From the NCBI RefSeq assembly GCF_003014485.1, contig NZ_PYGA01000005.1, positions 1 through 64,000 of the forward strand: a stretch of 64,000 nt of DNA. The letters run 5' to 3'. Made by a program: the position numbers and the translations under genes. This DNA comes from Murinocardiopsis flavida (GTDB taxonomy: Bacteria > Actinomycetota > Actinomycetes > Streptosporangiales > Streptosporangiaceae). Positions 1-64,000 of the stretch are shown here, piece by piece. Each line of letters opens with the position of its first letter. The stretch's first letter is position 1. The notes below the pieces were generated by a model. It saw only the letters and a list, made by a program, of their open reading frames with translations. It had not been told where the DNA came from and searched no databases.

Positions 1-47
1 CCAGCCCACCGGCCGAAGCCGGGGGAGGCGCCTGGGATCCTTCGCTT

Positions 48-63
48 TCGAACATGTGTTCAG
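48..63. promoter_or_regulatory. Putative LexA (SOS) box
   Basis: The sequence TCGAACATGTGTTCAG matches the actinobacterial SOS box TCGAAC-N4-GTTCGA at 10 of 12 fixed positions. A further ATGTTC at 67-72 pairs with GAACAT at 50-55. The nearest gene to the right starts over 400 bases away, so the target may be a gene leaving the window to the left. The match is seen; LexA binding is inferred. Confidence 0.5.
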
Positions 64-421
64 TATATGTTCTTCTTACAGGGATGACCAGGTATAGTTC
101 GGCTAATCTGGTGCCGTTTCCCTTGTTGTGGCGCCATGGGCGGGGGCCGTTGATTCGGTCGGTTCCGTTCAACCTGCGACCGTTTCCGCGTCGGTGCAGC
201 TCAGGGGCCCGTCGCCGCCAAGCAACGGGCTTCCCCGCGACCGGCCAAGGGCACATCCTCGACACCCGACCGCCGACCGCGACCGCGACCGTCCACCGCC
301 ACCCGTGGCCGCGTCCTCAACGCGCTCGTAGAGAGCGGTCCGCGATGCGGTCCGCAATGTCCCGACCTGGGGGCGACACGGCGGGGGTGCCCTCGGTGGC
401 GGGGTGTGGGGCACGTCAGGT

Positions 422-435
422 TTACTTACGAGTAA
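422..435. promoter_or_regulatory. Putative TetR-type operator before the thiolase
   Basis: TTACT and AGTAA form a perfect 5-bp inverted repeat around the spacer TACG, about 50 bases before the thiolase start. This spacing is typical of TetR-family operators, and fatty-acid degradation genes in actinobacteria are often under such repressors. No TetR gene adjoins it, so the regulator would act from elsewhere. Confidence 0.45.
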
Positions 436-483
436 CAAACGGGCCGGCCGGTCCGGGAAGACCAGCAGAGAAGGGCCGCGAGC

Positions 484-1707
484 ATGCCTGAAGCCGTCGT
501 CGTCGCGACCGCGCGCTCCCCGATCGGACGCGCCTTCAAAGGGTCGCTGAAGGACATCCGCCCCGATGACCTCACCGCGCAGATCATCGGCGCCGCGCTC
601 GCCAAGGTGCCGGAGCTCGACCCCGCAACAATCGACGACCTGCTGCTGGGCTGCGGCCTGCCGGGCGGCGAGCAGGGCTACAACCTCGCCCGGGTCGTGG
701 CCGTGCAACTCGGGCTCGACACCGTGCCGGGCGCCACCATCACGCGCTACTGCTCGTCGTCGTTGCAGACCACCCGAATGGCCTACCACGCCATCAAGGC
801 CGGCGAGGGCGACGTGTTCGTGTCCGCCGGGGTCGAGACCGTGAGCCGGTTCGTCAAGGGCAGCAGCGACTCCCTGCCCGACACCAAGAACCCGAAGTTC
901 GCCGACGCCGAGGGGCGCACGGCCAAGCGCGCCGAGGGCGGCGCCGACACCTGGCGCGACCCGCGCGGCGTCAACGAGCTGCCCGACGTCTACATCGCCA
1001 TGGGCCAGACCGCAGAGAACGTCGTGCAGACGCGCGGCATCTCGCGGCAGCGCCAGGACGAGTTCGGGGTGCGGTCGCAGAACCTCGCCGAGAAGTCCTT
1101 GGACAACGGCTTCTGGGATCGGGAGATCACCCCCGTCGCGCTGCCCGACGGCACCGTCGTCAGCGCCGACGACGGCCCCCGCCGCGGGACCAGCTACGAG
1201 AAGGTGTCCACCCTGCAACCGGTGTTCCGCCCCGACGGGACGGTGACCGCGGGCAACTGCTGCCCGCTGAACGACGGCGCGGCCGCCGTGGTGATCATGA
1301 GCGACGCCAAGGCCGCCGAACTGGGCATCACCCCGCTCGCGCGCATCGTCTCCACCGGGGTGAGCGCCCTCAGCCCGGAGATCATGGGCCTGGGCCCGGT
1401 CGAGGCGTCGCGCCAGGCGCTGGCCCGCGCGAACATGGCGATCAGCGACATCGACCTGGTGGAGATCAACGAGGCGTTCGCGGCGCAGGTGCTGCCCTCC
1501 GCCGATGACCTCGGGATCGACATCGACGCGCGGCTCAACATCAACGGCGGGGCGATCGCGGTCGGCCACCCGTTCGGCATGACGGGTGCGCGCATCACGA
1601 CCACGCTGCTGAACGGGCTCGACTTCCACGACAAGACGTTCGGCCTGGAGACCATGTGCGTCGGCGGCGGGCAGGGCATGGCCGCCGTGTTCGAGCGCCT
1701 GAGCTAA
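484..1707 (+). CDS. Acetyl-CoA acetyltransferase / thiolase
   Basis: A 407-residue thiolase, close to the usual 390-410. It would cleave 3-ketoacyl-CoA with CoA in beta-oxidation, or condense two acetyl-CoA, in the cytoplasm. The nucleophilic cysteine is Cys90 in RYCSSSLQ. NEAFAA lies near residue 329, the catalytic histidine near 361 in AVGHPFGMTG, and the second cysteine near 392 in MCVGGGQG. The ATG at 484 follows a purine-rich GAGAAGG. The gene stands alone: no hydroxyacyl-CoA dehydrogenase or acyl-CoA dehydrogenase is next to it. A TetR-type inverted repeat at 422-435 suggests fatty-acid-linked control. Family is certain; chain-length preference cannot be told. Confidence 0.93.
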   Translation: MPEAVVVATARSPIGRAFKGSLKDIRPDDLTAQIIGAALAKVPELDPATIDDLLLGCGLPGGEQGYNLARVVAVQLGLDTVPGATITRYCSSSLQTTRMAYHAIKAGEGDVFVSAGVETVSRFVKGSSDSLPDTKNPKFADAEGRTAKRAEGGADTWRDPRGVNELPDVYIAMGQTAENVVQTRGISRQRQDEFGVRSQNLAEKSLDNGFWDREITPVALPDGTVVSADDGPRRGTSYEKVSTLQPVFRPDGTVTAGNCCPLNDGAAAVVIMSDAKAAELGITPLARIVSTGVSALSPEIMGLGPVEASRQALARANMAISDIDLVEINEAFAAQVLPSADDLGIDIDARLNINGGAIAVGHPFGMTGARITTTLLNGLDFHDKTFGLETMCVGGGQGMAAVFERLS

Positions 1708-1792
1708 GACGCCAGGGCCCCGGGCACAGCGCCGTCACCTTCGCCGGACCCGCCCACTGCGGGCGGCGAACCTGTGCCCGGGGTCTGGCGCC
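1708..1792 (+). terminator. Large nested hairpin after the thiolase
   Basis: Starting at the base after the stop codon, an arm of about 20 bases at 1708-1729 pairs with 1772-1792 with one bulge. Inside it TTCGCC/GGCGAA and CCCGC/GCGGG pair again. It is much longer than a normal terminator. It probably ends or protects the thiolase transcript. Confidence 0.55.
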
Positions 1793-2086
1793 CCAACCGC
1801 ACCGTGGTGCTTCGCATCCGCGGCGGCGGCGAACCCCTGCCCGCGGGCGTGACGCGAGGCGGCCCCGACGGCGTTATGCGCGTAGAGCAGGGCATTCATC
1901 GCGAATGCCCTGCTTTGGCCTACCATGCCCGGCTTCACCTGGCTTGATATCAAGGCACCGGTTCGTTGACCGCACGGTGAACTCTGTTCCCGCGAAAGTC
2001 GTGCAAAAGCTCGGCTCCAGGCCTTGTCCAAATCGAGATCCTGTTGCACTGTCGCTGTTAAGTGCCGCTCACTCTCGGAGGTGCCA
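1793..2086. other. Non-coding gap with a second hairpin
   Basis: No supported gene. A perfect 12-bp inverted repeat at 1886-1914 is listed separately. The last 50 bases hold the promoter and leader of the DUF4287 gene, ending in the ribosome site CGGAGG. Confidence 0.5.
1886..1914 (+). terminator. Hairpin terminator
   Basis: AGCAGGGCATTC and GAATGCCCTGCT pair perfectly around the loop ATCGC and are followed by TTGG. The stem is strong and there is no U-tract, as is common in actinobacteria. Together with the nested hairpin upstream it insulates the DUF4287 gene. Confidence 0.6.
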
Positions 2087-2329
2087 ATGTCGGTAACCCA
2101 CTCGCCGGAGACTCACGCGCTGCTTATCGCCAGAATCCCGTCCGTCACAGGCCGCGAACTCCACGAGTGGTTCGACCAGCTGGAAAAGGGTCCGGGCCTG
2201 GCCCGCTGCTCAGAGCGCACCAATTGGCTGGCTGACGAGCACAACCTCAGCCACGGCTACGCCCAGGCCATCGTCCAGGAGTTCGACCGTCGCCGCCGCA
2301 ACCGGACCGTGCCGCTCCCGCGGCGCTGA
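2087..2329 (+). CDS. DUF4287 domain protein
   Basis: An 80-residue protein of the DUF4287 family, recognised by IPSVTGRELHEWFDQLEKGPG followed later by NWLADEHNLSHGYAQAIV. The family has no established function; its members are small soluble proteins common in actinobacteria and proteobacteria. The ATG at 2087 was chosen because CGGAGG sits seven bases upstream; a longer frame begins at 2024 but lacks a ribosome site. The C-terminus is basic (RRRRNR). It is a single-gene unit between hairpins and the convergent Bax-inhibitor gene. Confidence 0.8.
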   Translation: MSVTHSPETHALLIARIPSVTGRELHEWFDQLEKGPGLARCSERTNWLADEHNLSHGYAQAIVQEFDRRRRNRTVPLPRR

Positions 2330-2427
2330 GCCGTTCCGGCCAACTGTCCCCAGAGGTACGCGAGCAACAGGGAGCGCGCCCCGCCCGGTCGGACCGGGCG
2401 GGGCGCGTTCGTGCGTTGCGGTGGCGG

Positions 2428-3366
2428 CTAGTCGCCGCTGAAGATCATCTGGATCATCCACAGCAGGCGCAGGATCTCGACGTAGATCCACACGAGCGTG
2501 ATGGTGAGCCCGAAGGCGCACTGCCACGCGAACTTGCGCTCGACACCCGCGGTGAGGGCGTCGTCGATCTGCTTGAACTCGATGAGCAGCATGGCGCAAG
2601 CCAGGATGATGGCGATGGCGCTGACGGCGATGCCGAGCGGCGACGGCTCGCGCAGCCCAAGGCCGCCGTCGATGAAGAAGCTGAGCAGGAAGTTCACCAG
2701 CAGGAAGGCGACCAGCGCGACGGTCGCGCCGATGACCACCTTCATGAACGTGCCGGTGACCCGGATGATGTTGAACTTGTAGAGCGCGAGCACCGTGGCG
2801 AACGCGAAGATGGTGCCGAAGACCGCACCGGTGACCAGCGACCCCATGGGCGTGCCGCCCACCCTGCCGGGGAGCATCTGTTCGAACACGGCGCTGATGC
2901 CGCCGACGAAGAGCCCTTCAAGCGCGCCGTAGATCAGGATCAGCGGGGCGCTGGTGGACTGCTTGAAGCCGATGATCAGGCCCAGGATCAGACCGCCGAT
3001 GGCGCCGATCATCGTGAGGCCGATGCCCAACCCGGGGTCGCCCCAGGTGAGGAAGTACGTGGGGACGGCGGTGAGGATCAGCACACCCAAGGTCATTGCG
3101 GTGCGGACCACGACGTCGTCGATGGTCATCTGCCCGCCGGCGGGCGCGCCCATCTGCGGCGGGTACATCTGCTGGCTGTACGGGTCCTGGCCGTACTGGG
3201 TCTGACCGTAAGGGGACTGGCCATAGGGGGACTGGCCGTAGGGCTGCTGCCCGTAACCCTGCTGGTACGGGGCTCCCTGGCCGTAGGGCGCCTGGTAGGA
3301 CTGGCCGGGTCCCCCCTGCCGTGCAATCGCCCGCTTCAAGACGGGGTTGGAACTCCGCATCCGCAT
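2428..3366 (-). CDS. Bax inhibitor-1/YccA family membrane protein
   Basis: A 312-residue protein with a hydrophilic N-terminal third and seven predicted membrane segments from about residue 90 to the end, the pattern of the BI-1/YccA family (bacterial relatives are pH-sensitive calcium leak channels or protease modulators). Residues 22-70 are an unusual Gly-Tyr-Gln-Pro tract with repeats of the type QSPYGQ, encoded by a small tandem DNA repeat near 3205-3245. Such cytoplasmic tails are common in actinobacterial membrane proteins. The start at 3366 and an in-frame ATG two codons later are both possible; no strong ribosome site separates them. It stands alone. Confidence 0.88.
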   Translation of the reverse strand: MRMRSSNPVLKRAIARQGGPGQSYQAPYGQGAPYQQGYGQQPYGQSPYGQSPYGQTQYGQDPYSQQMYPPQMGAPAGGQMTIDDVVVRTAMTLGVLILTAVPTYFLTWGDPGLGIGLTMIGAIGGLILGLIIGFKQSTSAPLILIYGALEGLFVGGISAVFEQMLPGRVGGTPMGSLVTGAVFGTIFAFATVLALYKFNIIRVTGTFMKVVIGATVALVAFLLVNFLLSFFIDGGLGLREPSPLGIAVSAIAIILACAMLLIEFKQIDDALTAGVERKFAWQCAFGLTITLVWIYVEILRLLWMIQMIFSGD

Positions 3367-3994
3367 GGTGTCTCTGAGCCTTTCAGGGCGTAACTGTCCT
3401 GACGATGGTGGTAACGCACAGCGTCTCCTACTGGTTCCCGCGACTCAATCACGAGCCGGACTCATCTCCCGGCACCGCCGCGATCGGCCGTCCGCCAGGC
3501 CGCCCACCAAGGTCCTCACTGGTTTTCGCTGGTCCTAACTGGTCCTCACTTGGTCCTTCACAGGAACCGACGCACCCGGGCCGCCGCGCGTTCCCCCGCT
3601 GCGGCGTGTCGGACGTGCTGATCGGGGCGTGCTGATCGGGACCTGTTGACAGGGGATGATCGGATCCCCCACTCTCAAAGGCATGGACACCCACCCCCTG
3701 AACCGCCAGGCCGCGCTGCGGTCCGCTTCGGTCGTCGGGGTGCGCCGCGGGACGTCGGGGATCCTCCTGATGCGCGGCCGCCTGGGTTCCCCTCCGCGCT
3801 CCTGCTGAGCGCGGGACGAGGTCGAGCCTTTTCACCACTCCCTCTCCCCGCGGTCCCCGCCGCCTCCCGGCCGACCGCTCCCACCGGCGTTCACACGCCA
3901 CGTGTCCGGCGCATCCGAGCGGCGGCCGGCGACCCGGCGCATACCGATCCGCCGACCCCGTTTGCCGAATATTCCTACCGGAAAGGGATGCATT
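3367..3994. other. Intergenic region with short repeats and a possible leader ORF
   Basis: The region separates the divergent Bax-inhibitor and TauD genes. It holds short direct repeats (TGGTCCTCACT-like units at about 3510-3560, GTGCTGATCGGG twice at 3616-3640), a TTGACA at 3646-3651, and the inverted repeat GGGGAT/ATCCCC at 3652-3669. A small ORF at 3683-3808 is listed separately. No known riboswitch was recognised. Confidence 0.4.
3683..3808 (+). CDS. Possible 41-residue leader peptide before the TauD gene
   Basis: A short frame with strongly GC-biased third codon positions (all but three codons end in G or C) begins with MDTHPLNRQ and ends ...GSPPRSC next to the stop. It follows a TTGACA/operator-like region and precedes the sulfonate-type dioxygenase by about 190 bases. 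A terminal Cys codon is a feature of cysteine-responsive leader peptides upstream of sulfur genes in actinobacteria, but here there is only one. The ribosome site (AAAGG, one base from the ATG) is poorly spaced. No homologue recognised. Confidence 0.28.
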   Translation: MDTHPLNRQAALRSASVVGVRRGTSGILLMRGRLGSPPRSC

Positions 3995-4930
3995 ATGACC
4001 ACCACCATCGAGGCCGCCGCAGCGCGGCTGCGCGACGCCGCCGCCGTCGACACCGCCGTCGTGGAAGGGCCACGGGTCCTGCGCCGCCTGCCCGAAGGCG
4101 TCGAACCGCGCCCCTACGAGCTCTTCGAGGTCCGCCCCCTCGGCCCGCTCATCGGCGCCGAGATCCACGGCGTGGACCTGCGCGACAAGATCAGCGCGGA
4201 ACTGCGCGCCGAACTGAACCGCGCGCTGCTGGAGTTCAAGGTCGTCTTCTTCCGGGACCAGGCCATCGACTCCGACCGCCAGCAGGAGATCGGCCGGATG
4301 TGGGGCGAGCTGGAGACCAACCCGTTCATCGAGCAGGGCGACGACGCCTTCATCGCCCGCTTCGCCAAGGGCGCCATGCCGGTCAGCTACGAGAACGTCT
4401 GGCACACCGACGTCACCTGGCGTGAGGCCCCCGCGCTGGGCGCCATCCTGCGCCTGGTCGAGGTGCCCCCCATGGGCGGCGACACGATGTGGGCCGACAT
4501 GGCCGCCGCCTACGACAACCTGCCGGCGCGCATCAAGGAGCGCATCGAGGGCCGCACCGCGGTGCACGACGTCATCCCCGGGTTCGCGCGCTTCCTCGAC
4601 GAGGAGCGGCTCCTGGAGTGGCAGGACCGCTTCCCGCCCGTCGAGCACCCCGTTGTGCGCACCCACCCCGAGACGGGCCGCAAGACGCTCTTCGTCAACG
4701 TCTCCTTCACCACCCGCATCGTCGGGTTGGAGAAGGAGGAGAGCGACGAGATCCTGCGCTTCCTGTTCCAGCAGGCGCACGTGCCCGAGTTCCAGGTGCG
4801 GTTCCCGTGGCGCGAGGGCTCGGTGGCGTTCTGGGACAACCGCGCCACGCAGCACTACGCGGTGAACGACTACCACCCGCACCCGCGCGTCGTGGAGCGC
4901 GTCGCCATCGTGGGCGACCGGCCGTTCTGA
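3995..4930 (+). CDS. TauD/TfdA family 2-oxoglutarate-dependent dioxygenase
   Basis: A 311-residue non-haem Fe(II)/2-oxoglutarate oxygenase. Family members hydroxylate taurine, alkylsulfonates, sulfate esters or aryloxyacetates to release sulfite, sulfate or phenol. The iron ligands are His137 and Asp139 (WHTDVTW) and His287 (ATQHYAVNDY); the 2-oxoglutarate arginine is Arg298 or Arg302. The ATG at 3995 follows GAAAGGGAT by five bases; a longer frame from 3902 is basic and unlike the family. No sulfonate ABC transporter is adjacent, so the substrate is open. The neighbour downstream converges and is unrelated (proline dehydrogenase). Confidence 0.88.
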   Translation: MTTTIEAAAARLRDAAAVDTAVVEGPRVLRRLPEGVEPRPYELFEVRPLGPLIGAEIHGVDLRDKISAELRAELNRALLEFKVVFFRDQAIDSDRQQEIGRMWGELETNPFIEQGDDAFIARFAKGAMPVSYENVWHTDVTWREAPALGAILRLVEVPPMGGDTMWADMAAAYDNLPARIKERIEGRTAVHDVIPGFARFLDEERLLEWQDRFPPVEHPVVRTHPETGRKTLFVNVSFTTRIVGLEKEESDEILRFLFQQAHVPEFQVRFPWREGSVAFWDNRATQHYAVNDYHPHPRVVERVAIVGDRPF

Positions 4931-4982
4931 CCCCGTTGCCCGTTGCCGCGCGGGCCCGGTTCCCGGGCTCGCGCGGCGCCGC

Positions 4983-5909
4983 TCAGCGCTTGCTGACCAG
5001 CGAGCGGAGGAAGAACGCGACGTTCGCCGGACGCTCGGCGAGGCGCCGCATGAAGTAGCCGTACCACTGGTCGCCGTAGGGCACGTAGACGCGCAGCCGC
5101 CTGCCGTCGGCGGCGATGCGGACCTGCTCGGCGGCGCGGATCCCGTACAGCATCTGGTACTCGTAGGAGTCGGCGGAGCGCCCGTTGTCCTCGGCGAGCA
5201 CCCCGGCGATCGCGATGAGCCGCGGGTCGTGCGAGGCGACCATCGGGTAGCCGTCGCCTGCCATCAGCGCCTTCAGGCACCGGACGTACGACAGGTCCAC
5301 CTCGCGCTTGCCGCGGAACGCCACCGACTCCGGCTCGTCGTAGGCGCCCTTGCACAGCCGCACCCGCGAGCCGGCCGTGGCGAGGTCGCGGCAGTCCGCC
5401 TCGGTGCGCCGCAGGTACGCCTGGAGGACGGCGCCCACCCACGGGAAGTCGACCCGCAGCTCCCGCAGGATCCCCAGGGTCGAGTCGGTGGTGGTGTGGT
5501 CCTCCATGTCGAGGGTGACCGTCGTCCCCGCGGCCTCGGCCGCCCGGCAGATCTCCCTGGCGTTCTCCAGTGCGATCTTCTCGCCGTCGCCGGGGAGGAA
5601 CTGGCCGACCGCCGAGAGCTTCACCGACACCTCGGCGCGCTCGGCGTGACCGGCGTCGGCGAGGTCGGCGAGCAGCCGCGTGTACGCGTCGACGGTGGTC
5701 TGCGCCTGGGCGGCGTCGCCGACGTCCTCCCCCAGGTGGTCGAGCGTGACGTAGCGGTCGGCGACCAGCGCGCCGACGACCGGCATCGCGCGTTCCTGGG
5801 TGGTGCCGGCGACGTAGCGGGAGACGAGCGCCCCGGTTCCCGGGGCGGCCTCCACGACGGTTCGGCACACGCTGGAGCGCGCGGCCATGAGCAAGGGAGT
5901 CCGAAGCAT
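4983..5909 (-). CDS. Proline dehydrogenase
   Basis: A 308-residue monofunctional proline dehydrogenase, which oxidises proline to pyrroline-5-carboxylate with FAD and passes electrons to the quinone pool. The barrel motifs are visible: DMEDHT, RVRLCKGAYDEP, YEYQMLYGI and the C-terminal YVPYGDQWYGYFMRRLAER that binds proline and FAD. It starts at an ATG preceded by GAGGTCGACC, 95 bases after the end of the P5C dehydrogenase gene, so the two form a two-step operon. It is the separate-enzyme arrangement of Gram-positive bacteria, not the PutA fusion. Confidence 0.93.
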   Translation of the reverse strand: MLRTPLLMAARSSVCRTVVEAAPGTGALVSRYVAGTTQERAMPVVGALVADRYVTLDHLGEDVGDAAQAQTTVDAYTRLLADLADAGHAERAEVSVKLSAVGQFLPGDGEKIALENAREICRAAEAAGTTVTLDMEDHTTTDSTLGILRELRVDFPWVGAVLQAYLRRTEADCRDLATAGSRVRLCKGAYDEPESVAFRGKREVDLSYVRCLKALMAGDGYPMVASHDPRLIAIAGVLAEDNGRSADSYEYQMLYGIRAAEQVRIAADGRRLRVYVPYGDQWYGYFMRRLAERPANVAFFLRSLVSKR

Positions 5910-6004
5910 GGTCGACCTCGTGTTCGCGGTGGTGAGGGGCCGGGGCGGCGGACCGGAGGACGGCCGGCCCGCAGGCCCCTGATGAGACGCCCGGCGGGGC
6001 GCGC

Positions 6005-7630
<1,626 letters not shown>

Positions 7631-7739
7631 GCGCGACCTCCCTCTGCAATTCGTCATCGTTGAACTGCACAAACGCTATGCGCGTACGGGCCGGTACGGC
7701 TTGTGGAGACGCCCACTTTTTGACAATGTCGGTTGTCCG
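7631..7739. promoter_or_regulatory. Divergent control region of the proline genes
   Basis: This 109-base gap separates pruA from the PucR-type regulator. It holds the inverted repeat GACAA-N6-TTGTC at 7722-7737, right against the regulator start, overlapping a TTGACA. An operator there would let the regulator control itself and pruA. The text GTTGTCCGAT at 7732-7741 recurs upstream of the APC permease. Confidence 0.5.
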
Positions 7740-9479
7740 ATGGAACAAGACACCGCCAGCGGGCCGCGGCCCGCACCCGTACCGCCCGCGGCCGAGCCGA
7801 CGGACGCCGACCCCGCCGCGGCGGGGGTGCCGCTGCGGCGGCTGCTGCTCGCCGTCGGCGACCCCCTCGTCGAACTGCTCGCCGCGCCGTCAGGACTCGA
7901 ATCGCCGGTCGCGAACGTGGTGATCGCCGACCCCGAGGACGACACCGAGACCCACACGGGCGACCTTGTGCTGCTGATCGGTGTGCGGGGCCGCGGGGCG
8001 TCGCACCTCGTCCGCGCCGCGGCGCGCAACGGCGCGGCCGCCGTCGCGGTCAAGACGTCGAGCCCCGAGGAGACCCGGCATCTGCGCGGTGTCGCGGGCG
8101 ACACCGGCGTCGCCCTGCTGTCGGTGGCCCCCGAGGTCCGCTGGGAGCAGTTGCAGTCGCTGTGCCAGAGCGTGGTGGACGAGGCGCGGCTCTCCACCCG
8201 CGGCGACCTCGGCGACACCGCCGGCGACCTGTTCGCGCTCGCGCAGACCGTCGCGTCGCTGACCGGCGGGCTCGTCAGCATCGAGGACCCGGCGAGCCGC
8301 GTCCTGGCGTACTCCAGCGGCGGCGACCGGGAGGTGGACGAACTCCGCAGGCTGTCGGTGCTCGGCCGCAAGGGCCCCGAGTCCTACCTGGCGCTGCTGC
8401 GCGAGTGGGGGGTCTTCACCAAGCTGCGCGCCGGGGAGGAGGTCGTGCACATCGACGAGCACCCGGACCTCGGGATCCGGCGCCGCCTCGCCGTCGGGAT
8501 CAGGGCGGGATCGCGCCCGCTGGGCGCGATCTGGGTGCAGGAGGGCACCCGGCCGTTCGCGGAAGGGGCCGGGGACGCGCTCCTCGGGGCCGCCCGAGTC
8601 GCGGCACTGCACATCATGCGGCGCCGCACCGAGATGACGGCCGGGCTGCGGCTGCGCGAGGACCTCCTCGCCGGGCTGCTGGAGGGGCGGGTCGAGGCCG
8701 CCGTCCTCGCCGACACCGTCGAGGTCGACCGCCACAACCCCGTGCTGGTGGCGGTGTTCGCCCCGGTGCCCGGTCCGCCGCCGGCCGGCCCTGCGGACGC
8801 GGCCGACCCCGCCGAGGACCGCAATGAGGACCGCAGCGAGGACCGCAACGAGGTGGAACTGCGGCGGCGCCGGCTCGCGGGGCTGGTGTCGGTGCACACC
8901 GCCGCGTACCGCCGCAAGGCGCTCGTGACGGTCCTGCACGGCCGGGTGTACACCCTCCTCCCGTCCGTGCCCCTGCGCGGCGCCGAGGGCACCGTCGCGG
9001 CGCTGGCGCACCGCATCGTGACGGCGGCGCAGGCCACGCTGGGCATCAGCGTGCAGGCGGCGATCGGGCCGCCGGTGCAGGCCCTCGCCGACGTGCCGAG
9101 TGCGCGGGTGGAGGCCGACCGGGTGCTGGCCGCCATGCGGCGCGGGCTCGACATGCGGGTGGCGTCGATGACCGACGTGCGCGGCCGGGTGCTGATCAGC
9201 GAGACCCTGGAACTGCTGCGCGGCAGCCCCGAGCTCCGCGACCCGCGTACCGCGCTGCTCGCCGACCACGACAAGGAGCACGGGTCGGAACTGGTGCCGT
9301 CGCTGCTGGCGTACCTGGACGCGTTCGGCGACGTCCGCAAGGCGGCGGCGCTCCTGCACGTCCACCCCAACACGCTGCGCTACCGGGTGCGCCGCGCCGA
9401 GGCGATCAGCGGGGTGGACTTCGCCGACCCCAACCAGCGGCTGTTCACGCACCTGCAACTGCTGCTCGAACAGCGCTGA
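7740..9479 (+). CDS. PucR/CdaR-type transcriptional regulator of proline use
   Basis: A 579-residue regulator with the C-terminal PucR helix-turn-helix: ALLAYLDAFGDVRKAAALL then HVHPNTLRYRVRRAEAISG. The centre resembles a GGDEF-like CdaR domain and the N-terminal part a ligand-sensing domain (VGDPLVELLAAP onward). In Bacillus and Streptomyces, PucR-family proteins next to put genes activate them in response to proline; the divergent position here suggests the same. The ATG at 7740 lies directly on the GACAA/TTGTC repeat and has no ribosome site, so translation may be leaderless. A low-complexity insert rich in EDRNEDRSEDRN lies near residue 360. Confidence 0.88.
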   Translation: MEQDTASGPRPAPVPPAAEPTDADPAAAGVPLRRLLLAVGDPLVELLAAPSGLESPVANVVIADPEDDTETHTGDLVLLIGVRGRGASHLVRAAARNGAAAVAVKTSSPEETRHLRGVAGDTGVALLSVAPEVRWEQLQSLCQSVVDEARLSTRGDLGDTAGDLFALAQTVASLTGGLVSIEDPASRVLAYSSGGDREVDELRRLSVLGRKGPESYLALLREWGVFTKLRAGEEVVHIDEHPDLGIRRRLAVGIRAGSRPLGAIWVQEGTRPFAEGAGDALLGAARVAALHIMRRRTEMTAGLRLREDLLAGLLEGRVEAAVLADTVEVDRHNPVLVAVFAPVPGPPPAGPADAADPAEDRNEDRSEDRNEVELRRRRLAGLVSVHTAAYRRKALVTVLHGRVYTLLPSVPLRGAEGTVAALAHRIVTAAQATLGISVQAAIGPPVQALADVPSARVEADRVLAAMRRGLDMRVASMTDVRGRVLISETLELLRGSPELRDPRTALLADHDKEHGSELVPSLLAYLDAFGDVRKAAALLHVHPNTLRYRVRRAEAISGVDFADPNQRLFTHLQLLLEQR

Positions 9480-9506
9480 CCCCGCCCCGTCACGGGGCGG
9501 GGTCAG
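9476..9506. terminator. Bidirectional terminator
   Basis: CTGACCCCGCCCCG pairs perfectly over 14 bp with CGGGGCGGGGTCAG around the loop TCA. It includes the stop codon of the PucR gene and lies seven bases before the convergent APC permease stop, so it can serve both. Confidence 0.85.
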
Positions 9507-9513
9507 CGCTCGC

Positions 9514-11091
9514 TCAGCCGCCGGAGCCCGGCGGCGGGCCGTCGCCGCGCGGCCCGTCCTCGTCCGGCGCAGGGGGCGCGGGAGGCGCGGAGGGCGCGTC
9601 GGCGGGCGGGCCCGCGGTGCCTCCTGCCGCGAAGGAGTCCAGGGCCGCGGTGCTGCCCACCCGGTTCAGGTTGGACTTGCGGTAGGAGTACGCGAAGTAG
9701 ATGATCAGCCCGAGCAGCAGCCAGACGCCGAACCGCGCCCAGGTGTGCCACTCGAGGAAGTAGATCAGCCACAGGCTGAACACCACGCCGATGATGGGCA
9801 CCACGGGCATGCCCGGCGTGCGGAAGGTGCGGGGCAGGTCCGGGCGCTTGTAGCGCAGCACGATCACGGCGATGCAGACCACGATGAACGCCGACAGGAT
9901 GCCGATGTTGGTCAGCTCGGCCACCGAGACGATGTCGATGAACCCGGCCAGCACGGCCGAGACGATGCCCGCGATCCAGGTGACCCGGACCGGGACGCTG
10001 TGCTTGGCGTCGGTCTTGGCGAACCACTTCGGCAGCAGCCCGTCGCGGCTCATCGCGAACCAGACCCGGGTCGCGCCCATCATGAACGTGAACATGACGG
10101 TGAGGATGCTCAGCACGGCGCCGATGGCGATGAGGTTGGCCAGCCAGCCCAGCCCGACCGCGCCGAATGCGGCGGAGAAGCCCGCGGTGGGGTCGATCTC
10201 GGTGTAGTTCTGCATGCCCGTCAGCACGAGCGAGGCGAGGACGTACAGCACCATCGAGATGAGCAGCGAGTAGATGATCGCCTTCGGCATGTGCCGCTGG
10301 GCGTCCTTGGACTCCTCGGCCGCCGTGCTCATCGCGTCGTAGCCGAACACGGCGAAGAAGACCAGCGCCGCGCCCCCCATGGTGCCGGCCACCCCGCCGG
10401 GGAAGAACGGGTTGTAGTTCGCCGTGTCGACGTAGAACACGCCGACGAGGATGATGACCAGCACGATCGTGAGCTTCATCGCCACGAAGACGGTCTCGAA
10501 CCGGGCGGCGTTCTTCATGCCGCGGGTCAGCAGGAACGCGATACCGAGACACAGCAGGACAGCGAACAGGTTCACCTTGTAGCTGCCGTCGGCGACCCCT
10601 TCCGGCTCGGTGCCGGGCGCCCCCGACATCCACAGCGGGAGGTTCAGTCCGATCCCGTTCAGGAAGAAGTCGAAGTAGCCGGATATCCCGATGGCGACCA
10701 CCGAGACGATCGCCACGTATTCGAGCAGCAGGTCCCAGCCGATGAACCAGCCGATGATCTCGCCGAGCACCATGTACCCGTAGGTGTAGGCCGACCCGGC
10801 CCGCGGGATGAGGCCGGCGAACTCGGCGTAGGAGAATGCCGCGGCGGCGCTCGCGACACCGGCGATCAGGAACGAGAACATGACCGCCGGCCCTGCACCG
10901 TCCCTTGCGACCGCGCCGGCGAGCGAGAAGACGCCGGCGCCGATGATCGCGCCGACGCCGATGGCGGTGAGCTGCCACAGGCCGAGGGACTTGGCGAGGC
11001 CGCCGCCCTCGGGTACCTCCTCCACACCGTCGAACGGCTTTCGCCGGAACACGCCCCTTCCGGGGCTGAGATTATGCTGACCGGTTGCCAT
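9514..11091 (-). CDS. APC-family amino acid permease
   Basis: A 525-residue cytoplasmic-membrane transporter with about twelve hydrophobic segments. The first segment carries the APC signature GVGAIIGAGVFSLAG, near residue 50, and a later one VFFAVFGYDAMSTAAEESKD. This resembles cationic amino acid/polyamine transporters, but the substrate is not decidable from sequence. The C-terminal 45 residues are a Pro/Ala/Gly-rich cytoplasmic tail. The start at 11091 has ACAGGAAA upstream. It converges with the proline regulator; a shared GTTGTCCGAT motif (7732 and 11283) hints that it could belong to the same regulon, which is inference. Confidence 0.9.
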   Translation of the reverse strand: MATGQHNLSPGRGVFRRKPFDGVEEVPEGGGLAKSLGLWQLTAIGVGAIIGAGVFSLAGAVARDGAGPAVMFSFLIAGVASAAAAFSYAEFAGLIPRAGSAYTYGYMVLGEIIGWFIGWDLLLEYVAIVSVVAIGISGYFDFFLNGIGLNLPLWMSGAPGTEPEGVADGSYKVNLFAVLLCLGIAFLLTRGMKNAARFETVFVAMKLTIVLVIILVGVFYVDTANYNPFFPGGVAGTMGGAALVFFAVFGYDAMSTAAEESKDAQRHMPKAIIYSLLISMVLYVLASLVLTGMQNYTEIDPTAGFSAAFGAVGLGWLANLIAIGAVLSILTVMFTFMMGATRVWFAMSRDGLLPKWFAKTDAKHSVPVRVTWIAGIVSAVLAGFIDIVSVAELTNIGILSAFIVVCIAVIVLRYKRPDLPRTFRTPGMPVVPIIGVVFSLWLIYFLEWHTWARFGVWLLLGLIIYFAYSYRKSNLNRVGSTAALDSFAAGGTAGPPADAPSAPPAPPAPDEDGPRGDGPPPGSGG

Positions 11092-11552
11092 GTCGTTTCC
11101 TGTCACGTGTGCGGATACGGGGGGCGCGGGCGGTCCGGTTCTTTTTCGGGGGTCACCGGCCAGCCCGCCGAGTGCGGTGCTACGGAAGGACTCCGGTGCC
11201 AGCCGCCACACGGTATCCCCGCACCGTACGCCCACACCCGCCCTCGTGGCCTGTTCCATGTCACTACAGTTCGGCGACATCGTTGTCCGATCGGACCAAG
11301 GCACCCGGCGCCCGGCGCGTGAAGAGGCCCTCGCTTGAGGGGGCTGCCGCGCGAGGCCGCCCTCGCAGGACAAGGCCGCCGTCGCGGATGCGAAGCACCA
11401 CGGTGCCCTTCGACCGCCAGAGCCCGGCCACAGCTCGGTCACCGACCGGGTACACGTCTGGAGCGAATTCCGCAGCGTGGTGCGCACGCCGCCGGATGCT
11501 TCGCAATCGCGACGGCAGTCCGTCCGCTGTGGCGACAGCATCGATTCAGAGG
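11092..11552. other. Upstream region of the permease, no gene seen
   Basis: No convincing gene. It holds a perfect 12-bp palindrome GTCCGATCGGAC at 11285-11296 that may be an operator for the permease, and the 3' flank of the tRNA-like gene. The rest is GC-rich with no recognised motif. Confidence 0.45.
11283..11296. promoter_or_regulatory. Palindrome upstream of the permease
   Basis: GTTGTCCGATCGGAC includes the perfect palindrome GTCCGATCGGAC. Its left part, GTTGTCCGAT, is identical to 7732-7741 next to the PucR-type gene. It lies about 190 bases before the permease start. Confidence 0.35.
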
Positions 11553-11626
11553 TGCCCCCGGTCGGACTCGAACCGACACTTGTGACCCTTTTAGGGGGCC
11601 TGCCTCTACCATTGGGCTACGAGGGC
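11553..11626 (-). tRNA. tRNA or tRNA-like gene with a non-standard anticodon loop
   Basis: Seventy-four bases fold into a cloverleaf: acceptor GCCCTCG/CGGGGGC with one G-U pair, a three-pair D stem (GCC/GGC), anticodon stem GGCCC/GGGTC, a six-base variable region and a perfect T arm GTCGG-TTCGAGT-CCGAC, then discriminator A73. CCA is not encoded. The anticodon loop reads CCTAAAA, so by position the anticodon is UAA (leucine UUA codons) with C instead of the near-universal U at position 33. A normal leucine tRNA has a long variable arm, which this lacks. It may be a degenerate gene, or a tRNA with a special role. Confidence 0.65.
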
Positions 11627-11693
11627 CCGTTCATCATACCGGCCCCGACCGAATTCGCCGCGTTCGCACCGGTTTCCGGCGATTGGGCAATGC

Positions 11694-11725
11694 AACGGCC
11701 GCCTCCTGCGCAGGAGGCGGCCGTT
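11694..11725 (-). terminator. Terminator of the NADH dehydrogenase gene
   Basis: A perfect 15-bp inverted repeat AACGGCCGCCTCCTG/CAGGAGGCGGCCGTT lies 22 bases beyond the stop codon. It separates this gene from the tRNA-like gene transcribed in the same direction. Confidence 0.85.
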
Positions 11726-11747
11726 TCGGTCGTGCGGGGCCCGGTGT

Positions 11748-13124
11748 TCAGCTCACTCGGCGCAGGAGCTGACCGTTCTCGATCTGGGGCTTGCTCGCGT
11801 GCTCGAACGCCTGGCGCGGCGCCGCCATCTCCGGCATCGAGGCGAGGTCGCGGCGGAGGAACAGGCCGAGCGTCCAGTCGGCGAGCACCCGCAGCTTGCG
11901 GTTGAAGGTGGGGACCGCGAACAGGTGGTACCCGCGGTGGGCCCACCACGCGAGCCGCCCGGTGAGCTTGATCCGGCCGAACATCTGGGCCGCCCCCTTG
12001 TGCAGGCCGAGGCCCGCGACCGCGCCCAGGTTCTGGTGCCGGTAGGGCGCGGGGGTGCCGCCGCGCAGGACGGCGGCGACGTTGTCGGCGAGGACCGGCG
12101 CCTGGCGCACCGCGTTCTGCGCGTTGGGCGGGTAGAACCCGCCGTCGCCGTCGGGGACCTGGGCGTTGTCGCCGCCGGCGAACGCGTTCTCGACCCCGTT
12201 CACCATGAGGTACTCGTTGGTGTCGACGTGCCCCTTGGGCCCGAGCGGCAGGTCGCCGGCCTGCACGACCGGGCTCGGCTTCACACCGGCGGTCCACACC
12301 AGGGTGCCGGCCTCGAACTCGGTGCCGTCGCTGAGCACCATGTGCTGGTCGACGGCCGACTCCAGGCGGGTGCTCAGCCGGACGTCGATACCGCGCTGGC
12401 GGAGCTGCGACAGCGCCTTCTGGCCGACGTCGGCGCCGACCTCCGGGAGGATCTTGTCGGCGGCCTCGACCAGGTAGAAGTGCAGGTCGTCCATTCCGAT
12501 GGAGGGGTAGATGCGCGTGGCGTCGCGCGCGAGGTCCTCCAGTTCGGCGACCGCCTCGGCACCGGCGAACCCGCCGCCGACGAACACGAAGTTCAGCGCC
12601 TTGCGCCGCACGGCGGGGTCGCTGGTGGAGTCGGCGATGTTGAGCTGCTCCAGCACGTGGTTGCGCAGGTAGGCGGCCTCTTCGACGGTCTTGATGCCGA
12701 TGCCCCACTCGGCGAGGCCGGGGACGGGCAGGGTGCGCGAGACCGCTCCGGCCGCCATGACGATGACGTCGTAGTCGATGCGGCGGGGCTCGCCCACGTT
12801 CGGCTCGAAGTCGACCGCGCGCCCGGCGTGGTCGATCCGGATGACCCGGCCGTTGAGGACCCTGGTGCGCTTGAAGACCTTGCGCAGCGGGACGACGACG
12901 TTGCGCGGGGAGATGCTGCCCGCAGCGGTCTCGGGCAGGAACGGCTGGTAGGTCATGTAGGAGTTGGGGTCCACAACGGTGATGCTCGCCTCGCCGGGGC
13001 CGAGCTTGCGCTCCAGCCGGCGGGCGGTGTACATGCCCAGGTATCCGCCGCCCACGATGAGCACGTGCGGAACCTTCTCGTCGCCTCCGCCGGGAACCAA
13101 CCGGTAGTTCCTGCTCTCCGTCAT
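11748..13124 (-). CDS. ndh: Type II NADH dehydrogenase (NAD(P)/FAD oxidoreductase)
   Basis: A 458-residue single-subunit flavoprotein that passes electrons from NADH to menaquinone without pumping protons. The FAD-binding fold is VLIVGGGYLGMYTARRLERK near residue 20, the NAD-binding fold FVFVGGGFAGAEAVAEL near 180, and the C-terminal FAD contact AFAGGDNAQVPD followed by the quinone-side PPNAQNAVRQAP. The C-terminal amphipathic region anchors it to the membrane. The ATG at 13124 follows GGCGGAAGAG; frames further upstream lack a ribosome site. Two Rex-like boxes lie in the leader region, so redox control by NADH/NAD ratio is likely. Confidence 0.92.
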   Translation of the reverse strand: MTESRNYRLVPGGGDEKVPHVLIVGGGYLGMYTARRLERKLGPGEASITVVDPNSYMTYQPFLPETAAGSISPRNVVVPLRKVFKRTRVLNGRVIRIDHAGRAVDFEPNVGEPRRIDYDVIVMAAGAVSRTLPVPGLAEWGIGIKTVEEAAYLRNHVLEQLNIADSTSDPAVRRKALNFVFVGGGFAGAEAVAELEDLARDATRIYPSIGMDDLHFYLVEAADKILPEVGADVGQKALSQLRQRGIDVRLSTRLESAVDQHMVLSDGTEFEAGTLVWTAGVKPSPVVQAGDLPLGPKGHVDTNEYLMVNGVENAFAGGDNAQVPDGDGGFYPPNAQNAVRQAPVLADNVAAVLRGGTPAPYRHQNLGAVAGLGLHKGAAQMFGRIKLTGRLAWWAHRGYHLFAVPTFNRKLRVLADWTLGLFLRRDLASMPEMAAPRQAFEHASKPQIENGQLLRRVS

Positions 13125-13172
13125 CGTCTCTTCCGCCCCTTGGTACCGAATACTCGCCGCCACCGTTGGCGG

Positions 13173-13190
13173 CAAGATCGAGCGATCTTG
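13173..13190. promoter_or_regulatory. Perfect palindrome in the ndh leader
   Basis: CAAGATCG and CGATCTTG pair perfectly around AG, about 50 bases before the ndh start. It may be an operator or an mRNA hairpin; no known regulator site was matched. Confidence 0.35.
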
Positions 13191-13276
13191 TCCGACTGGA
13201 ATCGGGGAGGCCGAGTTCAGCCGGAAGAAGATGCTTCCTTTCCTGCGAGCGGGGATTCGTCCCGCCCCTCGCCTGC

Positions 13277-13294
13277 TTGTGCATTCTTTCACAA
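13277..13294. promoter_or_regulatory. Rex operator-like box 1
   Basis: TTGTGCATTCTTTCACAA agrees with the Rex consensus TTGTGAA-N4-TTCACAA at all but one fixed position. Rex represses respiratory genes when NADH is low, and ndh is a known Rex target in Streptomyces. Position is about 150 bases before ndh. Confidence 0.7.
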
Positions 13295-13380
13295 GCACTT
13301 CGCGACAGGGAAGGCCGGGCGTCGATAGCTTTGTACCGCCCCGCGACCGAAAATTTGCATAAACTTGCAGGTCAAAGGGG

Positions 13381-13398
13381 TTGTGAACGCGTTAACGG
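13381..13398. promoter_or_regulatory. Rex operator-like box 2 (imperfect)
   Basis: TTGTGAACGCGTTAACGG has a perfect left half of the Rex box, including the CGCG centre seen in Streptomyces sites, and a poor right half. With box 1 about 100 bases away, cooperative binding is possible. Confidence 0.5.
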
Positions 13399-13420
13399 AC
13401 CCTGTGCGGGGTGATCGGAC

Positions 13421-14407
13421 TCACGTGGTATCGGCGAGGCTCAGGCTCCACGCCAGACCGTCGAGGATGTCGTGCTCACCTGCGAGGAACCCGGCGGCCC
13501 CGACCCGGTCGATGACCCGGTCGAGGATGAGCGCGCCGGCGCCGATGACGTCGACCCGGCCCGGGTGCATGACCCCGATCGCCGCGCGCTCGTCGTGCGA
13601 CATGGCCAGCAGCTCCCGCGCGATCGCGTGGGTCCGCTCCGCCGACACCCGGGCGTGGTGGATGCGCTCGGGGTCGTACTCGGGCAGGTCGAGTTCGATC
13701 CCGGCGACGGTGGTCGCGGTGCCGGCGACGCACACCACGGTGCCGGCCTGCTTCAGCGGGACCACCGCAGCGGCCTGCTCCAGCGCGGCGTCGATGTCGG
13801 CGGTGGCGGCGTCGATCTGGGCGGCGGTGGGCGGGTCGTCGGCGAGGTGGCGCTCGGTCATCCGCACGCAGCCGATGTCGACCGAGCGGGCCGCCCGCAC
13901 CGGAGACTCCGCGCCGGTGCCGTCGTGCCCGATGACGAACTCGGTGGAGCCGCCGCCGATGTCGACCACCAGGAACGGGCCGGGGAACGCGGCGTCGCCG
14001 TCGGCCTCCAGTTCGGCGGTCGCCCCGATGAACGACAGCGCGGCCTCTTCGTCACCGGTGATGACCTCGGGCTCGACCCCGATGATCGCGCGCACCCCGT
14101 CGACGAACTCCTGCCGGTTGGCGGCGTCGCGGGTGGCGCTGGTGGCGGCCATGCGGACGGTGGCGGGGCCGAACTCCACGCCGTGGGACTCCATGAGCTC
14201 CGCGTAGCCGCGCAGCGCCTCGAAGGTCCGCTCCAGCGCCTCGGGGTCGAAGCGGCCGGTGCGGTCGACCCCCTGGCCCAGCCGGACGATCTCCATGCGC
14301 CGCACGAGGTCCAGGAGCTGGACGTCCTCGCCGCCGTCGGCGACGACGGCGCTGATGAGCAGCCGGATGGAGTTCGTGCCGCAGTCGATCGCGGCGACGG
14401 TGTGCAT
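13421..14407 (-). CDS. Ppx/GppA phosphatase family protein (exopolyphosphatase)
   Basis: A 328-residue member of the ASKHA-fold Ppx/GppA family, which removes phosphate from polyphosphate or pppGpp. Phosphate-binding motifs are AAIDCGTNSIRLLI at the N-terminus and VVDIGGGSTEFVIG near residue 155; the conserved glutamate lies in VITGDEEAALSF. The ATG at 14407 has GGTGAG upstream; a GTG four codons earlier (14419) is an alternative. It lies at the end of the eno-ftsB-DUF501-ppx run, a typical actinobacterial order. Short actinobacterial Ppx proteins can have weak or GTP-directed activity, so the substrate is not certain. Confidence 0.9.
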   Translation of the reverse strand: MHTVAAIDCGTNSIRLLISAVVADGGEDVQLLDLVRRMEIVRLGQGVDRTGRFDPEALERTFEALRGYAELMESHGVEFGPATVRMAATSATRDAANRQEFVDGVRAIIGVEPEVITGDEEAALSFIGATAELEADGDAAFPGPFLVVDIGGGSTEFVIGHDGTGAESPVRAARSVDIGCVRMTERHLADDPPTAAQIDAATADIDAALEQAAAVVPLKQAGTVVCVAGTATTVAGIELDLPEYDPERIHHARVSAERTHAIARELLAMSHDERAAIGVMHPGRVDVIGAGALILDRVIDRVGAAGFLAGEHDILDGLAWSLSLADTT

Positions 14408-14480
14408 GGCCCCGCTCACCGCCGCCCGCCGTCCGCGCCGCGGTGCGCGGCTCCGGTGGCCGTGGGGTCTGCTGTGGGGC

Positions 14481-15143
14481 TCATGTGCGGTCCTCGGTGG
14501 GGTGGTCGGTGCGGTGACCGGTGGGGTGGTCGGTGGGGTGGCCGGTGGGGTGGTCGGTCGGCGTTGCAGTCGGCGTGCCGGCCTGCGGATCGGACGGCGG
14601 GGCGTCGTCGGGGTCGGCGTGCACGCACGGGCCCTCGGCCCACCAGTCGGGCAGGGCGTCGAGGGCTTCGCGGCCGAACGGGTTGCCGCCCGGCGCGGCG
14701 AGTTCGTGGGCGACGAGCGCGTGCAGGCACTTCACCCGCTCGGGCATGCCGCCCGCGGTCTGGGTGGTGGCGGGCAGCGGGTCGACGCCGTCGGCGCGGG
14801 CGAGGTCGTCGCGCTCGGCGCGGTAGGACGCGTGCGCGCGCTCGTAGACCGCGCGCAGCTCGGGGTCCTCGGCGAGGCGCGCCTGCATCGTGCGCATGAC
14901 GCCGTCGGCCTCGAGGGTCCCGATGGCGGAGGCGGCGCGCGGGCAGGTCAGGTAGTACAGCGTGGGGAACGGGGTGCCGTCGGGGAGTCGGGGCGCGGTG
15001 CGCACCACATCGGGGTTGCCGCACGGGCAGCGGTGCGCGACCCCGCGCACCCCGCGCGGCGGCCGGCCGAGCTGGCGTTCGACGGCGACGGCGTCGGCAC
15101 TGGTGAACGGCCCCGGAGGGGCGGTGTGATCGGCGGAAGTCAT
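14481..15143 (-). CDS. DUF501 domain protein
   Basis: A 220-residue member of DUF501, a family of unknown function nearly always placed between ftsB and ppx in actinobacteria. Typical parts are VERQLGRPPRGVRGVAHRCPCGNPDVV, YYLTCP and ERVKCLHALVAHELA; the cysteines at CPCG, LTCP and VKCLH could bind metal. The C-terminal 30 residues are a tail of repeated PTDHPTGH units, encoded by a 12-15-bp tandem repeat at about 14500-14560, which is outside the conserved domain. The start at 15143 has only a weak ribosome site. Probably co-transcribed with ftsB. Confidence 0.85.
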   Translation of the reverse strand: MTSADHTAPPGPFTSADAVAVERQLGRPPRGVRGVAHRCPCGNPDVVRTAPRLPDGTPFPTLYYLTCPRAASAIGTLEADGVMRTMQARLAEDPELRAVYERAHASYRAERDDLARADGVDPLPATTQTAGGMPERVKCLHALVAHELAAPGGNPFGREALDALPDWWAEGPCVHADPDDAPPSDPQAGTPTATPTDHPTGHPTDHPTGHRTDHPTEDRT

Positions 15144-15204
15144 CTCGGTCGCCAGGATATCGGCCGCTGCCGGGCCCCGGTTCCCCGCCGCGCGCCGGAA
15201 GCCG

Positions 15205-15310
15205 CCGATCAGGGGCCGCCGACCGGGGCCGGATCAGGGCCGCCGATCAAGGGCCGGGGTCATCGGGCCGGGCTCATTGGGCCGGGCTCATCGGGCCGGG
15301 CTCATTGGGA
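15205..15310. repeat. Short tandem repeats at the ftsB stop
   Basis: Four units of about 14-15 bases of the form GGCCGGGCTCATTG lie at about 15258-15308 and include the ftsB stop codon. Just before them are imperfect copies of AGGGCCGCCGATCA. They separate ftsB from DUF501 and look like slippage expansions. Confidence 0.7.
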
Positions 15311-15781
15311 CGGCGGCTGGGCCTCGGGGATCTTCTCGCTCTTCGGTTCGGCCTGGTCGGCCTCCTGCACCGACTTCCACAGCTGCGTGAACCACGGGTC
15401 GGCGGACTTCGGCGCGCGCTTCACCCCGGTGTCCTCGTCCTCGTCGCCGACGACGACGTACGCCTTCTCGTCGGGGTACTGGTAGTGCAGCCGGGTGCGC
15501 GCCTCCTGCTCGATGTAGGGGCGCTGCTGGAGCTCGTCGTGGCGCCGGTCGAGCTCGGCGACGTTCTCCTTGGTGCGCGCGTTCTCCTCGCGCAGCTCGG
15601 TGATCTCGGCGCGCTGGGCGATGTACTCGCGCAGCGGGTACGCCAGGCTCAGCGCGATCACGCACACGACGAGGGCGAGGATCGCGGCCCTGCTGGTGAG
15701 GGCGGGGCGGCCGCGCGCCGCACCGGCGGGCCCCGCCGACTCGCGGCGGGGCCTCTTCGGCTTCTCGGACTTCGGGGCCAT
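15302..15781 (-). CDS. ftsB: Septum formation initiator FtsB/DivIC
   Basis: A 159-residue bitopic membrane protein of the divisome, expected to pair with FtsL and FtsQ. It has a basic cytoplasmic N-terminus (residues 1-32), one membrane segment (about 33-52, AAILALVVCVIALSLAY) and a coiled coil (about 55-90) rich in heptads of Leu, Glu and Arg. The DivIC signature PYIEQEARTRLHYQYPDE follows. The acidic, proline-rich C-terminus is typical of actinobacteria. It starts 11 bases after the enolase stop, so it shares the eno transcript. Confidence 0.92.
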   Translation of the reverse strand: MAPKSEKPKRPRRESAGPAGAARGRPALTSRAAILALVVCVIALSLAYPLREYIAQRAEITELREENARTKENVAELDRRHDELQQRPYIEQEARTRLHYQYPDEKAYVVVGDEDEDTGVKRAPKSADPWFTQLWKSVQEADQAEPKSEKIPEAQPPSQ

Positions 15782-15792
15782 GACCTGGGAGC

Positions 15793-17460
<1,668 letters not shown>

Positions 17461-18393
17461 ATGCAGACCCTGATCCTCCTCGCCGTCGCCGGGCTCCTCG
17501 CCCAGCTGGTCGACGGCAGCCTCGGCATGGCCTACGGCGTCACGCTGACAACACTGCTGCTGGTCATCGGCACCAACCCGGCGGCGGCCTCGGCGACCGT
17601 GCACCTCGCGGAGATCGGCACCACCCTCGCGTCCGGCATCTCCCACTGGAAACTCGGCAACGTCGACTGGAAGGTGGTCCGCCGGATCGCCATCCCCGGT
17701 GCCATCGGCTCCTTCGCCGGGGCGACCTTCCTGAGCCGGCTCTCCACCGAGGCCGCCGAACCGGTGATGTCGGGCCTGCTCCTGGCGCTCGGCATCTACA
17801 TCCTCGTCCGCTTCACCGCGTGGGGCACCCCCCGCGGCAACCTCGGCAAGCCGCTGCGCAAGCGGTTCCTCACGCCGGTCGGCCTGTTCGGCGGCTTCGT
17901 CGACGCCACCGGCGGCGGCGGGTGGGGGCCCGTGGGCACGCCCGCCCTGCTCGCCAGTGGGCGCATCGAACCGCGCAAGGTGATCGGCTCCATCGACACC
18001 AGCGAGTTCATCGTCGCGGTCGCCGCGAGCCTGGGCTTCCTCTACGGCCTCGGCCACGAGAACATCAACTTCGCGTGGGTCGGCGTCCTGCTGCTCGGCG
18101 GGGTGATCGCCGCGCCGATCGCCGCCTGGATCGTCCGGCACGTGCCGCCGCGGGTCCTCGGCTCGCTCGTCGGCGGCGTCATCGTCTTCACCAACATGCG
18201 CACCATCCTGCGCAGCGAGTGGATCGACGCCTCCGGCGGCGCACAGACCGCCGCCTACATCGCCCTCGCCCTGGTCTGGATCGGGGCCGTCGCCTGGTCG
18301 GTGCGCGCGCACCTGGCGGACCGCCGCCTGGAGCGCGAACTCGCCGCCGGCACACCCCCCGACGCCGAGGAGCCCGTCGAAGCCAGGGAGTGA
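17461..18393 (+). CDS. TSUP (TauE/SafE) family permease
   Basis: A 310-residue membrane protein with about eight hydrophobic segments in two repeats, as in the TauE/SafE family of anion exporters (sulfite, sulfoacetate and related acids). The repeated feature is LVDGSLGMAYGV at the N-terminus and GFVDATGGGGWGPVGTPALL in the second half. The ATG at 17461 was preferred over 17440 because GGGAAGG precedes it by 11 bases. It stands alone, so the substrate is unknown. A link to the sulfur genes of this window is only a possibility. Confidence 0.85.
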   Translation: MQTLILLAVAGLLAQLVDGSLGMAYGVTLTTLLLVIGTNPAAASATVHLAEIGTTLASGISHWKLGNVDWKVVRRIAIPGAIGSFAGATFLSRLSTEAAEPVMSGLLLALGIYILVRFTAWGTPRGNLGKPLRKRFLTPVGLFGGFVDATGGGGWGPVGTPALLASGRIEPRKVIGSIDTSEFIVAVAASLGFLYGLGHENINFAWVGVLLLGGVIAAPIAAWIVRHVPPRVLGSLVGGVIVFTNMRTILRSEWIDASGGAQTAAYIALALVWIGAVAWSVRAHLADRRLERELAAGTPPDAEEPVEARE

Positions 18394-18562
18394 TCCCGGC
18401 GACCCGTATCCTGGCGGTCCGCGGCCACATCCGGCCGCGGACCGCTGCTGTTCGGGGGCGTTCGGCGGCCGGTCGCCGTACCGCGCGAGCCGTCGGGCCC
18501 GAATGGAGTAGCAGCGCGCCGTTCGGTCAGATACGGGGGTGAGTCGCGGATATTGGAGGGCG

Positions 18563-19939
18563 ATGACCACCCCGGAGCCGCCCAGACGGCGCAACACCGA
18601 ACTCGGCCTGCTCGTCGCGGCCCTGTTCGTGCTGGTGGTCGGCGCCGCTGCCGCCGGGCTGGAGTCGAAGGGGTCGGTGCCGCCGGCATTGGCGGCCATC
18701 GTGGTGGTCCTCGGCACTCTGGCGTTCGCGGCGCACGGCGTCCTGCGCCGCGCCGCCCCGTGGGCCGACCCGCTCATCCTGCCGGTCGCGGTCCTGCTGA
18801 ACGGGATCGGGCTGACCGTGATCTGGGCCCTGCACCAGAACAACGGCGGCAACGGGTCCCCGCTCAAGCAGCTCCTCTGGTCGGCCCTCGGGATCCTCGC
18901 CGCCGTCGCCGTTCTGGCGGCCGTCCGCGATCCGCGGCGCCTCCAGCGCTACCCCTACCTCATGGCGGTCGCCGCGATCGTGCTGATCGCCATCCCCATC
19001 GCGCCGGTGATCGGCCTGGAGATCTACGGGGCGCGGCGCTGGATCGGGATCGGCGGGCTCACGGTCCAGCCCTCGGAGTTCGCCAAGATCACCGGCGTCG
19101 TCTTCCTCGCCTCCTACCTGGTGAACAAGCGCGAAGTGCTGTCGGTGGCCGTGCGCAGGGTGACGATCGGCCGGGTGAAGGTCTTCAGCATCCCGCGGCT
19201 CCGCGACACCGGGCCGGTCGTCTCGGCCTGGCTCGCCGCGATCCTGCTGCTGGTCGGCACCAAGGACCTGGGCACGTCGCTGCTGCTGTTCGCCCTGTTC
19301 CTGTCGATGCTCTACGTCGCGACCCAGCGCAAGTCGTGGGTGGCGATCGGCCTCGTCCTGTTCGCCATCGGCGCGACCATCGCCTCGACCGTCTTCTGGC
19401 ACGTCCGGCAGCGGGTCGACATCTGGCTCGCGCCGTTCGACCCCGAGGTGTACCGCTCCCCCGACGGCAGCCACCAGGTCGTCCAGGGCCTGTTCGCGCT
19501 CGCCGACGGCGGCATCACCGGCACCGGCTTCGTCGAGGGGCGCTCCGCCCGGATCTTCGCCGCCGACAGCGACTACATCCTGGTCTCCATCGGGGAGAAG
19601 CTCGGCCTCGCCGGGCTCAGCGCCGTGGTCGTCCTGCTGGCCCTGCTGGTCGAACGGGGCTACCGGGTGGCGCTCGCGTCGCGCGATCCCGCCGTCAAGA
19701 TGATGGCGTCGGGGTTCGCGTTCCTGCTGGCCTTCCAGACCTTCGTCGTGCTGGGCGGTGTGACCCGGCTGATCCCGCTGACCGGCATGACCACCCCGCT
19801 GCTGTCGGCCGGCGGGTCGGCGCTGCTGTCGAACTGGATCATCGTCGGGCTGTGGCTGCGGATGAGCGACACCGCGCGGCGCCCCGCGCGCCCGACCCTC
19901 CAGAGCGAGGGCCTGACCCAGGAGATCGCGCTGCGGTGA
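18563..19939 (+). CDS. FtsW/RodA/SpoVE family cell-cycle protein (SEDS glycosyltransferase)
   Basis: A 458-residue SEDS protein with about ten to twelve membrane segments; such proteins polymerise lipid II glycan strands together with a class B penicillin-binding protein. The signatures are GARRWIGIGGLTVQPSEFAKI near residue 155 and the terminal GVTRLIPLTGMTTPLLSAGGSALLSNW. The large loop containing DPEVYRSPDGSHQVVQGLFALADGG carries the catalytic-site region. No PBP gene is adjacent, so it is an extra, RodA/FtsW-like paralogue. The ATG at 18563 follows GGAGGG closely; a GTG at 18539 is an alternative. Confidence 0.9.
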   Translation: MTTPEPPRRRNTELGLLVAALFVLVVGAAAAGLESKGSVPPALAAIVVVLGTLAFAAHGVLRRAAPWADPLILPVAVLLNGIGLTVIWALHQNNGGNGSPLKQLLWSALGILAAVAVLAAVRDPRRLQRYPYLMAVAAIVLIAIPIAPVIGLEIYGARRWIGIGGLTVQPSEFAKITGVVFLASYLVNKREVLSVAVRRVTIGRVKVFSIPRLRDTGPVVSAWLAAILLLVGTKDLGTSLLLFALFLSMLYVATQRKSWVAIGLVLFAIGATIASTVFWHVRQRVDIWLAPFDPEVYRSPDGSHQVVQGLFALADGGITGTGFVEGRSARIFAADSDYILVSIGEKLGLAGLSAVVVLLALLVERGYRVALASRDPAVKMMASGFAFLLAFQTFVVLGGVTRLIPLTGMTTPLLSAGGSALLSNWIIVGLWLRMSDTARRPARPTLQSEGLTQEIALR

Positions 19940-20007
19940 CGCGCCGGGACGCGCCCTGCGGAGCCGGGCGGGGGCCGGTCGAGGGCCGGGCGGCGACCCG
20001 GCGCGGG

Positions 20008-20535
20008 TCAGCCGCCGAGGGCGCGGCAGGAGGCGTCGATGGCGGCGGCGCGGTACCGCTCGACCGGGATGCCGGGCAGCATCACCGCGCTGTCCTGCAA
20101 GCCGCCGAGCGCGACCAGCACCCGCGCCTGCTCCTCGGGGCTCGGGTCGGGCCCGGTGAGCAGCGCGACGACGCGGGTCCGCCAGTCCAGGAGCAGGGGC
20201 ACGACCCCGGTGCGCCCGAGCGCGGCGAAGTCGTTGACCACGGCCTGGAACAGCGGCCGGTGCCGGTGGAAGAGGTCGAAGGTCTCCTCGATCACGGTGC
20301 GCGCCGGGGTGCCCGCCGCCTCGACCCGGCTCAGCATGGCCGCCATGTCGTCGGTCAGGGGCAGCACCAACTCGGCGAGCAGGTCGTTCTTCGACGGGAA
20401 GTGGTAGTACAGGGCCGCCTTGGTGATGCCCAGCCGCTCGGCGATCTCGCGCAGGCTGGTGGACTCGAACCCGTTCTGCGCGAAGAGTTCCAGCGCCACC
20501 GAGCGGATCCGCTCGCGGGTGTCGGTCCGTGCCAT
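20008..20535 (-). CDS. TetR family repressor
   Basis: A 175-residue TetR regulator. The helix-turn-helix is at about residues 20-50 (ESTSLREIAERLGITKAALYYHFPSKNDL), followed by a variable ligand domain. The ATG at 20535 has GGTGGGAG seven bases upstream; a longer frame is unsupported. It is divergent from the FAD monooxygenase gene with inverted repeats between, so it most likely represses that gene and itself, lifting when an aromatic compound or antibiotic binds. Confidence 0.9.
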   Translation of the reverse strand: MARTDTRERIRSVALELFAQNGFESTSLREIAERLGITKAALYYHFPSKNDLLAELVLPLTDDMAAMLSRVEAAGTPARTVIEETFDLFHRHRPLFQAVVNDFAALGRTGVVPLLLDWRTRVVALLTGPDPSPEEQARVLVALGGLQDSAVMLPGIPVERYRAAAIDASCRALGG

Positions 20536-20605
20536 CTGCGCTCCCACCTGTGGCCCTGCCGCGCCCATCGGTCGGACATCGCGGTCCGGGGCGAGCGTAT
20601 CCGAC

Positions 20606-20663
20606 CTTACCTACTTGACGGCAGGCAAGTGCGTTGCTTACCGTGCGGCAAGTAAGTCCATAT
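20606..20663. promoter_or_regulatory. Operator region between the TetR and monooxygenase genes
   Basis: Two inverted repeats lie side by side: ACTTG/CAAGT at 20613-20630 and CTTAC/GTAAG at 20637-20656. The first overlaps TTGACG, a likely -35 of the monooxygenase promoter. The arrangement fits a TetR dimer blocking this promoter. Confidence 0.6.
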
Positions 20664-20687
20664 CCACGGGACCCCTCGGGACACGCC

Positions 20688-21890
20688 ATGAGCAGCAGAC
20701 CGCCCACCGTCCTCGTCTCCGGCGCCAGCATCGCCGGCCCCGCACTCGCCTACTGGCTCGGCCGCCACGGCTACGCCGTCACCGTTGTGGAGCGCAGCCC
20801 CGCCCTGCGGCCCGGCGGCTACGCCATCGACGTCCGCGGCGCGGCCCTCGACGTCGCCCAGCGCATGGGCGTGCGCGAGCAGATCCGGGAACAGCGCACC
20901 CGCCAACAGGGCATGACCGTCGTCCACGGCCGCAGGGACCGCCGCATCGACATCACCGGGCCGACATTCGACCAGGCGCCCGCCGCCTCGCCCGGCATCG
21001 AGATCATGCGCGACGACCTGTGCGCCACGCTGTACCAGGCGGCGGCCGACAACACCGAGTACCTCTTCGACGACACCATCACAGCCATCGACCAGGGGCC
21101 CGACGGCGCGAAGGTGACCTTCGAGAACGCGGCGCCGCGCACTTTCGACATCGTCGTCGGCGCCGACGGCCTGCACTCCGCCACCCGGTCGCTCGCGTTC
21201 GGCCCCGAGCACCGCTACCGCCGCGACCTCGGCGCCTACGTCGCCATCTTCACGACCGACAACTACCGCGGCCTCGACCACTGGGCGGAGATCCGCAACA
21301 CCCCCGGCCGCCTCATGGGCATGTACGCGGCGCGCGGCAACACCACGGCCATGGGCCTGTTCCTGTTCCGCGCCGAGGAGTCCCTCGGCCACGACCACCG
21401 CGACGAGGACCAGCAGAAGCGCATCCTCGAAGCGGTCTTCGCCGGCGCGGGCTGGGAGGCACCGGAGCTGCTGCGGCGCATGCGCACGGCCGAGGACTTC
21501 TACTTCGACACCGTCTCCCAGATCCGCATGGACCGCTGGACCGCCGGCCGCGTGGCGCTGGTCGGCGACGCCGGGTACGGCCCCTCCCCGATGTCGGGGC
21601 AGGGCACCAGCCTCGCCATCGTCGGCGCCTACGTCCTCGCCGGAGAGCTCAAGGCGGCGGGCGGCGACCACACCGCCGCGTTCCCCCGCTACGAGGCGCG
21701 GATGCGCGGCTTCGTGCGCGCCAACCAGGACATCGCGGGCGACGGGCTGAAGGTCCTCGCCCCGCGCACCCCCGCCGGCGTGTGGCTGCGCAACCAGGCC
21801 TTCCGCGCCGCGCCCATCGCCGCGCGGTTCGGCGGGCTGATCGACAAGGTCCACAGCGCGGCCAACGCGATCGACCTGCCCGCCTACTGA
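20688..21890 (+). CDS. FAD-dependent monooxygenase (TetX/PHBH type)
   Basis: A 400-residue flavoprotein hydroxylase of the class that uses NAD(P)H and oxygen to hydroxylate aromatics, polyketides or tetracyclines. It has the FAD fold VLVSGASIAGPALAYWLGRHGY at residue 8, the DG-type motif IVVGADGLHSATR near 165 and the ribose-phosphate site VALVGDAGYGPSPMSGQG near 295. The ATG at 20688 begins the conserved fold; GGGAC is upstream. A divergent TetR gene and operator repeats suggest it is induced by its substrate, so it may serve in detoxification. Substrate unknown. Confidence 0.9.
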   Translation: MSSRPPTVLVSGASIAGPALAYWLGRHGYAVTVVERSPALRPGGYAIDVRGAALDVAQRMGVREQIREQRTRQQGMTVVHGRRDRRIDITGPTFDQAPAASPGIEIMRDDLCATLYQAAADNTEYLFDDTITAIDQGPDGAKVTFENAAPRTFDIVVGADGLHSATRSLAFGPEHRYRRDLGAYVAIFTTDNYRGLDHWAEIRNTPGRLMGMYAARGNTTAMGLFLFRAEESLGHDHRDEDQQKRILEAVFAGAGWEAPELLRRMRTAEDFYFDTVSQIRMDRWTAGRVALVGDAGYGPSPMSGQGTSLAIVGAYVLAGELKAAGGDHTAAFPRYEARMRGFVRANQDIAGDGLKVLAPRTPAGVWLRNQAFRAAPIAARFGGLIDKVHSAANAIDLPAY

Positions 21891-21900
21891 GCGGCGGCGC

Positions 21901-22608
21901 TCAGTCCCAGTACCCCCGCCACTGCTCCGGGGTGAGGGAACGGGGGTCGTGCCCGTCGGCCCGCGCCTTGGACTCGGCGGCGCGCACCCGGGCGTCGAAC
22001 CGGCGGGCGGCGGCGCGGAGGTCCATCTCCGGGTCGGCGTCGCCGCGGCGCCCGGCGTCGACGGCGGCGAACAGCGCGCCGCCGTCCCCGCCGTCGTCGC
22101 CGATGAGCTCGGCCGGCAGCCCGTTGCGCACCGCCCGCTTCTGCAACTCGTAGGCGAGCAGGGCGGCCGGCTGGCCGAACGGCACCCCTTCCAGGACCGA
22201 CGCGTCGGCCTCGCCCTTCGCGGCCCGCTCGGCGGCCTTGATCGTCTCCCAGTTGGCGCGCACGTCGTCGGCGCCGTCGACCGGCGTGCCGGCGAAGACG
22301 TGCGGGTGGCGGCGGGTGAGCTTGCCGATGATGGCGTCGGCGACGTCGTCGACCGTGAACCCGTCGGCGCCGCGGTCCTGGGCGACCCTGGCGTGGAAGA
22401 CCACCTGCAACAGGACGTCGCCCAGTTCGTCGCGGAGCAGCGCGAGGTCGCCGCCCTCGATGGTCTCCAGCGTCTCGTACGCCTCCTCGATGAGGTACTT
22501 CGCCAGCGACTCGTGGGTCTGGGCTGCGTCCCACGGGCAGTCGCGGCGCAGCGTGTCCATGACCTCCACCAGGTCGAGCAGGCGGTGTCCGGGGCGGGGC
22601 TCGCTCAT
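21901..22608 (-). CDS. mazG: MazG nucleoside triphosphate pyrophosphohydrolase
   Basis: A 235-residue MazG-type NTP pyrophosphatase, which cleaves (d)NTPs, including damaged ones, to the monophosphate. The metal-binding EEAYE near residue 31 and ELGDVLLQVVFHARVA near 50 are the hallmark; CPWDAAQTHESLAKYLIEEAYE is the typical start. The ATG at 22608 follows GGAGGG and overlaps the stop of the upstream APS-kinase gene as ATGA, so the two are translationally coupled. In many actinobacteria mazG lies near mfd and eno, as here. Confidence 0.93.
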   Translation of the reverse strand: MSEPRPGHRLLDLVEVMDTLRRDCPWDAAQTHESLAKYLIEEAYETLETIEGGDLALLRDELGDVLLQVVFHARVAQDRGADGFTVDDVADAIIGKLTRRHPHVFAGTPVDGADDVRANWETIKAAERAAKGEADASVLEGVPFGQPAALLAYELQKRAVRNGLPAELIGDDGGDGGALFAAVDAGRRGDADPEMDLRAAARRFDARVRAAESKARADGHDPRSLTPEQWRGYWD

Positions 22609-24107
22609 GTGTCCCTCCGTGGTGCTGCGGGCAGCCGGCCGTCCGCGCGCAGGGCCGCCACGACCGCGGCGACCGAGTCGGACTCGGCCACCCCGGTGGT
22701 GTCGATCACCAGGTCGGCGTCTTCCGGGGCCTCGTAGGGGTCGGATATCCCGGTGAACTCCGGGATCTCGCCCGCTCGGGCCTTGGCGTACAGGCCCTTG
22801 CGGTCGCGCTCCTCGCACACCTCCAACGGGGTGGCGACGTGCACGAGGAAGAAGTCGCCGGTCGCCTCGGCCATGGCGCGGACCTCGGCGCGCGTCGCCG
22901 CGTACGGCGCGATGGGCGCGCACACCGCCACCCCGCCGTGCCGGGCGACCTCCGCGGCGACGTAGCCGATACGCCGGATGTTGAGGTCGCGGTCGGCGCG
23001 CGAGAAGGTCAGCCCCGCCGAGAGCAGCCGCCGCACGACGTCGCCGTCGAGCAGGGTGACCGTGCGGCCGGCCGCGCCGACCTGCTCGGCGACGCCGCGC
23101 GCGACGGTGGACTTGCCCGACCCCGACAGGCCGGTGAAGAACAGGGTGAGGCCGCGGCGGGACCGCGGCGGCCGGGCCCGGGCGAGTTCGGCGGCGACCT
23201 CGCGGGGGCTGAACCACTCCGGCAGCGGCTCGCCGCGGTCGAGCATCGCCGCGGTCGCCGCGTCGTCGGGCTCGGCCCTGCGGCGCGCCGGTTCGATCTC
23301 CGCCGCCGGCGCCCACGCGCCCGTGCCGGTGTCGAGCGCCCACACCGGCTGGCGCAGGACCGGGATCGGCGCGCCGCCGACCGGCGGGCGCTCCTCCCCC
23401 GGCCCGGCGGCGACCAGCAGGCGGTCGGCGCCGTACGCAGCCGCGACGTGCGCCGCCAGGGCGTCGCGGCGGTCGGCCGGGACGGGGGCGCCCGCGGTGC
23501 CGCCGGGCAGCGTGAGGACGACCAGGTGGGCGGGCACGGGCAGGGCCGCCAGTGCGGCGGCGACGGCCGGGGCCGCGCCCTCGCTGTCGGCGGGCGTGTC
23601 GACCAGGACGAGCAGCTCCGCGGCCCCGGCCGCCCGGACGGCCGCCCGGATCTGGGCGAGCGCGCGGTGGTGCAGCGGGCGGCCGGTGAGGACGGCGAGC
23701 AGCGGCCCGCCGGCGGTCCCCGCCTCGGCCCGGCGCGTGCGGATCTCGGCGGGTGCGGACCGCAGCCGGCGCAGCGCACCGTAGCGGGGCGCCGCCTGCG
23801 GGCGGAGCGTCCCGGCGAGGTGGTCGCGGCCCTCGGCCCGCCAGCCCCCGGTCGCGTCGAGCACCGCGAGCGGGGCGCCTTCGGGGTCGGTGAGCAGCAG
23901 CGACGCGGCCCCCGCAGCGGACTCCGGCACCGGCAGGACCACCGGCACGGGCCACGGGGTCCCGTCGGGGAGCACGCCGCGCTCGCGCACCGAAGCCGCC
24001 TCGGCCGCGGTCATGAAGCCCTGGATCGGCAGCGCACCGCTGCGGATCAGCTCCAGGAACGCCATGGCCTCCGGCCCGGGTGTGAGGGCCGGCGGATGGC
24101 CTGACAT
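22605..24107 (-). CDS. Adenylylsulfate kinase with an N-terminal ATP-sulfurylase-like domain
   Basis: A 500-residue two-domain protein. The C-terminal domain (about 315-490) is APS kinase, making PAPS from APS and ATP: P-loop GLSGSGKST at 326-334, LLDGDVVRRLLSAGLTFSRADRD, and FTGISDPYEAPEDADLVIDT. The N-terminal part resembles ATP sulfurylase: a PUA-like start (LELIRSGALPIQGFM, PWPVPVVLPV) and then LLAVLTGRPLHHRALAQIRA where active enzymes have QTRNPxHRAHE. The catalytic motif is thus altered, so this half is probably not an active sulfurylase; cysD/cysN at 34-36 kb would supply APS. Ribosome site GGGAGG; coupled to mazG. Confidence 0.88.
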   Translation of the reverse strand: MSGHPPALTPGPEAMAFLELIRSGALPIQGFMTAAEAASVRERGVLPDGTPWPVPVVLPVPESAAGAASLLLTDPEGAPLAVLDATGGWRAEGRDHLAGTLRPQAAPRYGALRRLRSAPAEIRTRRAEAGTAGGPLLAVLTGRPLHHRALAQIRAAVRAAGAAELLVLVDTPADSEGAAPAVAAALAALPVPAHLVVLTLPGGTAGAPVPADRRDALAAHVAAAYGADRLLVAAGPGEERPPVGGAPIPVLRQPVWALDTGTGAWAPAAEIEPARRRAEPDDAATAAMLDRGEPLPEWFSPREVAAELARARPPRSRRGLTLFFTGLSGSGKSTVARGVAEQVGAAGRTVTLLDGDVVRRLLSAGLTFSRADRDLNIRRIGYVAAEVARHGGVAVCAPIAPYAATRAEVRAMAEATGDFFLVHVATPLEVCEERDRKGLYAKARAGEIPEFTGISDPYEAPEDADLVIDTTGVAESDSVAAVVAALRADGRLPAAPRRDT

Positions 24108-24267
24108 AGCGGTTCCTCCCTGGTCGCCGGGCGCTCGGCTGCGGACCCAGGGTATTGGCCGCCGCCCCGCGCCGCCGCGCCGCGGGTCCCGGACCCCGCG
24201 GCCGTCGCCCCGCTGATCCTGTGGAACGGGGCCGTTGGCTCAGGTGGAGTTTCGGCTTCTCGGGGTC

Positions 24268-24651
24268 GGTCCGTCTGCGGGGCGGCCTTGTCGCAGTGCC
24301 GCACAGCGGTGTCTGCGGGAAGAGCGGCACCAACGGCGGTGGGTCGGCCCTGGCGGGAACGCGTCGGGGGCGCGGTGGAAAAAAGCGGCACCAAGGGCGG
24401 CGGTGGGGTCCGGTCGGCGGTCGTCCGCGCGGTGCCACCGCGTCGCGTTCACCCCGGCGACCGGCCTCCGTGAAGTATTCTCCACTTCGGGCGTGGAGTG
24501 GAGAATACTTCACGGAGGCTTCCGGAAAAGCCGACAGTCCACCCGAAACGGGATGACCACCCACCCCGGCCACCCGCCGCCGTCGGCGCTGCTCGTCCCC
24601 ACCGCACACCCGCACGCGGCGCTGCGGCAAGGCCGCCCGGCAGACGGGCCG
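24268..24651. repeat. Outer imperfect inverted repeat around the hairpin
   Basis: The arm 24268-24302 is, in reverse complement, about 85 percent identical to 24616-24651 (core CTGCGGCAAGGCCGCCC and CAGACGG). The arms flank the perfect hairpin asymmetrically, by about 160 and 100 bases. Confidence 0.6.
24464..24519. repeat. Perfect 23-bp hairpin
   Basis: GCCTCCGTGAAGTATTCTCC and three more bases pair without mismatch with 24497-24519 around a 10-base loop. The stem is AT-richer than its surroundings. It could terminate transcription from the protease gene downstream of whose stop it lies, or be a mobile-element end or a structured RNA. Confidence 0.75.
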
Positions 24652-24728
24652 CACCTCGACCGCGAGGCCCGTTGCCGCCGGATCCCCGCGGGACGCGGGT
24701 CCTTCCCTCCGGACGCGCGGACGGGCGG

Positions 24729-26144
24729 CTACAGCGGGGGCATGAAGCCGGGCCGTCCGCCGGAGGCGCGGGGCTCCCCCCCGTCGGAGGGCGACCCCGC
24801 ATCGGGGCCCGCGTCCGGCGGGACGTCCGGCGGCGGGCCCGGCCACGGGTCCCGGTCCGGGGGCACTCCGCCGTCCGGCGGCGGGTACCCGGGCTGCGCC
24901 GTCCCGTACTGCGGCCCGTACTGCGGCCCGTGGTACGGCGCGTGCGCCGGCGGCCGCGCCCAGGTGCCGGCCGGGTCGCCGGGAACGGGCTGCTGCGCGA
25001 CGGCCCACATGGGGTCGTACGGGTACTGCGGCGCGCCCGCGGGCCCCACCGCGGCGGGCTCCGGCGGCCCGAATCCCTCAGGCACCGTGCGTCGGACGCC
25101 CTTGCGCCGGGCCAACCACACCACCAGCCCGATGAACAGGCCCAACTGCGGCACCGACACGGCGAGCTGGATCCAGTCGCCCGAGCCGGTGGCGACGTCG
25201 GCGTCCAGCGCCGAGCCGTCGGCGCTGCCCAGCGCGAACAGCAGGGTGTTGTTGAGCACGTGCAGGGCGATGGCGGCCTCCAGCCCGCCCGTGTACCAGG
25301 TGAGCCATGCCGCGACCAGCCCGAACAGGGCGACGTCGGCCAGCGCCCAGGAGTCGTAGGCGTGCAGCGAGGCGAACACCAGGCCGCTCACGAGGATCGC
25401 GAGGATCGGGGTCCGCAGGAACCGGTTCAGCAGGGAACCGCCGTTGCGCTCTCCCGCAGCGGCACCGTAGGACCCGACGAGCTGCATGAGGAAGCCCCGC
25501 AGCGCGTACTCCTCGGCCGAGGACTGCAACGGGACCACGACGATCAGCACCGCGAGGGTGGTCAGGAAGTACGACCAGCCGACGAACTCGCCGAACAACG
25601 GCTCTTCGGGGGTGAGCACGGTTTGCAGCACGCTCAGCACGCCGATCGCAAGGCCGACGCACACCGCGGCGACCACGGCGCACAGCAGCAGCCAGCGCCA
25701 GCGCAGGTGCCCCTCGACCGAGGACAGCGTGCCCACCCTGCGGCGCAGCAGCAGCCAGGTGGCGAGCATCGCGCACGGGGTCATGATCGCGATGCTGAGG
25801 AGGTTCAGCGAGGTGTCGGCGAGGGGTTCGCCGATGATCCGGGTGCCCGTGGTCTCCAGGCCGAGCACGGCGTTGGCGACGATCCCGGCCAGCACCAGCA
25901 CGACGCCGCCCAGGACGAAGCAGAACGCCCCGAGGAGCAGGGCGAGCGGCGGCCGCCACCAGCGGCGGCGCTCGGTGCGGTCCAGCCGGTGGAACGGCGT
26001 CCCCGCGGGCGCGCGACCCAGGCCCGGTGCCGGATACGGGTACGGGGGCGGCCACGGCGGCGGGGCCTGCCCGGGGGGCGGCTGGCCGTACTCCGCCCAT
26101 TGCGGTGGCGGAGGACCCTGGTGCGGCCAGTGCGCATTGTTCAT
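24729..26144 (-). CDS. CPBP family intramembrane metalloprotease
   Basis: A 471-residue membrane protein with about eight hydrophobic segments between Pro/Tyr/Gln-rich cytoplasmic tails (residues 1-45 and 380-471). CPBP (CAAX-type Abi) motifs are present: SSAEEYALRGFLMQLV (paired glutamates and arginine), FASLHAYDS and HVLNNTLLFAL, which supply the catalytic Glu and His residues. Family members cleave prenylated or bacteriocin-related substrates or act in immunity; the substrate here is unknown. The ATG at 26144 has GGACCC upstream. It is a single gene. Confidence 0.9.
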   Translation of the reverse strand: MNNAHWPHQGPPPPQWAEYGQPPPGQAPPPWPPPYPYPAPGLGRAPAGTPFHRLDRTERRRWWRPPLALLLGAFCFVLGGVVLVLAGIVANAVLGLETTGTRIIGEPLADTSLNLLSIAIMTPCAMLATWLLLRRRVGTLSSVEGHLRWRWLLLCAVVAAVCVGLAIGVLSVLQTVLTPEEPLFGEFVGWSYFLTTLAVLIVVVPLQSSAEEYALRGFLMQLVGSYGAAAGERNGGSLLNRFLRTPILAILVSGLVFASLHAYDSWALADVALFGLVAAWLTWYTGGLEAAIALHVLNNTLLFALGSADGSALDADVATGSGDWIQLAVSVPQLGLFIGLVVWLARRKGVRRTVPEGFGPPEPAAVGPAGAPQYPYDPMWAVAQQPVPGDPAGTWARPPAHAPYHGPQYGPQYGTAQPGYPPPDGGVPPDRDPWPGPPPDVPPDAGPDAGSPSDGGEPRASGGRPGFMPPL

Positions 26145-26358
26145 GGGTCCAACGATCGCAGGGTCGATGCCAAATGCGCATCAAAGCCCCCCTCGTTCCA
26201 CCCGGAGCCCCCGCAATGCGGCCACAACCGGCCGCCGCGGCGCGCACCGCCGCCCGCGTCGGCGGCGGTGCGCGCCGCGGTGTGTGCGTCTCCGCGGGGC
26301 CGCCGACGGCGGCCGAAACGTGTGGCCGGGGTGGGTCGGACGCGCTACGGTTCGCCGC

Positions 26359-27039
26359 ATGCCGCAACGAGACGATGCAGGACCGCGGGCCGTCACAGCG
26401 GACGACGTCGCCCTCGCCGTACGGCTCGCGGTCGAGACCCTCGGCCGGGCGCCCGCAGCGGCGTGGGACCGCAAGGCTGGGCCGCTGGAGTGGGACTGCC
26501 GGGAGACCGCCGAGCACCTCGTCGACGACCTCTTCGCGTACGCCGTCCAGCTGGGCCCGCGGACTCCCCCGTTGGACGCCGAGGTCCCGTTCCACTGGGA
26601 GAGCCGCCGCCCGGGCGGGCCCGAGAACGCCGTCCACGCCGACCGCGCCGCCGGGCCCGCTGGGCTGCTCCAGACGCTGGAGGCGAGCGGCGCGCTGCTC
26701 GTCGCCATGGTGCGCACGACCCCGCCGGAGGTCCGCGCCCACCACAGCTTCGGGGTGTCCGACCCGGCGGGTTTCGCCGCCATGGGGGTCGTGGAGACCC
26801 TGGTCCACACCGGTGACCTCGCGGAGGGCCTCGGCCTGGACTGGGCGCCGCCCGCCGACCTGTGCGCCCGCGTCCTCACCCGGCTGTTCCCCGATGTTGC
26901 ATCCGACAACGGATCCGACCCCGACGCCGCATCCGGCACCGGCCCCTGGCCGACCCTGCTGTGGGCCACCGGGCGCGCCGAACTCCCGGGGCGGCCGCGC
27001 CGCACCCGTTGGCGCTGGCACAGCGCGCCACTGGGCTGA
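26359..27039 (+). CDS. DinB/MDMPI-type mycothiol-dependent protein
   Basis: A 226-residue protein of the mycothiol-dependent maleylpyruvate isomerase N-terminal (DinB-like) family. The family uses a metal bound by three histidines; candidates here are the His in DCRETAEHLVDDL, and those in EVRAHHSFGVSD and VVETLVHTGDLAEGL, the typical motif. Most members are mycothiol transferases or of unknown role. It marks a mycothiol-producing actinomycete. The ATG at 26359 starts the conserved region; no strong ribosome site. A GC-rich palindrome at 27045-27062 follows. Confidence 0.78.
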   Translation: MPQRDDAGPRAVTADDVALAVRLAVETLGRAPAAAWDRKAGPLEWDCRETAEHLVDDLFAYAVQLGPRTPPLDAEVPFHWESRRPGGPENAVHADRAAGPAGLLQTLEASGALLVAMVRTTPPEVRAHHSFGVSDPAGFAAMGVVETLVHTGDLAEGLGLDWAPPADLCARVLTRLFPDVASDNGSDPDAASGTGPWPTLLWATGRAELPGRPRRTRWRWHSAPLG

Positions 27040-27044
27040 CGCCC

Positions 27045-27062
27045 GGGCGGCCGCGGCCGCCC
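27045..27062 (+). terminator. Palindromic terminator-like hairpin
   Basis: GGGCGGCCGCGGCCGCCC is a perfect 18-bp palindrome, six bases past the stop codon. It may end the DinB-like gene's transcript before mfd. Confidence 0.5.
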
Positions 27063-27329
27063 AGGGACGGGGGCGGGGGCGGGCCGTCCGTGCGGCGGCG
27101 GGAAGCCAGCGGCCGGTCCGTGTGTTGGTGGTGGTGTCCACTGCTGCGAACGCAGTGCCCGAAGGGCATCCGCGCCGCGGCCGGCGCAACCCGACCCCAA
27201 AGCCGCCGATCCGGATGCCGCCGAGGTCCGGCGCCGCGTAGTCTGGTGGGTGGGGATATCACCGGCCGTCCCGCACTTCACGCGCTGCCGCACCGCCGCT
27301 TCCACTCTCACACGCCCCAACTTGGTGAC

Positions 27330-30917
<3,588 letters not shown>

Positions 30918-30926
30918 CCCCGGTGG

Positions 30927-30970
30927 CGCCGTTCCCCGCCGGGCCGCCGTGCCCGGCGGGGAACGGCGTT
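30927..30970 (+). terminator. mfd terminator
   Basis: CGCCGTTCCCCGCCGGG pairs perfectly over 17 bp with CCCGGCGGGGAACGGCG around an eight-base loop and is followed by TTT. It begins ten bases after the stop codon. Confidence 0.9.
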
Positions 30971-31079
30971 TCGGGGTGCGCCGCGCGCCACGCCCGAGCG
31001 GCGGGAAAGGGTTTCCCTCGTAACGCCCAACATCCGGGCCGAAATTCATGGTTCCGGTAAAACTTCCGGACGACAAGAT

Positions 31080-31096
31080 CGATTACGGTTAGTGTT
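31080..31096. promoter_or_regulatory. 17-bp element, copy A
   Basis: CGATTACGGTTAGTGTT matches, in reverse orientation, 15 of 17 bases of the element at 32565-32581. It lies in an AT-rich stretch about 45 bases before the small ORF and so in a natural promoter position. Likely an operator shared by the two units; the regulator is unknown. Confidence 0.55.
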
Positions 31097-31140
31097 TTAG
31101 AACTTACGCTTTGTGGTAATCGCCGAAAGGACCGTGCCGG

Positions 31141-31317
31141 ATGGACGCCACCACCCGCGGACCTTGGGGCGCCGCCGCCGCGGCGCCGCAGAGGCGCGGC
31201 ACGCCCGCACCCTTCGTTGTTCCCGGCACCGCGCCGGTCCCGCCCGCGTTCGGGCCGGGCACGCCGCGGCCGCCGGCGCCAGGGGGCGGTCGGACTCCGG
31301 GGGGTGTCACGTGTTGA
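31141..31317 (+). CDS. Possible 58-residue small protein coupled to the kinase gene
   Basis: The frame starts MDATTRGPWG, has a Pro/Gly/Ala-rich middle and ends ...GGGRTPGGVTC at a stop that overlaps the GTG start of the kinase gene, the arrangement of translational coupling. AAAGGA lies ten bases before the ATG, and about 83 percent of codons end in G or C. No family is recognised. It could be a leader peptide, a small membrane-free partner, or a RiPP-like precursor with a terminal cysteine; the last is speculative. It may instead be non-coding, with the kinase translated alone. Confidence 0.42.
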   Translation: MDATTRGPWGAAAAAPQRRGTPAPFVVPGTAPVPPAFGPGTPRPPAPGGGRTPGGVTC

Positions 31318-32549
31318 ACGGAGAGACCAGCTACCTGACGGATCTCGCAGAAGTGCTGTGGCCGTGCGGCGGGCTGCTCGGCCGGGGCGGCGACACCGCG
31401 GCCCTGACCCGGACGGCCGCGCCGCGCCCCCGCGCCGAGATCCGCGAATACCTGCCGGTGCCGTCGGCCCGCAACCCGCGCGTCATCCTCCCCGCGACCA
31501 ACCGGTACGCGGCGATCCGCGGCATCTCCGCGTTCGCCCAGCACCACTCGCTGCGGGAACGCATGCGGACCGCGGTCCTGACCACCGCGTTCGCCAGCGG
31601 CTTCGCCCCATTGGTGCTCCGCGACCGGCTGCACGTCGCCGCCGGCCCGACCATCGAGCGCGAGCTGTCGGCGGCGCTCGACCGCGACGTGATCATCGCC
31701 ATCCACGTCGGGCCGCCGCGCGCCAACCGCAAACCGGTCCTGCTGCTGCTCACCCCGGCCGGGCGCATCATCGGCTACGCCAAGATCGGCGTGAACGACC
31801 TCACGACGCGCCTCGTCCTGGCCGAGACACGGGCGCTGCGGCGGCTCACCGACGCGAACCTGCCGCACATGACCGTCCCCCGGCTGCTGCACGCCGGCGA
31901 CTGGAACGGGCGCCCCATGCTCGTCCAGGAGGCGCTGCCCGTCGGCGGCCAGACCGACCGGCCGACCCGGCACCAGCTGCTGCGCTGCGTCACCCAGATC
32001 TGCGGCATCGACGCCGTGACCCGCCGCCCGCTGGCGGGCAGCCGCTACCGGGAGTCGCTGCGGGACCGCGTCGCCGCCCTGGGCGCGCGTCCCGAGGCGG
32101 CCGCGCTGCGCACGGCCCTGCACCGGCTGCCCGACGTCCAGATGCCGTTCGGCGCCTGGCACGGCGACCTCACGCGGTGGAACATCGCGAGTACGCCGCG
32201 GCGCGCGTTCGTCTGGGACTGGGAGCGGCTGACCTTCGACGTGCCCGTCGGGTTCGACGCGCTGCACTACGAACTGAACGAGGCCGTCCAGGCCGGCGTG
32301 GACACCGGCGTGCACCGCTGGCTCGACAGCGGCGCGCGGCTGCTGCGCGACCCCATGCTCGGCCGGGTCGGCCCGCGCCACGAGTCGGTGTCGACCGTCA
32401 TGGCGCTGTACCTCATCGACCTGGCGACCCGGTTCCTGCACGACCGGCAGGCCGAGGGCGGCGGCAGGGGCGCCGCGGTGGACGACTGGATGCTGCCCGC
32501 GATCGCCGGGCTGGAGGAGCGGGCGGCCCGCGAGGCGGCCGGGCGGTAG
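31311..32549 (+). CDS. APH-like phosphotransferase / kinase
   Basis: A 412-residue protein of the protein-kinase-like phosphotransferase fold. The catalytic loop is FGAWHGDLTRWNIAS (HGD-x4-N, about residue 283) and the metal-binding aspartate is in FVWDWERL just after it; the nucleotide-binding lobe is weakly conserved (IIGYAKIGVNDLTTRLVLAE). Such proteins phosphorylate sugars, choline or aminoglycosides. The GTG at 31311 was chosen for GGGGTG upstream and overlap with the preceding small ORF. The glycosyltransferase fusion follows, suggesting a sugar or glycan acceptor. No resistance role can be inferred. Confidence 0.8.
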   Translation: MLNGETSYLTDLAEVLWPCGGLLGRGGDTAALTRTAAPRPRAEIREYLPVPSARNPRVILPATNRYAAIRGISAFAQHHSLRERMRTAVLTTAFASGFAPLVLRDRLHVAAGPTIERELSAALDRDVIIAIHVGPPRANRKPVLLLLTPAGRIIGYAKIGVNDLTTRLVLAETRALRRLTDANLPHMTVPRLLHAGDWNGRPMLVQEALPVGGQTDRPTRHQLLRCVTQICGIDAVTRRPLAGSRYRESLRDRVAALGARPEAAALRTALHRLPDVQMPFGAWHGDLTRWNIASTPRRAFVWDWERLTFDVPVGFDALHYELNEAVQAGVDTGVHRWLDSGARLLRDPMLGRVGPRHESVSTVMALYLIDLATRFLHDRQAEGGGRGAAVDDWMLPAIAGLEERAAREAAGR

Positions 32550-32564
32550 GGCGGAGACGAGATC

Positions 32565-32581
32565 AACACTAAAAGTAATCG
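32565..32581. promoter_or_regulatory. 17-bp element, copy B, at the glycosyltransferase promoter
   Basis: AACACTAAAAGTAATCG is the reverse-orientation partner of the element at 31080-31096. TACAGT at 32588-32593 could be the -10 box, putting transcription start at about the ATG at 32599. The element would then cover the -35 region, as expected for an activator or an alternative sigma factor. Confidence 0.5.
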
Positions 32582-32598
32582 TAAAACTACAGTAAGTT

Positions 32599-34155
32599 AT
32601 GCGACCATGGGCGCATGTCCGCTTCCCAGGCCCGCCCCGCCACACCCGTTGGGCTGCTCCTGTGACCGAACCGAACGGCGCACCGGCCCCTGACGACCGC
32701 CCCCTGGTCCTCGTGACCATCGGGACCAACCACCACCCGTTCGGACGGCTGGTCGACTGGGCCGACCACTACGCGCGCCGGCACCCCCGCGTCCGCGTCC
32801 TCATCCAGCACGGCCGCACCCGGCCGCCGGTGTCGGCCGAAGCGGCCGCCTACCTCGACCGCGACCGCCTCGCGGCCCTCATGGACGAGGCGGCCGCCGT
32901 GGTCACCCACGGCGGCCACGCCTCCATCACCGCGGCGCGCCGGGCCGGGCGGCTGCCGATCGCCGTCGCCCGCGACCCCGAACTCGGCGAGCACGTCGAC
33001 GACCACCAGCTCCGCTTCGTCACCCGGCTCGACGACGCCGGCGTCGTCCGCTCCTGCGCCAGCTCCCAGCAATTCGCCGCGACCCTCGACACCGCCCTCA
33101 CCCGGCCCGGCGGGTTCCGCGTCGGCGGCGTCCCCGACCCCGGCGCCGCGGTACGCCGCGCCGTCGACCTCACCGACCTGCACGCCGCCCCGCGCGCCCG
33201 CAGCACCGCACAGCGCCCGCTGCCGCCCGCCGGGTCCTTCGGCCCGCCCTGGCCCGAGGTGACCGTGGTCGTCCCCACCCGGGGCCGCCCCGACCTGCTG
33301 CGCACCGCGCTGCGCGGCATCACCGTGCAGGACTACCCCGGCCGGATCACCACCCTCGTCGTCCACGACCACGAGGAACCCGACCACACCCTGTCCGACG
33401 ACAACGGCGACCGCCCCGTCCTCGTCCTGCGCAACACCCTGTCCCCCGGGCTGGCCGGCGCCCGCAACACCGGGGTCCTCGCCGCCGACACCGAACTCGT
33501 CGCGTTCTGCGACGACGACGACGAATGGCTGCCCCAGAAGCTCCGCGCCCAGGTCGAGGTCATGCGCGCCGAACCCGACACAGAACTCGTGAGCTGCGGC
33601 ATCACCGCGGTCCACCAAGGCGGCACAACGCCGCGGGTCCTGAACCGCACCACCGTCGGCTTCGGCGACCTGCTCCGCTCCAACACCACCCCGCTGCACC
33701 CCTCGACGTTCCTGCTCCGCCGCGACGCGCTCGTCCACGGCTGCGGGCTGGTCAGCGAGGAGATCCCGGGCAGCTACGGGCACGACTACGAGCTGCTGCT
33801 CCGACTCGCCCAGCGCGCGCCGGTGCGCAACATCCCGGTGGCGGCCGTCCGCGTGCTGCGGCACCGCCACCCGCACGGCGACGGGCGGTGGAGATCGGTG
33901 TCCATCGCGCTGCGCTGGCTGCTGTCGGAATACCCCGAGTTCCGGCTGGTGCCCGCCGGGCACGCCCGCATCGCCGGCCGGATCGCGTTCGCCGAAGCGG
34001 CGTCGGGCCGCCGCGCGCCCGCGCTCGAATGGGCGGTCGCCGCACTGCGCCGCCGCCCCTTCGAAGGGCGCGGCTACCTGGCGCTCGCCGTCGCCTGCGG
34101 GGTGCCCGCCGGGACCGTGCTGCGCACACTGCACCGGATCGGCAGAGGGCCGTGA
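32599..34155 (+). CDS. Two-domain glycosyltransferase (GT28 C-terminal-like plus GT2)
   Basis: A 518-residue fusion. Residues about 35-180 resemble the C-terminal nucleotide-sugar domain of GT28/Alg13-type enzymes (LVTIGTNHHPFGRLVDWAD, then VVTHGGHASITAARRAGR, the donor-binding loop). Residues about 215-480 are a GT2-type transferase (VTVVVPTRGRPDLLRTALRG, the metal site FCDDDDEW, and a C-terminal GHDYELLLRL). The two domains are normally separate proteins. A leaderless ATG at 32599 fits the promoter-like upstream sequence; a GTG at 32662 is an alternative. It follows the kinase by 50 bases and converges on cysN. No membrane segment is evident, so it is probably cytoplasmic. Confidence 0.82.
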   Translation: MRPWAHVRFPGPPRHTRWAAPVTEPNGAPAPDDRPLVLVTIGTNHHPFGRLVDWADHYARRHPRVRVLIQHGRTRPPVSAEAAAYLDRDRLAALMDEAAAVVTHGGHASITAARRAGRLPIAVARDPELGEHVDDHQLRFVTRLDDAGVVRSCASSQQFAATLDTALTRPGGFRVGGVPDPGAAVRRAVDLTDLHAAPRARSTAQRPLPPAGSFGPPWPEVTVVVPTRGRPDLLRTALRGITVQDYPGRITTLVVHDHEEPDHTLSDDNGDRPVLVLRNTLSPGLAGARNTGVLAADTELVAFCDDDDEWLPQKLRAQVEVMRAEPDTELVSCGITAVHQGGTTPRVLNRTTVGFGDLLRSNTTPLHPSTFLLRRDALVHGCGLVSEEIPGSYGHDYELLLRLAQRAPVRNIPVAAVRVLRHRHPHGDGRWRSVSIALRWLLSEYPEFRLVPAGHARIAGRIAFAEAASGRRAPALEWAVAALRRRPFEGRGYLALAVACGVPAGTVLRTLHRIGRGP

Positions 34156-34165
34156 CCGCCCACTG

Positions 34166-35434
34166 CTACTCGGCGCCGACGACCATCCCCGCGCCCACCG
34201 TGGTGTTGGTGTGCTCGTCGATGAGCACGAACCCGCCCGTGAACCGGTTCCGCTTGTACTCGTCGACGAAGAGCGGCTGGGTGACCCGCAGGCACACCCG
34301 GCCGATCTCGTTCAGCGCGAGCGCGTCCGCCTCCTCGTCGCGGTGCAGCGTGTTGACGTCCAGCCGGTACCGGAGGTCGCGCACCACCACCTTCGCGGTC
34401 CGCGTCGTGTGCTTGACGACGAGCCTGCTGCGCGGGGTCAGCGTGCGGCTCTCCGACATCCAGCACACCATCGCCTCCAGGTCCTGGGTGACCACGGGCC
34501 TGTTGTTGGGCCGGGAGATCATGTCGCCGCGCGAGATGTCGAGGTCGTCGGCGAGTTGCAGGGTGACCGACATCGGAGGGAACGCCTCGGCGACGTCGCC
34601 GTCCGCCGTGCTGATGCGCGAGATGTGGGTGGTCAGCCCCGACGGCAGGTGCACGACCTCGTCACCCGGCTTCAGCACGCCACCGGCGACCTGCCCGGCA
34701 TAGCCGCGGTAGTCGTGCAGCTCCGGGTCGTCGGCCTTGTTCGGCCGCACCACGTACTGCACGGGGAACCGCACGTCGATCAGGTTGCGGTCGGAGGCGA
34801 TGTGCACGTTCTCCAGGTGGTGCAGCAGCGACGGGCCGTCGTACCACGGCATGTTCATCGAGCGGTCGACCACGTTGTCGCCGAGCAGTGCCGACAGCGG
34901 GATGAACGTCAGGTCGGGGACGTCGAGCTTCGTCGCGAACGCCGAGAACTCCCGCTTGATCTCCTCGAAGCGCTCCTGCGAGTAGTCGACCAGGTCCATC
35001 TTGTTCACGGCCAGCACCAGGTGCGGCACCTGGAGCAGGGTGGCGAGGAACGCGTGGCGGCGGCTCTGCTCCTGGAGCCCCTTGCGGGCGTCGACCAGGA
35101 TGACGGCGAGGTCGGAGGTCGAGGCCCCGGTGACCATGTTGCGCGTGTACTGGATGTGGCCCGGGGTGTCGGCGATGATGAAGGTGCGCCGCGGCGTCGC
35201 GAAGTACCGGTACGCCACATCGATGGTGATGCCCTGCTCGCGCTCCGCCCGCAGGCCGTCGGTGAGCAGCGCCAGGTTGGTCTGCTCCTCGCCGCGGGTG
35301 CGGCTGGTCCGCTCGACCGCGTCGAGCTGGTCTTCGAAAATGGACTTCGAGTCGTACAGCAGCCGGCCGATCAGCGTGCTCTTTCCGTCGTCGACGGAGC
35401 CGGCCGTGGCGAAGCGCAGGATGTCTGTTGTCAT
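34166..35434 (-). CDS. cysN: Sulfate adenylyltransferase subunit 1 (GTPase)
   Basis: A 422-residue CysN, the GTPase that drives APS formation by CysD. It is EF-Tu-like: P-loop GSVDDGKSTLIGRLLYDSKS near residue 12, switch region GITIDVAYRYF, DTPGH near 90 and NKMDLVDY near 145, then two beta-barrel domains. No APS-kinase domain is attached, unlike the CysNC fusion of mycobacteria; the APS kinase is encoded separately at 22.6-24.1 kb. The ATG at 35434 has only a weak ribosome site. Third gene of cysQ-cysD-cysN. Confidence 0.94.
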   Translation of the reverse strand: MTTDILRFATAGSVDDGKSTLIGRLLYDSKSIFEDQLDAVERTSRTRGEEQTNLALLTDGLRAEREQGITIDVAYRYFATPRRTFIIADTPGHIQYTRNMVTGASTSDLAVILVDARKGLQEQSRRHAFLATLLQVPHLVLAVNKMDLVDYSQERFEEIKREFSAFATKLDVPDLTFIPLSALLGDNVVDRSMNMPWYDGPSLLHHLENVHIASDRNLIDVRFPVQYVVRPNKADDPELHDYRGYAGQVAGGVLKPGDEVVHLPSGLTTHISRISTADGDVAEAFPPMSVTLQLADDLDISRGDMISRPNNRPVVTQDLEAMVCWMSESRTLTPRSRLVVKHTTRTAKVVVRDLRYRLDVNTLHRDEEADALALNEIGRVCLRVTQPLFVDEYKRNRFTGGFVLIDEHTNTTVGAGMVVGAE

Positions 35435-35528
35435 TGCTGGCGTATCCAAAACGGTCGAGGGCGGGGCGGGGACTGGCAGGGGGGTACGGCGGGGCGGGGA
35501 CACGGCGGCGGTGCCGGGGCACCCGCCC

Positions 35529-36464
35529 TTAGAAGTACCCCTCGCGCTTGCGGTCCTCCATGGCGGCTTCGCTGGTGCGGTCGTCGGCGCGGGTCTGGCC
35601 CCGCTCGGTGATCCGGGTCGCCGCGATCTCCGCCATCACCTCGTCCAGCGCGACGGCCGCGGAGCGCACCGCCCCCGTGCAGGTCATGTCGCCCACCGTG
35701 CGGTAGCGCACGGTCGCCTCGAACAGCTCCTCGTCGTCGTCGCGCGTCACGAACGCGTTGTCGGCGAGCAGGATCCCGTCGCGCTCGAACACCCGGCGCT
35801 CATGCGAGAAGTAGATGGACGGGAGCTCCAGGCGCTCGCGGGCGATGTAGCCCCAAACGTCCAGCTCCGTCCAATTCGACAACGGGAACACCCGGATGTG
35901 CTCGCCCTGGTTGATACGGGTGTTGAAGGTGTTCCACAGCTCGGGCCGCTGGTTCTTGGGGTCCCACTGGCCGAACTCGTCGCGGAAGGAGAACATGCGC
36001 TCCTTCGCGCGCGCCTTCTCCTCGTCGCGCCGCGCACCGCCGAACGCCGCGGTGAACCCGTGCTCCTCGACCGCCTCCAGCAGCGCCGCGGTCTGCAAGC
36101 GGTTCCGGCTCGCCCAGCGCCCGGTGGTCTCGGTGACCTTGCCCGCGTCGATCTGCTCCTGGACGGAGGCCACCACCAGGCGCACCCCCGCCTCGGCCAC
36201 CCTGCGGTCGCGGAACTCCATGACCTCCGGGAAGTTGTGCCCGGTGTCGACATGCATGACCGGGAACGGGATCGGCGCCGGCCAGAACGCCTTCTCGGCC
36301 AGGCGCAGCATGACGATGGAGTCCTTGCCGCCGGAGAAGAGCAGAACGGGCCGCTCGAACTCGGCGGCGACCTCCCGCATGACGAAGATCGCCTCGGACT
36401 CCAGGAAGTCCAACTGCGAGAGCTGGTACCGCCCCTGCGGTGTGCGCTGCCCGGCCTGTGCCAT
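35529..36464 (-). CDS. cysD: Sulfate adenylyltransferase subunit 2
   Basis: A 311-residue CysD, the PAPS-reductase-fold subunit that makes APS from ATP and sulfate together with CysN. The P-loop is LLFSGGKDSIVMLRLAEKAF near residue 42; other signatures are HVDTGHNFPEVMEFRD, FGGARRDEEKARAKERMFSFRD and PLSNWTELDVWGYI, and the C-terminal YRTVGDMTCTGAVRS. The ATG at 36464 follows GTGAGGCG. It is 41 bases after cysQ and about 95 before cysN, so one operon. Confidence 0.96.
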   Translation of the reverse strand: MAQAGQRTPQGRYQLSQLDFLESEAIFVMREVAAEFERPVLLFSGGKDSIVMLRLAEKAFWPAPIPFPVMHVDTGHNFPEVMEFRDRRVAEAGVRLVVASVQEQIDAGKVTETTGRWASRNRLQTAALLEAVEEHGFTAAFGGARRDEEKARAKERMFSFRDEFGQWDPKNQRPELWNTFNTRINQGEHIRVFPLSNWTELDVWGYIARERLELPSIYFSHERRVFERDGILLADNAFVTRDDDEELFEATVRYRTVGDMTCTGAVRSAAVALDEVMAEIAATRITERGQTRADDRTSEAAMEDRKREGYF

Positions 36465-36505
36465 GAATATCGCCTCACGCTCGTACTGCTGAGCGGGGGG
36501 CGCCA

Positions 36506-37297
36506 TTACCCGCCCGCGTGTGGATCCGCACTGTCGAGGTCCGCGACGTCGCGGATACTGGCCAACAAGGTCGCCGACAATTCCGGTCGACAAACAAGGA
36601 TATCCGGAAGGGTCGGGTCGCTCTCGTTGTAGGTCAGCTCGGCGCCGTCGATCCGCGACGTGTGCATCCCCGCGGCCCGCGCCACGGCGACCGGCGCCGC
36701 ACTGTCCCACTCGAACTGCCCGCCCGCGTGCACATAGAGGTCGGCCATACCCAGCAGCACCGCGCAGATCTTGGCGCCGGCCGAACCCATGGGCATGATC
36801 TCCGCGCCCAACTGGGTGCCCATGCGCTGAACGAACTCCGGGGGGCGCGTCCTGCTCGTGGTGATGCGCAGCCGCTGGCCGGCCGGGCGCTCCTCGGGAA
36901 ACCACGGCGGATCGACCGTCGACAGCGTGCTGCCCATCGCCGGCAGCGATACCGCCCCGGCGGCGAGCACACCGTTCTCCCACAGGGCCACGTGCACCGC
37001 CCAATCGGTGCGGCCCTCCTCCGAGAACTCCCTGGTGCCGTCGAGCGGATCGATGATCCACACGCGGCGCGCCGACAGCCGCGCGGGGTCGTCCCGGCCC
37101 TCCTCCGACAGCACGGAATCGCTGGGCCGCAACCGGCCCAGCGCGGAGAACAGGAACTCGTGCGCGACCCGGTCGCCCAGGGTGCGCAGCACCTCCGGCT
37201 CCTCGAAGCCGCTGCGCACACGCAACCGCAGGAGCTGCTGACCGGCCTCTATGGCGAGATCGCGCGCCACTTCATGATCGTTTCGGATGGTGCTCAC
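36506..37297 (-). CDS. cysQ: 3'(2'),5'-bisphosphate nucleotidase
   Basis: A 263-residue member of the inositol-monophosphatase superfamily of the CysQ type. It removes the 3' phosphate of PAP or PAPS, recycling PAP left by sulfotransferases or PAPS reductase. Metal ligands are visible: SEEGRDD near residue 65, WIIDPLDGTREF near 80 (Asp-Pro-Leu-Asp-Gly) and EWDSAAPVAVARAAG near 200. The start is a GTG at 37297 with a weak ribosome site; no upstream ATG in frame is better. First gene of cysQ-cysD-cysN; its presence with APS-forming genes points to PAP turnover, hence sulfation or reductive assimilation. Confidence 0.93.
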   Translation of the reverse strand: MSTIRNDHEVARDLAIEAGQQLLRLRVRSGFEEPEVLRTLGDRVAHEFLFSALGRLRPSDSVLSEEGRDDPARLSARRVWIIDPLDGTREFSEEGRTDWAVHVALWENGVLAAGAVSLPAMGSTLSTVDPPWFPEERPAGQRLRITTSRTRPPEFVQRMGTQLGAEIMPMGSAGAKICAVLLGMADLYVHAGGQFEWDSAAPVAVARAAGMHTSRIDGAELTYNESDPTLPDILVCRPELSATLLASIRDVADLDSADPHAGG

Positions 37298-37735
37298 CGG
37301 ACTCAGTATGCTCCCGCCCTATGGATCACCGCTGACCATGCTCCGCACAGAACTCGGCCGCCGGGGGTCGACGACCAGTTTTCCACGTCGCGCGGATCGA
37401 GGCGGCCCGATTCCGCCGACGAGTCACCTGCCGACAACGCCGACCTGCCACAATCCCGCCAATTGTCGGAGACCGCAGCACTGCGGACGGCACGTGGGCC
37501 GTGCCCGCCGCGGTCGCATGGCGAGGCCCCGCGGCGTCCAGTGTCCATCGTAATGAACATGACGGCGGAGCACCCGCTCACCCGGGCGCGCGTGTCCTTT
37601 GTCTTGGTGCCGGCCCGTCAGCGCGCCGTGTGCGGTACCGCCCAAGGGGCCCGGCCCCTTTCGAACCCCGACCCCGCTACCGCGCCGTGTGCGGTACCGC
37701 CCAAGGGGCCCGGCCCCTTTCGAACCCCGACCCCG
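37298..37735. other. Gap between cysQ and pth with a tandem duplication
   Basis: No gene is seen. The part nearest cysQ (37298-37620) should hold its promoter; nothing specific was recognised. The part nearest pth is the 59-bp tandem duplication listed separately. Confidence 0.5.
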
Positions 37736-37757
37736 CTACCGCGCCGTGTGATAGACG
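37623..37757. repeat. 59-bp tandem duplication including the pth terminator
   Basis: Identical 59-bp units start at 37623 and 37682, and a third partial copy of ten or more bases (GCGCCGTGTG) starts at 37741 inside the pth gene. Each unit carries the inverted repeat AAGGGGC/GCCCCTT followed by T residues on one strand. The pth 3' end codons (His-Thr-Ala-Arg) are duplicated with it, so the copies arose from the gene end. Confidence 0.9.
37634..37728 (-). terminator. Duplicated pth terminator
   Basis: On the minus strand, each 59-bp unit has AAGGGGC-CGG-GCCCCTT, so two copies of the same hairpin lie one after another beyond the pth stop codon at 37736. Confidence 0.6.
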
Positions 37758-38404
37758 TTCTGCGCCTTCTCCAGACCGTCGCGGAGCACGGTCTCCACCG
37801 CGTCGGCGGCTCGCTCGACCGCCACGTCCAACTCCTTGCGCTCCGCGGCCGAGAAGTCCCGCAGCACATAGGTCGCCGCGTCCATGCGGCCGGGCGGGCG
37901 GCCGATCCCCACGCGCACCCGCACGTACTCCGGGGACGACAACGACGCCGACACCGACCGCAGGCCGTTGTGCCCGCCCGGCCCGCCGCCCCGCTTCAAC
38001 TTCAGCGCGCCGAACTCGATGTCCAACTCGTCGTGCACCACCAGCACACGTTCGACCGGCACCTTGTAGAACGAGGACAGGCCCGCCACCGGGCCGCCCG
38101 ACAGGTTCATGTACGTGCGCGGCTTCGCCAGCACCACCGGCACCCCCGCGACGCGGGTCTCCGCCACCTCGGCGTGCGCCTTGTGCGCCTTGAAACGCTC
38201 GCGCTCCCGCTCGGCCAGCGCGTCCACCACGAGGAAACCGACATTGTGCCGGTTCCCGGCGTACTTCGGCCCCGGGTTGCCCAACCCGACCACCAGCCAC
38301 CGCTGCGCATCCACCGACGTGCTCCCTGTCCCCTCATGCCCCGGATCCGCGCCCGGGAACGACGACGCGCGGCCTCCCAGCAATCGCTGAAAGAGACCGC
38401 GCAT
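37736..38404 (-). CDS. pth: Peptidyl-tRNA hydrolase
   Basis: A 222-residue bacterial Pth, which frees tRNA from peptidyl-tRNAs released early from the ribosome. The signatures are [21 protein letters not shown] (catalytic His of NRHNVG), [23 protein letters not shown] and [13 protein letters not shown]. The first 30 residues are an extra, poorly conserved stretch; the start could instead be a later GTG before [11 protein letters not shown]. The ATG at 38404 lies 32 bases after the rplY stop, so rplY-pth form an operon, the common actinobacterial order. Confidence 0.94.
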
Positions 38405-38436
38405 CACGAACAGATCCCGTCGGAGTCGGCGACGCC

Positions 38437-39078
38437 CTACTCGGCGGCCGCTTCGGCCTTCTCCTCGCCGCCTTCGACGGCCTCAGGCTCGGCCGGAGCC
38501 TCGGTGTCGCTGGTGGTCTCGGCCTCCAGCTCCTCGTCGGTGCGCTCGGCGGCGACCGTGAGGACCAGGGTCTCGGGGTCGGAGATCAGCTCGACGCCGT
38601 TCGGCAGCTTCAGGTCGGCGGCGGTGACGTGCGCACCGGTCTCCATGCCCTCGATGGAGAACTCGACGCCATCGGGGATGTGGGTCGCCTCGGTCTCGAC
38701 CTCGACCTGCACGAGCTCCTGGTTCAGGACCCCGCCCGGCGCGATCTCGCCCACGAGGGTCACCGCGATCTCGACGGTGACCTTCTCGCCCTTCTTCACC
38801 ACCAGCAGGTCGACGTGCTCAAGGAAGCCCTTGATGGCGTCGCGCTGCACCGCCTTCGGCAGCACCAGGTTGTCGGCGCCCTCGACACCGTCGAGGCGCA
38901 GCAGCACGTTCGGGGTCTTCAGGGCGAGCATCAGGTCGTGACCCGGCAGCGTGATGTGGCGCGGGTCGGTCCCGTGGCCGTAGAGGACGGCCGGCACCTT
39001 ACCCGCGCGGCGAGCGCGGCGAGCGGCGCCCTTACCGAACTCGGTGCGCGGTTCGGCAGCGATGCGTACCTCGGACAC
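38437..39078 (-). CDS. rplY: 50S ribosomal protein L25/general stress protein Ctc
   Basis: A 213-residue long (TL5/Ctc-type) L25, which binds 5S rRNA. The N-terminal domain has [26 protein letters not shown] and the C-terminal beta domain [26 protein letters not shown]; the last 30 residues are acidic (EEKAEAAAE). The start is a GTG at 39078 with GGAG nine bases upstream. The leader immediately before it holds three CRISPR-repeat-like hairpins. First gene of rplY-pth. Confidence 0.95.
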
Positions 39079-39094
39079 GACAAAACTCCTCGGG

Positions 39095-39186
39095 ATCGTC
39101 CCCGCATGCACGGGGAACACGACTTGATAGTTGGAACCACTCCCGCGTTTGCGGGGGAACCCCCGCCGAAAACGGGGAACACGACC
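39095..39186 (-). repeat. CRISPR-repeat-like hairpins in the rplY leader
   Basis: On the minus strand, three units share GTGTTCCCCG-type sequence with a short stem: GTGTTCCCCGTGCATGCGGGG (39095-39120), a second at 39133-39162 with stem CCCGC/GCGGG, and a partial third at 39164-39186. They resemble type I-E repeats, but the unit spacings are 42 and 20 bases, not the 61 of an array, so no true spacers remain. Confidence 0.5.
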
Positions 39187-39421
39187 GCGCCGCGCCACGT
39201 TGGAAGCGAGCTCACACACCCGCAGGGACGGGCCCCGCGGACGCGGGACACTCAGGCGATCCTACCGGCTCCGATGACGGCTCCGAACACGACCGGGCAG
39301 AGCCGGGGCGGCCTACCGCGGCCCCGGCCGGTCGGAAGGCCGTGCGTGGAGCGCCGGAGCACCCCCGCAACGGCACCTTCCGAAGGGTCCCATGACCACC
39401 ACGGATCACGTGCCGACACGA

Positions 39422-39440
39422 GCGCCCCGGGCCGGGGCGC
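39422..39440 (-). terminator. prs terminator
   Basis: GCGCCCC and GGGGCGC pair perfectly around GGGCC, 17 bases after the prs stop codon. Confidence 0.65.
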
Positions 39441-39456
39441 CCTGCCGCAACGCAGT

Positions 39457-40431
39457 CTAGGCGTCCTCGAACAGGCTCGTGACCGAACCGTCGCTGAAAA
39501 CCTCGTTGATCGCCCGCGCCACCAGTGGCGCGATCGACAACTGGGTCAACTTCTCGAACTGCCGCTCCTTCGGCACCGGCAGCGAGTTGGTGATGACCAC
39601 CTCGGAGATGCGGGAGTTCTGCAACCGCTCCGCCGCCGGGCCCGACAGCACGCCGTGGGTCGCCGCGACGACGACCCGCGCGGCGCCCTGCTCGAAGAGC
39701 GCGTCGGCGGCCTTCACGATGGTCCCGCCGGTGTCGATCATGTCGTCGACGAGGATGCAGGTGCGGCCGTCGACCTCTCCCACGACCTCGTGCACCTTCA
39801 CCTCGTTGGCGACCTCGGGGTCGCGCCGCTTGTGGATGATCGCCAGCGGCAGCCCCAGGCGGTCGGCCCAGCGGTCGGCGGTGCGGACCCGGCCGGCGTC
39901 GGGCGACACCACGGTCGCGCTCTCCGAAGCCACCTCGGAGGCGATGTAGTCGGCCAGGATCGGCAGCGCGAACAGGTGGTCGACGGGACCGTCGAAGAAG
40001 CCCTGGATCTGGTCCGTGTGCAGGTCGACCGCCATCAGGCGGTTGGCGCCCGCGGTGTGGAACAGGTCGGTCATCAGCCGCGCCGAAATGGGCTCGCGGC
40101 CGCGGTGCTTCTTGTCCTGGCGGGCGTACCCCAGGAACGGGGTCACCACCGTGATGCGCTTGGCCGACGCGCGCTTCAACGCGTCGACCATGATCAGCTG
40201 CTCCATGATCGACTCGTTGATCGGGTTGGAGTGGCATTGCAGCACGAACGCGTCGCTCCCCCGCACCGATTCCAGATAGCGGACGAAGATCTCACCGTTC
40301 GCGAACTCCTGGAACTTGGTCGGCACCACCTCGATGTCGAGCTGGGCGGCGACCTCCTCTGCCAGATCCGGGTGCGTTCGCCCCGAGAACAGCATGAGCT
40401 TCTTCTGTCCCGCGGCCTTCATGCCCGTCAA
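39457..40431 (-). CDS. prs: Ribose-phosphate pyrophosphokinase
   Basis: A 324-residue PRPP synthetase, making PRPP from ribose 5-phosphate and ATP for nucleotides, histidine and tryptophan. Features are YARQDKKHRGREPISARL, the DLHTDQIQGFFDGPVDHL region (binds phosphate), and the PRPP-binding CILVDDMIDTGGTI near residue 225. The start is a TTG at 40431: GGGGGA lies seven bases upstream, and the resulting N-terminus MTGMKAAGQKKL mirrors the Streptomyces protein in length and sequence. A GTG at 40452, overlapping the glmU stop, is the alternative. Co-transcribed with glmU. Confidence 0.95.
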   Translation of the reverse strand: MTGMKAAGQKKLMLFSGRTHPDLAEEVAAQLDIEVVPTKFQEFANGEIFVRYLESVRGSDAFVLQCHSNPINESIMEQLIMVDALKRASAKRITVVTPFLGYARQDKKHRGREPISARLMTDLFHTAGANRLMAVDLHTDQIQGFFDGPVDHLFALPILADYIASEVASESATVVSPDAGRVRTADRWADRLGLPLAIIHKRRDPEVANEVKVHEVVGEVDGRTCILVDDMIDTGGTIVKAADALFEQGAARVVVAATHGVLSGPAAERLQNSRISEVVITNSLPVPKERQFEKLTQLSIAPLVARAINEVFSDGSVTSLFEDA

Positions 40432-40448
40432 CTTCTGATCCCCCACAG

Positions 40449-41906
40449 TCACTGATCGTTGTTCCGCCCTGAGGCGTTCGCCCGCTGCGCGGCCTCGTCG
40501 GCCGCCGACCCCGGGCGCTTCCGCATGACCCAGCCCTCGATGTTGCGCTGCCCGCCGGACGAGACCGCGAGCGCACCGGGCGGGACGTCCGAGCGGACCA
40601 CGGTCCCCGCGCCCGTGTAGGCGCCGGGGCCGACCTCGACCGGCGCGACGAACATGTTGTCGCTGCCGGTCCTGGCGTGGTCGCCGATGGTGGTGCGGCT
40701 CTTGGAGACACCGTCGTAGTTGACGAACACCGACGAGGCGCCGATGTTCACCCCCACGCCGATGTCGGCGTCGCCGACGTAGGTGAGGTGGGGGACCTTC
40801 GACCCTTCGCCCACGGTGGCGTTCTTCACCTCGACGTAGGTGCCGACCTTCGCCTTGGGCCCCACCGAGGCGCCGGGGCGCAGGTAGGCGTACGGGCCGA
40901 CGGTCGCCCCCTCCTCGACCGACGCCTCCTTGGCGACGGTGTGGGAGACGGTGGCGTCGTCGCCGACGACGGTGTCGCTGAGCACCGTGGCGGGCCCGAT
41001 GTGCGCGCCCTCGCCGATGGCGGTCCGGCCCTGGAGCTGGGTCTGCGGCTCGACCACGGAGTCGCGGCCGACCCGCACCTCGGCGTCGACCCAGGTGGTC
41101 GCCGGGTCGACGACCGTGACCCCGTCGCGCATGAGGCGGGTCAGCAGGCGGTCGTTGAGCAGCCGGCGGGCCTCGGCGAGCTGCACGCGGTCGTTCACGC
41201 CCTGGATCTCCACCCAGTCGCGCGCGACGGCGGCGTCGACCCGGTGGCCGTCGCCGCGCAGGATCGCCGCGGCGTCGGTGATGTACTCCTCGCCCTTGGC
41301 GTTGTCGGTGGACAGCCGCGTGACGACGTCGCTGAGCAGGGCGCCGTCGAAGGCGTACATGCCGGAGTTGATCTCGTCGACGGCGCGCTGGTCGGCGTCG
41401 GCGTCGGCGTGCTCGACGATGGCGGTGAACCCGCCGTCGTCGCCGCGCACCACCCTGCCGTAGCCGTCGGGGTCGGGCACCCGCGCCGACAGCACCGTGA
41501 CGGCGTTGCCGGCGCGCTCGTGCGCGGCGACCAGGTCGGTGAGGGTCGCACCGGTCAGGAGCGGGGTGTCGCCGTAGGCGAGGACGACGGTGCCCGACAG
41601 CGCCACGCCCTGGCCGCGCAGCGCCTCGACGGCCATGCGGACCGCGTGGCCGGTGCCGTTCTGCACGTCCTGGACGGCGGTGCCGACCCCGGGGGCCGCG
41701 TGTTTGAGGTGTTCGGTGACCTGGTCGCGGCCGTGTCCGACGACGACCACGGTGCGCTCGGGGTCCAACTCGGCCGCCGCCGCGAGGACGTGGCCCAGCA
41801 TGCTCCGGCCGCACAGCTCGTGCAGGACCTTGGGGAGGCGGGACTTCATTCGGGTGCCCTCGCCCGCGGCGAGGACGATGACGGCTGCCGGGCGGCTCGC
41901 GCTCAC
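40449..41906 (-). CDS. glmU: Bifunctional GlmU (UDP-GlcNAc pyrophosphorylase / glucosamine-1-P acetyltransferase)
   Basis: A 485-residue GlmU, which makes UDP-GlcNAc for peptidoglycan. The N-terminal uridyltransferase begins VIVLAAGEGTRMKSRLPKVLHEL and has the active-site GTGHAVRMA; the C-terminal half is a left-handed beta helix of hexapeptide repeats (VGPYAYLRPG, GDADIGVGVNIGA) with the acetyltransferase motif NYDGVSK. The GTG at 41906 has GGAG ten bases upstream. Its stop overlaps a possible start of prs, so the two form a unit. tRNA-Gln lies upstream, as in Streptomyces. Confidence 0.96.
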   Translation of the reverse strand: MSASRPAAVIVLAAGEGTRMKSRLPKVLHELCGRSMLGHVLAAAAELDPERTVVVVGHGRDQVTEHLKHAAPGVGTAVQDVQNGTGHAVRMAVEALRGQGVALSGTVVLAYGDTPLLTGATLTDLVAAHERAGNAVTVLSARVPDPDGYGRVVRGDDGGFTAIVEHADADADQRAVDEINSGMYAFDGALLSDVVTRLSTDNAKGEEYITDAAAILRGDGHRVDAAVARDWVEIQGVNDRVQLAEARRLLNDRLLTRLMRDGVTVVDPATTWVDAEVRVGRDSVVEPQTQLQGRTAIGEGAHIGPATVLSDTVVGDDATVSHTVAKEASVEEGATVGPYAYLRPGASVGPKAKVGTYVEVKNATVGEGSKVPHLTYVGDADIGVGVNIGASSVFVNYDGVSKSRTTIGDHARTGSDNMFVAPVEVGPGAYTGAGTVVRSDVPPGALAVSSGGQRNIEGWVMRKRPGSAADEAAQRANASGRNNDQ

Positions 41907-42184
41907 AGGCGGAGACTCCTCGTGATTCGCTGGCGGATGAACGGCCGGTTCGGCGCGGTGGGGGCGCACCGCCGCATCGGCCCGATGGTATCGACGGGGC
42001 CGCGGATGGCGCGTATGGCACCCGAGCAGGCACGACGCGACGCCGACATGGGCAGGATACATGCGGCCCGCGGCGCGCAGATGCGGCGGCGGTCGAGGGG
42101 CGGCGCAGTGTCGGGGAGGCTGCGGCCAATGCGGCCGAAACACGGACGGGGTCCGAGCCGCAAACGACTCGAACCCCTATGACC

Positions 42185-42261
42185 TGGCTCCCGGGTCAGG
42201 ACTCGAACCCGAACTTGAAGGCACCCAAAATACCCCGTGCTACCGATTACACCACCCGGGA
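42185..42261 (-). tRNA. tRNA-Gln (anticodon UUG)
   Basis: A full cloverleaf: acceptor TCCCGGG/CCCGGGA, D arm GTGT...GCAC, anticodon stem GGGTA/TGCCT with loop TTTTGGG (U33 present, anticodon TTG), and T arm TCGGG/CCTGA. The discriminator is G and CCA is encoded at the 3' end. It lies upstream of glmU on the same strand. Confidence 0.92.
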
Positions 42262-42425
42262 CCGACGCTCCAGCGCAGGTCATCCGAGGAGGATGACTCG
42301 CGAGCAGCGAGGAAGATCCACGATAGCGCCTGGCAGCGTGCGGAGCACACTCGATTGGGCCGGGCCGGCCGCCGAAACGCACGCACGCGCGACACGCGGG
42401 CCGACCGCATCCGACGCGGCGCAGT

Positions 42426-43355
42426 TCAACGGGTTTGGTTGAGCTTGCGCCCCATGAGCAGGTCCACCCGGGCGCGGTCGGGGCCGCACATGATGGCCTG
42501 GGCGTGGCCTTCGATCTGGCGGTACAGCGCAGAGCTCTGACGAGCAGTGACGACGAGGCAGCCGTGGTAGTGGTCGCCCACGTTCTTCCGCCTGGTCGCC
42601 GGTTTGTGCGTCTTCAGTGTCGGCTTCTGGAATCGGTTCACCGCGACATCGACCACCTCAGCCCAATAGCGCGTCGCGGCGGCGACGTCCGCACTCTCGT
42701 GGATGCTGATCCGGAACGACAGCCGATCGGTACTCCACCCGCAGGAGGAAAGGAACCGCAGGTAAAGGCGGATCAGATCCGGATCGCTGTTGATCAGGAT
42801 CGCCCGTGATTGACGCCGCCATGGCTTGCTCTTCGCGCCTTCGCACCAGTAGATCATCGCGCCGATGAGAAACAACTCGCGATCGGACAGCTCGCCGACC
42901 TCGTCTCCGATGTCGGCGAGCTCGCGGCGGGTCTCCATGGACCTGCGCCGCCAGTAGGCCGCCGCGTGGGAGGCGCAGTGCGCTTCCCAGTCCTTCTGGC
43001 TCATGTCGCGCCCCTCGGGCGGCGGGCCCGGGTAGGCCCGGGCGGGTTTGGGGAGGTCGCGCAGCCACAGGGAGAGGCTGCTCTTGGAAACGTTCAGCTC
43101 GCGGGCGATGGCGTCGTAGCTCCAGTCCCGGGCGCGCAGTTCGCGGGCGCGCTCGCGGGCCGCCGGCTTCGCGCGCTTGGCGAGGTTCTCGTGTTTGGGG
43201 TCGACGTGTCCGGCGAAGAGCTTGGTGAGGTCCTAACCGCTCAGGCCCAAGGCCGAGCGGATCTCGGGGTTGCTGAAGCCCTGCTCGCGCATTGCGATGG
43301 CGCGGGGGCGCAGGGACTCGACGGTGCGGGAGGGGGCGTCGGGGTTCTCGTCCAT
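42426..43355 (-). pseudogene. Helix-turn-helix/homing-endonuclease-like gene interrupted by an amber codon
   Basis: An otherwise open 310-codon frame starts at an ATG (43355) with MDENPDAPSRTVESLRPRA, runs 40 codons to GLSG and then meets a single TAG at 43233-43235, and reads on without a break to 42426. The continuation has a helix-turn-helix (YDAIARELNVSKSSLSLWLRDL), then FLIGAMIYWCEGAKS, a segment like the acidic LAGLIDADG-type motif, and INSDPDLIRLYLRFLSSCGW. Related proteins of unknown function occur in actinobacteria. Either the stop is a nonsense mutation, a read error or a recoded codon. An internal ATG at 43004 could give a 192-residue product. Confidence 0.75.
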
Positions 43356-43693
43356 CTCCCAAGCATCGAGGAAGCAGTATATTTTTCGATCTCATGTTCG
43401 AGTTATCCACAGACCGGGTGTGTCGAAGTAATATAAGTCTCACTTTTTCGTCACACCGACCCCCTCCGCCGAACGCGGATCCCGGCGCCGGGCGGGCTTG
43501 CGGCGATCGTGCGACTCGGCATCGGCGGATCCGTGACCGGCATGGGCTTGCCTAACCTACGGACGCGTAGGTTACGTTTACGTAGGTATCAGTCAAGGCG
43601 ACCGCCGGTCGGCCGGGTTGCGCGGGTCGAAAACGACTCGCCTGCGCACACTTCCTGTTTCGACACACGGCCGTCATGAGCAAGGGTTGGTAG
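43356..43693. other. Divergent intergenic region before the desaturase
   Basis: The first half is AT-rich (around 43380-43445) and contains one DnaA-box-like TTATCCACA at 43403-43411. The second half holds the palindromic operator region at 43551-43590. No gene is seen. Confidence 0.5.
43551..43590. promoter_or_regulatory. TetR-type operator of the desaturase
   Basis: AACCTACG and CGTAGGTT pair perfectly around GACG at 43554-43573, and a second weaker palindrome TACG/CGTA lies at 43573-43584. They sit before the desaturase, which is followed by a TetR gene, so autoregulation of the pair is likely. Confidence 0.65.
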
Positions 43694-44650
43694 ATGACCG
43701 CAGTACCCGAGATGGCTCCGGAGGCGGCGCGCCGCGCGCCCGAGCCCGAACTCGACCCCGAAGGTACGAGCAAGGCCCAGCGTGTCACGGTCTTCTTCTT
43801 CGTCTTCGTGCCTTTGATCGCCCTGGTCGCGGCCGTGCCCTTCGCGTGGGGCTGGGGCCTGAGCTGGATCGACCTCGCCATCGGCGCGGTGTTCTACCTC
43901 GTCAGCGGGCTCGGCATCACGGTGGGCTTCCACCGGCACTTCACCCACGGCTCCTTCAAGGCGAAGCGGCCGCTGCGCATCGCGCTGGCCGTCGCGGGCA
44001 GCCTCGCCATCGAGGGCAGCGTCATCAAGTGGGTGGCCGACCACCGCCGCCACCACAAGTACGCCGACGCCGAGGGCGACCCCCATTCGCCGTGGCGCTT
44101 CGGCGACGACTGGCGCTCGGTCGCCAAGGGCCTGTTCTACGCGCACATGGCCTGGATGTTCCTGAGCGAGGAGAAGACCTCGCCCAAGCGGTTCACCCCG
44201 GACCTGCTCAAGGACAAGGACATCGTCAAGGTCGACAGGCTGTTCCTCCCGCTGGTGCTGTTCTCGCTGTTCGCCCCGGCCGCCATCGGCGGGCTGGCCA
44301 CCATGTCCTGGTGGGGCGCGATCACGGCGTTCTTCTGGGCGAGCCTCATCCGCGTCGCCCTGCTGCATCACGTGACCTGGTCGATCAACTCCATCTGCCA
44401 CACCATCGGCGAGGAGAACTTCGAGGTCCGCGACCGCTCCCGGAACGTGTGGTGGCTCGCCATCCCCTCCTTCGGCGAGTCGTGGCACAACCTGCACCAC
44501 GCCGACCCCACCTGCGCGCGCCACGGTGTCCTCAAGGGCCAGATCGATATTTCCGCGCGCATCATCTGGATGTTCGAGAAGCTGGGGTGGGCCACCAAGG
44601 TCCGGTGGCCCAACAAGGAACGTCTGGAAGCCAAGCGCGTCGCCGCCTAG
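43694..44650 (+). CDS. Acyl-CoA/fatty-acid delta-9-type desaturase
   Basis: A 318-residue membrane-bound di-iron desaturase, which introduces a double bond into acyl chains to adjust membrane fluidity. The three histidine clusters are FHRHFTHGSF, DHRRHHKYAD and SWHNLHHADP, with four hydrophobic segments. The ATG at 43694 follows AAGGG by seven bases. It is 14 bases upstream of a TetR gene; palindromic operators lie before it. The electron donor (ferredoxin or reductase) is not encoded nearby. Confidence 0.94.
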   Translation: MTAVPEMAPEAARRAPEPELDPEGTSKAQRVTVFFFVFVPLIALVAAVPFAWGWGLSWIDLAIGAVFYLVSGLGITVGFHRHFTHGSFKAKRPLRIALAVAGSLAIEGSVIKWVADHRRHHKYADAEGDPHSPWRFGDDWRSVAKGLFYAHMAWMFLSEEKTSPKRFTPDLLKDKDIVKVDRLFLPLVLFSLFAPAAIGGLATMSWWGAITAFFWASLIRVALLHHVTWSINSICHTIGEENFEVRDRSRNVWWLAIPSFGESWHNLHHADPTCARHGVLKGQIDISARIIWMFEKLGWATKVRWPNKERLEAKRVAA

Positions 44651-44664
44651 TCCGATTGGCCATC

Positions 44665-45324
44665 ATGGAAGCCGTGAGTGAGCAGAAACCCCGGTCGCGC
44701 CGGAAGCGCATGACCGGCAAAGAGCGCAGAGAGCAGCTTCTCGGGATCGGTCGGGAACTGTTCGCCGAGCGCGGCTTCGATGGGGCGTCGGTCGAGGAGA
44801 TCGCCGCGCGGGCCGGTGTGTCCAAGCCGGTGGTCTATGAGCACTTCGGCGGCAAGGAGGGCGTCTACGCGGTCGTGGTCGACCGCGAGATGCAGAAGCT
44901 GCTGGGGATGGTCGCCGAGGGGTTGACCGGCGACCATCCCCGGGTGAAGTTGGAGCAGGCCGCGCTGGCGCTGCTGCGGTATGTGGAGGAGAGCAGCGAC
45001 GGTTTCCGGATCCTGGCGCGCGATTCCCACGCGGCGTCGGGTACGGGCAGTTTCGCGAGCCTGATCAGCGATATCGCGACCCAGGTCGAGCATGTGCTCG
45101 GTGAGGAGTTCCGCGCGCGCGGCTACGATCCGAAGCTGGCCCCGATGTACGCCCAGTCGCTGGTCGGCATGGTTGCGCTGACCGGCCAGTGGTGGTTGGA
45201 GGTGCGCAAGCCCAAGCGCGAGGTGGTGGCGGCGCACCTGGTGAACCTGGCGTGGAACGGCCTCTCGAATCTCGATGGGAAGCCGCGGTTGGAGTCGGCG
45301 CAGAAGCGGCGCTCGAAGGATTGA
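44665..45324 (+). CDS. TetR family regulator of the desaturase
   Basis: A 219-residue TetR protein with helix-turn-helix GASVEEIAARAGVSKPVVYEHFGGKEGVY at about residues 45-72. The ATG at 44665 lies 14 bases after the desaturase stop, so the two are one transcript, and the palindromes upstream of the desaturase are the expected binding sites. A GTG three codons on (44674) is an alternative start. By analogy with acyl-CoA-responsive TetR repressors of desaturases it may sense acyl-CoA; this is inference. Confidence 0.9.
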   Translation: MEAVSEQKPRSRRKRMTGKERREQLLGIGRELFAERGFDGASVEEIAARAGVSKPVVYEHFGGKEGVYAVVVDREMQKLLGMVAEGLTGDHPRVKLEQAALALLRYVEESSDGFRILARDSHAASGTGSFASLISDIATQVEHVLGEEFRARGYDPKLAPMYAQSLVGMVALTGQWWLEVRKPKREVVAAHLVNLAWNGLSNLDGKPRLESAQKRRSKD

Positions 45325-45343
45325 CGTCCGCCGGGCACTGATT

Positions 45344-45363
45344 TATCTCGATGTCAAGAGATA
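45344..45363. promoter_or_regulatory. MarR operator overlapping a promoter
   Basis: TATCTC and GAGATA form a six-base inverted repeat with an eight-base spacer. TTGACG lies 17 bases upstream of the left arm, at 45321-45326, so the repeat overlaps the likely -10. This is the usual layout of MarR autoregulation. Confidence 0.6.
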
Positions 45364-45374
45364 TACTCGCCCGT

Positions 45375-45884
45375 ATGCACGATGAGGTCGACGGGCTGGT
45401 CGAGGCGTGGCGAGCGGAACGCCCCGACCTCGACGTCGAGCCCCTTCAGGTGTTCAGCAGGGTGGCGCGCCTGACACGCCATCTCGACCGCGCGCGGCGC
45501 GCGGTGTTCACCGCCCACGCGCTGGAGCCCTGGGAGTTCGACGTCCTGGCCGAGCTCCGCCGTTCCGGTGCGCCCTATGAGATGACGCCGGGGCGGCTGC
45601 TGCGCGCCACCCTGGTCACGTCGGGCACCATGACGAACCGCATCGACCGCCTGGCCGAGGCCGGGATGGTCCGCCGCTTCCCCGACCCGACCGACAAGCG
45701 CGGGGTCCTGGTCCGCCTCACCGAGGCCGGCCGCGAACGGGTCGACGCGGCGCTGGCGGCGCTGCTCAGCTACGAGGAGACGATCCTGGGCGCCATGGCC
45801 GCCGACGACCGCGCGGCGCTCGCGGCGCTGCTCCGGTCGCTGCTCGCCCCGATGGACGACCCGGCCCGGGGCCCCCGCGTCTGA
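45375..45884 (+). CDS. MarR family transcriptional regulator
   Basis: A 169-residue MarR protein with the winged helix at about residues 55-110 (PGRLLRATLVTSGTMTNRIDRLAEAGMVRR) and the wing FPDPTDKRGVLVRLTEAGRE. The start at 45375 is preferred because an ATG at 45351 lies inside the inverted repeat TATCTC/GAGATA that is the probable operator. It converges on an alpha/beta hydrolase gene. The ligand is unknown. Confidence 0.88.
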   Translation: MHDEVDGLVEAWRAERPDLDVEPLQVFSRVARLTRHLDRARRAVFTAHALEPWEFDVLAELRRSGAPYEMTPGRLLRATLVTSGTMTNRIDRLAEAGMVRRFPDPTDKRGVLVRLTEAGRERVDAALAALLSYEETILGAMAADDRAALAALLRSLLAPMDDPARGPRV

Positions 45885-45891
45885 GCGCCGG

Positions 45892-46638
45892 TCAGCGGGG
45901 CCGCAGCGCCTCGCTGAGCAGCGCGCCGAGTTCGTCCGGACGCTCCAGGGCGGGGAGGTGGCCGGCCCATGGCAGGTTGCGGTACTCGGCGCCGGGGATG
46001 GCGCGCTGGAGCGCGAGTGCGCAGGCATGGAAGGCGCGGAGGTCGTGGCCGCCCGCGACCACCAGGGTGGGGGCCCGGATTCCGGCCGGGTCGCCCGGTT
46101 CGTCGACCTCCAGGTCCTCGGCCGCCGTCTGCATGTCGAACGCGCGGCGCTGCATGGCGGCGAGGTGCGCGCGGGCCGCGCCGTCGGCGTCGGGGCCGCA
46201 CCAGGTGGCGACGTTGAGCGCGGTCGCGCCGTCGAGGTCGCCCGCGTCGAGCAGGGCCTCTTCGCGCTCCTCGAAGGCGCCGAGTTCGTCGTCGGCTTCG
46301 AGCAGCGTGCTCGCCGGGTTGAGCAGCACCAGCCGTTCGACGCGGTGAGGGTGGCGCAGGGCGAGGTCCTGGGCGATGCGGCCGCCGAAGGACGCCCCGA
46401 CCACGGCGGCGCTCGGCACGCCGAGCGCGTCGAGGACCGCGACGGCGTCCTCGACGTGGTCGTAGGGGTGCGGCGGGAGCGGGGAGTCGCCGTAGCCGCG
46501 GAGGTCCACCCGGATCACGCGGTGGGTCTTCGCGAGGAGGGGGCGCTGGGCGTCCCACATCCCGCGGTCGGCGACCCCGGCGTGCAGCAGCAGGACAGCG
46601 GGGCCGTCCCCGGCGGTGTCATGGCTGATGAGGGGCAT
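45892..46638 (-). CDS. Alpha/beta hydrolase
   Basis: A 248-residue alpha/beta hydrolase. The nucleophilic serine is in VVGASFGGRIA (about residue 82), the acid follows in VAGGHDLRA and the histidine in PWAGHLPALE. The oxyanion site is LLLHAGVADRGMWD. This layout is of the haloalkane-dehalogenase/esterase type, but the substrate cannot be told. The ATG at 46638 has AGGTT upstream. Convergent with the MarR gene; the two could be linked. Confidence 0.88.
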   Translation of the reverse strand: MPLISHDTAGDGPAVLLLHAGVADRGMWDAQRPLLAKTHRVIRVDLRGYGDSPLPPHPYDHVEDAVAVLDALGVPSAAVVGASFGGRIAQDLALRHPHRVERLVLLNPASTLLEADDELGAFEEREEALLDAGDLDGATALNVATWCGPDADGAARAHLAAMQRRAFDMQTAAEDLEVDEPGDPAGIRAPTLVVAGGHDLRAFHACALALQRAIPGAEYRNLPWAGHLPALERPDELGALLSEALRPR

Positions 46639-46696
46639 GGGGAGAACCTAGCGGCCGGGGGTTCGCGTGGGAACCGGATTGTTCGGGCGCGGCGCC

Positions 46697-46750
46697 CGGC
46701 GCGGGTACCGTCCGGCGCGGGTACCGCCCGGCGCGGGTACCGTCCTTCTT
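46697..46750. repeat. Triplicated 17-bp repeat
   Basis: CCGGCGCGGGTACCGTC-like units occur three times in a row between the hydrolase and the lipoprotein gene. Function unknown; possibly replication slippage. Confidence 0.65.
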
Positions 46751-46815
46751 CTAGGGTCCGCCCGTCGGTCGGCGGAGCCCTTGGGCAGGCCGGGGCGAGG
46801 AGAGGACGGACGCCG

Positions 46816-47730
46816 ATGGTGCGCGAGGGACTGGCCGTTACCGCTGCGGTGCTGACCGCGGTCGCCGCGGCCGGCTGCTCCGGCGACGGGCCGGAGCAGG
46901 CCAAGCCCGAGAAGAGCTTCTACGTGTCGCTCGGCGACTCCCTCTCCGTGGGCGTGCAGCCCGATGGGAAGGGCGGGTTCGGCGAGACCAAGGAGGGCTA
47001 CACCGACGCGCTGTACCGGAGCCTGAACGACCGCGACTCCGCGCTGCGGCACGAGCGCATGGGCTGCGGCGGCGAGGACACCTCGACGTTCGCCCGCGGC
47101 GGCATGCAGGGCTGCGAGTACCCGGCGGGGTCCCAGCTCGCCGAGGCCGAGAAGTTCCTGCGCGAGAACCGGGGCCGGGTGGACCTGGTGACGGTCGACA
47201 TCGGCGGGAACAACTTCACCGGCTGCGCCTACGACGACAACGGCGAGGTCGCCACCGACATCGACCGGTCCTGCGTCCAGGAGGGCCTGGAGCGCGCCGA
47301 GGAGGAGCTGCCCGCGATCGCGGAGCGGCTGCGGTCCGCGGCGGGCGACGACGTCCAGATCATCGGCATGACCTACTACAACCCGTTCCTCGCCGCGCTG
47401 CTGCTGGAGGACGTGAACCAGGCGCTGGAAGGGGGCGGGGGCACCAGCGAGGACCTGGCGCGCTACGCCGACGGGGTGCTGACCGACCTGAACAGCACCC
47501 TCACCAAGGCCTACGGGGCGCAGGACATCGACGTCGCCGACGTCTCCGCGGCGTTCGACTCCGGGAACTTCGACGTGCCGGCGGGCAGCGAGGGCGACGT
47601 GCCCGCGAACGTCGCCAAGATCTGCGACTTCACCTGGATGTGCGATGTCGCGCAGGGCCCCGACATCCACACGAACGCCGCGGGCGCGCGCGAGATCGCC
47701 GGGGTGTTCGAGGCGGAGGTCCGGCGCTGA
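46816..47730 (+). CDS. SGNH/GDSL hydrolase lipoprotein
   Basis: A 304-residue secreted esterase or lipase-like protein. The N-terminus is a lipoprotein signal with lipobox AAAGC at residues 18-22. The catalytic serine is in SLGDSLSVGV, the Gly/Asn oxyanion residues are in DIGGNNFTG and the Asp-His pair in DIHTNAAGARE near the C-terminus. It is expected to be tethered outside the membrane. The ATG at 46816 follows GAGAGGA. Convergent with the ABC-F gene. Confidence 0.88.
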   Translation: MVREGLAVTAAVLTAVAAAGCSGDGPEQAKPEKSFYVSLGDSLSVGVQPDGKGGFGETKEGYTDALYRSLNDRDSALRHERMGCGGEDTSTFARGGMQGCEYPAGSQLAEAEKFLRENRGRVDLVTVDIGGNNFTGCAYDDNGEVATDIDRSCVQEGLERAEEELPAIAERLRSAAGDDVQIIGMTYYNPFLAALLLEDVNQALEGGGGTSEDLARYADGVLTDLNSTLTKAYGAQDIDVADVSAAFDSGNFDVPAGSEGDVPANVAKICDFTWMCDVAQGPDIHTNAAGAREIAGVFEAEVRR

Positions 47731-47739
47731 CCGCCCCGC

Positions 47740-49521
<1,782 letters not shown>

Positions 49522-49563
49522 GCTGCCTCCCATTGTGCTGGGCGGCGGGCAGTGCGGCGAACG

Positions 49564-49627
49564 CGCCGCGGCCCCCTGGCGCCGCCGGGCCGCGCGGTGG
49601 GCCCGGCGACGGCAGGGGGCCGCGGCG
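49564..49627 (-). terminator. Transketolase operon terminator
   Basis: CGCCGCGGCCCCCTG pairs over 15 bp with CAGGGGGCCGCGGCG, and inside it GCCGGGCC/GGGCCCGG pairs again. It follows the transketolase stop at 49677. Confidence 0.8.
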
Positions 49628-49676
49628 GTTCCGGGGGCAGTTGAGGGGGTCGGGTGAGGGGGGCAGGTGAGGGGGG

Positions 49677-50624
49677 TCAGGTGAGGAAGAACTCCCGTGC
49701 GGAGCGGGCGATCGCCGCCGTGTCGAGGCCGTGTGCGCGGTCGTGGTCGGCGGGGGTGCCGTAGCCGCGCACCTCGTTGTCGCGGGCCACGCCCAGGGAC
49801 GCCTGGCGGTGCCGGCGGTCCGCGAGCGCCTCGGCGACCTCGCGGCTCGACGTGCCCTCGAGGTAGGGCTCGACCATCAGCACGTCGGGGTGGCCGGCGG
49901 CGGCCGCGACCCGGTTGAGGCCGGCGCGGTCGAACGGGCGGACGGTCGCCGCGTAGCAGACGGTGACGTCGAGCCCTGCCGTCGCCGCGAGCACGCGGTC
50001 CAGCATGGGGCCGACGGCGACGACGGTGCCGAGCGAGCGCGCCGAGCCGGCGCGCACGACGACGAGGCCTTCGCCGACCGGGCGGGCCGCGGCGTTGCCG
50101 CGCTCGGTGAGTCGCACGTACACGCGGCCGTCGCCGGCGAGCGCGGGGCGCAGCAGCTTGGGGACCTCCGCTGCGTGGCCGGGGACGTGCACGGTCCAGC
50201 CGGGCAGGGTGTCGAGCAGGGCGACGTCGCCGGGCGCCATGTGGGTGCGGCCCATTTCGGCGCCGTCGTAGGACGCGCCGATGCCGACCAGGACGGCGCC
50301 GACGCCCTGGTGGCCGAGGTCGAGCTTGATCTGTTCGAACGGGCGCTCGATCAGGAACGGCGCGTAGGTGTGCACGACGGGCCGCATCCCGGTGAGGGCG
50401 AATCCGCCGGCGGCGCCGATGAGGAGCTGTTCGCGGATCCCCACGTTGACGACCCGGCCGGGGTGGCGGGCCGCAGCCTCGGCGAACCGGTCGGCGGAGA
50501 TGTCGGCGAGCAGGACCGCGATCCGGGGGTCGTCCGCCATGGCCTGGGTGACGGTCGCGGCGAACGCGTCGCGCATCGGCTGGGCCGTCACTGCGGCGGG
50601 GATCTCGCCTGCGGCGAGTGTCAT
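49677..50624 (-). CDS. Transketolase C-terminal subunit
   Basis: A 315-residue protein with the pyrimidine-binding and C-terminal domains of transketolase. It has VNVGIREQLLIGAAGGFALTG near residue 72 (the Glu that activates thiamine diphosphate) and VEPYLEGTSSREVAEAL at the end. It pairs with the N-terminal half encoded 25 bases upstream, so the two-gene transketolase type found in archaea and some bacteria. The ATG at 50624 follows AACAGGAG; an in-frame ATG at 50642 is the alternative. Divergent SoxR control is likely. Confidence 0.9.
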   Translation of the reverse strand: MTLAAGEIPAAVTAQPMRDAFAATVTQAMADDPRIAVLLADISADRFAEAAARHPGRVVNVGIREQLLIGAAGGFALTGMRPVVHTYAPFLIERPFEQIKLDLGHQGVGAVLVGIGASYDGAEMGRTHMAPGDVALLDTLPGWTVHVPGHAAEVPKLLRPALAGDGRVYVRLTERGNAAARPVGEGLVVVRAGSARSLGTVVAVGPMLDRVLAATAGLDVTVCYAATVRPFDRAGLNRVAAAAGHPDVLMVEPYLEGTSSREVAEALADRRHRQASLGVARDNEVRGYGTPADHDRAHGLDTAAIARSAREFFLT

Positions 50625-50649
50625 CGCGGGGCTCCTGTTCATCGGGTGT

Positions 50650-51339
50650 TCATCGGGGTGCGACGGCGGCGACGACGGCGAGCGGGCGGCCGGCGTGGGG
50701 TGCGCCGAACGCCTCGGCGAGCGCGCGGTGGTCGCGCCCGTCGACGGTGCGGGCGGCCCAGCCTTCGCGGGTGAAGCGGTCGGCGATCCCGCCGGGCCAC
50801 CCGTGGGTGGCCGACTGGTTGTCGATGACGACGGCGGTGAGGCGTTCCAGCCCGAGCCGGCCCGCGACGGCGATGGCCTCGTGGTTGCTGCCCTCGTCGA
50901 GTTCCGCGTCGCCGACGAGCACCACGGTGCGGGGTGCGGTGCGGCCCTGCGCGCGCAGCCCGAGGGCGGTGCCCAGGCCGAGTCCGAGGCCGTGGCCGAG
51001 TGATCCGCTGGCGATCTCCACACCGGGGATGAGGGCACGGTCGGGGTGGTGGCCGAGCGAGGAGTCGAACGCGGCCCAGTCGCGCAGCGATCGGACGCCG
51101 ATGAAGCCTTTGGCGGCGAGGACCGCGTAGTAGGCGGCCGGACCGTGGCCCTTCGAGAGCAGGAACCGGTCGCGGTCGGGGTCGTCGGTACGGCCGGGTG
51201 CGACGTCGAGGACCTGGTCGTAGAGCACCCAGAGGACGTCGAGTGTCGACGCCGACGCGGCCTGGTGCTTCCGGTCGCCGGTCATGAGCCCGATGAGCGC
51301 CGGGAGGTCGGCGTACCGGGAGAATGTGGCGGTGGTCAT
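50650..51339 (-). CDS. Transketolase N-terminal subunit
   Basis: A 229-residue thiamine-diphosphate-binding half of transketolase. The conserved LLSKGHGPAAYYAVLAAKG, GSLGHGLGLGLGTALG and VLVGDAELDEGSNHEAI (Gly-Asp-x-Glu metal site) and ID-N are visible. It forms an operon with the C-terminal half. The ATG at 51339 has GGGTGG upstream. A near-consensus SoxR box lies between it and the divergent soxR gene. The role could be in sugar-phosphate supply or a small-molecule pathway; no other pentose-phosphate gene is near. Confidence 0.9.
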   Translation of the reverse strand: MTTATFSRYADLPALIGLMTGDRKHQAASASTLDVLWVLYDQVLDVAPGRTDDPDRDRFLLSKGHGPAAYYAVLAAKGFIGVRSLRDWAAFDSSLGHHPDRALIPGVEIASGSLGHGLGLGLGTALGLRAQGRTAPRTVVLVGDAELDEGSNHEAIAVAGRLGLERLTAVVIDNQSATHGWPGGIADRFTREGWAARTVDGRDHRALAEAFGAPHAGRPLAVVAAVAPR

Positions 51340-51353
51340 GGCGCCACCCTGAT

Positions 51354-51373
51354 ACTTCTAGTTAACTTGAGGT
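51354..51373. promoter_or_regulatory. SoxR box
   Basis: ACTTCTAGTTAACTTGAGGT matches the SoxR operator ACCTCAAGTTAACTTGAGGT at 18 of 20 positions, including the central AGTTAACT. It lies in the 69-base gap between the transketolase N gene and soxR, placed to control both. Confidence 0.75.
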
Positions 51374-51408
51374 CAATACCGAGGACGCAACGGAGAGCGA
51401 GAAGTGAT

Positions 51409-51870
51409 ATGAGTCACCTTCCGGTCCGGCTGACCATCGGCCAGCTCGCCGAGCGCAGCGGGGTCCCGCACAGCACGCTGCGCTTCTACGAGGACCGCGG
51501 GCTCATCCACTCCGAACGGACGGCCGGCAACCAGCGCCGCTACCACCGCGCCACCCTGCGGCGCCTGGCGTTCATCAGCGCGGCGCAGCGGGTCGGCCTC
51601 ACCCTCAACCACATCCACGAGGCGCTGAGCGAGCTGCCCGACGGGCGCACCCCCACCGTCGCCGACTGGACACGGCTCTCCGACGACTGGCGGATGGAGC
51701 TCGACACCCGCATCGACGCCCTCCAGCGCCTGCGCGACCGGCTGACCTCCTGCATCGGCTGCGGCTGCCTGTCGCTGAAGTCCTGCGGGCTCCAGAACGA
51801 CGACGACGCCATGGCCGCCTACGGCCCCGGGTCCGCGATGCTGCGCCCGGCGAGCGAGGGCGGCATGTGA
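51409..51870 (+). CDS. soxR: Redox-sensitive MerR regulator SoxR
   Basis: A 153-residue MerR protein with helix-turn-helix TIGQLAERSGVPHSTLRFYEDRGLI and the [2Fe-2S] cysteine motif C-x2-C-x-C-x5-C in CIGCGCLSLKSC (about residues 119-130). This identifies SoxR, which activates target promoters when its cluster is oxidised by redox-cycling compounds. The ATG at 51409 is preceded by GGAGAG further upstream. Divergent from transketolase with a SoxR box between. In actinomycetes SoxR usually controls transporters and oxidoreductases rather than soxS. Confidence 0.94.
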   Translation: MSHLPVRLTIGQLAERSGVPHSTLRFYEDRGLIHSERTAGNQRRYHRATLRRLAFISAAQRVGLTLNHIHEALSELPDGRTPTVADWTRLSDDWRMELDTRIDALQRLRDRLTSCIGCGCLSLKSCGLQNDDDAMAAYGPGSAMLRPASEGGM

Positions 51871-51889
51871 CGCCGCGCCCCCGCCCCGC

Positions 51890-52828
51890 TCAGTGCCCCG
51901 CGACGATCGCGGCCCCGGGCACCTCGCCGTGGGCCCGCACGGTGCGCGCGCAGGCGCCCGACGCCGCGACAACAGCGGCGATCTTCTCGGCGGCCCCCTC
52001 GTCGGCGGCGAGGAACGCGCAGGTCGGCCCCGAACCCGACACGATGGCGCCCAGCGCGCCCGCGCCGCGGCCGGCGTCGAGCGTGTGCCGCAGGCCGGGG
52101 CGGAGCGACAGCGCGGCAGGCTCCAGGTCGTTGCCGAGTGCCGCGCCGAGCGCGCGGGCGTCGCCCTCGGCCAGCGCCCGGACGAGGGCGGGGTCCAGCG
52201 CGGGGTCGGGCGCGTCCGGCCGGATCCTGTCGTACTCGGCGAACACCGACCCGGTCGGCAGCCCCCCGTCGGCGAGCGCGAACACCCAGTGGAAGCGGCC
52301 GCGGCAGTCCAGCGGGTCGAGCCGCTCGCCGCGGCCGGTGCCGACGGCGGTCGCGCCCAGGAGCGGGAAGCAGACGTCGCTGCCGAGTTCGGCCCCCAGC
52401 TCCATGAGCGCGGCGCGGCCCAACCCGGCACCCCACAGCGCGTCGCAGGCGACCAGGGCCGCGGCGGCGTCGGCGCTGCCGCCGGCCATGCCCCCGGCGA
52501 CGGGGATGGCCTTGTCCAGGTGGATGCGGACGGGGTGGGACGCGCCGCTCCGCCGCGCCACCAGGTGGGCGGCGCGCGCGGCGAGGTTGCTGCCGTCGAG
52601 GGGGACGCGGGCGGCGTGCTCGGCGGAATCGCCCGCCACACTGAGGGTCACAAGGGGGCGTCGCTGCGCATGCGGTTCTGCACCGAGGTCGGTCGTGACG
52701 GTAACCTCGTCGTAGAGCGAGACGGCGTGGAAGACATTGACCAGCCCGTGGAATCCGTCCGCTCGCGGAGGACCCACCGCCAACTGGAGGTTCACCTTCG
52801 CGGGCACACGGACGGTCACGGTGGTCAT
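51890..52828 (-). CDS. ispE: 4-diphosphocytidyl-2-C-methyl-D-erythritol kinase
   Basis: A 312-residue GHMP kinase, the fourth enzyme of the MEP isoprenoid route. Its signatures are VPAKVNLQLAV at the N-terminus, the glycine-rich P-loop IPVAGGMAGGSADAAAAL near residue 105 and the C-terminal AIVSGSGPTCAFLA. The ATG at 52828 is preceded by AGGAC; a GTG three codons earlier is possible. Normally it follows rsmA directly; here a kinase gene lies between them in the opposite direction. Confidence 0.94.
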   Translation of the reverse strand: MTTVTVRVPAKVNLQLAVGPPRADGFHGLVNVFHAVSLYDEVTVTTDLGAEPHAQRRPLVTLSVAGDSAEHAARVPLDGSNLAARAAHLVARRSGASHPVRIHLDKAIPVAGGMAGGSADAAAALVACDALWGAGLGRAALMELGAELGSDVCFPLLGATAVGTGRGERLDPLDCRGRFHWVFALADGGLPTGSVFAEYDRIRPDAPDPALDPALVRALAEGDARALGAALGNDLEPAALSLRPGLRHTLDAGRGAGALGAIVSGSGPTCAFLAADEGAAEKIAAVVAASGACARTVRAHGEVPGAAIVAGH

Positions 52829-53129
52829 AGCGGTCACGAGTCCTAGATCGTAAAGGAAGCACTCCACCAGTGAACCCACAGACGCGCGGGGGGCCGGGCC
52901 GCCCACGGCCGTTCCCCCTCCCGCCCGGCGGTTCCCGCGCGGCCTCGCAACGGACTCCGTGCGGCCGCGCCGCCCCCGGACCGCGGCGCCGGTCCGTGCG
53001 CACGGCCGCTCCGCACGCATCCACCGGAAACTCCCTACGGCTCCACTGGCCTGCGCGGGTGGGTATCGGGGCGCAATGCCCGCTACCTTTGGGGCCAGGC
53101 GGAGTTTGGTAACCGTCGGGGAGGGTCGC
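52829..53129. other. Divergent region between ispE and the Ser/Thr kinase
   Basis: No gene seen. It contains only GC-rich sequence and the GGGGAGG ribosome site used by the kinase at 53118-53124. No operator was recognised. Confidence 0.45.
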
Positions 53130-55094
53130 TTGCCGTCGGATGGGCTCCCGAAGGATCTCGAACCGCTGAACGCCGGTGACCCGGCGTCCATCGGTCCCTA
53201 TGTGCTGTCCGGACGCCTTGGCAGCGGGGGGATGGGGACGGTCTACCTTGGCCGCTCCCCCGAGAAGAACGCCCAAGTGGCGATCAAGGTCATCCGCCCG
53301 GAGCTCGCGTTCGACGAGGCCACCCGGGCGCGGTTCCACGACGAGATGGAGAACGCCCGCAGGGTCGCCTCGTTCTGCACGGCGAAGGTCCTCGACCACG
53401 GCACATTCGAGAACCGGCCGTACATGGTCACCGAGTACATCGCCGGCACCGGGCTCGCCGAGCACATCGCCAAGAACGGCCCGCTCGACTCCAGCACCCT
53501 GCACGGCTTCGCGCTCGGTGTCGCGGCGGCCCTCGCGGCCATCCACAAGGCCGGCCTGGTGCACCGCGACCTCAAGCCCGCGAACGTCATCCTGTCGATC
53601 TCCGGGCCGCGGGTCATCGACTTCGGCATCGCCCGTGCGATGAACACCGCCACCAACCACACCCAGACCGGCATCGTCATGGGCAGCCCCGGCTGGATGG
53701 CGCCCGAGCAGCTCCTCGAGGAGAAGGTCACCCCCGCCGCAGACATCTTCGCGTGGGGCTGCCTGGTCGCGTTCGCCGGCACCGGCGCGCACCCGTTCGG
53801 CAACGGCGACGCGATGACGCTGGGCAAGCGGGTGCTGTTCGCCGAGCCGCAGATCAGCGGGCTCGACAGCCCGCTCGACCGGCTCGTCCCCAAGGCCCTC
53901 ACCAAGGAGCGCGAGCGCCGGCCCAACGCCCAGGACCTGCTGCTCGAACTCGCCGGGGGCGGCCCCGAGGCCAGCGACGCCCACGACATGGTGAGCAGCG
54001 CGCTGTACCGGTCGTGGCGGCCCAACCTGCCCCCGATGCCGCCCATGCCGCCGCAGGGCCACCCCCAGGGCCCGCCGCAGGGTCCGCACCCGCAGGGCCC
54101 GCCGCCCAACCAGCCCAACCCCAATCAGCCCAACCCCAACCAGACCGGTTCGGGGCTGCACCGCCCCGGCCCGCAGCCCGTTCCGCCCGTCGGGCCGCCG
54201 CACCCGCCGCCCAACCAGCAGCATTACCCGGGGCAGCCGCACCAGCAGGCCGCGCCGCCGCCCCCGGGCCCGCCCATGCCCAACCCGGCGTTGCAGAGCC
54301 AGCCGATGCAGCGGCCGGTGCACCAGACCGGCCAATTCGCCGCCGTCCCCCCGAACCCGGCGCACACCGGCCCCATCCCGCGGGTGCCCGGCCCCAACGC
54401 GCCCCCGGTCCAGGCGCCCACCGGCGCGCGGCCGCAGGCGCAGCCCTACGTCCCCCCGGTCCCGCCGCCGCCGCACGCCCCTGTGCAGCCCACGGCGAAA
54501 CGGCGCCTCAAATGGCTGGCCGCCGCGGTGGTCGCCGCCATCGTGCTGCTCCTCGTGCTGTACGGGGTGCTGAACTACATGGGGCCCGGCGGCGTCGCGG
54601 GGATCACCAGCGGCAGCAGCGAGGCCGACACCGGCGAGAAGGGCGGCGAGGCCCCCAAGGCCGGGCCCGAGGTCCCCGCCGACGCGGTGGGCGGCGGCAA
54701 GGACGGCCCGATCTTCTTCGTCGTGCACGGCTACGACTGCCGCGGCACCGACGAGGACCGCGTCGCCCAGCCCGAGAACGGCAGGTTCTGCACCTTCCGG
54801 GTCGAGGCGCGCAACACCTCGGACGACACCACCCGCATCGACCCCCAGTGGCAGGCGCTGCGCGACTCCAGCGGCGGTTCGCCGAACATGCCGCTCGAAC
54901 CCGTCAGCGGCCGCCCGGAGCGGCTGTTCGAGACCATCGAGGCCGGCCGGAGCGTCGAGGGCGAACTCGTCTTCATGGTGCTCGACGGCCTCGACCCCGC
55001 GACCCTCATCCTCCGCGGCACCGACTCCAGCGAGGGCCTTGAGGTGCCCCTCCGCGGGAACGGGACCCGGTCCCAGGGCGGCCGCCCGGCGTAG
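53130..55094 (+). CDS. Ser/Thr protein kinase with extracytoplasmic DUF4352-like domain
   Basis: A 654-residue transmembrane kinase. The cytoplasmic domain (about 20-280) is complete: glycine loop GRLGSGGMGTVYLG, Lys in VAIKVIR, HRDLKPAN, DFG and APEQ. A Pro/Gln-rich juxtamembrane region (about 285-460) is unusual, with repeats such as PNPNQPNPNQ and PQGP. One membrane helix lies near 470 (LAAAVVAAIVLLLVLYGV). The outside part has a DUF4352-like fold with GYDCRG and FCTF. The start is a TTG at 53130 following GGGGAGG; a longer frame from the ATG at 53076 is possible. Signal unknown. Confidence 0.92.
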   Translation: MPSDGLPKDLEPLNAGDPASIGPYVLSGRLGSGGMGTVYLGRSPEKNAQVAIKVIRPELAFDEATRARFHDEMENARRVASFCTAKVLDHGTFENRPYMVTEYIAGTGLAEHIAKNGPLDSSTLHGFALGVAAALAAIHKAGLVHRDLKPANVILSISGPRVIDFGIARAMNTATNHTQTGIVMGSPGWMAPEQLLEEKVTPAADIFAWGCLVAFAGTGAHPFGNGDAMTLGKRVLFAEPQISGLDSPLDRLVPKALTKERERRPNAQDLLLELAGGGPEASDAHDMVSSALYRSWRPNLPPMPPMPPQGHPQGPPQGPHPQGPPPNQPNPNQPNPNQTGSGLHRPGPQPVPPVGPPHPPPNQQHYPGQPHQQAAPPPPGPPMPNPALQSQPMQRPVHQTGQFAAVPPNPAHTGPIPRVPGPNAPPVQAPTGARPQAQPYVPPVPPPPHAPVQPTAKRRLKWLAAAVVAAIVLLLVLYGVLNYMGPGGVAGITSGSSEADTGEKGGEAPKAGPEVPADAVGGGKDGPIFFVVHGYDCRGTDEDRVAQPENGRFCTFRVEARNTSDDTTRIDPQWQALRDSSGGSPNMPLEPVSGRPERLFETIEAGRSVEGELVFMVLDGLDPATLILRGTDSSEGLEVPLRGNGTRSQGGRPA

Positions 55095-55167
55095 GACGCG
55101 CCCCGGACGGCCCTCAGCCGCTCGCAGGGCGCCGCGCGGGGCGCTCGCCGTGGCTTGGGCCGCCCCC

Positions 55168-56049
55168 TCAGGATTCGGGGCGGTTCTCGGCGATTCGGGC
55201 GAATTCGGCGATGCCCAGCGCCTCGCCGCGCGCCGAGGGGTCCACCCCCGCCGCGCGCAGCGCCGCCTCGGCGGCGGGCGCCGACCCCGCCCACGACGCC
55301 AGTGCGGCGCGCAGGGTCTTGCGCCGCTGCGCGAACGCGGCGTCGACCGCAGCGAACACCGCCTCGCGCGGCGCCGTCGACACCGGGGCGTCGCGGCGCA
55401 CGAACCGCACCAGCCCGGAGTCGACGTTGGGCGCCGGCCAGAACACGTTGCGGCCGATGGCACCGGCGCGGCGCACATCGGCGTACCAGGCGGCCTTCGC
55501 CGACGGCGCGCCGTAGGTGCGCCCGCCCGGCCCGGCCGCCAACCGGTCGGCCACCTCCGCCTGCACCATGACCAGCCCGCTGCGCAGCGACGGCAGCAGC
55601 TCCAGCAGGTGCAGCAGCATGGGCACGGCCACGTTGTAGGGCAGGTTCGCGACGAGGGCGGTGGGGGCGGGGCCCGGGAGTCCGGGGATGCGCACGGCGT
55701 CGGCCGTGACGACCGACAACCGGTCCGCCACCGCGGGGGCGTGCTCGGCGACCGTGCGGGGCAGCGCCTCGGCGAGCACGGGGTCGATCTCCACGGCGGT
55801 GACGTGGCCGACGTGCGGCAGCAGCGCCAAGGTGAGGGAGCCCAGGCCGGGGCCCACCTCCACGACGACGTCCTCGGCGCCGACCTGCGAGGCGCGCACG
55901 ATGCGGCGCACGGTCCCCGCGTCGACCACGAAGTTCTGGCCGAGGACCTTGGTCGGGCGCACGCCCAGGCGGCCGGCCAGGACGCGCACGTCGGCGGGGG
56001 TGAGCAGGCGGGCGTCGCCGGGGGTCGCTGAGTCGGTCACCCGCGCCAT
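55168..56049 (-). CDS. rsmA: 16S rRNA adenine dimethyltransferase (KsgA)
   Basis: A 293-residue enzyme that dimethylates A1518 and A1519 of 16S rRNA during 30S maturation. The S-adenosylmethionine motif is [17 protein letters not shown] near residue 62, EID follows, and the base-flipping [11 protein letters not shown] is near 134. The C-terminal domain has [10 protein letters not shown]. The start at 56049 gives a protein beginning [18 protein letters not shown]; a GTG three codons on has better spacing to AGGA. It is convergent with a kinase gene. Confidence 0.95.
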
Positions 56050-56196
56050 CCTGCCAGGTGCCGGCGTTGAAGGCGGACGGCGCGTGCCGCACGGCGGGCC
56101 GGGGCCCTAGAGTGGGCCCGCCCCTTAGGGCGTGCCGGACTGCTCCGCGAGACACGCCCTGCGACGCCGCGGGCCCCTGCCCGACTGAGACGACGA

Positions 56197-58059
56197 GTGT
56201 GCGACGTGCATCCCCACCCCCCGCTGGGCCCGGAATCCGCCCCCGACCGCTACCGACCCGTGCGGTTGCTGAGCACCCCCGACGAATCCCCGCTGCTCCT
56301 CGCCGAGCAGCAGGTGGCCGACGCCGTCGAGGCCGTGCTGATCCGCGTGGTCCCCGCCGCCGACGCCGCACCGGCGGGCGCGCCCGCCGACCAGGTGCGC
56401 GGCGCGAGCAGCGGCGTGGCCGGGTTCCTGGAGCGGTTCACCGCCGAGGTCGCGCCGCCCGGCGCCGCCCCGCAGCGCGCGCTGGTCCTGGTGGCCGAGT
56501 ACCCGGGCGGTGTCGGCCTGCGCGCCTGGCGCGCCGAACTGATGCGCGGCCCCGTGCAGGACATGCGCACGGCACTCGACCCGATGCGCGGTGTCGCGGC
56601 GGCGCTCGACGCCCTGCACAGCGGGCAGGCCCACCCTGACGGGCGCACGGTGGTCGTCGGCTCCCTGTCCCCCGGCACCGTCATGGCCCTGCCGCAGTCC
56701 GACGGCGTCCCGGTCGACTTCGGCCTCGGCCCGCGGCAGGACCCCGCGCTGCCCCCCGGCCGGTGGCTGACGTCGGGCTATGTCGCGCCGGAGGTCGCCG
56801 AGCACGGGTACTCCGCCGGCAGCGACCGCTACGCGTTCGGCGCCACCTGCTTCTTCGCGCTCACCGGCCAGGAGCCGCCGCCCGATGCCGCCGGGCTGCG
56901 CGAGCGGTTCGCCGCGCTGCCGCCGGTCGACGGTGCTGCCCCCGAACGGCACGCGCGGCTGCTGGCGATGTTCGGCGACGACCCCGCCGCGCGGCCGCCC
57001 GCGGCCCAGTGGCTGCGGGACCTGACCGGTTCGGCATCGCCGGCGCCGCCCGCGGCACCGGCTCCCGCCGCCGCGGTGCCCGCGGCGCCCGCGGCGTCCC
57101 CGGCGGGGGCACCGCCCGCGGCGCCAAAGGGGTTCCGCCGCCGCCGCACGACGCTGCTCGTCACCCTGGCGGTCGCCACCGTGCTGATCCTGCTCGGCGC
57201 CTCGGTGGTCACGTACCGGATGCTGGCGAGCGGGAGCGGCGCGAGCGCCGCCACACCCCCCGCGTCCGACCGGTCGTCGGGCCGCGAGACCCCGACCGCC
57301 CGGCCCGCGTCGGAGGACGGCTCGGTGCGCGACGACGGCAGCATCGCGACCGGCGACCTCGGCGCCGACCTGCCCGTCGTGGAGGTCTACACCGACTACC
57401 AGTGCGCGAAGTGCCGCACGTTCATGAAGAGCAACGGCGACGCGCTGGCCGGGCTCGCCGCCGACGGCGACGCCGTCGTCCACTACCGGCCGGTGAGCGT
57501 TTTCGCCCAGCGGCTCGACCCGCTGGCGGCGAACTCGCTGCGCGCCGGGGCCGCCGCCCGCGCGGCAGCCGACCACGGCAGGTTCGTCGAGTACAGCGAA
57601 GTCCTGTTCGCCAACCAGCCCGCCGAGGGCGAGGAGGGCTTCACGACCGCCGACCTCAAGAAGTGGGGCGCCGAGGCGGGGATCGACGACCCCGCGTTCG
57701 CCGACCGGGTCGAATCCGAGGGCAAGGCCGCCGAGAAGTACGTGTCCTACGTCGAGGAGCTCGTCGAGAAGGGCGGGGTCCACTTCGGCGCCGAGCGCTT
57801 GCAGACGATGCCGTTCGAGGAGCTGGCCGCGTGGGGCGCCGACAACGGCGTCGACGACGGCTTCCTGGACGACACCTACGTCGCGCAGGTCCTCGACGCC
57901 ACCACCGCGGTGAACAAGCGCTACGCCCCCGGCGACGGCCGCGACGCGTTCTCCGGCGCCCCGTCGGTCTACATCAACGGGCGCCTCCAGGACGCCGACC
58001 GCCCGGCCGCGCTGCGCAAGGCCGTCGGCGCGGCGGGGGCGGGCACGCTCGCCGACTGA
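56197..58059 (+). CDS. Pseudokinase-membrane-DsbA-like fusion protein
   Basis: A 620-residue single-pass protein of uncommon architecture. The N-terminal domain (about 1-275) is a degenerate Ser/Thr kinase: it keeps VDFGLG, the APE-like YVAPEVAEHGYSAGSDRYAFGATCFFALTG, and the overall order, but the HRD loop reads VVVGSLSPGTVM and the glycine loop and catalytic lysine are not evident, so it should be inactive. After a Pro/Ala linker and one membrane helix (about 317-337) comes a DsbA-like thioredoxin domain (about 375-610) with TDYQCAKCRTFM (CxxC). The start is a GTG at 56197, with weak ribosome site. It follows the ispE-rsmA region. Confidence 0.85.
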   Translation: MCDVHPHPPLGPESAPDRYRPVRLLSTPDESPLLLAEQQVADAVEAVLIRVVPAADAAPAGAPADQVRGASSGVAGFLERFTAEVAPPGAAPQRALVLVAEYPGGVGLRAWRAELMRGPVQDMRTALDPMRGVAAALDALHSGQAHPDGRTVVVGSLSPGTVMALPQSDGVPVDFGLGPRQDPALPPGRWLTSGYVAPEVAEHGYSAGSDRYAFGATCFFALTGQEPPPDAAGLRERFAALPPVDGAAPERHARLLAMFGDDPAARPPAAQWLRDLTGSASPAPPAAPAPAAAVPAAPAASPAGAPPAAPKGFRRRRTTLLVTLAVATVLILLGASVVTYRMLASGSGASAATPPASDRSSGRETPTARPASEDGSVRDDGSIATGDLGADLPVVEVYTDYQCAKCRTFMKSNGDALAGLAADGDAVVHYRPVSVFAQRLDPLAANSLRAGAAARAAADHGRFVEYSEVLFANQPAEGEEGFTTADLKKWGAEAGIDDPAFADRVESEGKAAEKYVSYVEELVEKGGVHFGAERLQTMPFEELAAWGADNGVDDGFLDDTYVAQVLDATTAVNKRYAPGDGRDAFSGAPSVYINGRLQDADRPAALRKAVGAAGAGTLAD

Positions 58060-58071
58060 GCGGGCGCGGCC

Positions 58072-59100
58072 CTACCCTGCCGCCCCGCGGCGCCCCGCGG
58101 CGACCGGGCCGCCGCGCGCGGGCGGCGCGTCGAGGATGTGGGCGAAGTCGTCGGCGAGGTCGCCCAGCAGCCTGCGTCCCTGGTCGGTCGCGACGTGGCG
58201 GACCCGGTTGCGGTTGCGGCTGCTGGTCATCAGCCCGGTGTCGCGCAGCACGGCCACGTGGACGCTGACCGTGGGCTCGGAGATGTCGAGCAGGCGCGCG
58301 AGCTCGCCCGTCGTGCTCCCCGCGACGGCGCCCTCCAGCACCTGCGCGCGGGTGTGGCCCAGGAGCCGGGCAAGGGCGTGGCGTTCGCGCGCGGCGGTGC
58401 CGTCCCTGCGGCCGGGCGGGTCGGCGGGGACATGCGCCGGGTACACGAGCACCGGCGGCAGCTCGGGGTCGAGCACCGTGATGGGGTACCTGCGGCAGAA
58501 GAACGACGGCACGAGGGTCAGGGTCCGGCCCCGCAGCCACACGTCGCGCTCGTCGGGGTAGGCCACCTCCAGCACGCCGCCGCGCCATTGCGCGTGCGGT
58601 CCGAACGCGACGGGCAGTCCGCCGCCGCCCGGCGCGCGGCCCACTGCCACGGCCGCGTCGATGCGGTCCCAGTGGGGCGCGAGGGCCAGCCCGTAGTAGG
58701 AGCGGACCGCGCGGGCGAGCCCGGTGAGCGCCGACCCGTCGCGCATCAGGCCGCCGGCGACGCCGGAGCCGCCGTGCTCGGCGATGAGGTGCGCGAGGTC
58801 GTCGTGGACGCGGCGGCGCGGGGTCCGCAGCAGGGCGTCGATTCCGCGGTCGAGCCCGTCGCCCTCGCAGTAGGGCGTGAGGAAGTCCGGGGAGTAGCCG
58901 GTGGGCGGCGCCAGCGACGCCAGCGCCCACATGCCCGGTGTCATGCGGGCGTACACCCCCGCCCGCCACCGCTCGTACGCGGTGCCGCCGGCGGCGCCGA
59001 GGAGCAGGTGCAGGCTGAGCAGGACCTCCCACATCGGGTCGGGCGCCGGGGCCGAGGCGACGGGCTCCCTGCGGTCGTCGGAGAAATGAAAACGCAGCAA
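58072..59100 (-). CDS. DUF5937/ArsR-type winged-helix regulator
   Basis: A 342-residue protein with an N-terminal DUF5937-like domain (MLRFHFSDDRREPVAS..., MWEVLLSLHLLLG) and a C-terminal winged helix of the ArsR type: TTGELARLLDISEPTVSVHVAVLRDTGLM near residue 280. The start is a TTG at 59100 with GGGAG six bases upstream. No gene next to it is an obvious target. Convergent with the fusion gene. Function inferred only as transcriptional regulator. Confidence 0.85.
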   Translation of the reverse strand: MLRFHFSDDRREPVASAPAPDPMWEVLLSLHLLLGAAGGTAYERWRAGVYARMTPGMWALASLAPPTGYSPDFLTPYCEGDGLDRGIDALLRTPRRRVHDDLAHLIAEHGGSGVAGGLMRDGSALTGLARAVRSYYGLALAPHWDRIDAAVAVGRAPGGGGLPVAFGPHAQWRGGVLEVAYPDERDVWLRGRTLTLVPSFFCRRYPITVLDPELPPVLVYPAHVPADPPGRRDGTAARERHALARLLGHTRAQVLEGAVAGSTTGELARLLDISEPTVSVHVAVLRDTGLMTSSRNRNRVRHVATDQGRRLLGDLADDFAHILDAPPARGGPVAAGRRGAAG

Positions 59101-59660
59101 CGCGGTCTCCCTTGTCAACGCCGGTGCGGCGGCGACGTCACCCGTTGGGCGCTGCCTCGGCGGTGATGCGTTCCACCGGTCCCCTGGCCGGTCGCGGCCG
59201 GTGGCTCGGGGAACCGGATCCGTCGCCGCGCGTGCGGGCGGCCCGGGTGTCCTGGCACTACTCGGCTTTTGAACGCTCTCACCTGGGAACTTAGAGAGTG
59301 ATCGAAGTTCGTGGACCGGTGCCGCCCCGATCGTGGAACGTTGGGTGCCGGTGCGGTCACCGGCCGGTATCGGCGCACGGGACCCGTCGCCGACCGGGCG
59401 GAGGGGCGGTGCCGCCGGTCCGGGACGGCGGCCCCCTGAACGGGCGGCGCGCCGGGACCGGCACCGCAGACGCCCGCGCCGCGGTGCCCGCGACGGGGGC
59501 ACCCGGCCGCTACCCGGACCGCCGGTGCGCCGATCCACCGGTGAACGGGGGTCGCCGGTGAACGGGGGTCGCCTCCGCGAATGTCCAACGGGGGACGGAG
59601 GCGCCTCCCGCGCGGGGTCGGGCGGCGCGCACATCGCCGCGCCGCCCGGACCCGCGTCCG
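59101..59660. other. Intergenic region between the DUF5937 gene and rpf
   Basis: No convincing gene. Two 17-bp direct copies of GGTGAACGGGGGTCGCC lie at about 59540-59574. An AT-rich spot near 59265-59300 may be the promoter of the DUF5937 gene. The rpf terminator is at the right end. Confidence 0.5.
59615..59653 (-). terminator. rpf terminator
   Basis: GGGTCGGGCGGCGCG pairs with CGCGCCGCCCGGACCC with one bulged base around a short loop. It lies eight bases after the rpf stop codon at 59661. Confidence 0.7.
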
Positions 59661-60860
59661 CTACAGGTGCTTGCCGCACTCCGGCCACTGGCTCTGCCAG
59701 TTGCCGTCGACCATGTTGTAGAGCTTCTTCGCCCGCATGGTCTGCTCGCTGGGGCTGGCGTCGCTGGGCAGCCCGCTGCCCCCGGTGGACGCCCAGGTCT
59801 GCTCGGAGAACTGGTACAGGCCGTAGTAGCCGCCCGCGGAGTTCACGGCCTTGGGGTTGCCGCCCGACTCGCACTGCGCGAGGCCGGCCCAGTTCAGGGA
59901 GTCGGCGGGGCCGCCGACGTCGGAGTCGACCTCGGGCGCCTCCTCCTTGGTGCCGACCTCGGTGATGCCCTTCACCGGCTTCTTCAGCACCTTCTCCTTG
60001 AGGACGTGCTCGGTCTTCTTGCCGCCCTTCATGACCGTCGCGACGGTGACCTTCTTCTTGCCGTCCTTGGGCTTGCGCACGACCTTCTTCTCCCCCTTGG
60101 GGAGGTCGTCGTTCTCGCGCGTCTGGACGCCCGCCTCGATGGGCACTTCCTTGGTCTTCGGCTTGCCGATCACCTGCATGACCTTGATGACCATGCCGTC
60201 GGTGGGTTCGGTGGCGGCCTTGGGCTTGACCTTGTCGTACTTGCCGAGGTCGATCCCGTTCTCCTTGAGGACCTCGCCCACGGTGGGCTCGGTGCTGGAG
60301 ACCTTCTTCTTCTTGGTGTCCTGCTGGATGACGAGGTCGCGTGCGCTGCGCGCCGTCACCTCGAGGCCGGACTTGGGGACCGCAGCGGTGCGCTTCACGG
60401 ACAGCGACATCGGCTCCTTGTGCTTGCCGATCTCTTTCAGCGCCTCGTCGACGGTGAACGCGGTGACCCAGTGCGACTTGGCCTTGCCGTCGAGTTCGAG
60501 GGTGAACTTGCGGCCGGTGCGCACCTCGACGTCCTGGCCGCGGCTCACCTGGGTCCCCGCCGCGGGCACGACCTTGTCGTGCTCGCCGAGTTCGACCTCG
60601 GCGGACTCCAGGACGTCGGCGACCGACGAGCCGAACGTGTGCACCGTGCGGTCCTTGCCGTCGACGGTGAGGGTGATCCGCTTGTCCATGGCGAACGCCG
60701 TTCCGCCGCCCGCGAGCAGCAGGACGACCAGTACGGCGGCGCCGATGAGGAAGCCGCGCGAGCGCAGCAGCGCGGGGATCCGGGACGGTGTGCGCGCTCC
60801 CCTGCGGGGGCCCTGGGGCGGGCCCTCGGGGGCAGGAAACGGTTCGGGAGGAGTGGACAC
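59661..60860 (-). CDS. Resuscitation-promoting factor, RpfB type
   Basis: A 399-residue secreted or membrane-anchored cell-wall hydrolase. A membrane/signal segment at about residues 34-55 ([19 protein letters not shown]) is followed by three DUF348 repeats, a G5 domain ([19 protein letters not shown] region) and the C-terminal Rpf transglycosylase domain ([25 protein letters not shown], ending WPECGKHL). It remodels peptidoglycan and supports growth resumption. The GTG at 60860 follows AAGGAAAG. It lies upstream of rsmA-ispE as in most actinobacteria. Confidence 0.94.
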
Positions 60861-61219
60861 GATGTGTTGGCTTTCCTTCGCGGGCGAGGGACGCCGGGGG
60901 CGTGTCCCGGCGGGAGGGAGCATCTCCGGCCGTCCGTGGAGCGAGCGGGGTCTGCTGGACGGCGGGCCCCTGGCGGCGACTCTACGGCCGTCCGCGCGGG
61001 AACCGGCACGGATCGCGTGGAGCGGCCGCCCCACGCCACGGAAATTATCACGTCAGACCCAATGACGGTTACGGAAAGTCCGTAACCGCACACCGCGGGT
61101 CGTGCGCCGACCGCCGCTACCAGCGGCGCGGCCGACGGGCGGCGCCGCCGAGGGTGCGGACCCCCGAGAATGGGGTAATCCGATTTCTTCGCCGGCCCTC
61201 AATCCCGGAGGTTGCGTTC
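60861..61219. promoter_or_regulatory. Divergent region between rpf and the CoA-transferase
   Basis: It contains the 9-bp inverted repeat GGTTACGGA/TCCGTAACC at 61067-61087, 12 to 40 bases from a -10-like GATAAT on the minus strand (61044-61049). These likely form the rpf promoter. The repeat contains GTAACC-like text similar to MtrA sites, which are known to control rpf genes. No c-di-AMP riboswitch was recognised. Confidence 0.5.
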
Positions 61220-62323
61220 ATGGGTCCCCTCAACGGTGTCCGCGTCGCGGAGTTCGCCGGAATCGGCCCCGGCCCCATGGCGGCGATGCTGCTGGCCGAC
61301 CTCGGCGCCGACGTCATCCGGGTGGACCGGCCCCGGGCCGCCGCCGCTGTGGCCACGGGGGCGGCGCGGCCGCAGATGAGTGCGGGGCGGCCGGTGCTCG
61401 GCGCCGACCTGAAGACCCCCGAGGGCGCCGAAACCGCGCGCGGGCTCATCGCGGCTGCCGACGTCCTGCTGGAGGGCTTCCGACCGGGGGTGATGGAACG
61501 CCTCGGCCTGGGCCCCGACGAGTCCCTCGCGGCGAACCCGCGCCTGGTGTACGCGCGGATGACCGGGTGGGGCCAGGACGGCCCGCTCGCCGAGCGGGCC
61601 GGGCACGACCTGAACTACATCGCGCTGACCGGGGCCCTGCACTCCTTCGGCCGCGCGGGGCAGGCCCCGGTGCCGCCCGTGAACCTGGTGGGCGATTTCG
61701 GCGGCGGCGCGATGCTCGTCGCCACCGGGATCCTCGCCGCGCTGGTGGAGCGCCAGTCGTCCGGGCGGGGCCAGGTGGTCGATGCCGCGATGGTCGATGG
61801 CAGCGCGCTGCTCATGTCGATGATGTACGAAGACCACTCCGCCGGCGGGTGGAGCGACGAGCGCGGCGCGAACTACCTCGACACCGGCGCACCGTTCTAC
61901 GACGTGTACGAGTGCGCCGACGGCGGGTACCTGTCGGTGGGCTGCCTGGAGCCGCAGTTCTACGCGGCGTTCCTGGAGGGGGTCGGCCTGTCGGCGGCGG
62001 ACCTGCCCGACCAGTGGGACCGGTCGGGCTGGCCGGAGCTGCGCCGCCGCTTCGCCGACGCCGTCAAGACCCGCACCCGCGACGCGTGGGCAGCGGTGTT
62101 CGAGCAGGTCGACGCCTGCACCTACCCGGTCCTGTCGATGACGGAGGCCCCCGAGCACCCGCACATCAAGGCGCGGGGCACCGTGCGGCACGACGCCGAC
62201 CGCCGCGCCCCCGGCCCCGCCCCCCGCTTCACCCGCACCCCGGGCGCGAACACCCGCGCCTCCGACTTCCCGGAACCCGACCTGGAGCAGTCCCTCCGAC
62301 GATGGGGCCTCGCCGGGGACTAG
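61220..62323 (+). CDS. CaiB/BaiF family CoA-transferase (alpha-methylacyl-CoA racemase type)
   Basis: A 367-residue class III CoA-transferase family protein. It begins with [31 protein letters not shown], and [13 protein letters not shown] and [13 protein letters not shown] fit the alpha-methylacyl-CoA racemase subgroup; the catalytic aspartate and histidine-equivalents lie in YEDHSAGGW and GDFGGGAM regions. It would epimerise 2-methylacyl-CoA or move CoA between acids. The ATG at 61220 follows GGAGG by eight bases. A single gene. Confidence 0.9.
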
Positions 62324-62389
62324 CCGGGGCGTGCCGGGGTTCCACGGGCGTCCGGCGGCGTCGGCGCCGCCTCCGTCCGCGCGGGGAGC

Positions 62390-63313
62390 CTAGAGCGCGA
62401 ACGCGCGGCGGGTGTTGGCGGCGACCGCCTCGGCGAGGTCGTCCTCTGCCATGCCCTTGACCTCGGCGAGCGCGCGCAGGGTGTGCGGGATGAGGTAGGG
62501 CGCGTTGGGGCGGCCCCGGTAGGGCTTGGGGGTGAGGAACGGGGCGTCGGTCTCGACCAGCACCAGGTCGGCGGGTGCCGCGGCGGCGGCCTCGCGCAGC
62601 GGTTCGGCGGTGGGGAAGGTGACGTTGCCGGCGAAGCTCATGAAGTAGCCGCGCTCGGCGCAGGTCTTCGCCATGGCGGCGTCGCCGGAGAAGCAGTGGA
62701 ACACCACGGTGTCGGGGGCGCCCTCCTCCTCCAGCAGGCGCAGGACGTCGTCGTGGGCGTCGCGGTCGTGGATCATCAGCGCCCTGCCGTGCCGCTTGGC
62801 GATGGCGATGTGCCGCCGGAACGACACCTGCTGGGCGGCGACGCCGTCGGGGCCGGTGCGGAAGTAGTCGAGCCCGGTCTCGCCCACGGCCCGCACCTGC
62901 GGCAGCGCTGCGAGCCGGTCGATCTCGGCGAGCGCGGCGTCCAGCGCCTCGGCGCCACCCGGAGGGCGCCGGTCGGCGGCCCAGTCGGTGTCGTCGGCCT
63001 CGACCCCTGCGGCGCCGTCGCCGTGCACGATGCGCGGCGCCTCGTTGGGGTGCAGCGCGACGGCGGCCCACACGGTGGGGTACTCCTCTGCGACCCGCGC
63101 CGCCCATTGCGACCCGGACAGGTCGGTGCCCACCTGGATCAGCGGTGTGACCCCGACCGCCGCCGCGGCGGCGACGATGTCGGCGACATCGGGGGCCTGC
63201 ATGTCCATGTGGGTGTGGCTGTCGGCCACCGCGACCCGCAGCGGCTCAGGCGCCGGCGGCGCCTCATGCCGGTTCCGATCACGAGCGGCCCGCTGGTTCT
63301 TGCTCTTGCTCAC
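62390..63313 (-). CDS. tatD: TatD family deoxyribonuclease
   Basis: A 307-residue metal-dependent hydrolase of the TatD family, with 3'-5' DNase activity in known members. Metal ligands are visible: SHTHMD near residue 35, GETGLDYFRTG, MIHDRDAHDD, HCFSGD and VETDAPFLTP. An extra insert (about 100-122, WAADRRPPGGAEALD) is of unknown use. The GTG at 63313 starts MSKSKNQRAARDRNR and has GGTGG upstream. It follows metG in the same direction, after a terminator-like hairpin. Confidence 0.92.
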   Translation of the reverse strand: MSKSKNQRAARDRNRHEAPPAPEPLRVAVADSHTHMDMQAPDVADIVAAAAAVGVTPLIQVGTDLSGSQWAARVAEEYPTVWAAVALHPNEAPRIVHGDGAAGVEADDTDWAADRRPPGGAEALDAALAEIDRLAALPQVRAVGETGLDYFRTGPDGVAAQQVSFRRHIAIAKRHGRALMIHDRDAHDDVLRLLEEEGAPDTVVFHCFSGDAAMAKTCAERGYFMSFAGNVTFPTAEPLREAAAAAPADLVLVETDAPFLTPKPYRGRPNAPYLIPHTLRALAEVKGMAEDDLAEAVAANTRRAFAL

Positions 63314-63384
63314 GGCCACCGAGTCTATGCGCGTGGCCGTACGCGGGGTGACCGGAGTCCCGTGGGTGCGCTGCCGGGACACGG

Positions 63385-63421
63385 CGCGGCCCCCGCTCTC
63401 TTTCCGAGGGCGGGGGCCGCG
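63385..63421 (-). terminator. metG terminator
   Basis: CGCGGCCCCCGC pairs perfectly with GCGGGGGCCGCG around a 13-base loop, within ten bases of the metG stop codon at 63429. Confidence 0.8.
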
Positions 63422-63428
63422 GTGGTGG

Positions 63429-64000
63429 TTAGCCGGCCGCCTCTTCGAGGCGGGCGAGTTCTTCGTCGACGATCTTGGGGTCGAGCTTCGTGAACAGCGG
63501 GGTGGGCGGCGACAGCGGGGTGCCGGGGACGATGGGCACCGACTCCCAGCGGGCCTCGTTCCCGGCGTAGGTCCCGGTGATCACCGAGTACGTCGAGGTG
63601 CCGTCCTCGCCGCCGATGGAGTCGGTGACCTCCTCCAGCCGGGGCATGCCCGTCCACACGCCCGTGCCGCCGAGCATCTCGTGCACCTTGGTGGAGGTGT
63701 GCGGCAGGAACGGGGTGAGCAGCGTCTTGGCGTCGCTGACGAGTTGCAGGGCGACGTGCAGGACGGTCTTCATGCGCTCGGGGTCGGTCTTCTTCAGCGC
63801 CCAGGGCGCGCTGTCGGAGATGTACTTGTTCGCCTCGGCGACCGTGCGCATGGCCTCCTGGATGGCGGCCTTGAACTGGCTGCGGTCGAGCCGCGCGCCT
63901 ACCGTCGCGAACGCGGCCTGCGACGCGTCGAGGACGCGGCGGTCCTCGTCGGTCAGGGGGCCGGCCTCGGGGATCTCGCCGAGGTTCTTCGCCGCCATGG
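63429..64000 (-). CDS. metG: Methionyl-tRNA synthetase, C-terminal part
   Basis: The 3' 190 codons of methionyl-tRNA synthetase, running off the right edge. It shows the helical anticodon-binding domain (RLDRSQFKAAIQEAMRTVAEANKYI, SDSAPWALKKTDPERMKTVLHVALQLVSDA) with the usual KPF-like end replaced by PLFTKLDPKIVDEELARL. The catalytic domain with HIGH and KMSKS lies outside the window. Next to tatD, rpf and rsmA, as in most actinobacteria. Confidence 0.95.
   Translation of the reverse strand, partial: MAAKNLGEIPEAGPLTDEDRRVLDASQAAFATVGARLDRSQFKAAIQEAMRTVAEANKYISDSAPWALKKTDPERMKTVLHVALQLVSDAKTLLTPFLPHTSTKVHEMLGGTGVWTGMPRLEEVTDSIGGEDGTSTYSVITGTYAGNEARWESVPIVPGTPLSPPTPLFTKLDPKIVDEELARLEEAAG

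Follow-up and report, generated by a model that had tools for sequence, protein, structure and literature searches.

The window, a stretch of 64,000 nucleotides from Murinocardiopsis flavida (contig NZ_PYGA01000005.1), carries on its forward strand a gene (56197..58059) whose 620-aa product joins a pseudokinase, a linker, a transmembrane (TM) helix and a DsbA-type domain. Its start codon is GTG, and this start agrees with that of a kinase paralog in the same genome, L003, in which GPxS.PDxYR is found at the same distance. The reading frame has a GC3 of 0.957 and a codon-position composition matching that of the neighbouring genes. From the kinase-like domain (residues ~10-280; 56224..57036), a Pro/Ala linker leads to a single TM helix (residues ~318-340; 57148..57216), which appears as the one strongly hydrophobic stretch of the protein (residues 320-338, mean hydropathy of 2.7) and as a helix at residues 316-345 in the AlphaFold2 model, while the DsbA-type domain occupies residues ~376-616 (57322..58044). 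As RRRR lies ahead of the helix, the orientation should be N-in/C-out, with the kinase half inside and the thiol domain outside. When the full-length protein was modelled by AlphaFold2 with 34 relatives, a bilobal kinase fold, the TM helix and a thioredoxin-type domain were obtained (mean pLDDT of 71.5). As far as sequence and models predict, the product is a single-pass membrane protein with a cytoplasmic pseudokinase and an extracytoplasmic DsbA-type domain. An earlier, sequence-only reading had assigned a kinase half, a membrane helix and a thiol half to this frame; its coordinates were exact, Pfam and AlphaFold2 agreed with it, and the check that it proposed, structure prediction of both halves, returned a kinase fold and a DsbA fold.

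Neighbourhood and distribution

The fusion gene is flanked by a divergent ksgA (55168..56049, reverse strand) and by a convergent gene for an ArsR-type HTH regulator (58072..58989, reverse strand), beyond which lies an rpf-like gene of the G5/resuscitation-promoting-factor type (59661..61034, reverse strand). In three related genera the rpf-type gene comes immediately after ksgA, so that the fusion gene and the ArsR-type regulator are, judging from this gene order, a lineage-specific insertion into a conserved slot. The HTH gene was considered as a partner of the fusion and rejected, as it is convergent and its family is common elsewhere; with ksgA as the only other neighbour, no candidate partner adjoins the fusion gene. 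Further upstream in the window, a PknB-like active kinase (53055-55094, forward strand; HRD, DFG) with a TM helix and a DUF4352-like outer domain occupies a place next to ksgA/ispE that is conserved in related genera. Moreover, a MerR-type regulator (51265-51870, forward strand) contains CIGCGCLSLKSC, in which the cysteines are spaced as in the redox sensor SoxR (CX2CXCX5C), and adjoins two transketolase-like genes on the opposite strand (49677-51339).

Six-frame searches of 31 genomes, among them one of the same genus, others of neighbouring genera and six of the genus of N. suaedae, found no second kinase-DsbA fusion of this type. Furthermore, 84,980 species genomes were scanned twice and yielded no ortholog of the fusion, loci being returned only by the scan with the kinase half; these scans relied on pattern peptides, so diverged fusions lacking them could escape. 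The fusion gene is therefore known from one genome, without an ortholog among the genomes searched. On the other hand, in five genomes of one genus (N. suaedae, N. endophytica, G027, G028 and G030), an active-type HGDLSPGN kinase gene and a separate TM-DsbA gene adjoin each other and share a strand. At these loci (L022, L039, L040, L132 and L133) the DsbA gene comes first and the kinase gene follows after a gap of ~0.2-1 kb. These neighbours form a candidate two-gene redox-kinase pair, commoner than the fusion; the syntenic slot holds another kinase gene in G000 and G006.

Kinase half

The Pfam Pkinase profile matched residues 96-229 with 20 bits, under the cut-off of 31.7, whereas the model of the kinase half had the bilobal fold of Hanks-type kinases (Pkinase clan), with VIA-align Z-scores of 19.6, 17.7 and 17.1 against M. 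tuberculosis PknI, PknA and PknB, respectively, and Foldseek E-values of ~1e-8 to PknB/PknA. A search of the viral fold library returned generic kinases only. One close relative of this half occurs in the same genome, the kinase-TM-PDZ protein L003 (688 aa; 415-2481, reverse strand), which has active-type motifs and a C-terminal PDZ domain and is the closest kinase paralog (41% identity). The genome-collection scan added 80 further loci, mostly from Nocardiopsis, Streptomonospora, Actinorugispora, Thermobifida and Streptomycetaceae, none of which has a DsbA domain within the kinase frame. L003 and the HGDLSPGN kinases of Nocardiopsidaceae and Streptomyces share with the fusion the N-terminus and the order of kinase, linker, TM helix and outer part (~35-45% identity), but their Lys, HGD, Asn and DFG are intact; the kinase half looks like a paralog of these membrane kinases. 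Weak kinase matches in other genera were also considered as further pseudokinases, and the readable ones (L121, L123 and L126) proved to be ordinary HRD kinases. A long-branch relative from Nocardiopsis ansamitocini (L035, 6001-6936) has otherwise intact catalytic residues, and one relative of the set, possibly the same one, reads DYG for DFG.

Catalytic residues were compared over 83 aligned relatives. The ATP-binding Lys (K72-equivalent), the HGD Asp, the catalytic-loop Asn and the DFG Asp are present in 83/83 of them, and the first three are lost only in the window protein. In particular, R50 replaces the Lys (56344..56346), and the former catalytic loop (56650..56679) reads VVVGSLSPGT, continuing with V, against VVHGDLSPGN in relatives, with changes of H to V154, D to S156 and N to T161. 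The Gly-rich loop is degenerate (56269..56286; STPDES vs. GRGGEA), and ten residues are deleted around helix C at 56365..56376, where relatives read ...EEQFAELSxRWxEQAELLRF..., the AlphaFold2 model being disordered at residues 61-71 of this region. In contrast, DFG (residues 174-176; 56716..56724) and APE (residues 197-199; 56785..56793) are retained. The sequence-only reading had called this half a pseudokinase, without an evident lysine and with DFG and APE-like motifs, and the comparison with relatives and the structure models bear it out on each point; regarding the HRD loop that it found missing, the Asp is truly lost, while the missing Arg means nothing, since the whole family of relatives has HGD.

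Two of the three residues by which a pseudokinase is recognized in sequence (the Lys, the HRD Asp and the DFG Asp) are thus gone, and of the set expected of an active Ser/Thr protein kinase (Lys, catalytic Asp and Mg-binding Asn) none is left, by which the kinase half is predicted to be catalytically dead. The joint loss of the Lys, the Gly loop, the helix-C region, the catalytic Asp and the Asn would make even ATP binding doubtful. These losses weigh against an unconventional enzyme, in which this half would have another activity (e.g. AMPylation or glutamylation) or residual kinase activity through the DFG Asp; SelO and SidJ offer precedents (PMC12599244, PMC6858067) and DFG is retained, but we regard such an enzyme as very improbable. 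Overall, 68 of the 115 positions with a conservation of at least 97% among relatives are kept (59%), the lowest proportion of the set, the next lowest relative keeping 87%. The N-lobe was hit harder, with 21/45 conserved positions kept compared to 47/69 in the C-lobe (Fisher P-value of 0.03).

DsbA half and origin of the fusion

The thioredoxin fold with CxxC that had been read from the sequence of the outer half was supported by several lines of analysis. Pfam Thioredoxin_4 (PF13462) matched residues 381-521 with an E-value of 3e-8, over the cut-off; the active-site motif is CAKC (residues 403-406; 57403..57414), and the cis-Pro is P589 (57961..57963), within GAP-SVYING. When modelled alone, with only three sequences, the domain was predicted as a thioredoxin fold with the inserted helical domain of DsbA proteins (pLDDT of 77.7, pTM of 0.78), closest to M. 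tuberculosis DsbA (Z of ~21, rmsd of 2.4 over 173 residues), with MdbA also close. Of the 56 positions invariant in Nocardiopsidaceae relatives, 51 are kept, compared to 51/53 in the true DsbA paralog L002. However, the dipeptide of the CxxC is AK, without the usual Pro (lgt-linked relatives have CPAC), and the Thr before the cis-Pro, found as GTP in most relatives, is changed to Ala. This atypical site would suit a DsbA domain devoid of exchange activity, whose sole task would be to sense a bound ligand or client for the pseudokinase. We consider this remote, since the fold is right and still holds both Cys and the cis-Pro.

The paralog L002 is a stand-alone TM-DsbA encoded between a MauE/DoxX-type membrane gene (named from sequence) and lgt, with orthologs in related genera. 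These lgt-linked proteins resemble the DsbA half in fold, CxxC and cis-Pro (51-55% identity for L002), but have CPAC and GTP and are free of a kinase. A row of MauE/DoxX-type membrane gene, TM-DsbA and lgt (L117, G000:C34, 4986-7759) is probably the ordinary disulfide system of the genome. A VKOR gene is also present, giving the genome an electron partner that a DsbA could use.

In trees, the DsbA half was placed nearest to L002 with a weak support of 82/88, or 67/71 with more rows, and the AU test did not reject a grouping with the kinase-linked DsbAs (p = 0.18). Synonymous differences of the DsbA half were 0.15 to L002 and 0.26-0.37 to other genera; genes of the same genome share codon bias, but the kinase half shows no such effect (0.37 to its own paralog L003, 0.41 to Streptomyces). 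At codons of conserved residues, synonymous differences amounted to 19/129 between the DsbA half and L002 and to 40/108 between the kinase half and L003 (Fisher P-value of 9e-5). dN/dS was uninformative for this gene, because a GC3 of 0.96 saturates and biases dS. From these sequence comparisons, it is likely that an old kinase paralog captured the dsbA of its own genome fairly recently.

In the tree, the kinase half ends in a branch of ~10 changes per column, an extreme divergence. This acceleration, together with the loss of the Pro of CPxC and the occurrence in a single genome as a lineage-specific insertion without an ortholog among the genomes searched, could indicate a gene that is being lost, in which an old kinase copy, dead beforehand, was joined by chance to a recent copy of dsbA without coming under useful selection. 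Such decay is unlikely, given the 620 open codons with their high GC3 and native codon-position pattern, and given that the near-equal synonymous divergence of the kinase half to L003 and to Streptomyces suggests a long-lasting open frame. A stronger contender, possible although not the favoured one, is a DsbA anchored in the membrane whose cytoplasmic part is passive, where the fusion gave the duplicated dsbA a promoter, a start and a TM anchor and the kinase remnant is only a folded anchor. The better conservation of the DsbA half (51/56) than of the kinase half (68/115) fits this reading, as does the TM helix of the lgt-linked paralog, membrane tethering being normal for such DsbAs; against it, the structural residues of the C-lobe persist together with DFG and APE while the N-lobe bears the heavier loss, and the models still predict a kinase fold with confidence.

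Proposed role and known systems

The most likely role, ranked first although held tentatively, is that of a thiol oxidoreductase or redox receptor that is tethered to the membrane and has a non-catalytic pseudokinase as its scaffold. The outer DsbA domain would still carry out thiol-disulfide exchange and would be recharged by the VKOR of the genome or by the MauE/DoxX partner of the lgt-linked paralog. Its redox or client-bound state could then be relayed via the TM helix to the pseudokinase, which, unable to phosphorylate, would be a binding or dimerising scaffold; its targets may be the active kinase paralog or FHA-type partners, by analogy with the mycobacterial MviN pseudokinase. Support for this coupled scaffold comes from the catalytic losses against 83/83 intact relatives with 47/69 C-lobe positions kept, from the intact, natively coded frame with its predicted kinase fold, from the conserved, M. 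tuberculosis DsbA-like outer half in a genome with VKOR and the MauE/DoxX-dsbA-lgt cluster, and from the pairing of kinase and membrane DsbA elsewhere, as the PknE fusion and as neighbours in the genus of N. suaedae. Counted against it are the single genome without an ortholog, the AK dipeptide without Pro, the lack of an adjoining partner gene and the extreme divergence of the kinase half, which could also stem from relaxed constraint. The sequence-only reading had proposed that the thiol state of the envelope is linked to a scaffold in the cytoplasm, and this remains plausible. A more specific version, about which we are more doubtful, is a dedicated envelope redox receptor, an independent pseudokinase counterpart of PknE in which the dead kinase reads the thiol state of the outer DsbA and, acting in trans, controls a partner that is either an active kinase or of the FHA type.

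The architecture itself had not been recognized as described in that reading, which was mistaken: PknE (Rv1743) of M. tuberculosis, linked to the nitric oxide response (PMC3792642, PMC1262709, PMC3140968), has been published with a cytoplasmic kinase, a single TM helix and an extracytoplasmic DsbA-like domain (PMC3792642, PMC1262709). The layout is the same in PknE, which also has an N-terminal Hanks kinase and a C-terminal outer domain with CxxC. The active-site motif is CPPC in PknE and CAKC in the fusion, and PknE, whose kinase domain has been solved (2h34), is described as a Ser/Thr protein kinase, whereas the sequence of the window protein indicates a dead one. In the profile of the fusion's kinase family, PknE (2h34) scored 47.6 bits, under PknA (70.9) and PknB (67.2), which suggests, at the level of profile scores, that both fusions may have arisen independently. 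What is new here is therefore the catalytically dead kinase and the apparently independent fusion; no published pseudokinase-DsbA fusion was found in the open-access literature.

Among other known proteins, the actinobacterial DsbA and MdbA proteins (M. tuberculosis DsbA, Rv2969c, 4k6x/4jr6, a measured oxidase (PMC3792642); MdbA, 6bo0 and 5c00) resemble the DsbA half in fold (Z of 19-21), but have no kinase attached and only 17-28% identity. A recent review of bacterial pseudokinases covers TM pseudokinases with scaffold roles, such as MviN, and does not mention a DsbA/thioredoxin domain or fusion (PMC12599244). The actinobacterial TM pseudokinases MviN/ActPs3 share with the fusion a dead kinase domain on a membrane protein, the scaffold role being that of MviN (PMC12599244). 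However, they are described as having all catalytic motifs degraded and an activation-loop deletion (PMC12599244), unlike the fusion, which keeps DFG and APE; this comparison was made from their published description. With the fusion confined to one known genome, the reach of the case is limited and confidence in it is moderate. In Actinomycetota, kinase and DsbA have come together at least twice by fusion, in PknE and in the window protein, and once as adjacent genes. Such repeated joining points to a real, little tested functional connection of the disulfide chemistry of the envelope with signalling by Hanks kinases, and a protein whose kinase is dead would allow a scaffold role to be told apart from phosphorylation.
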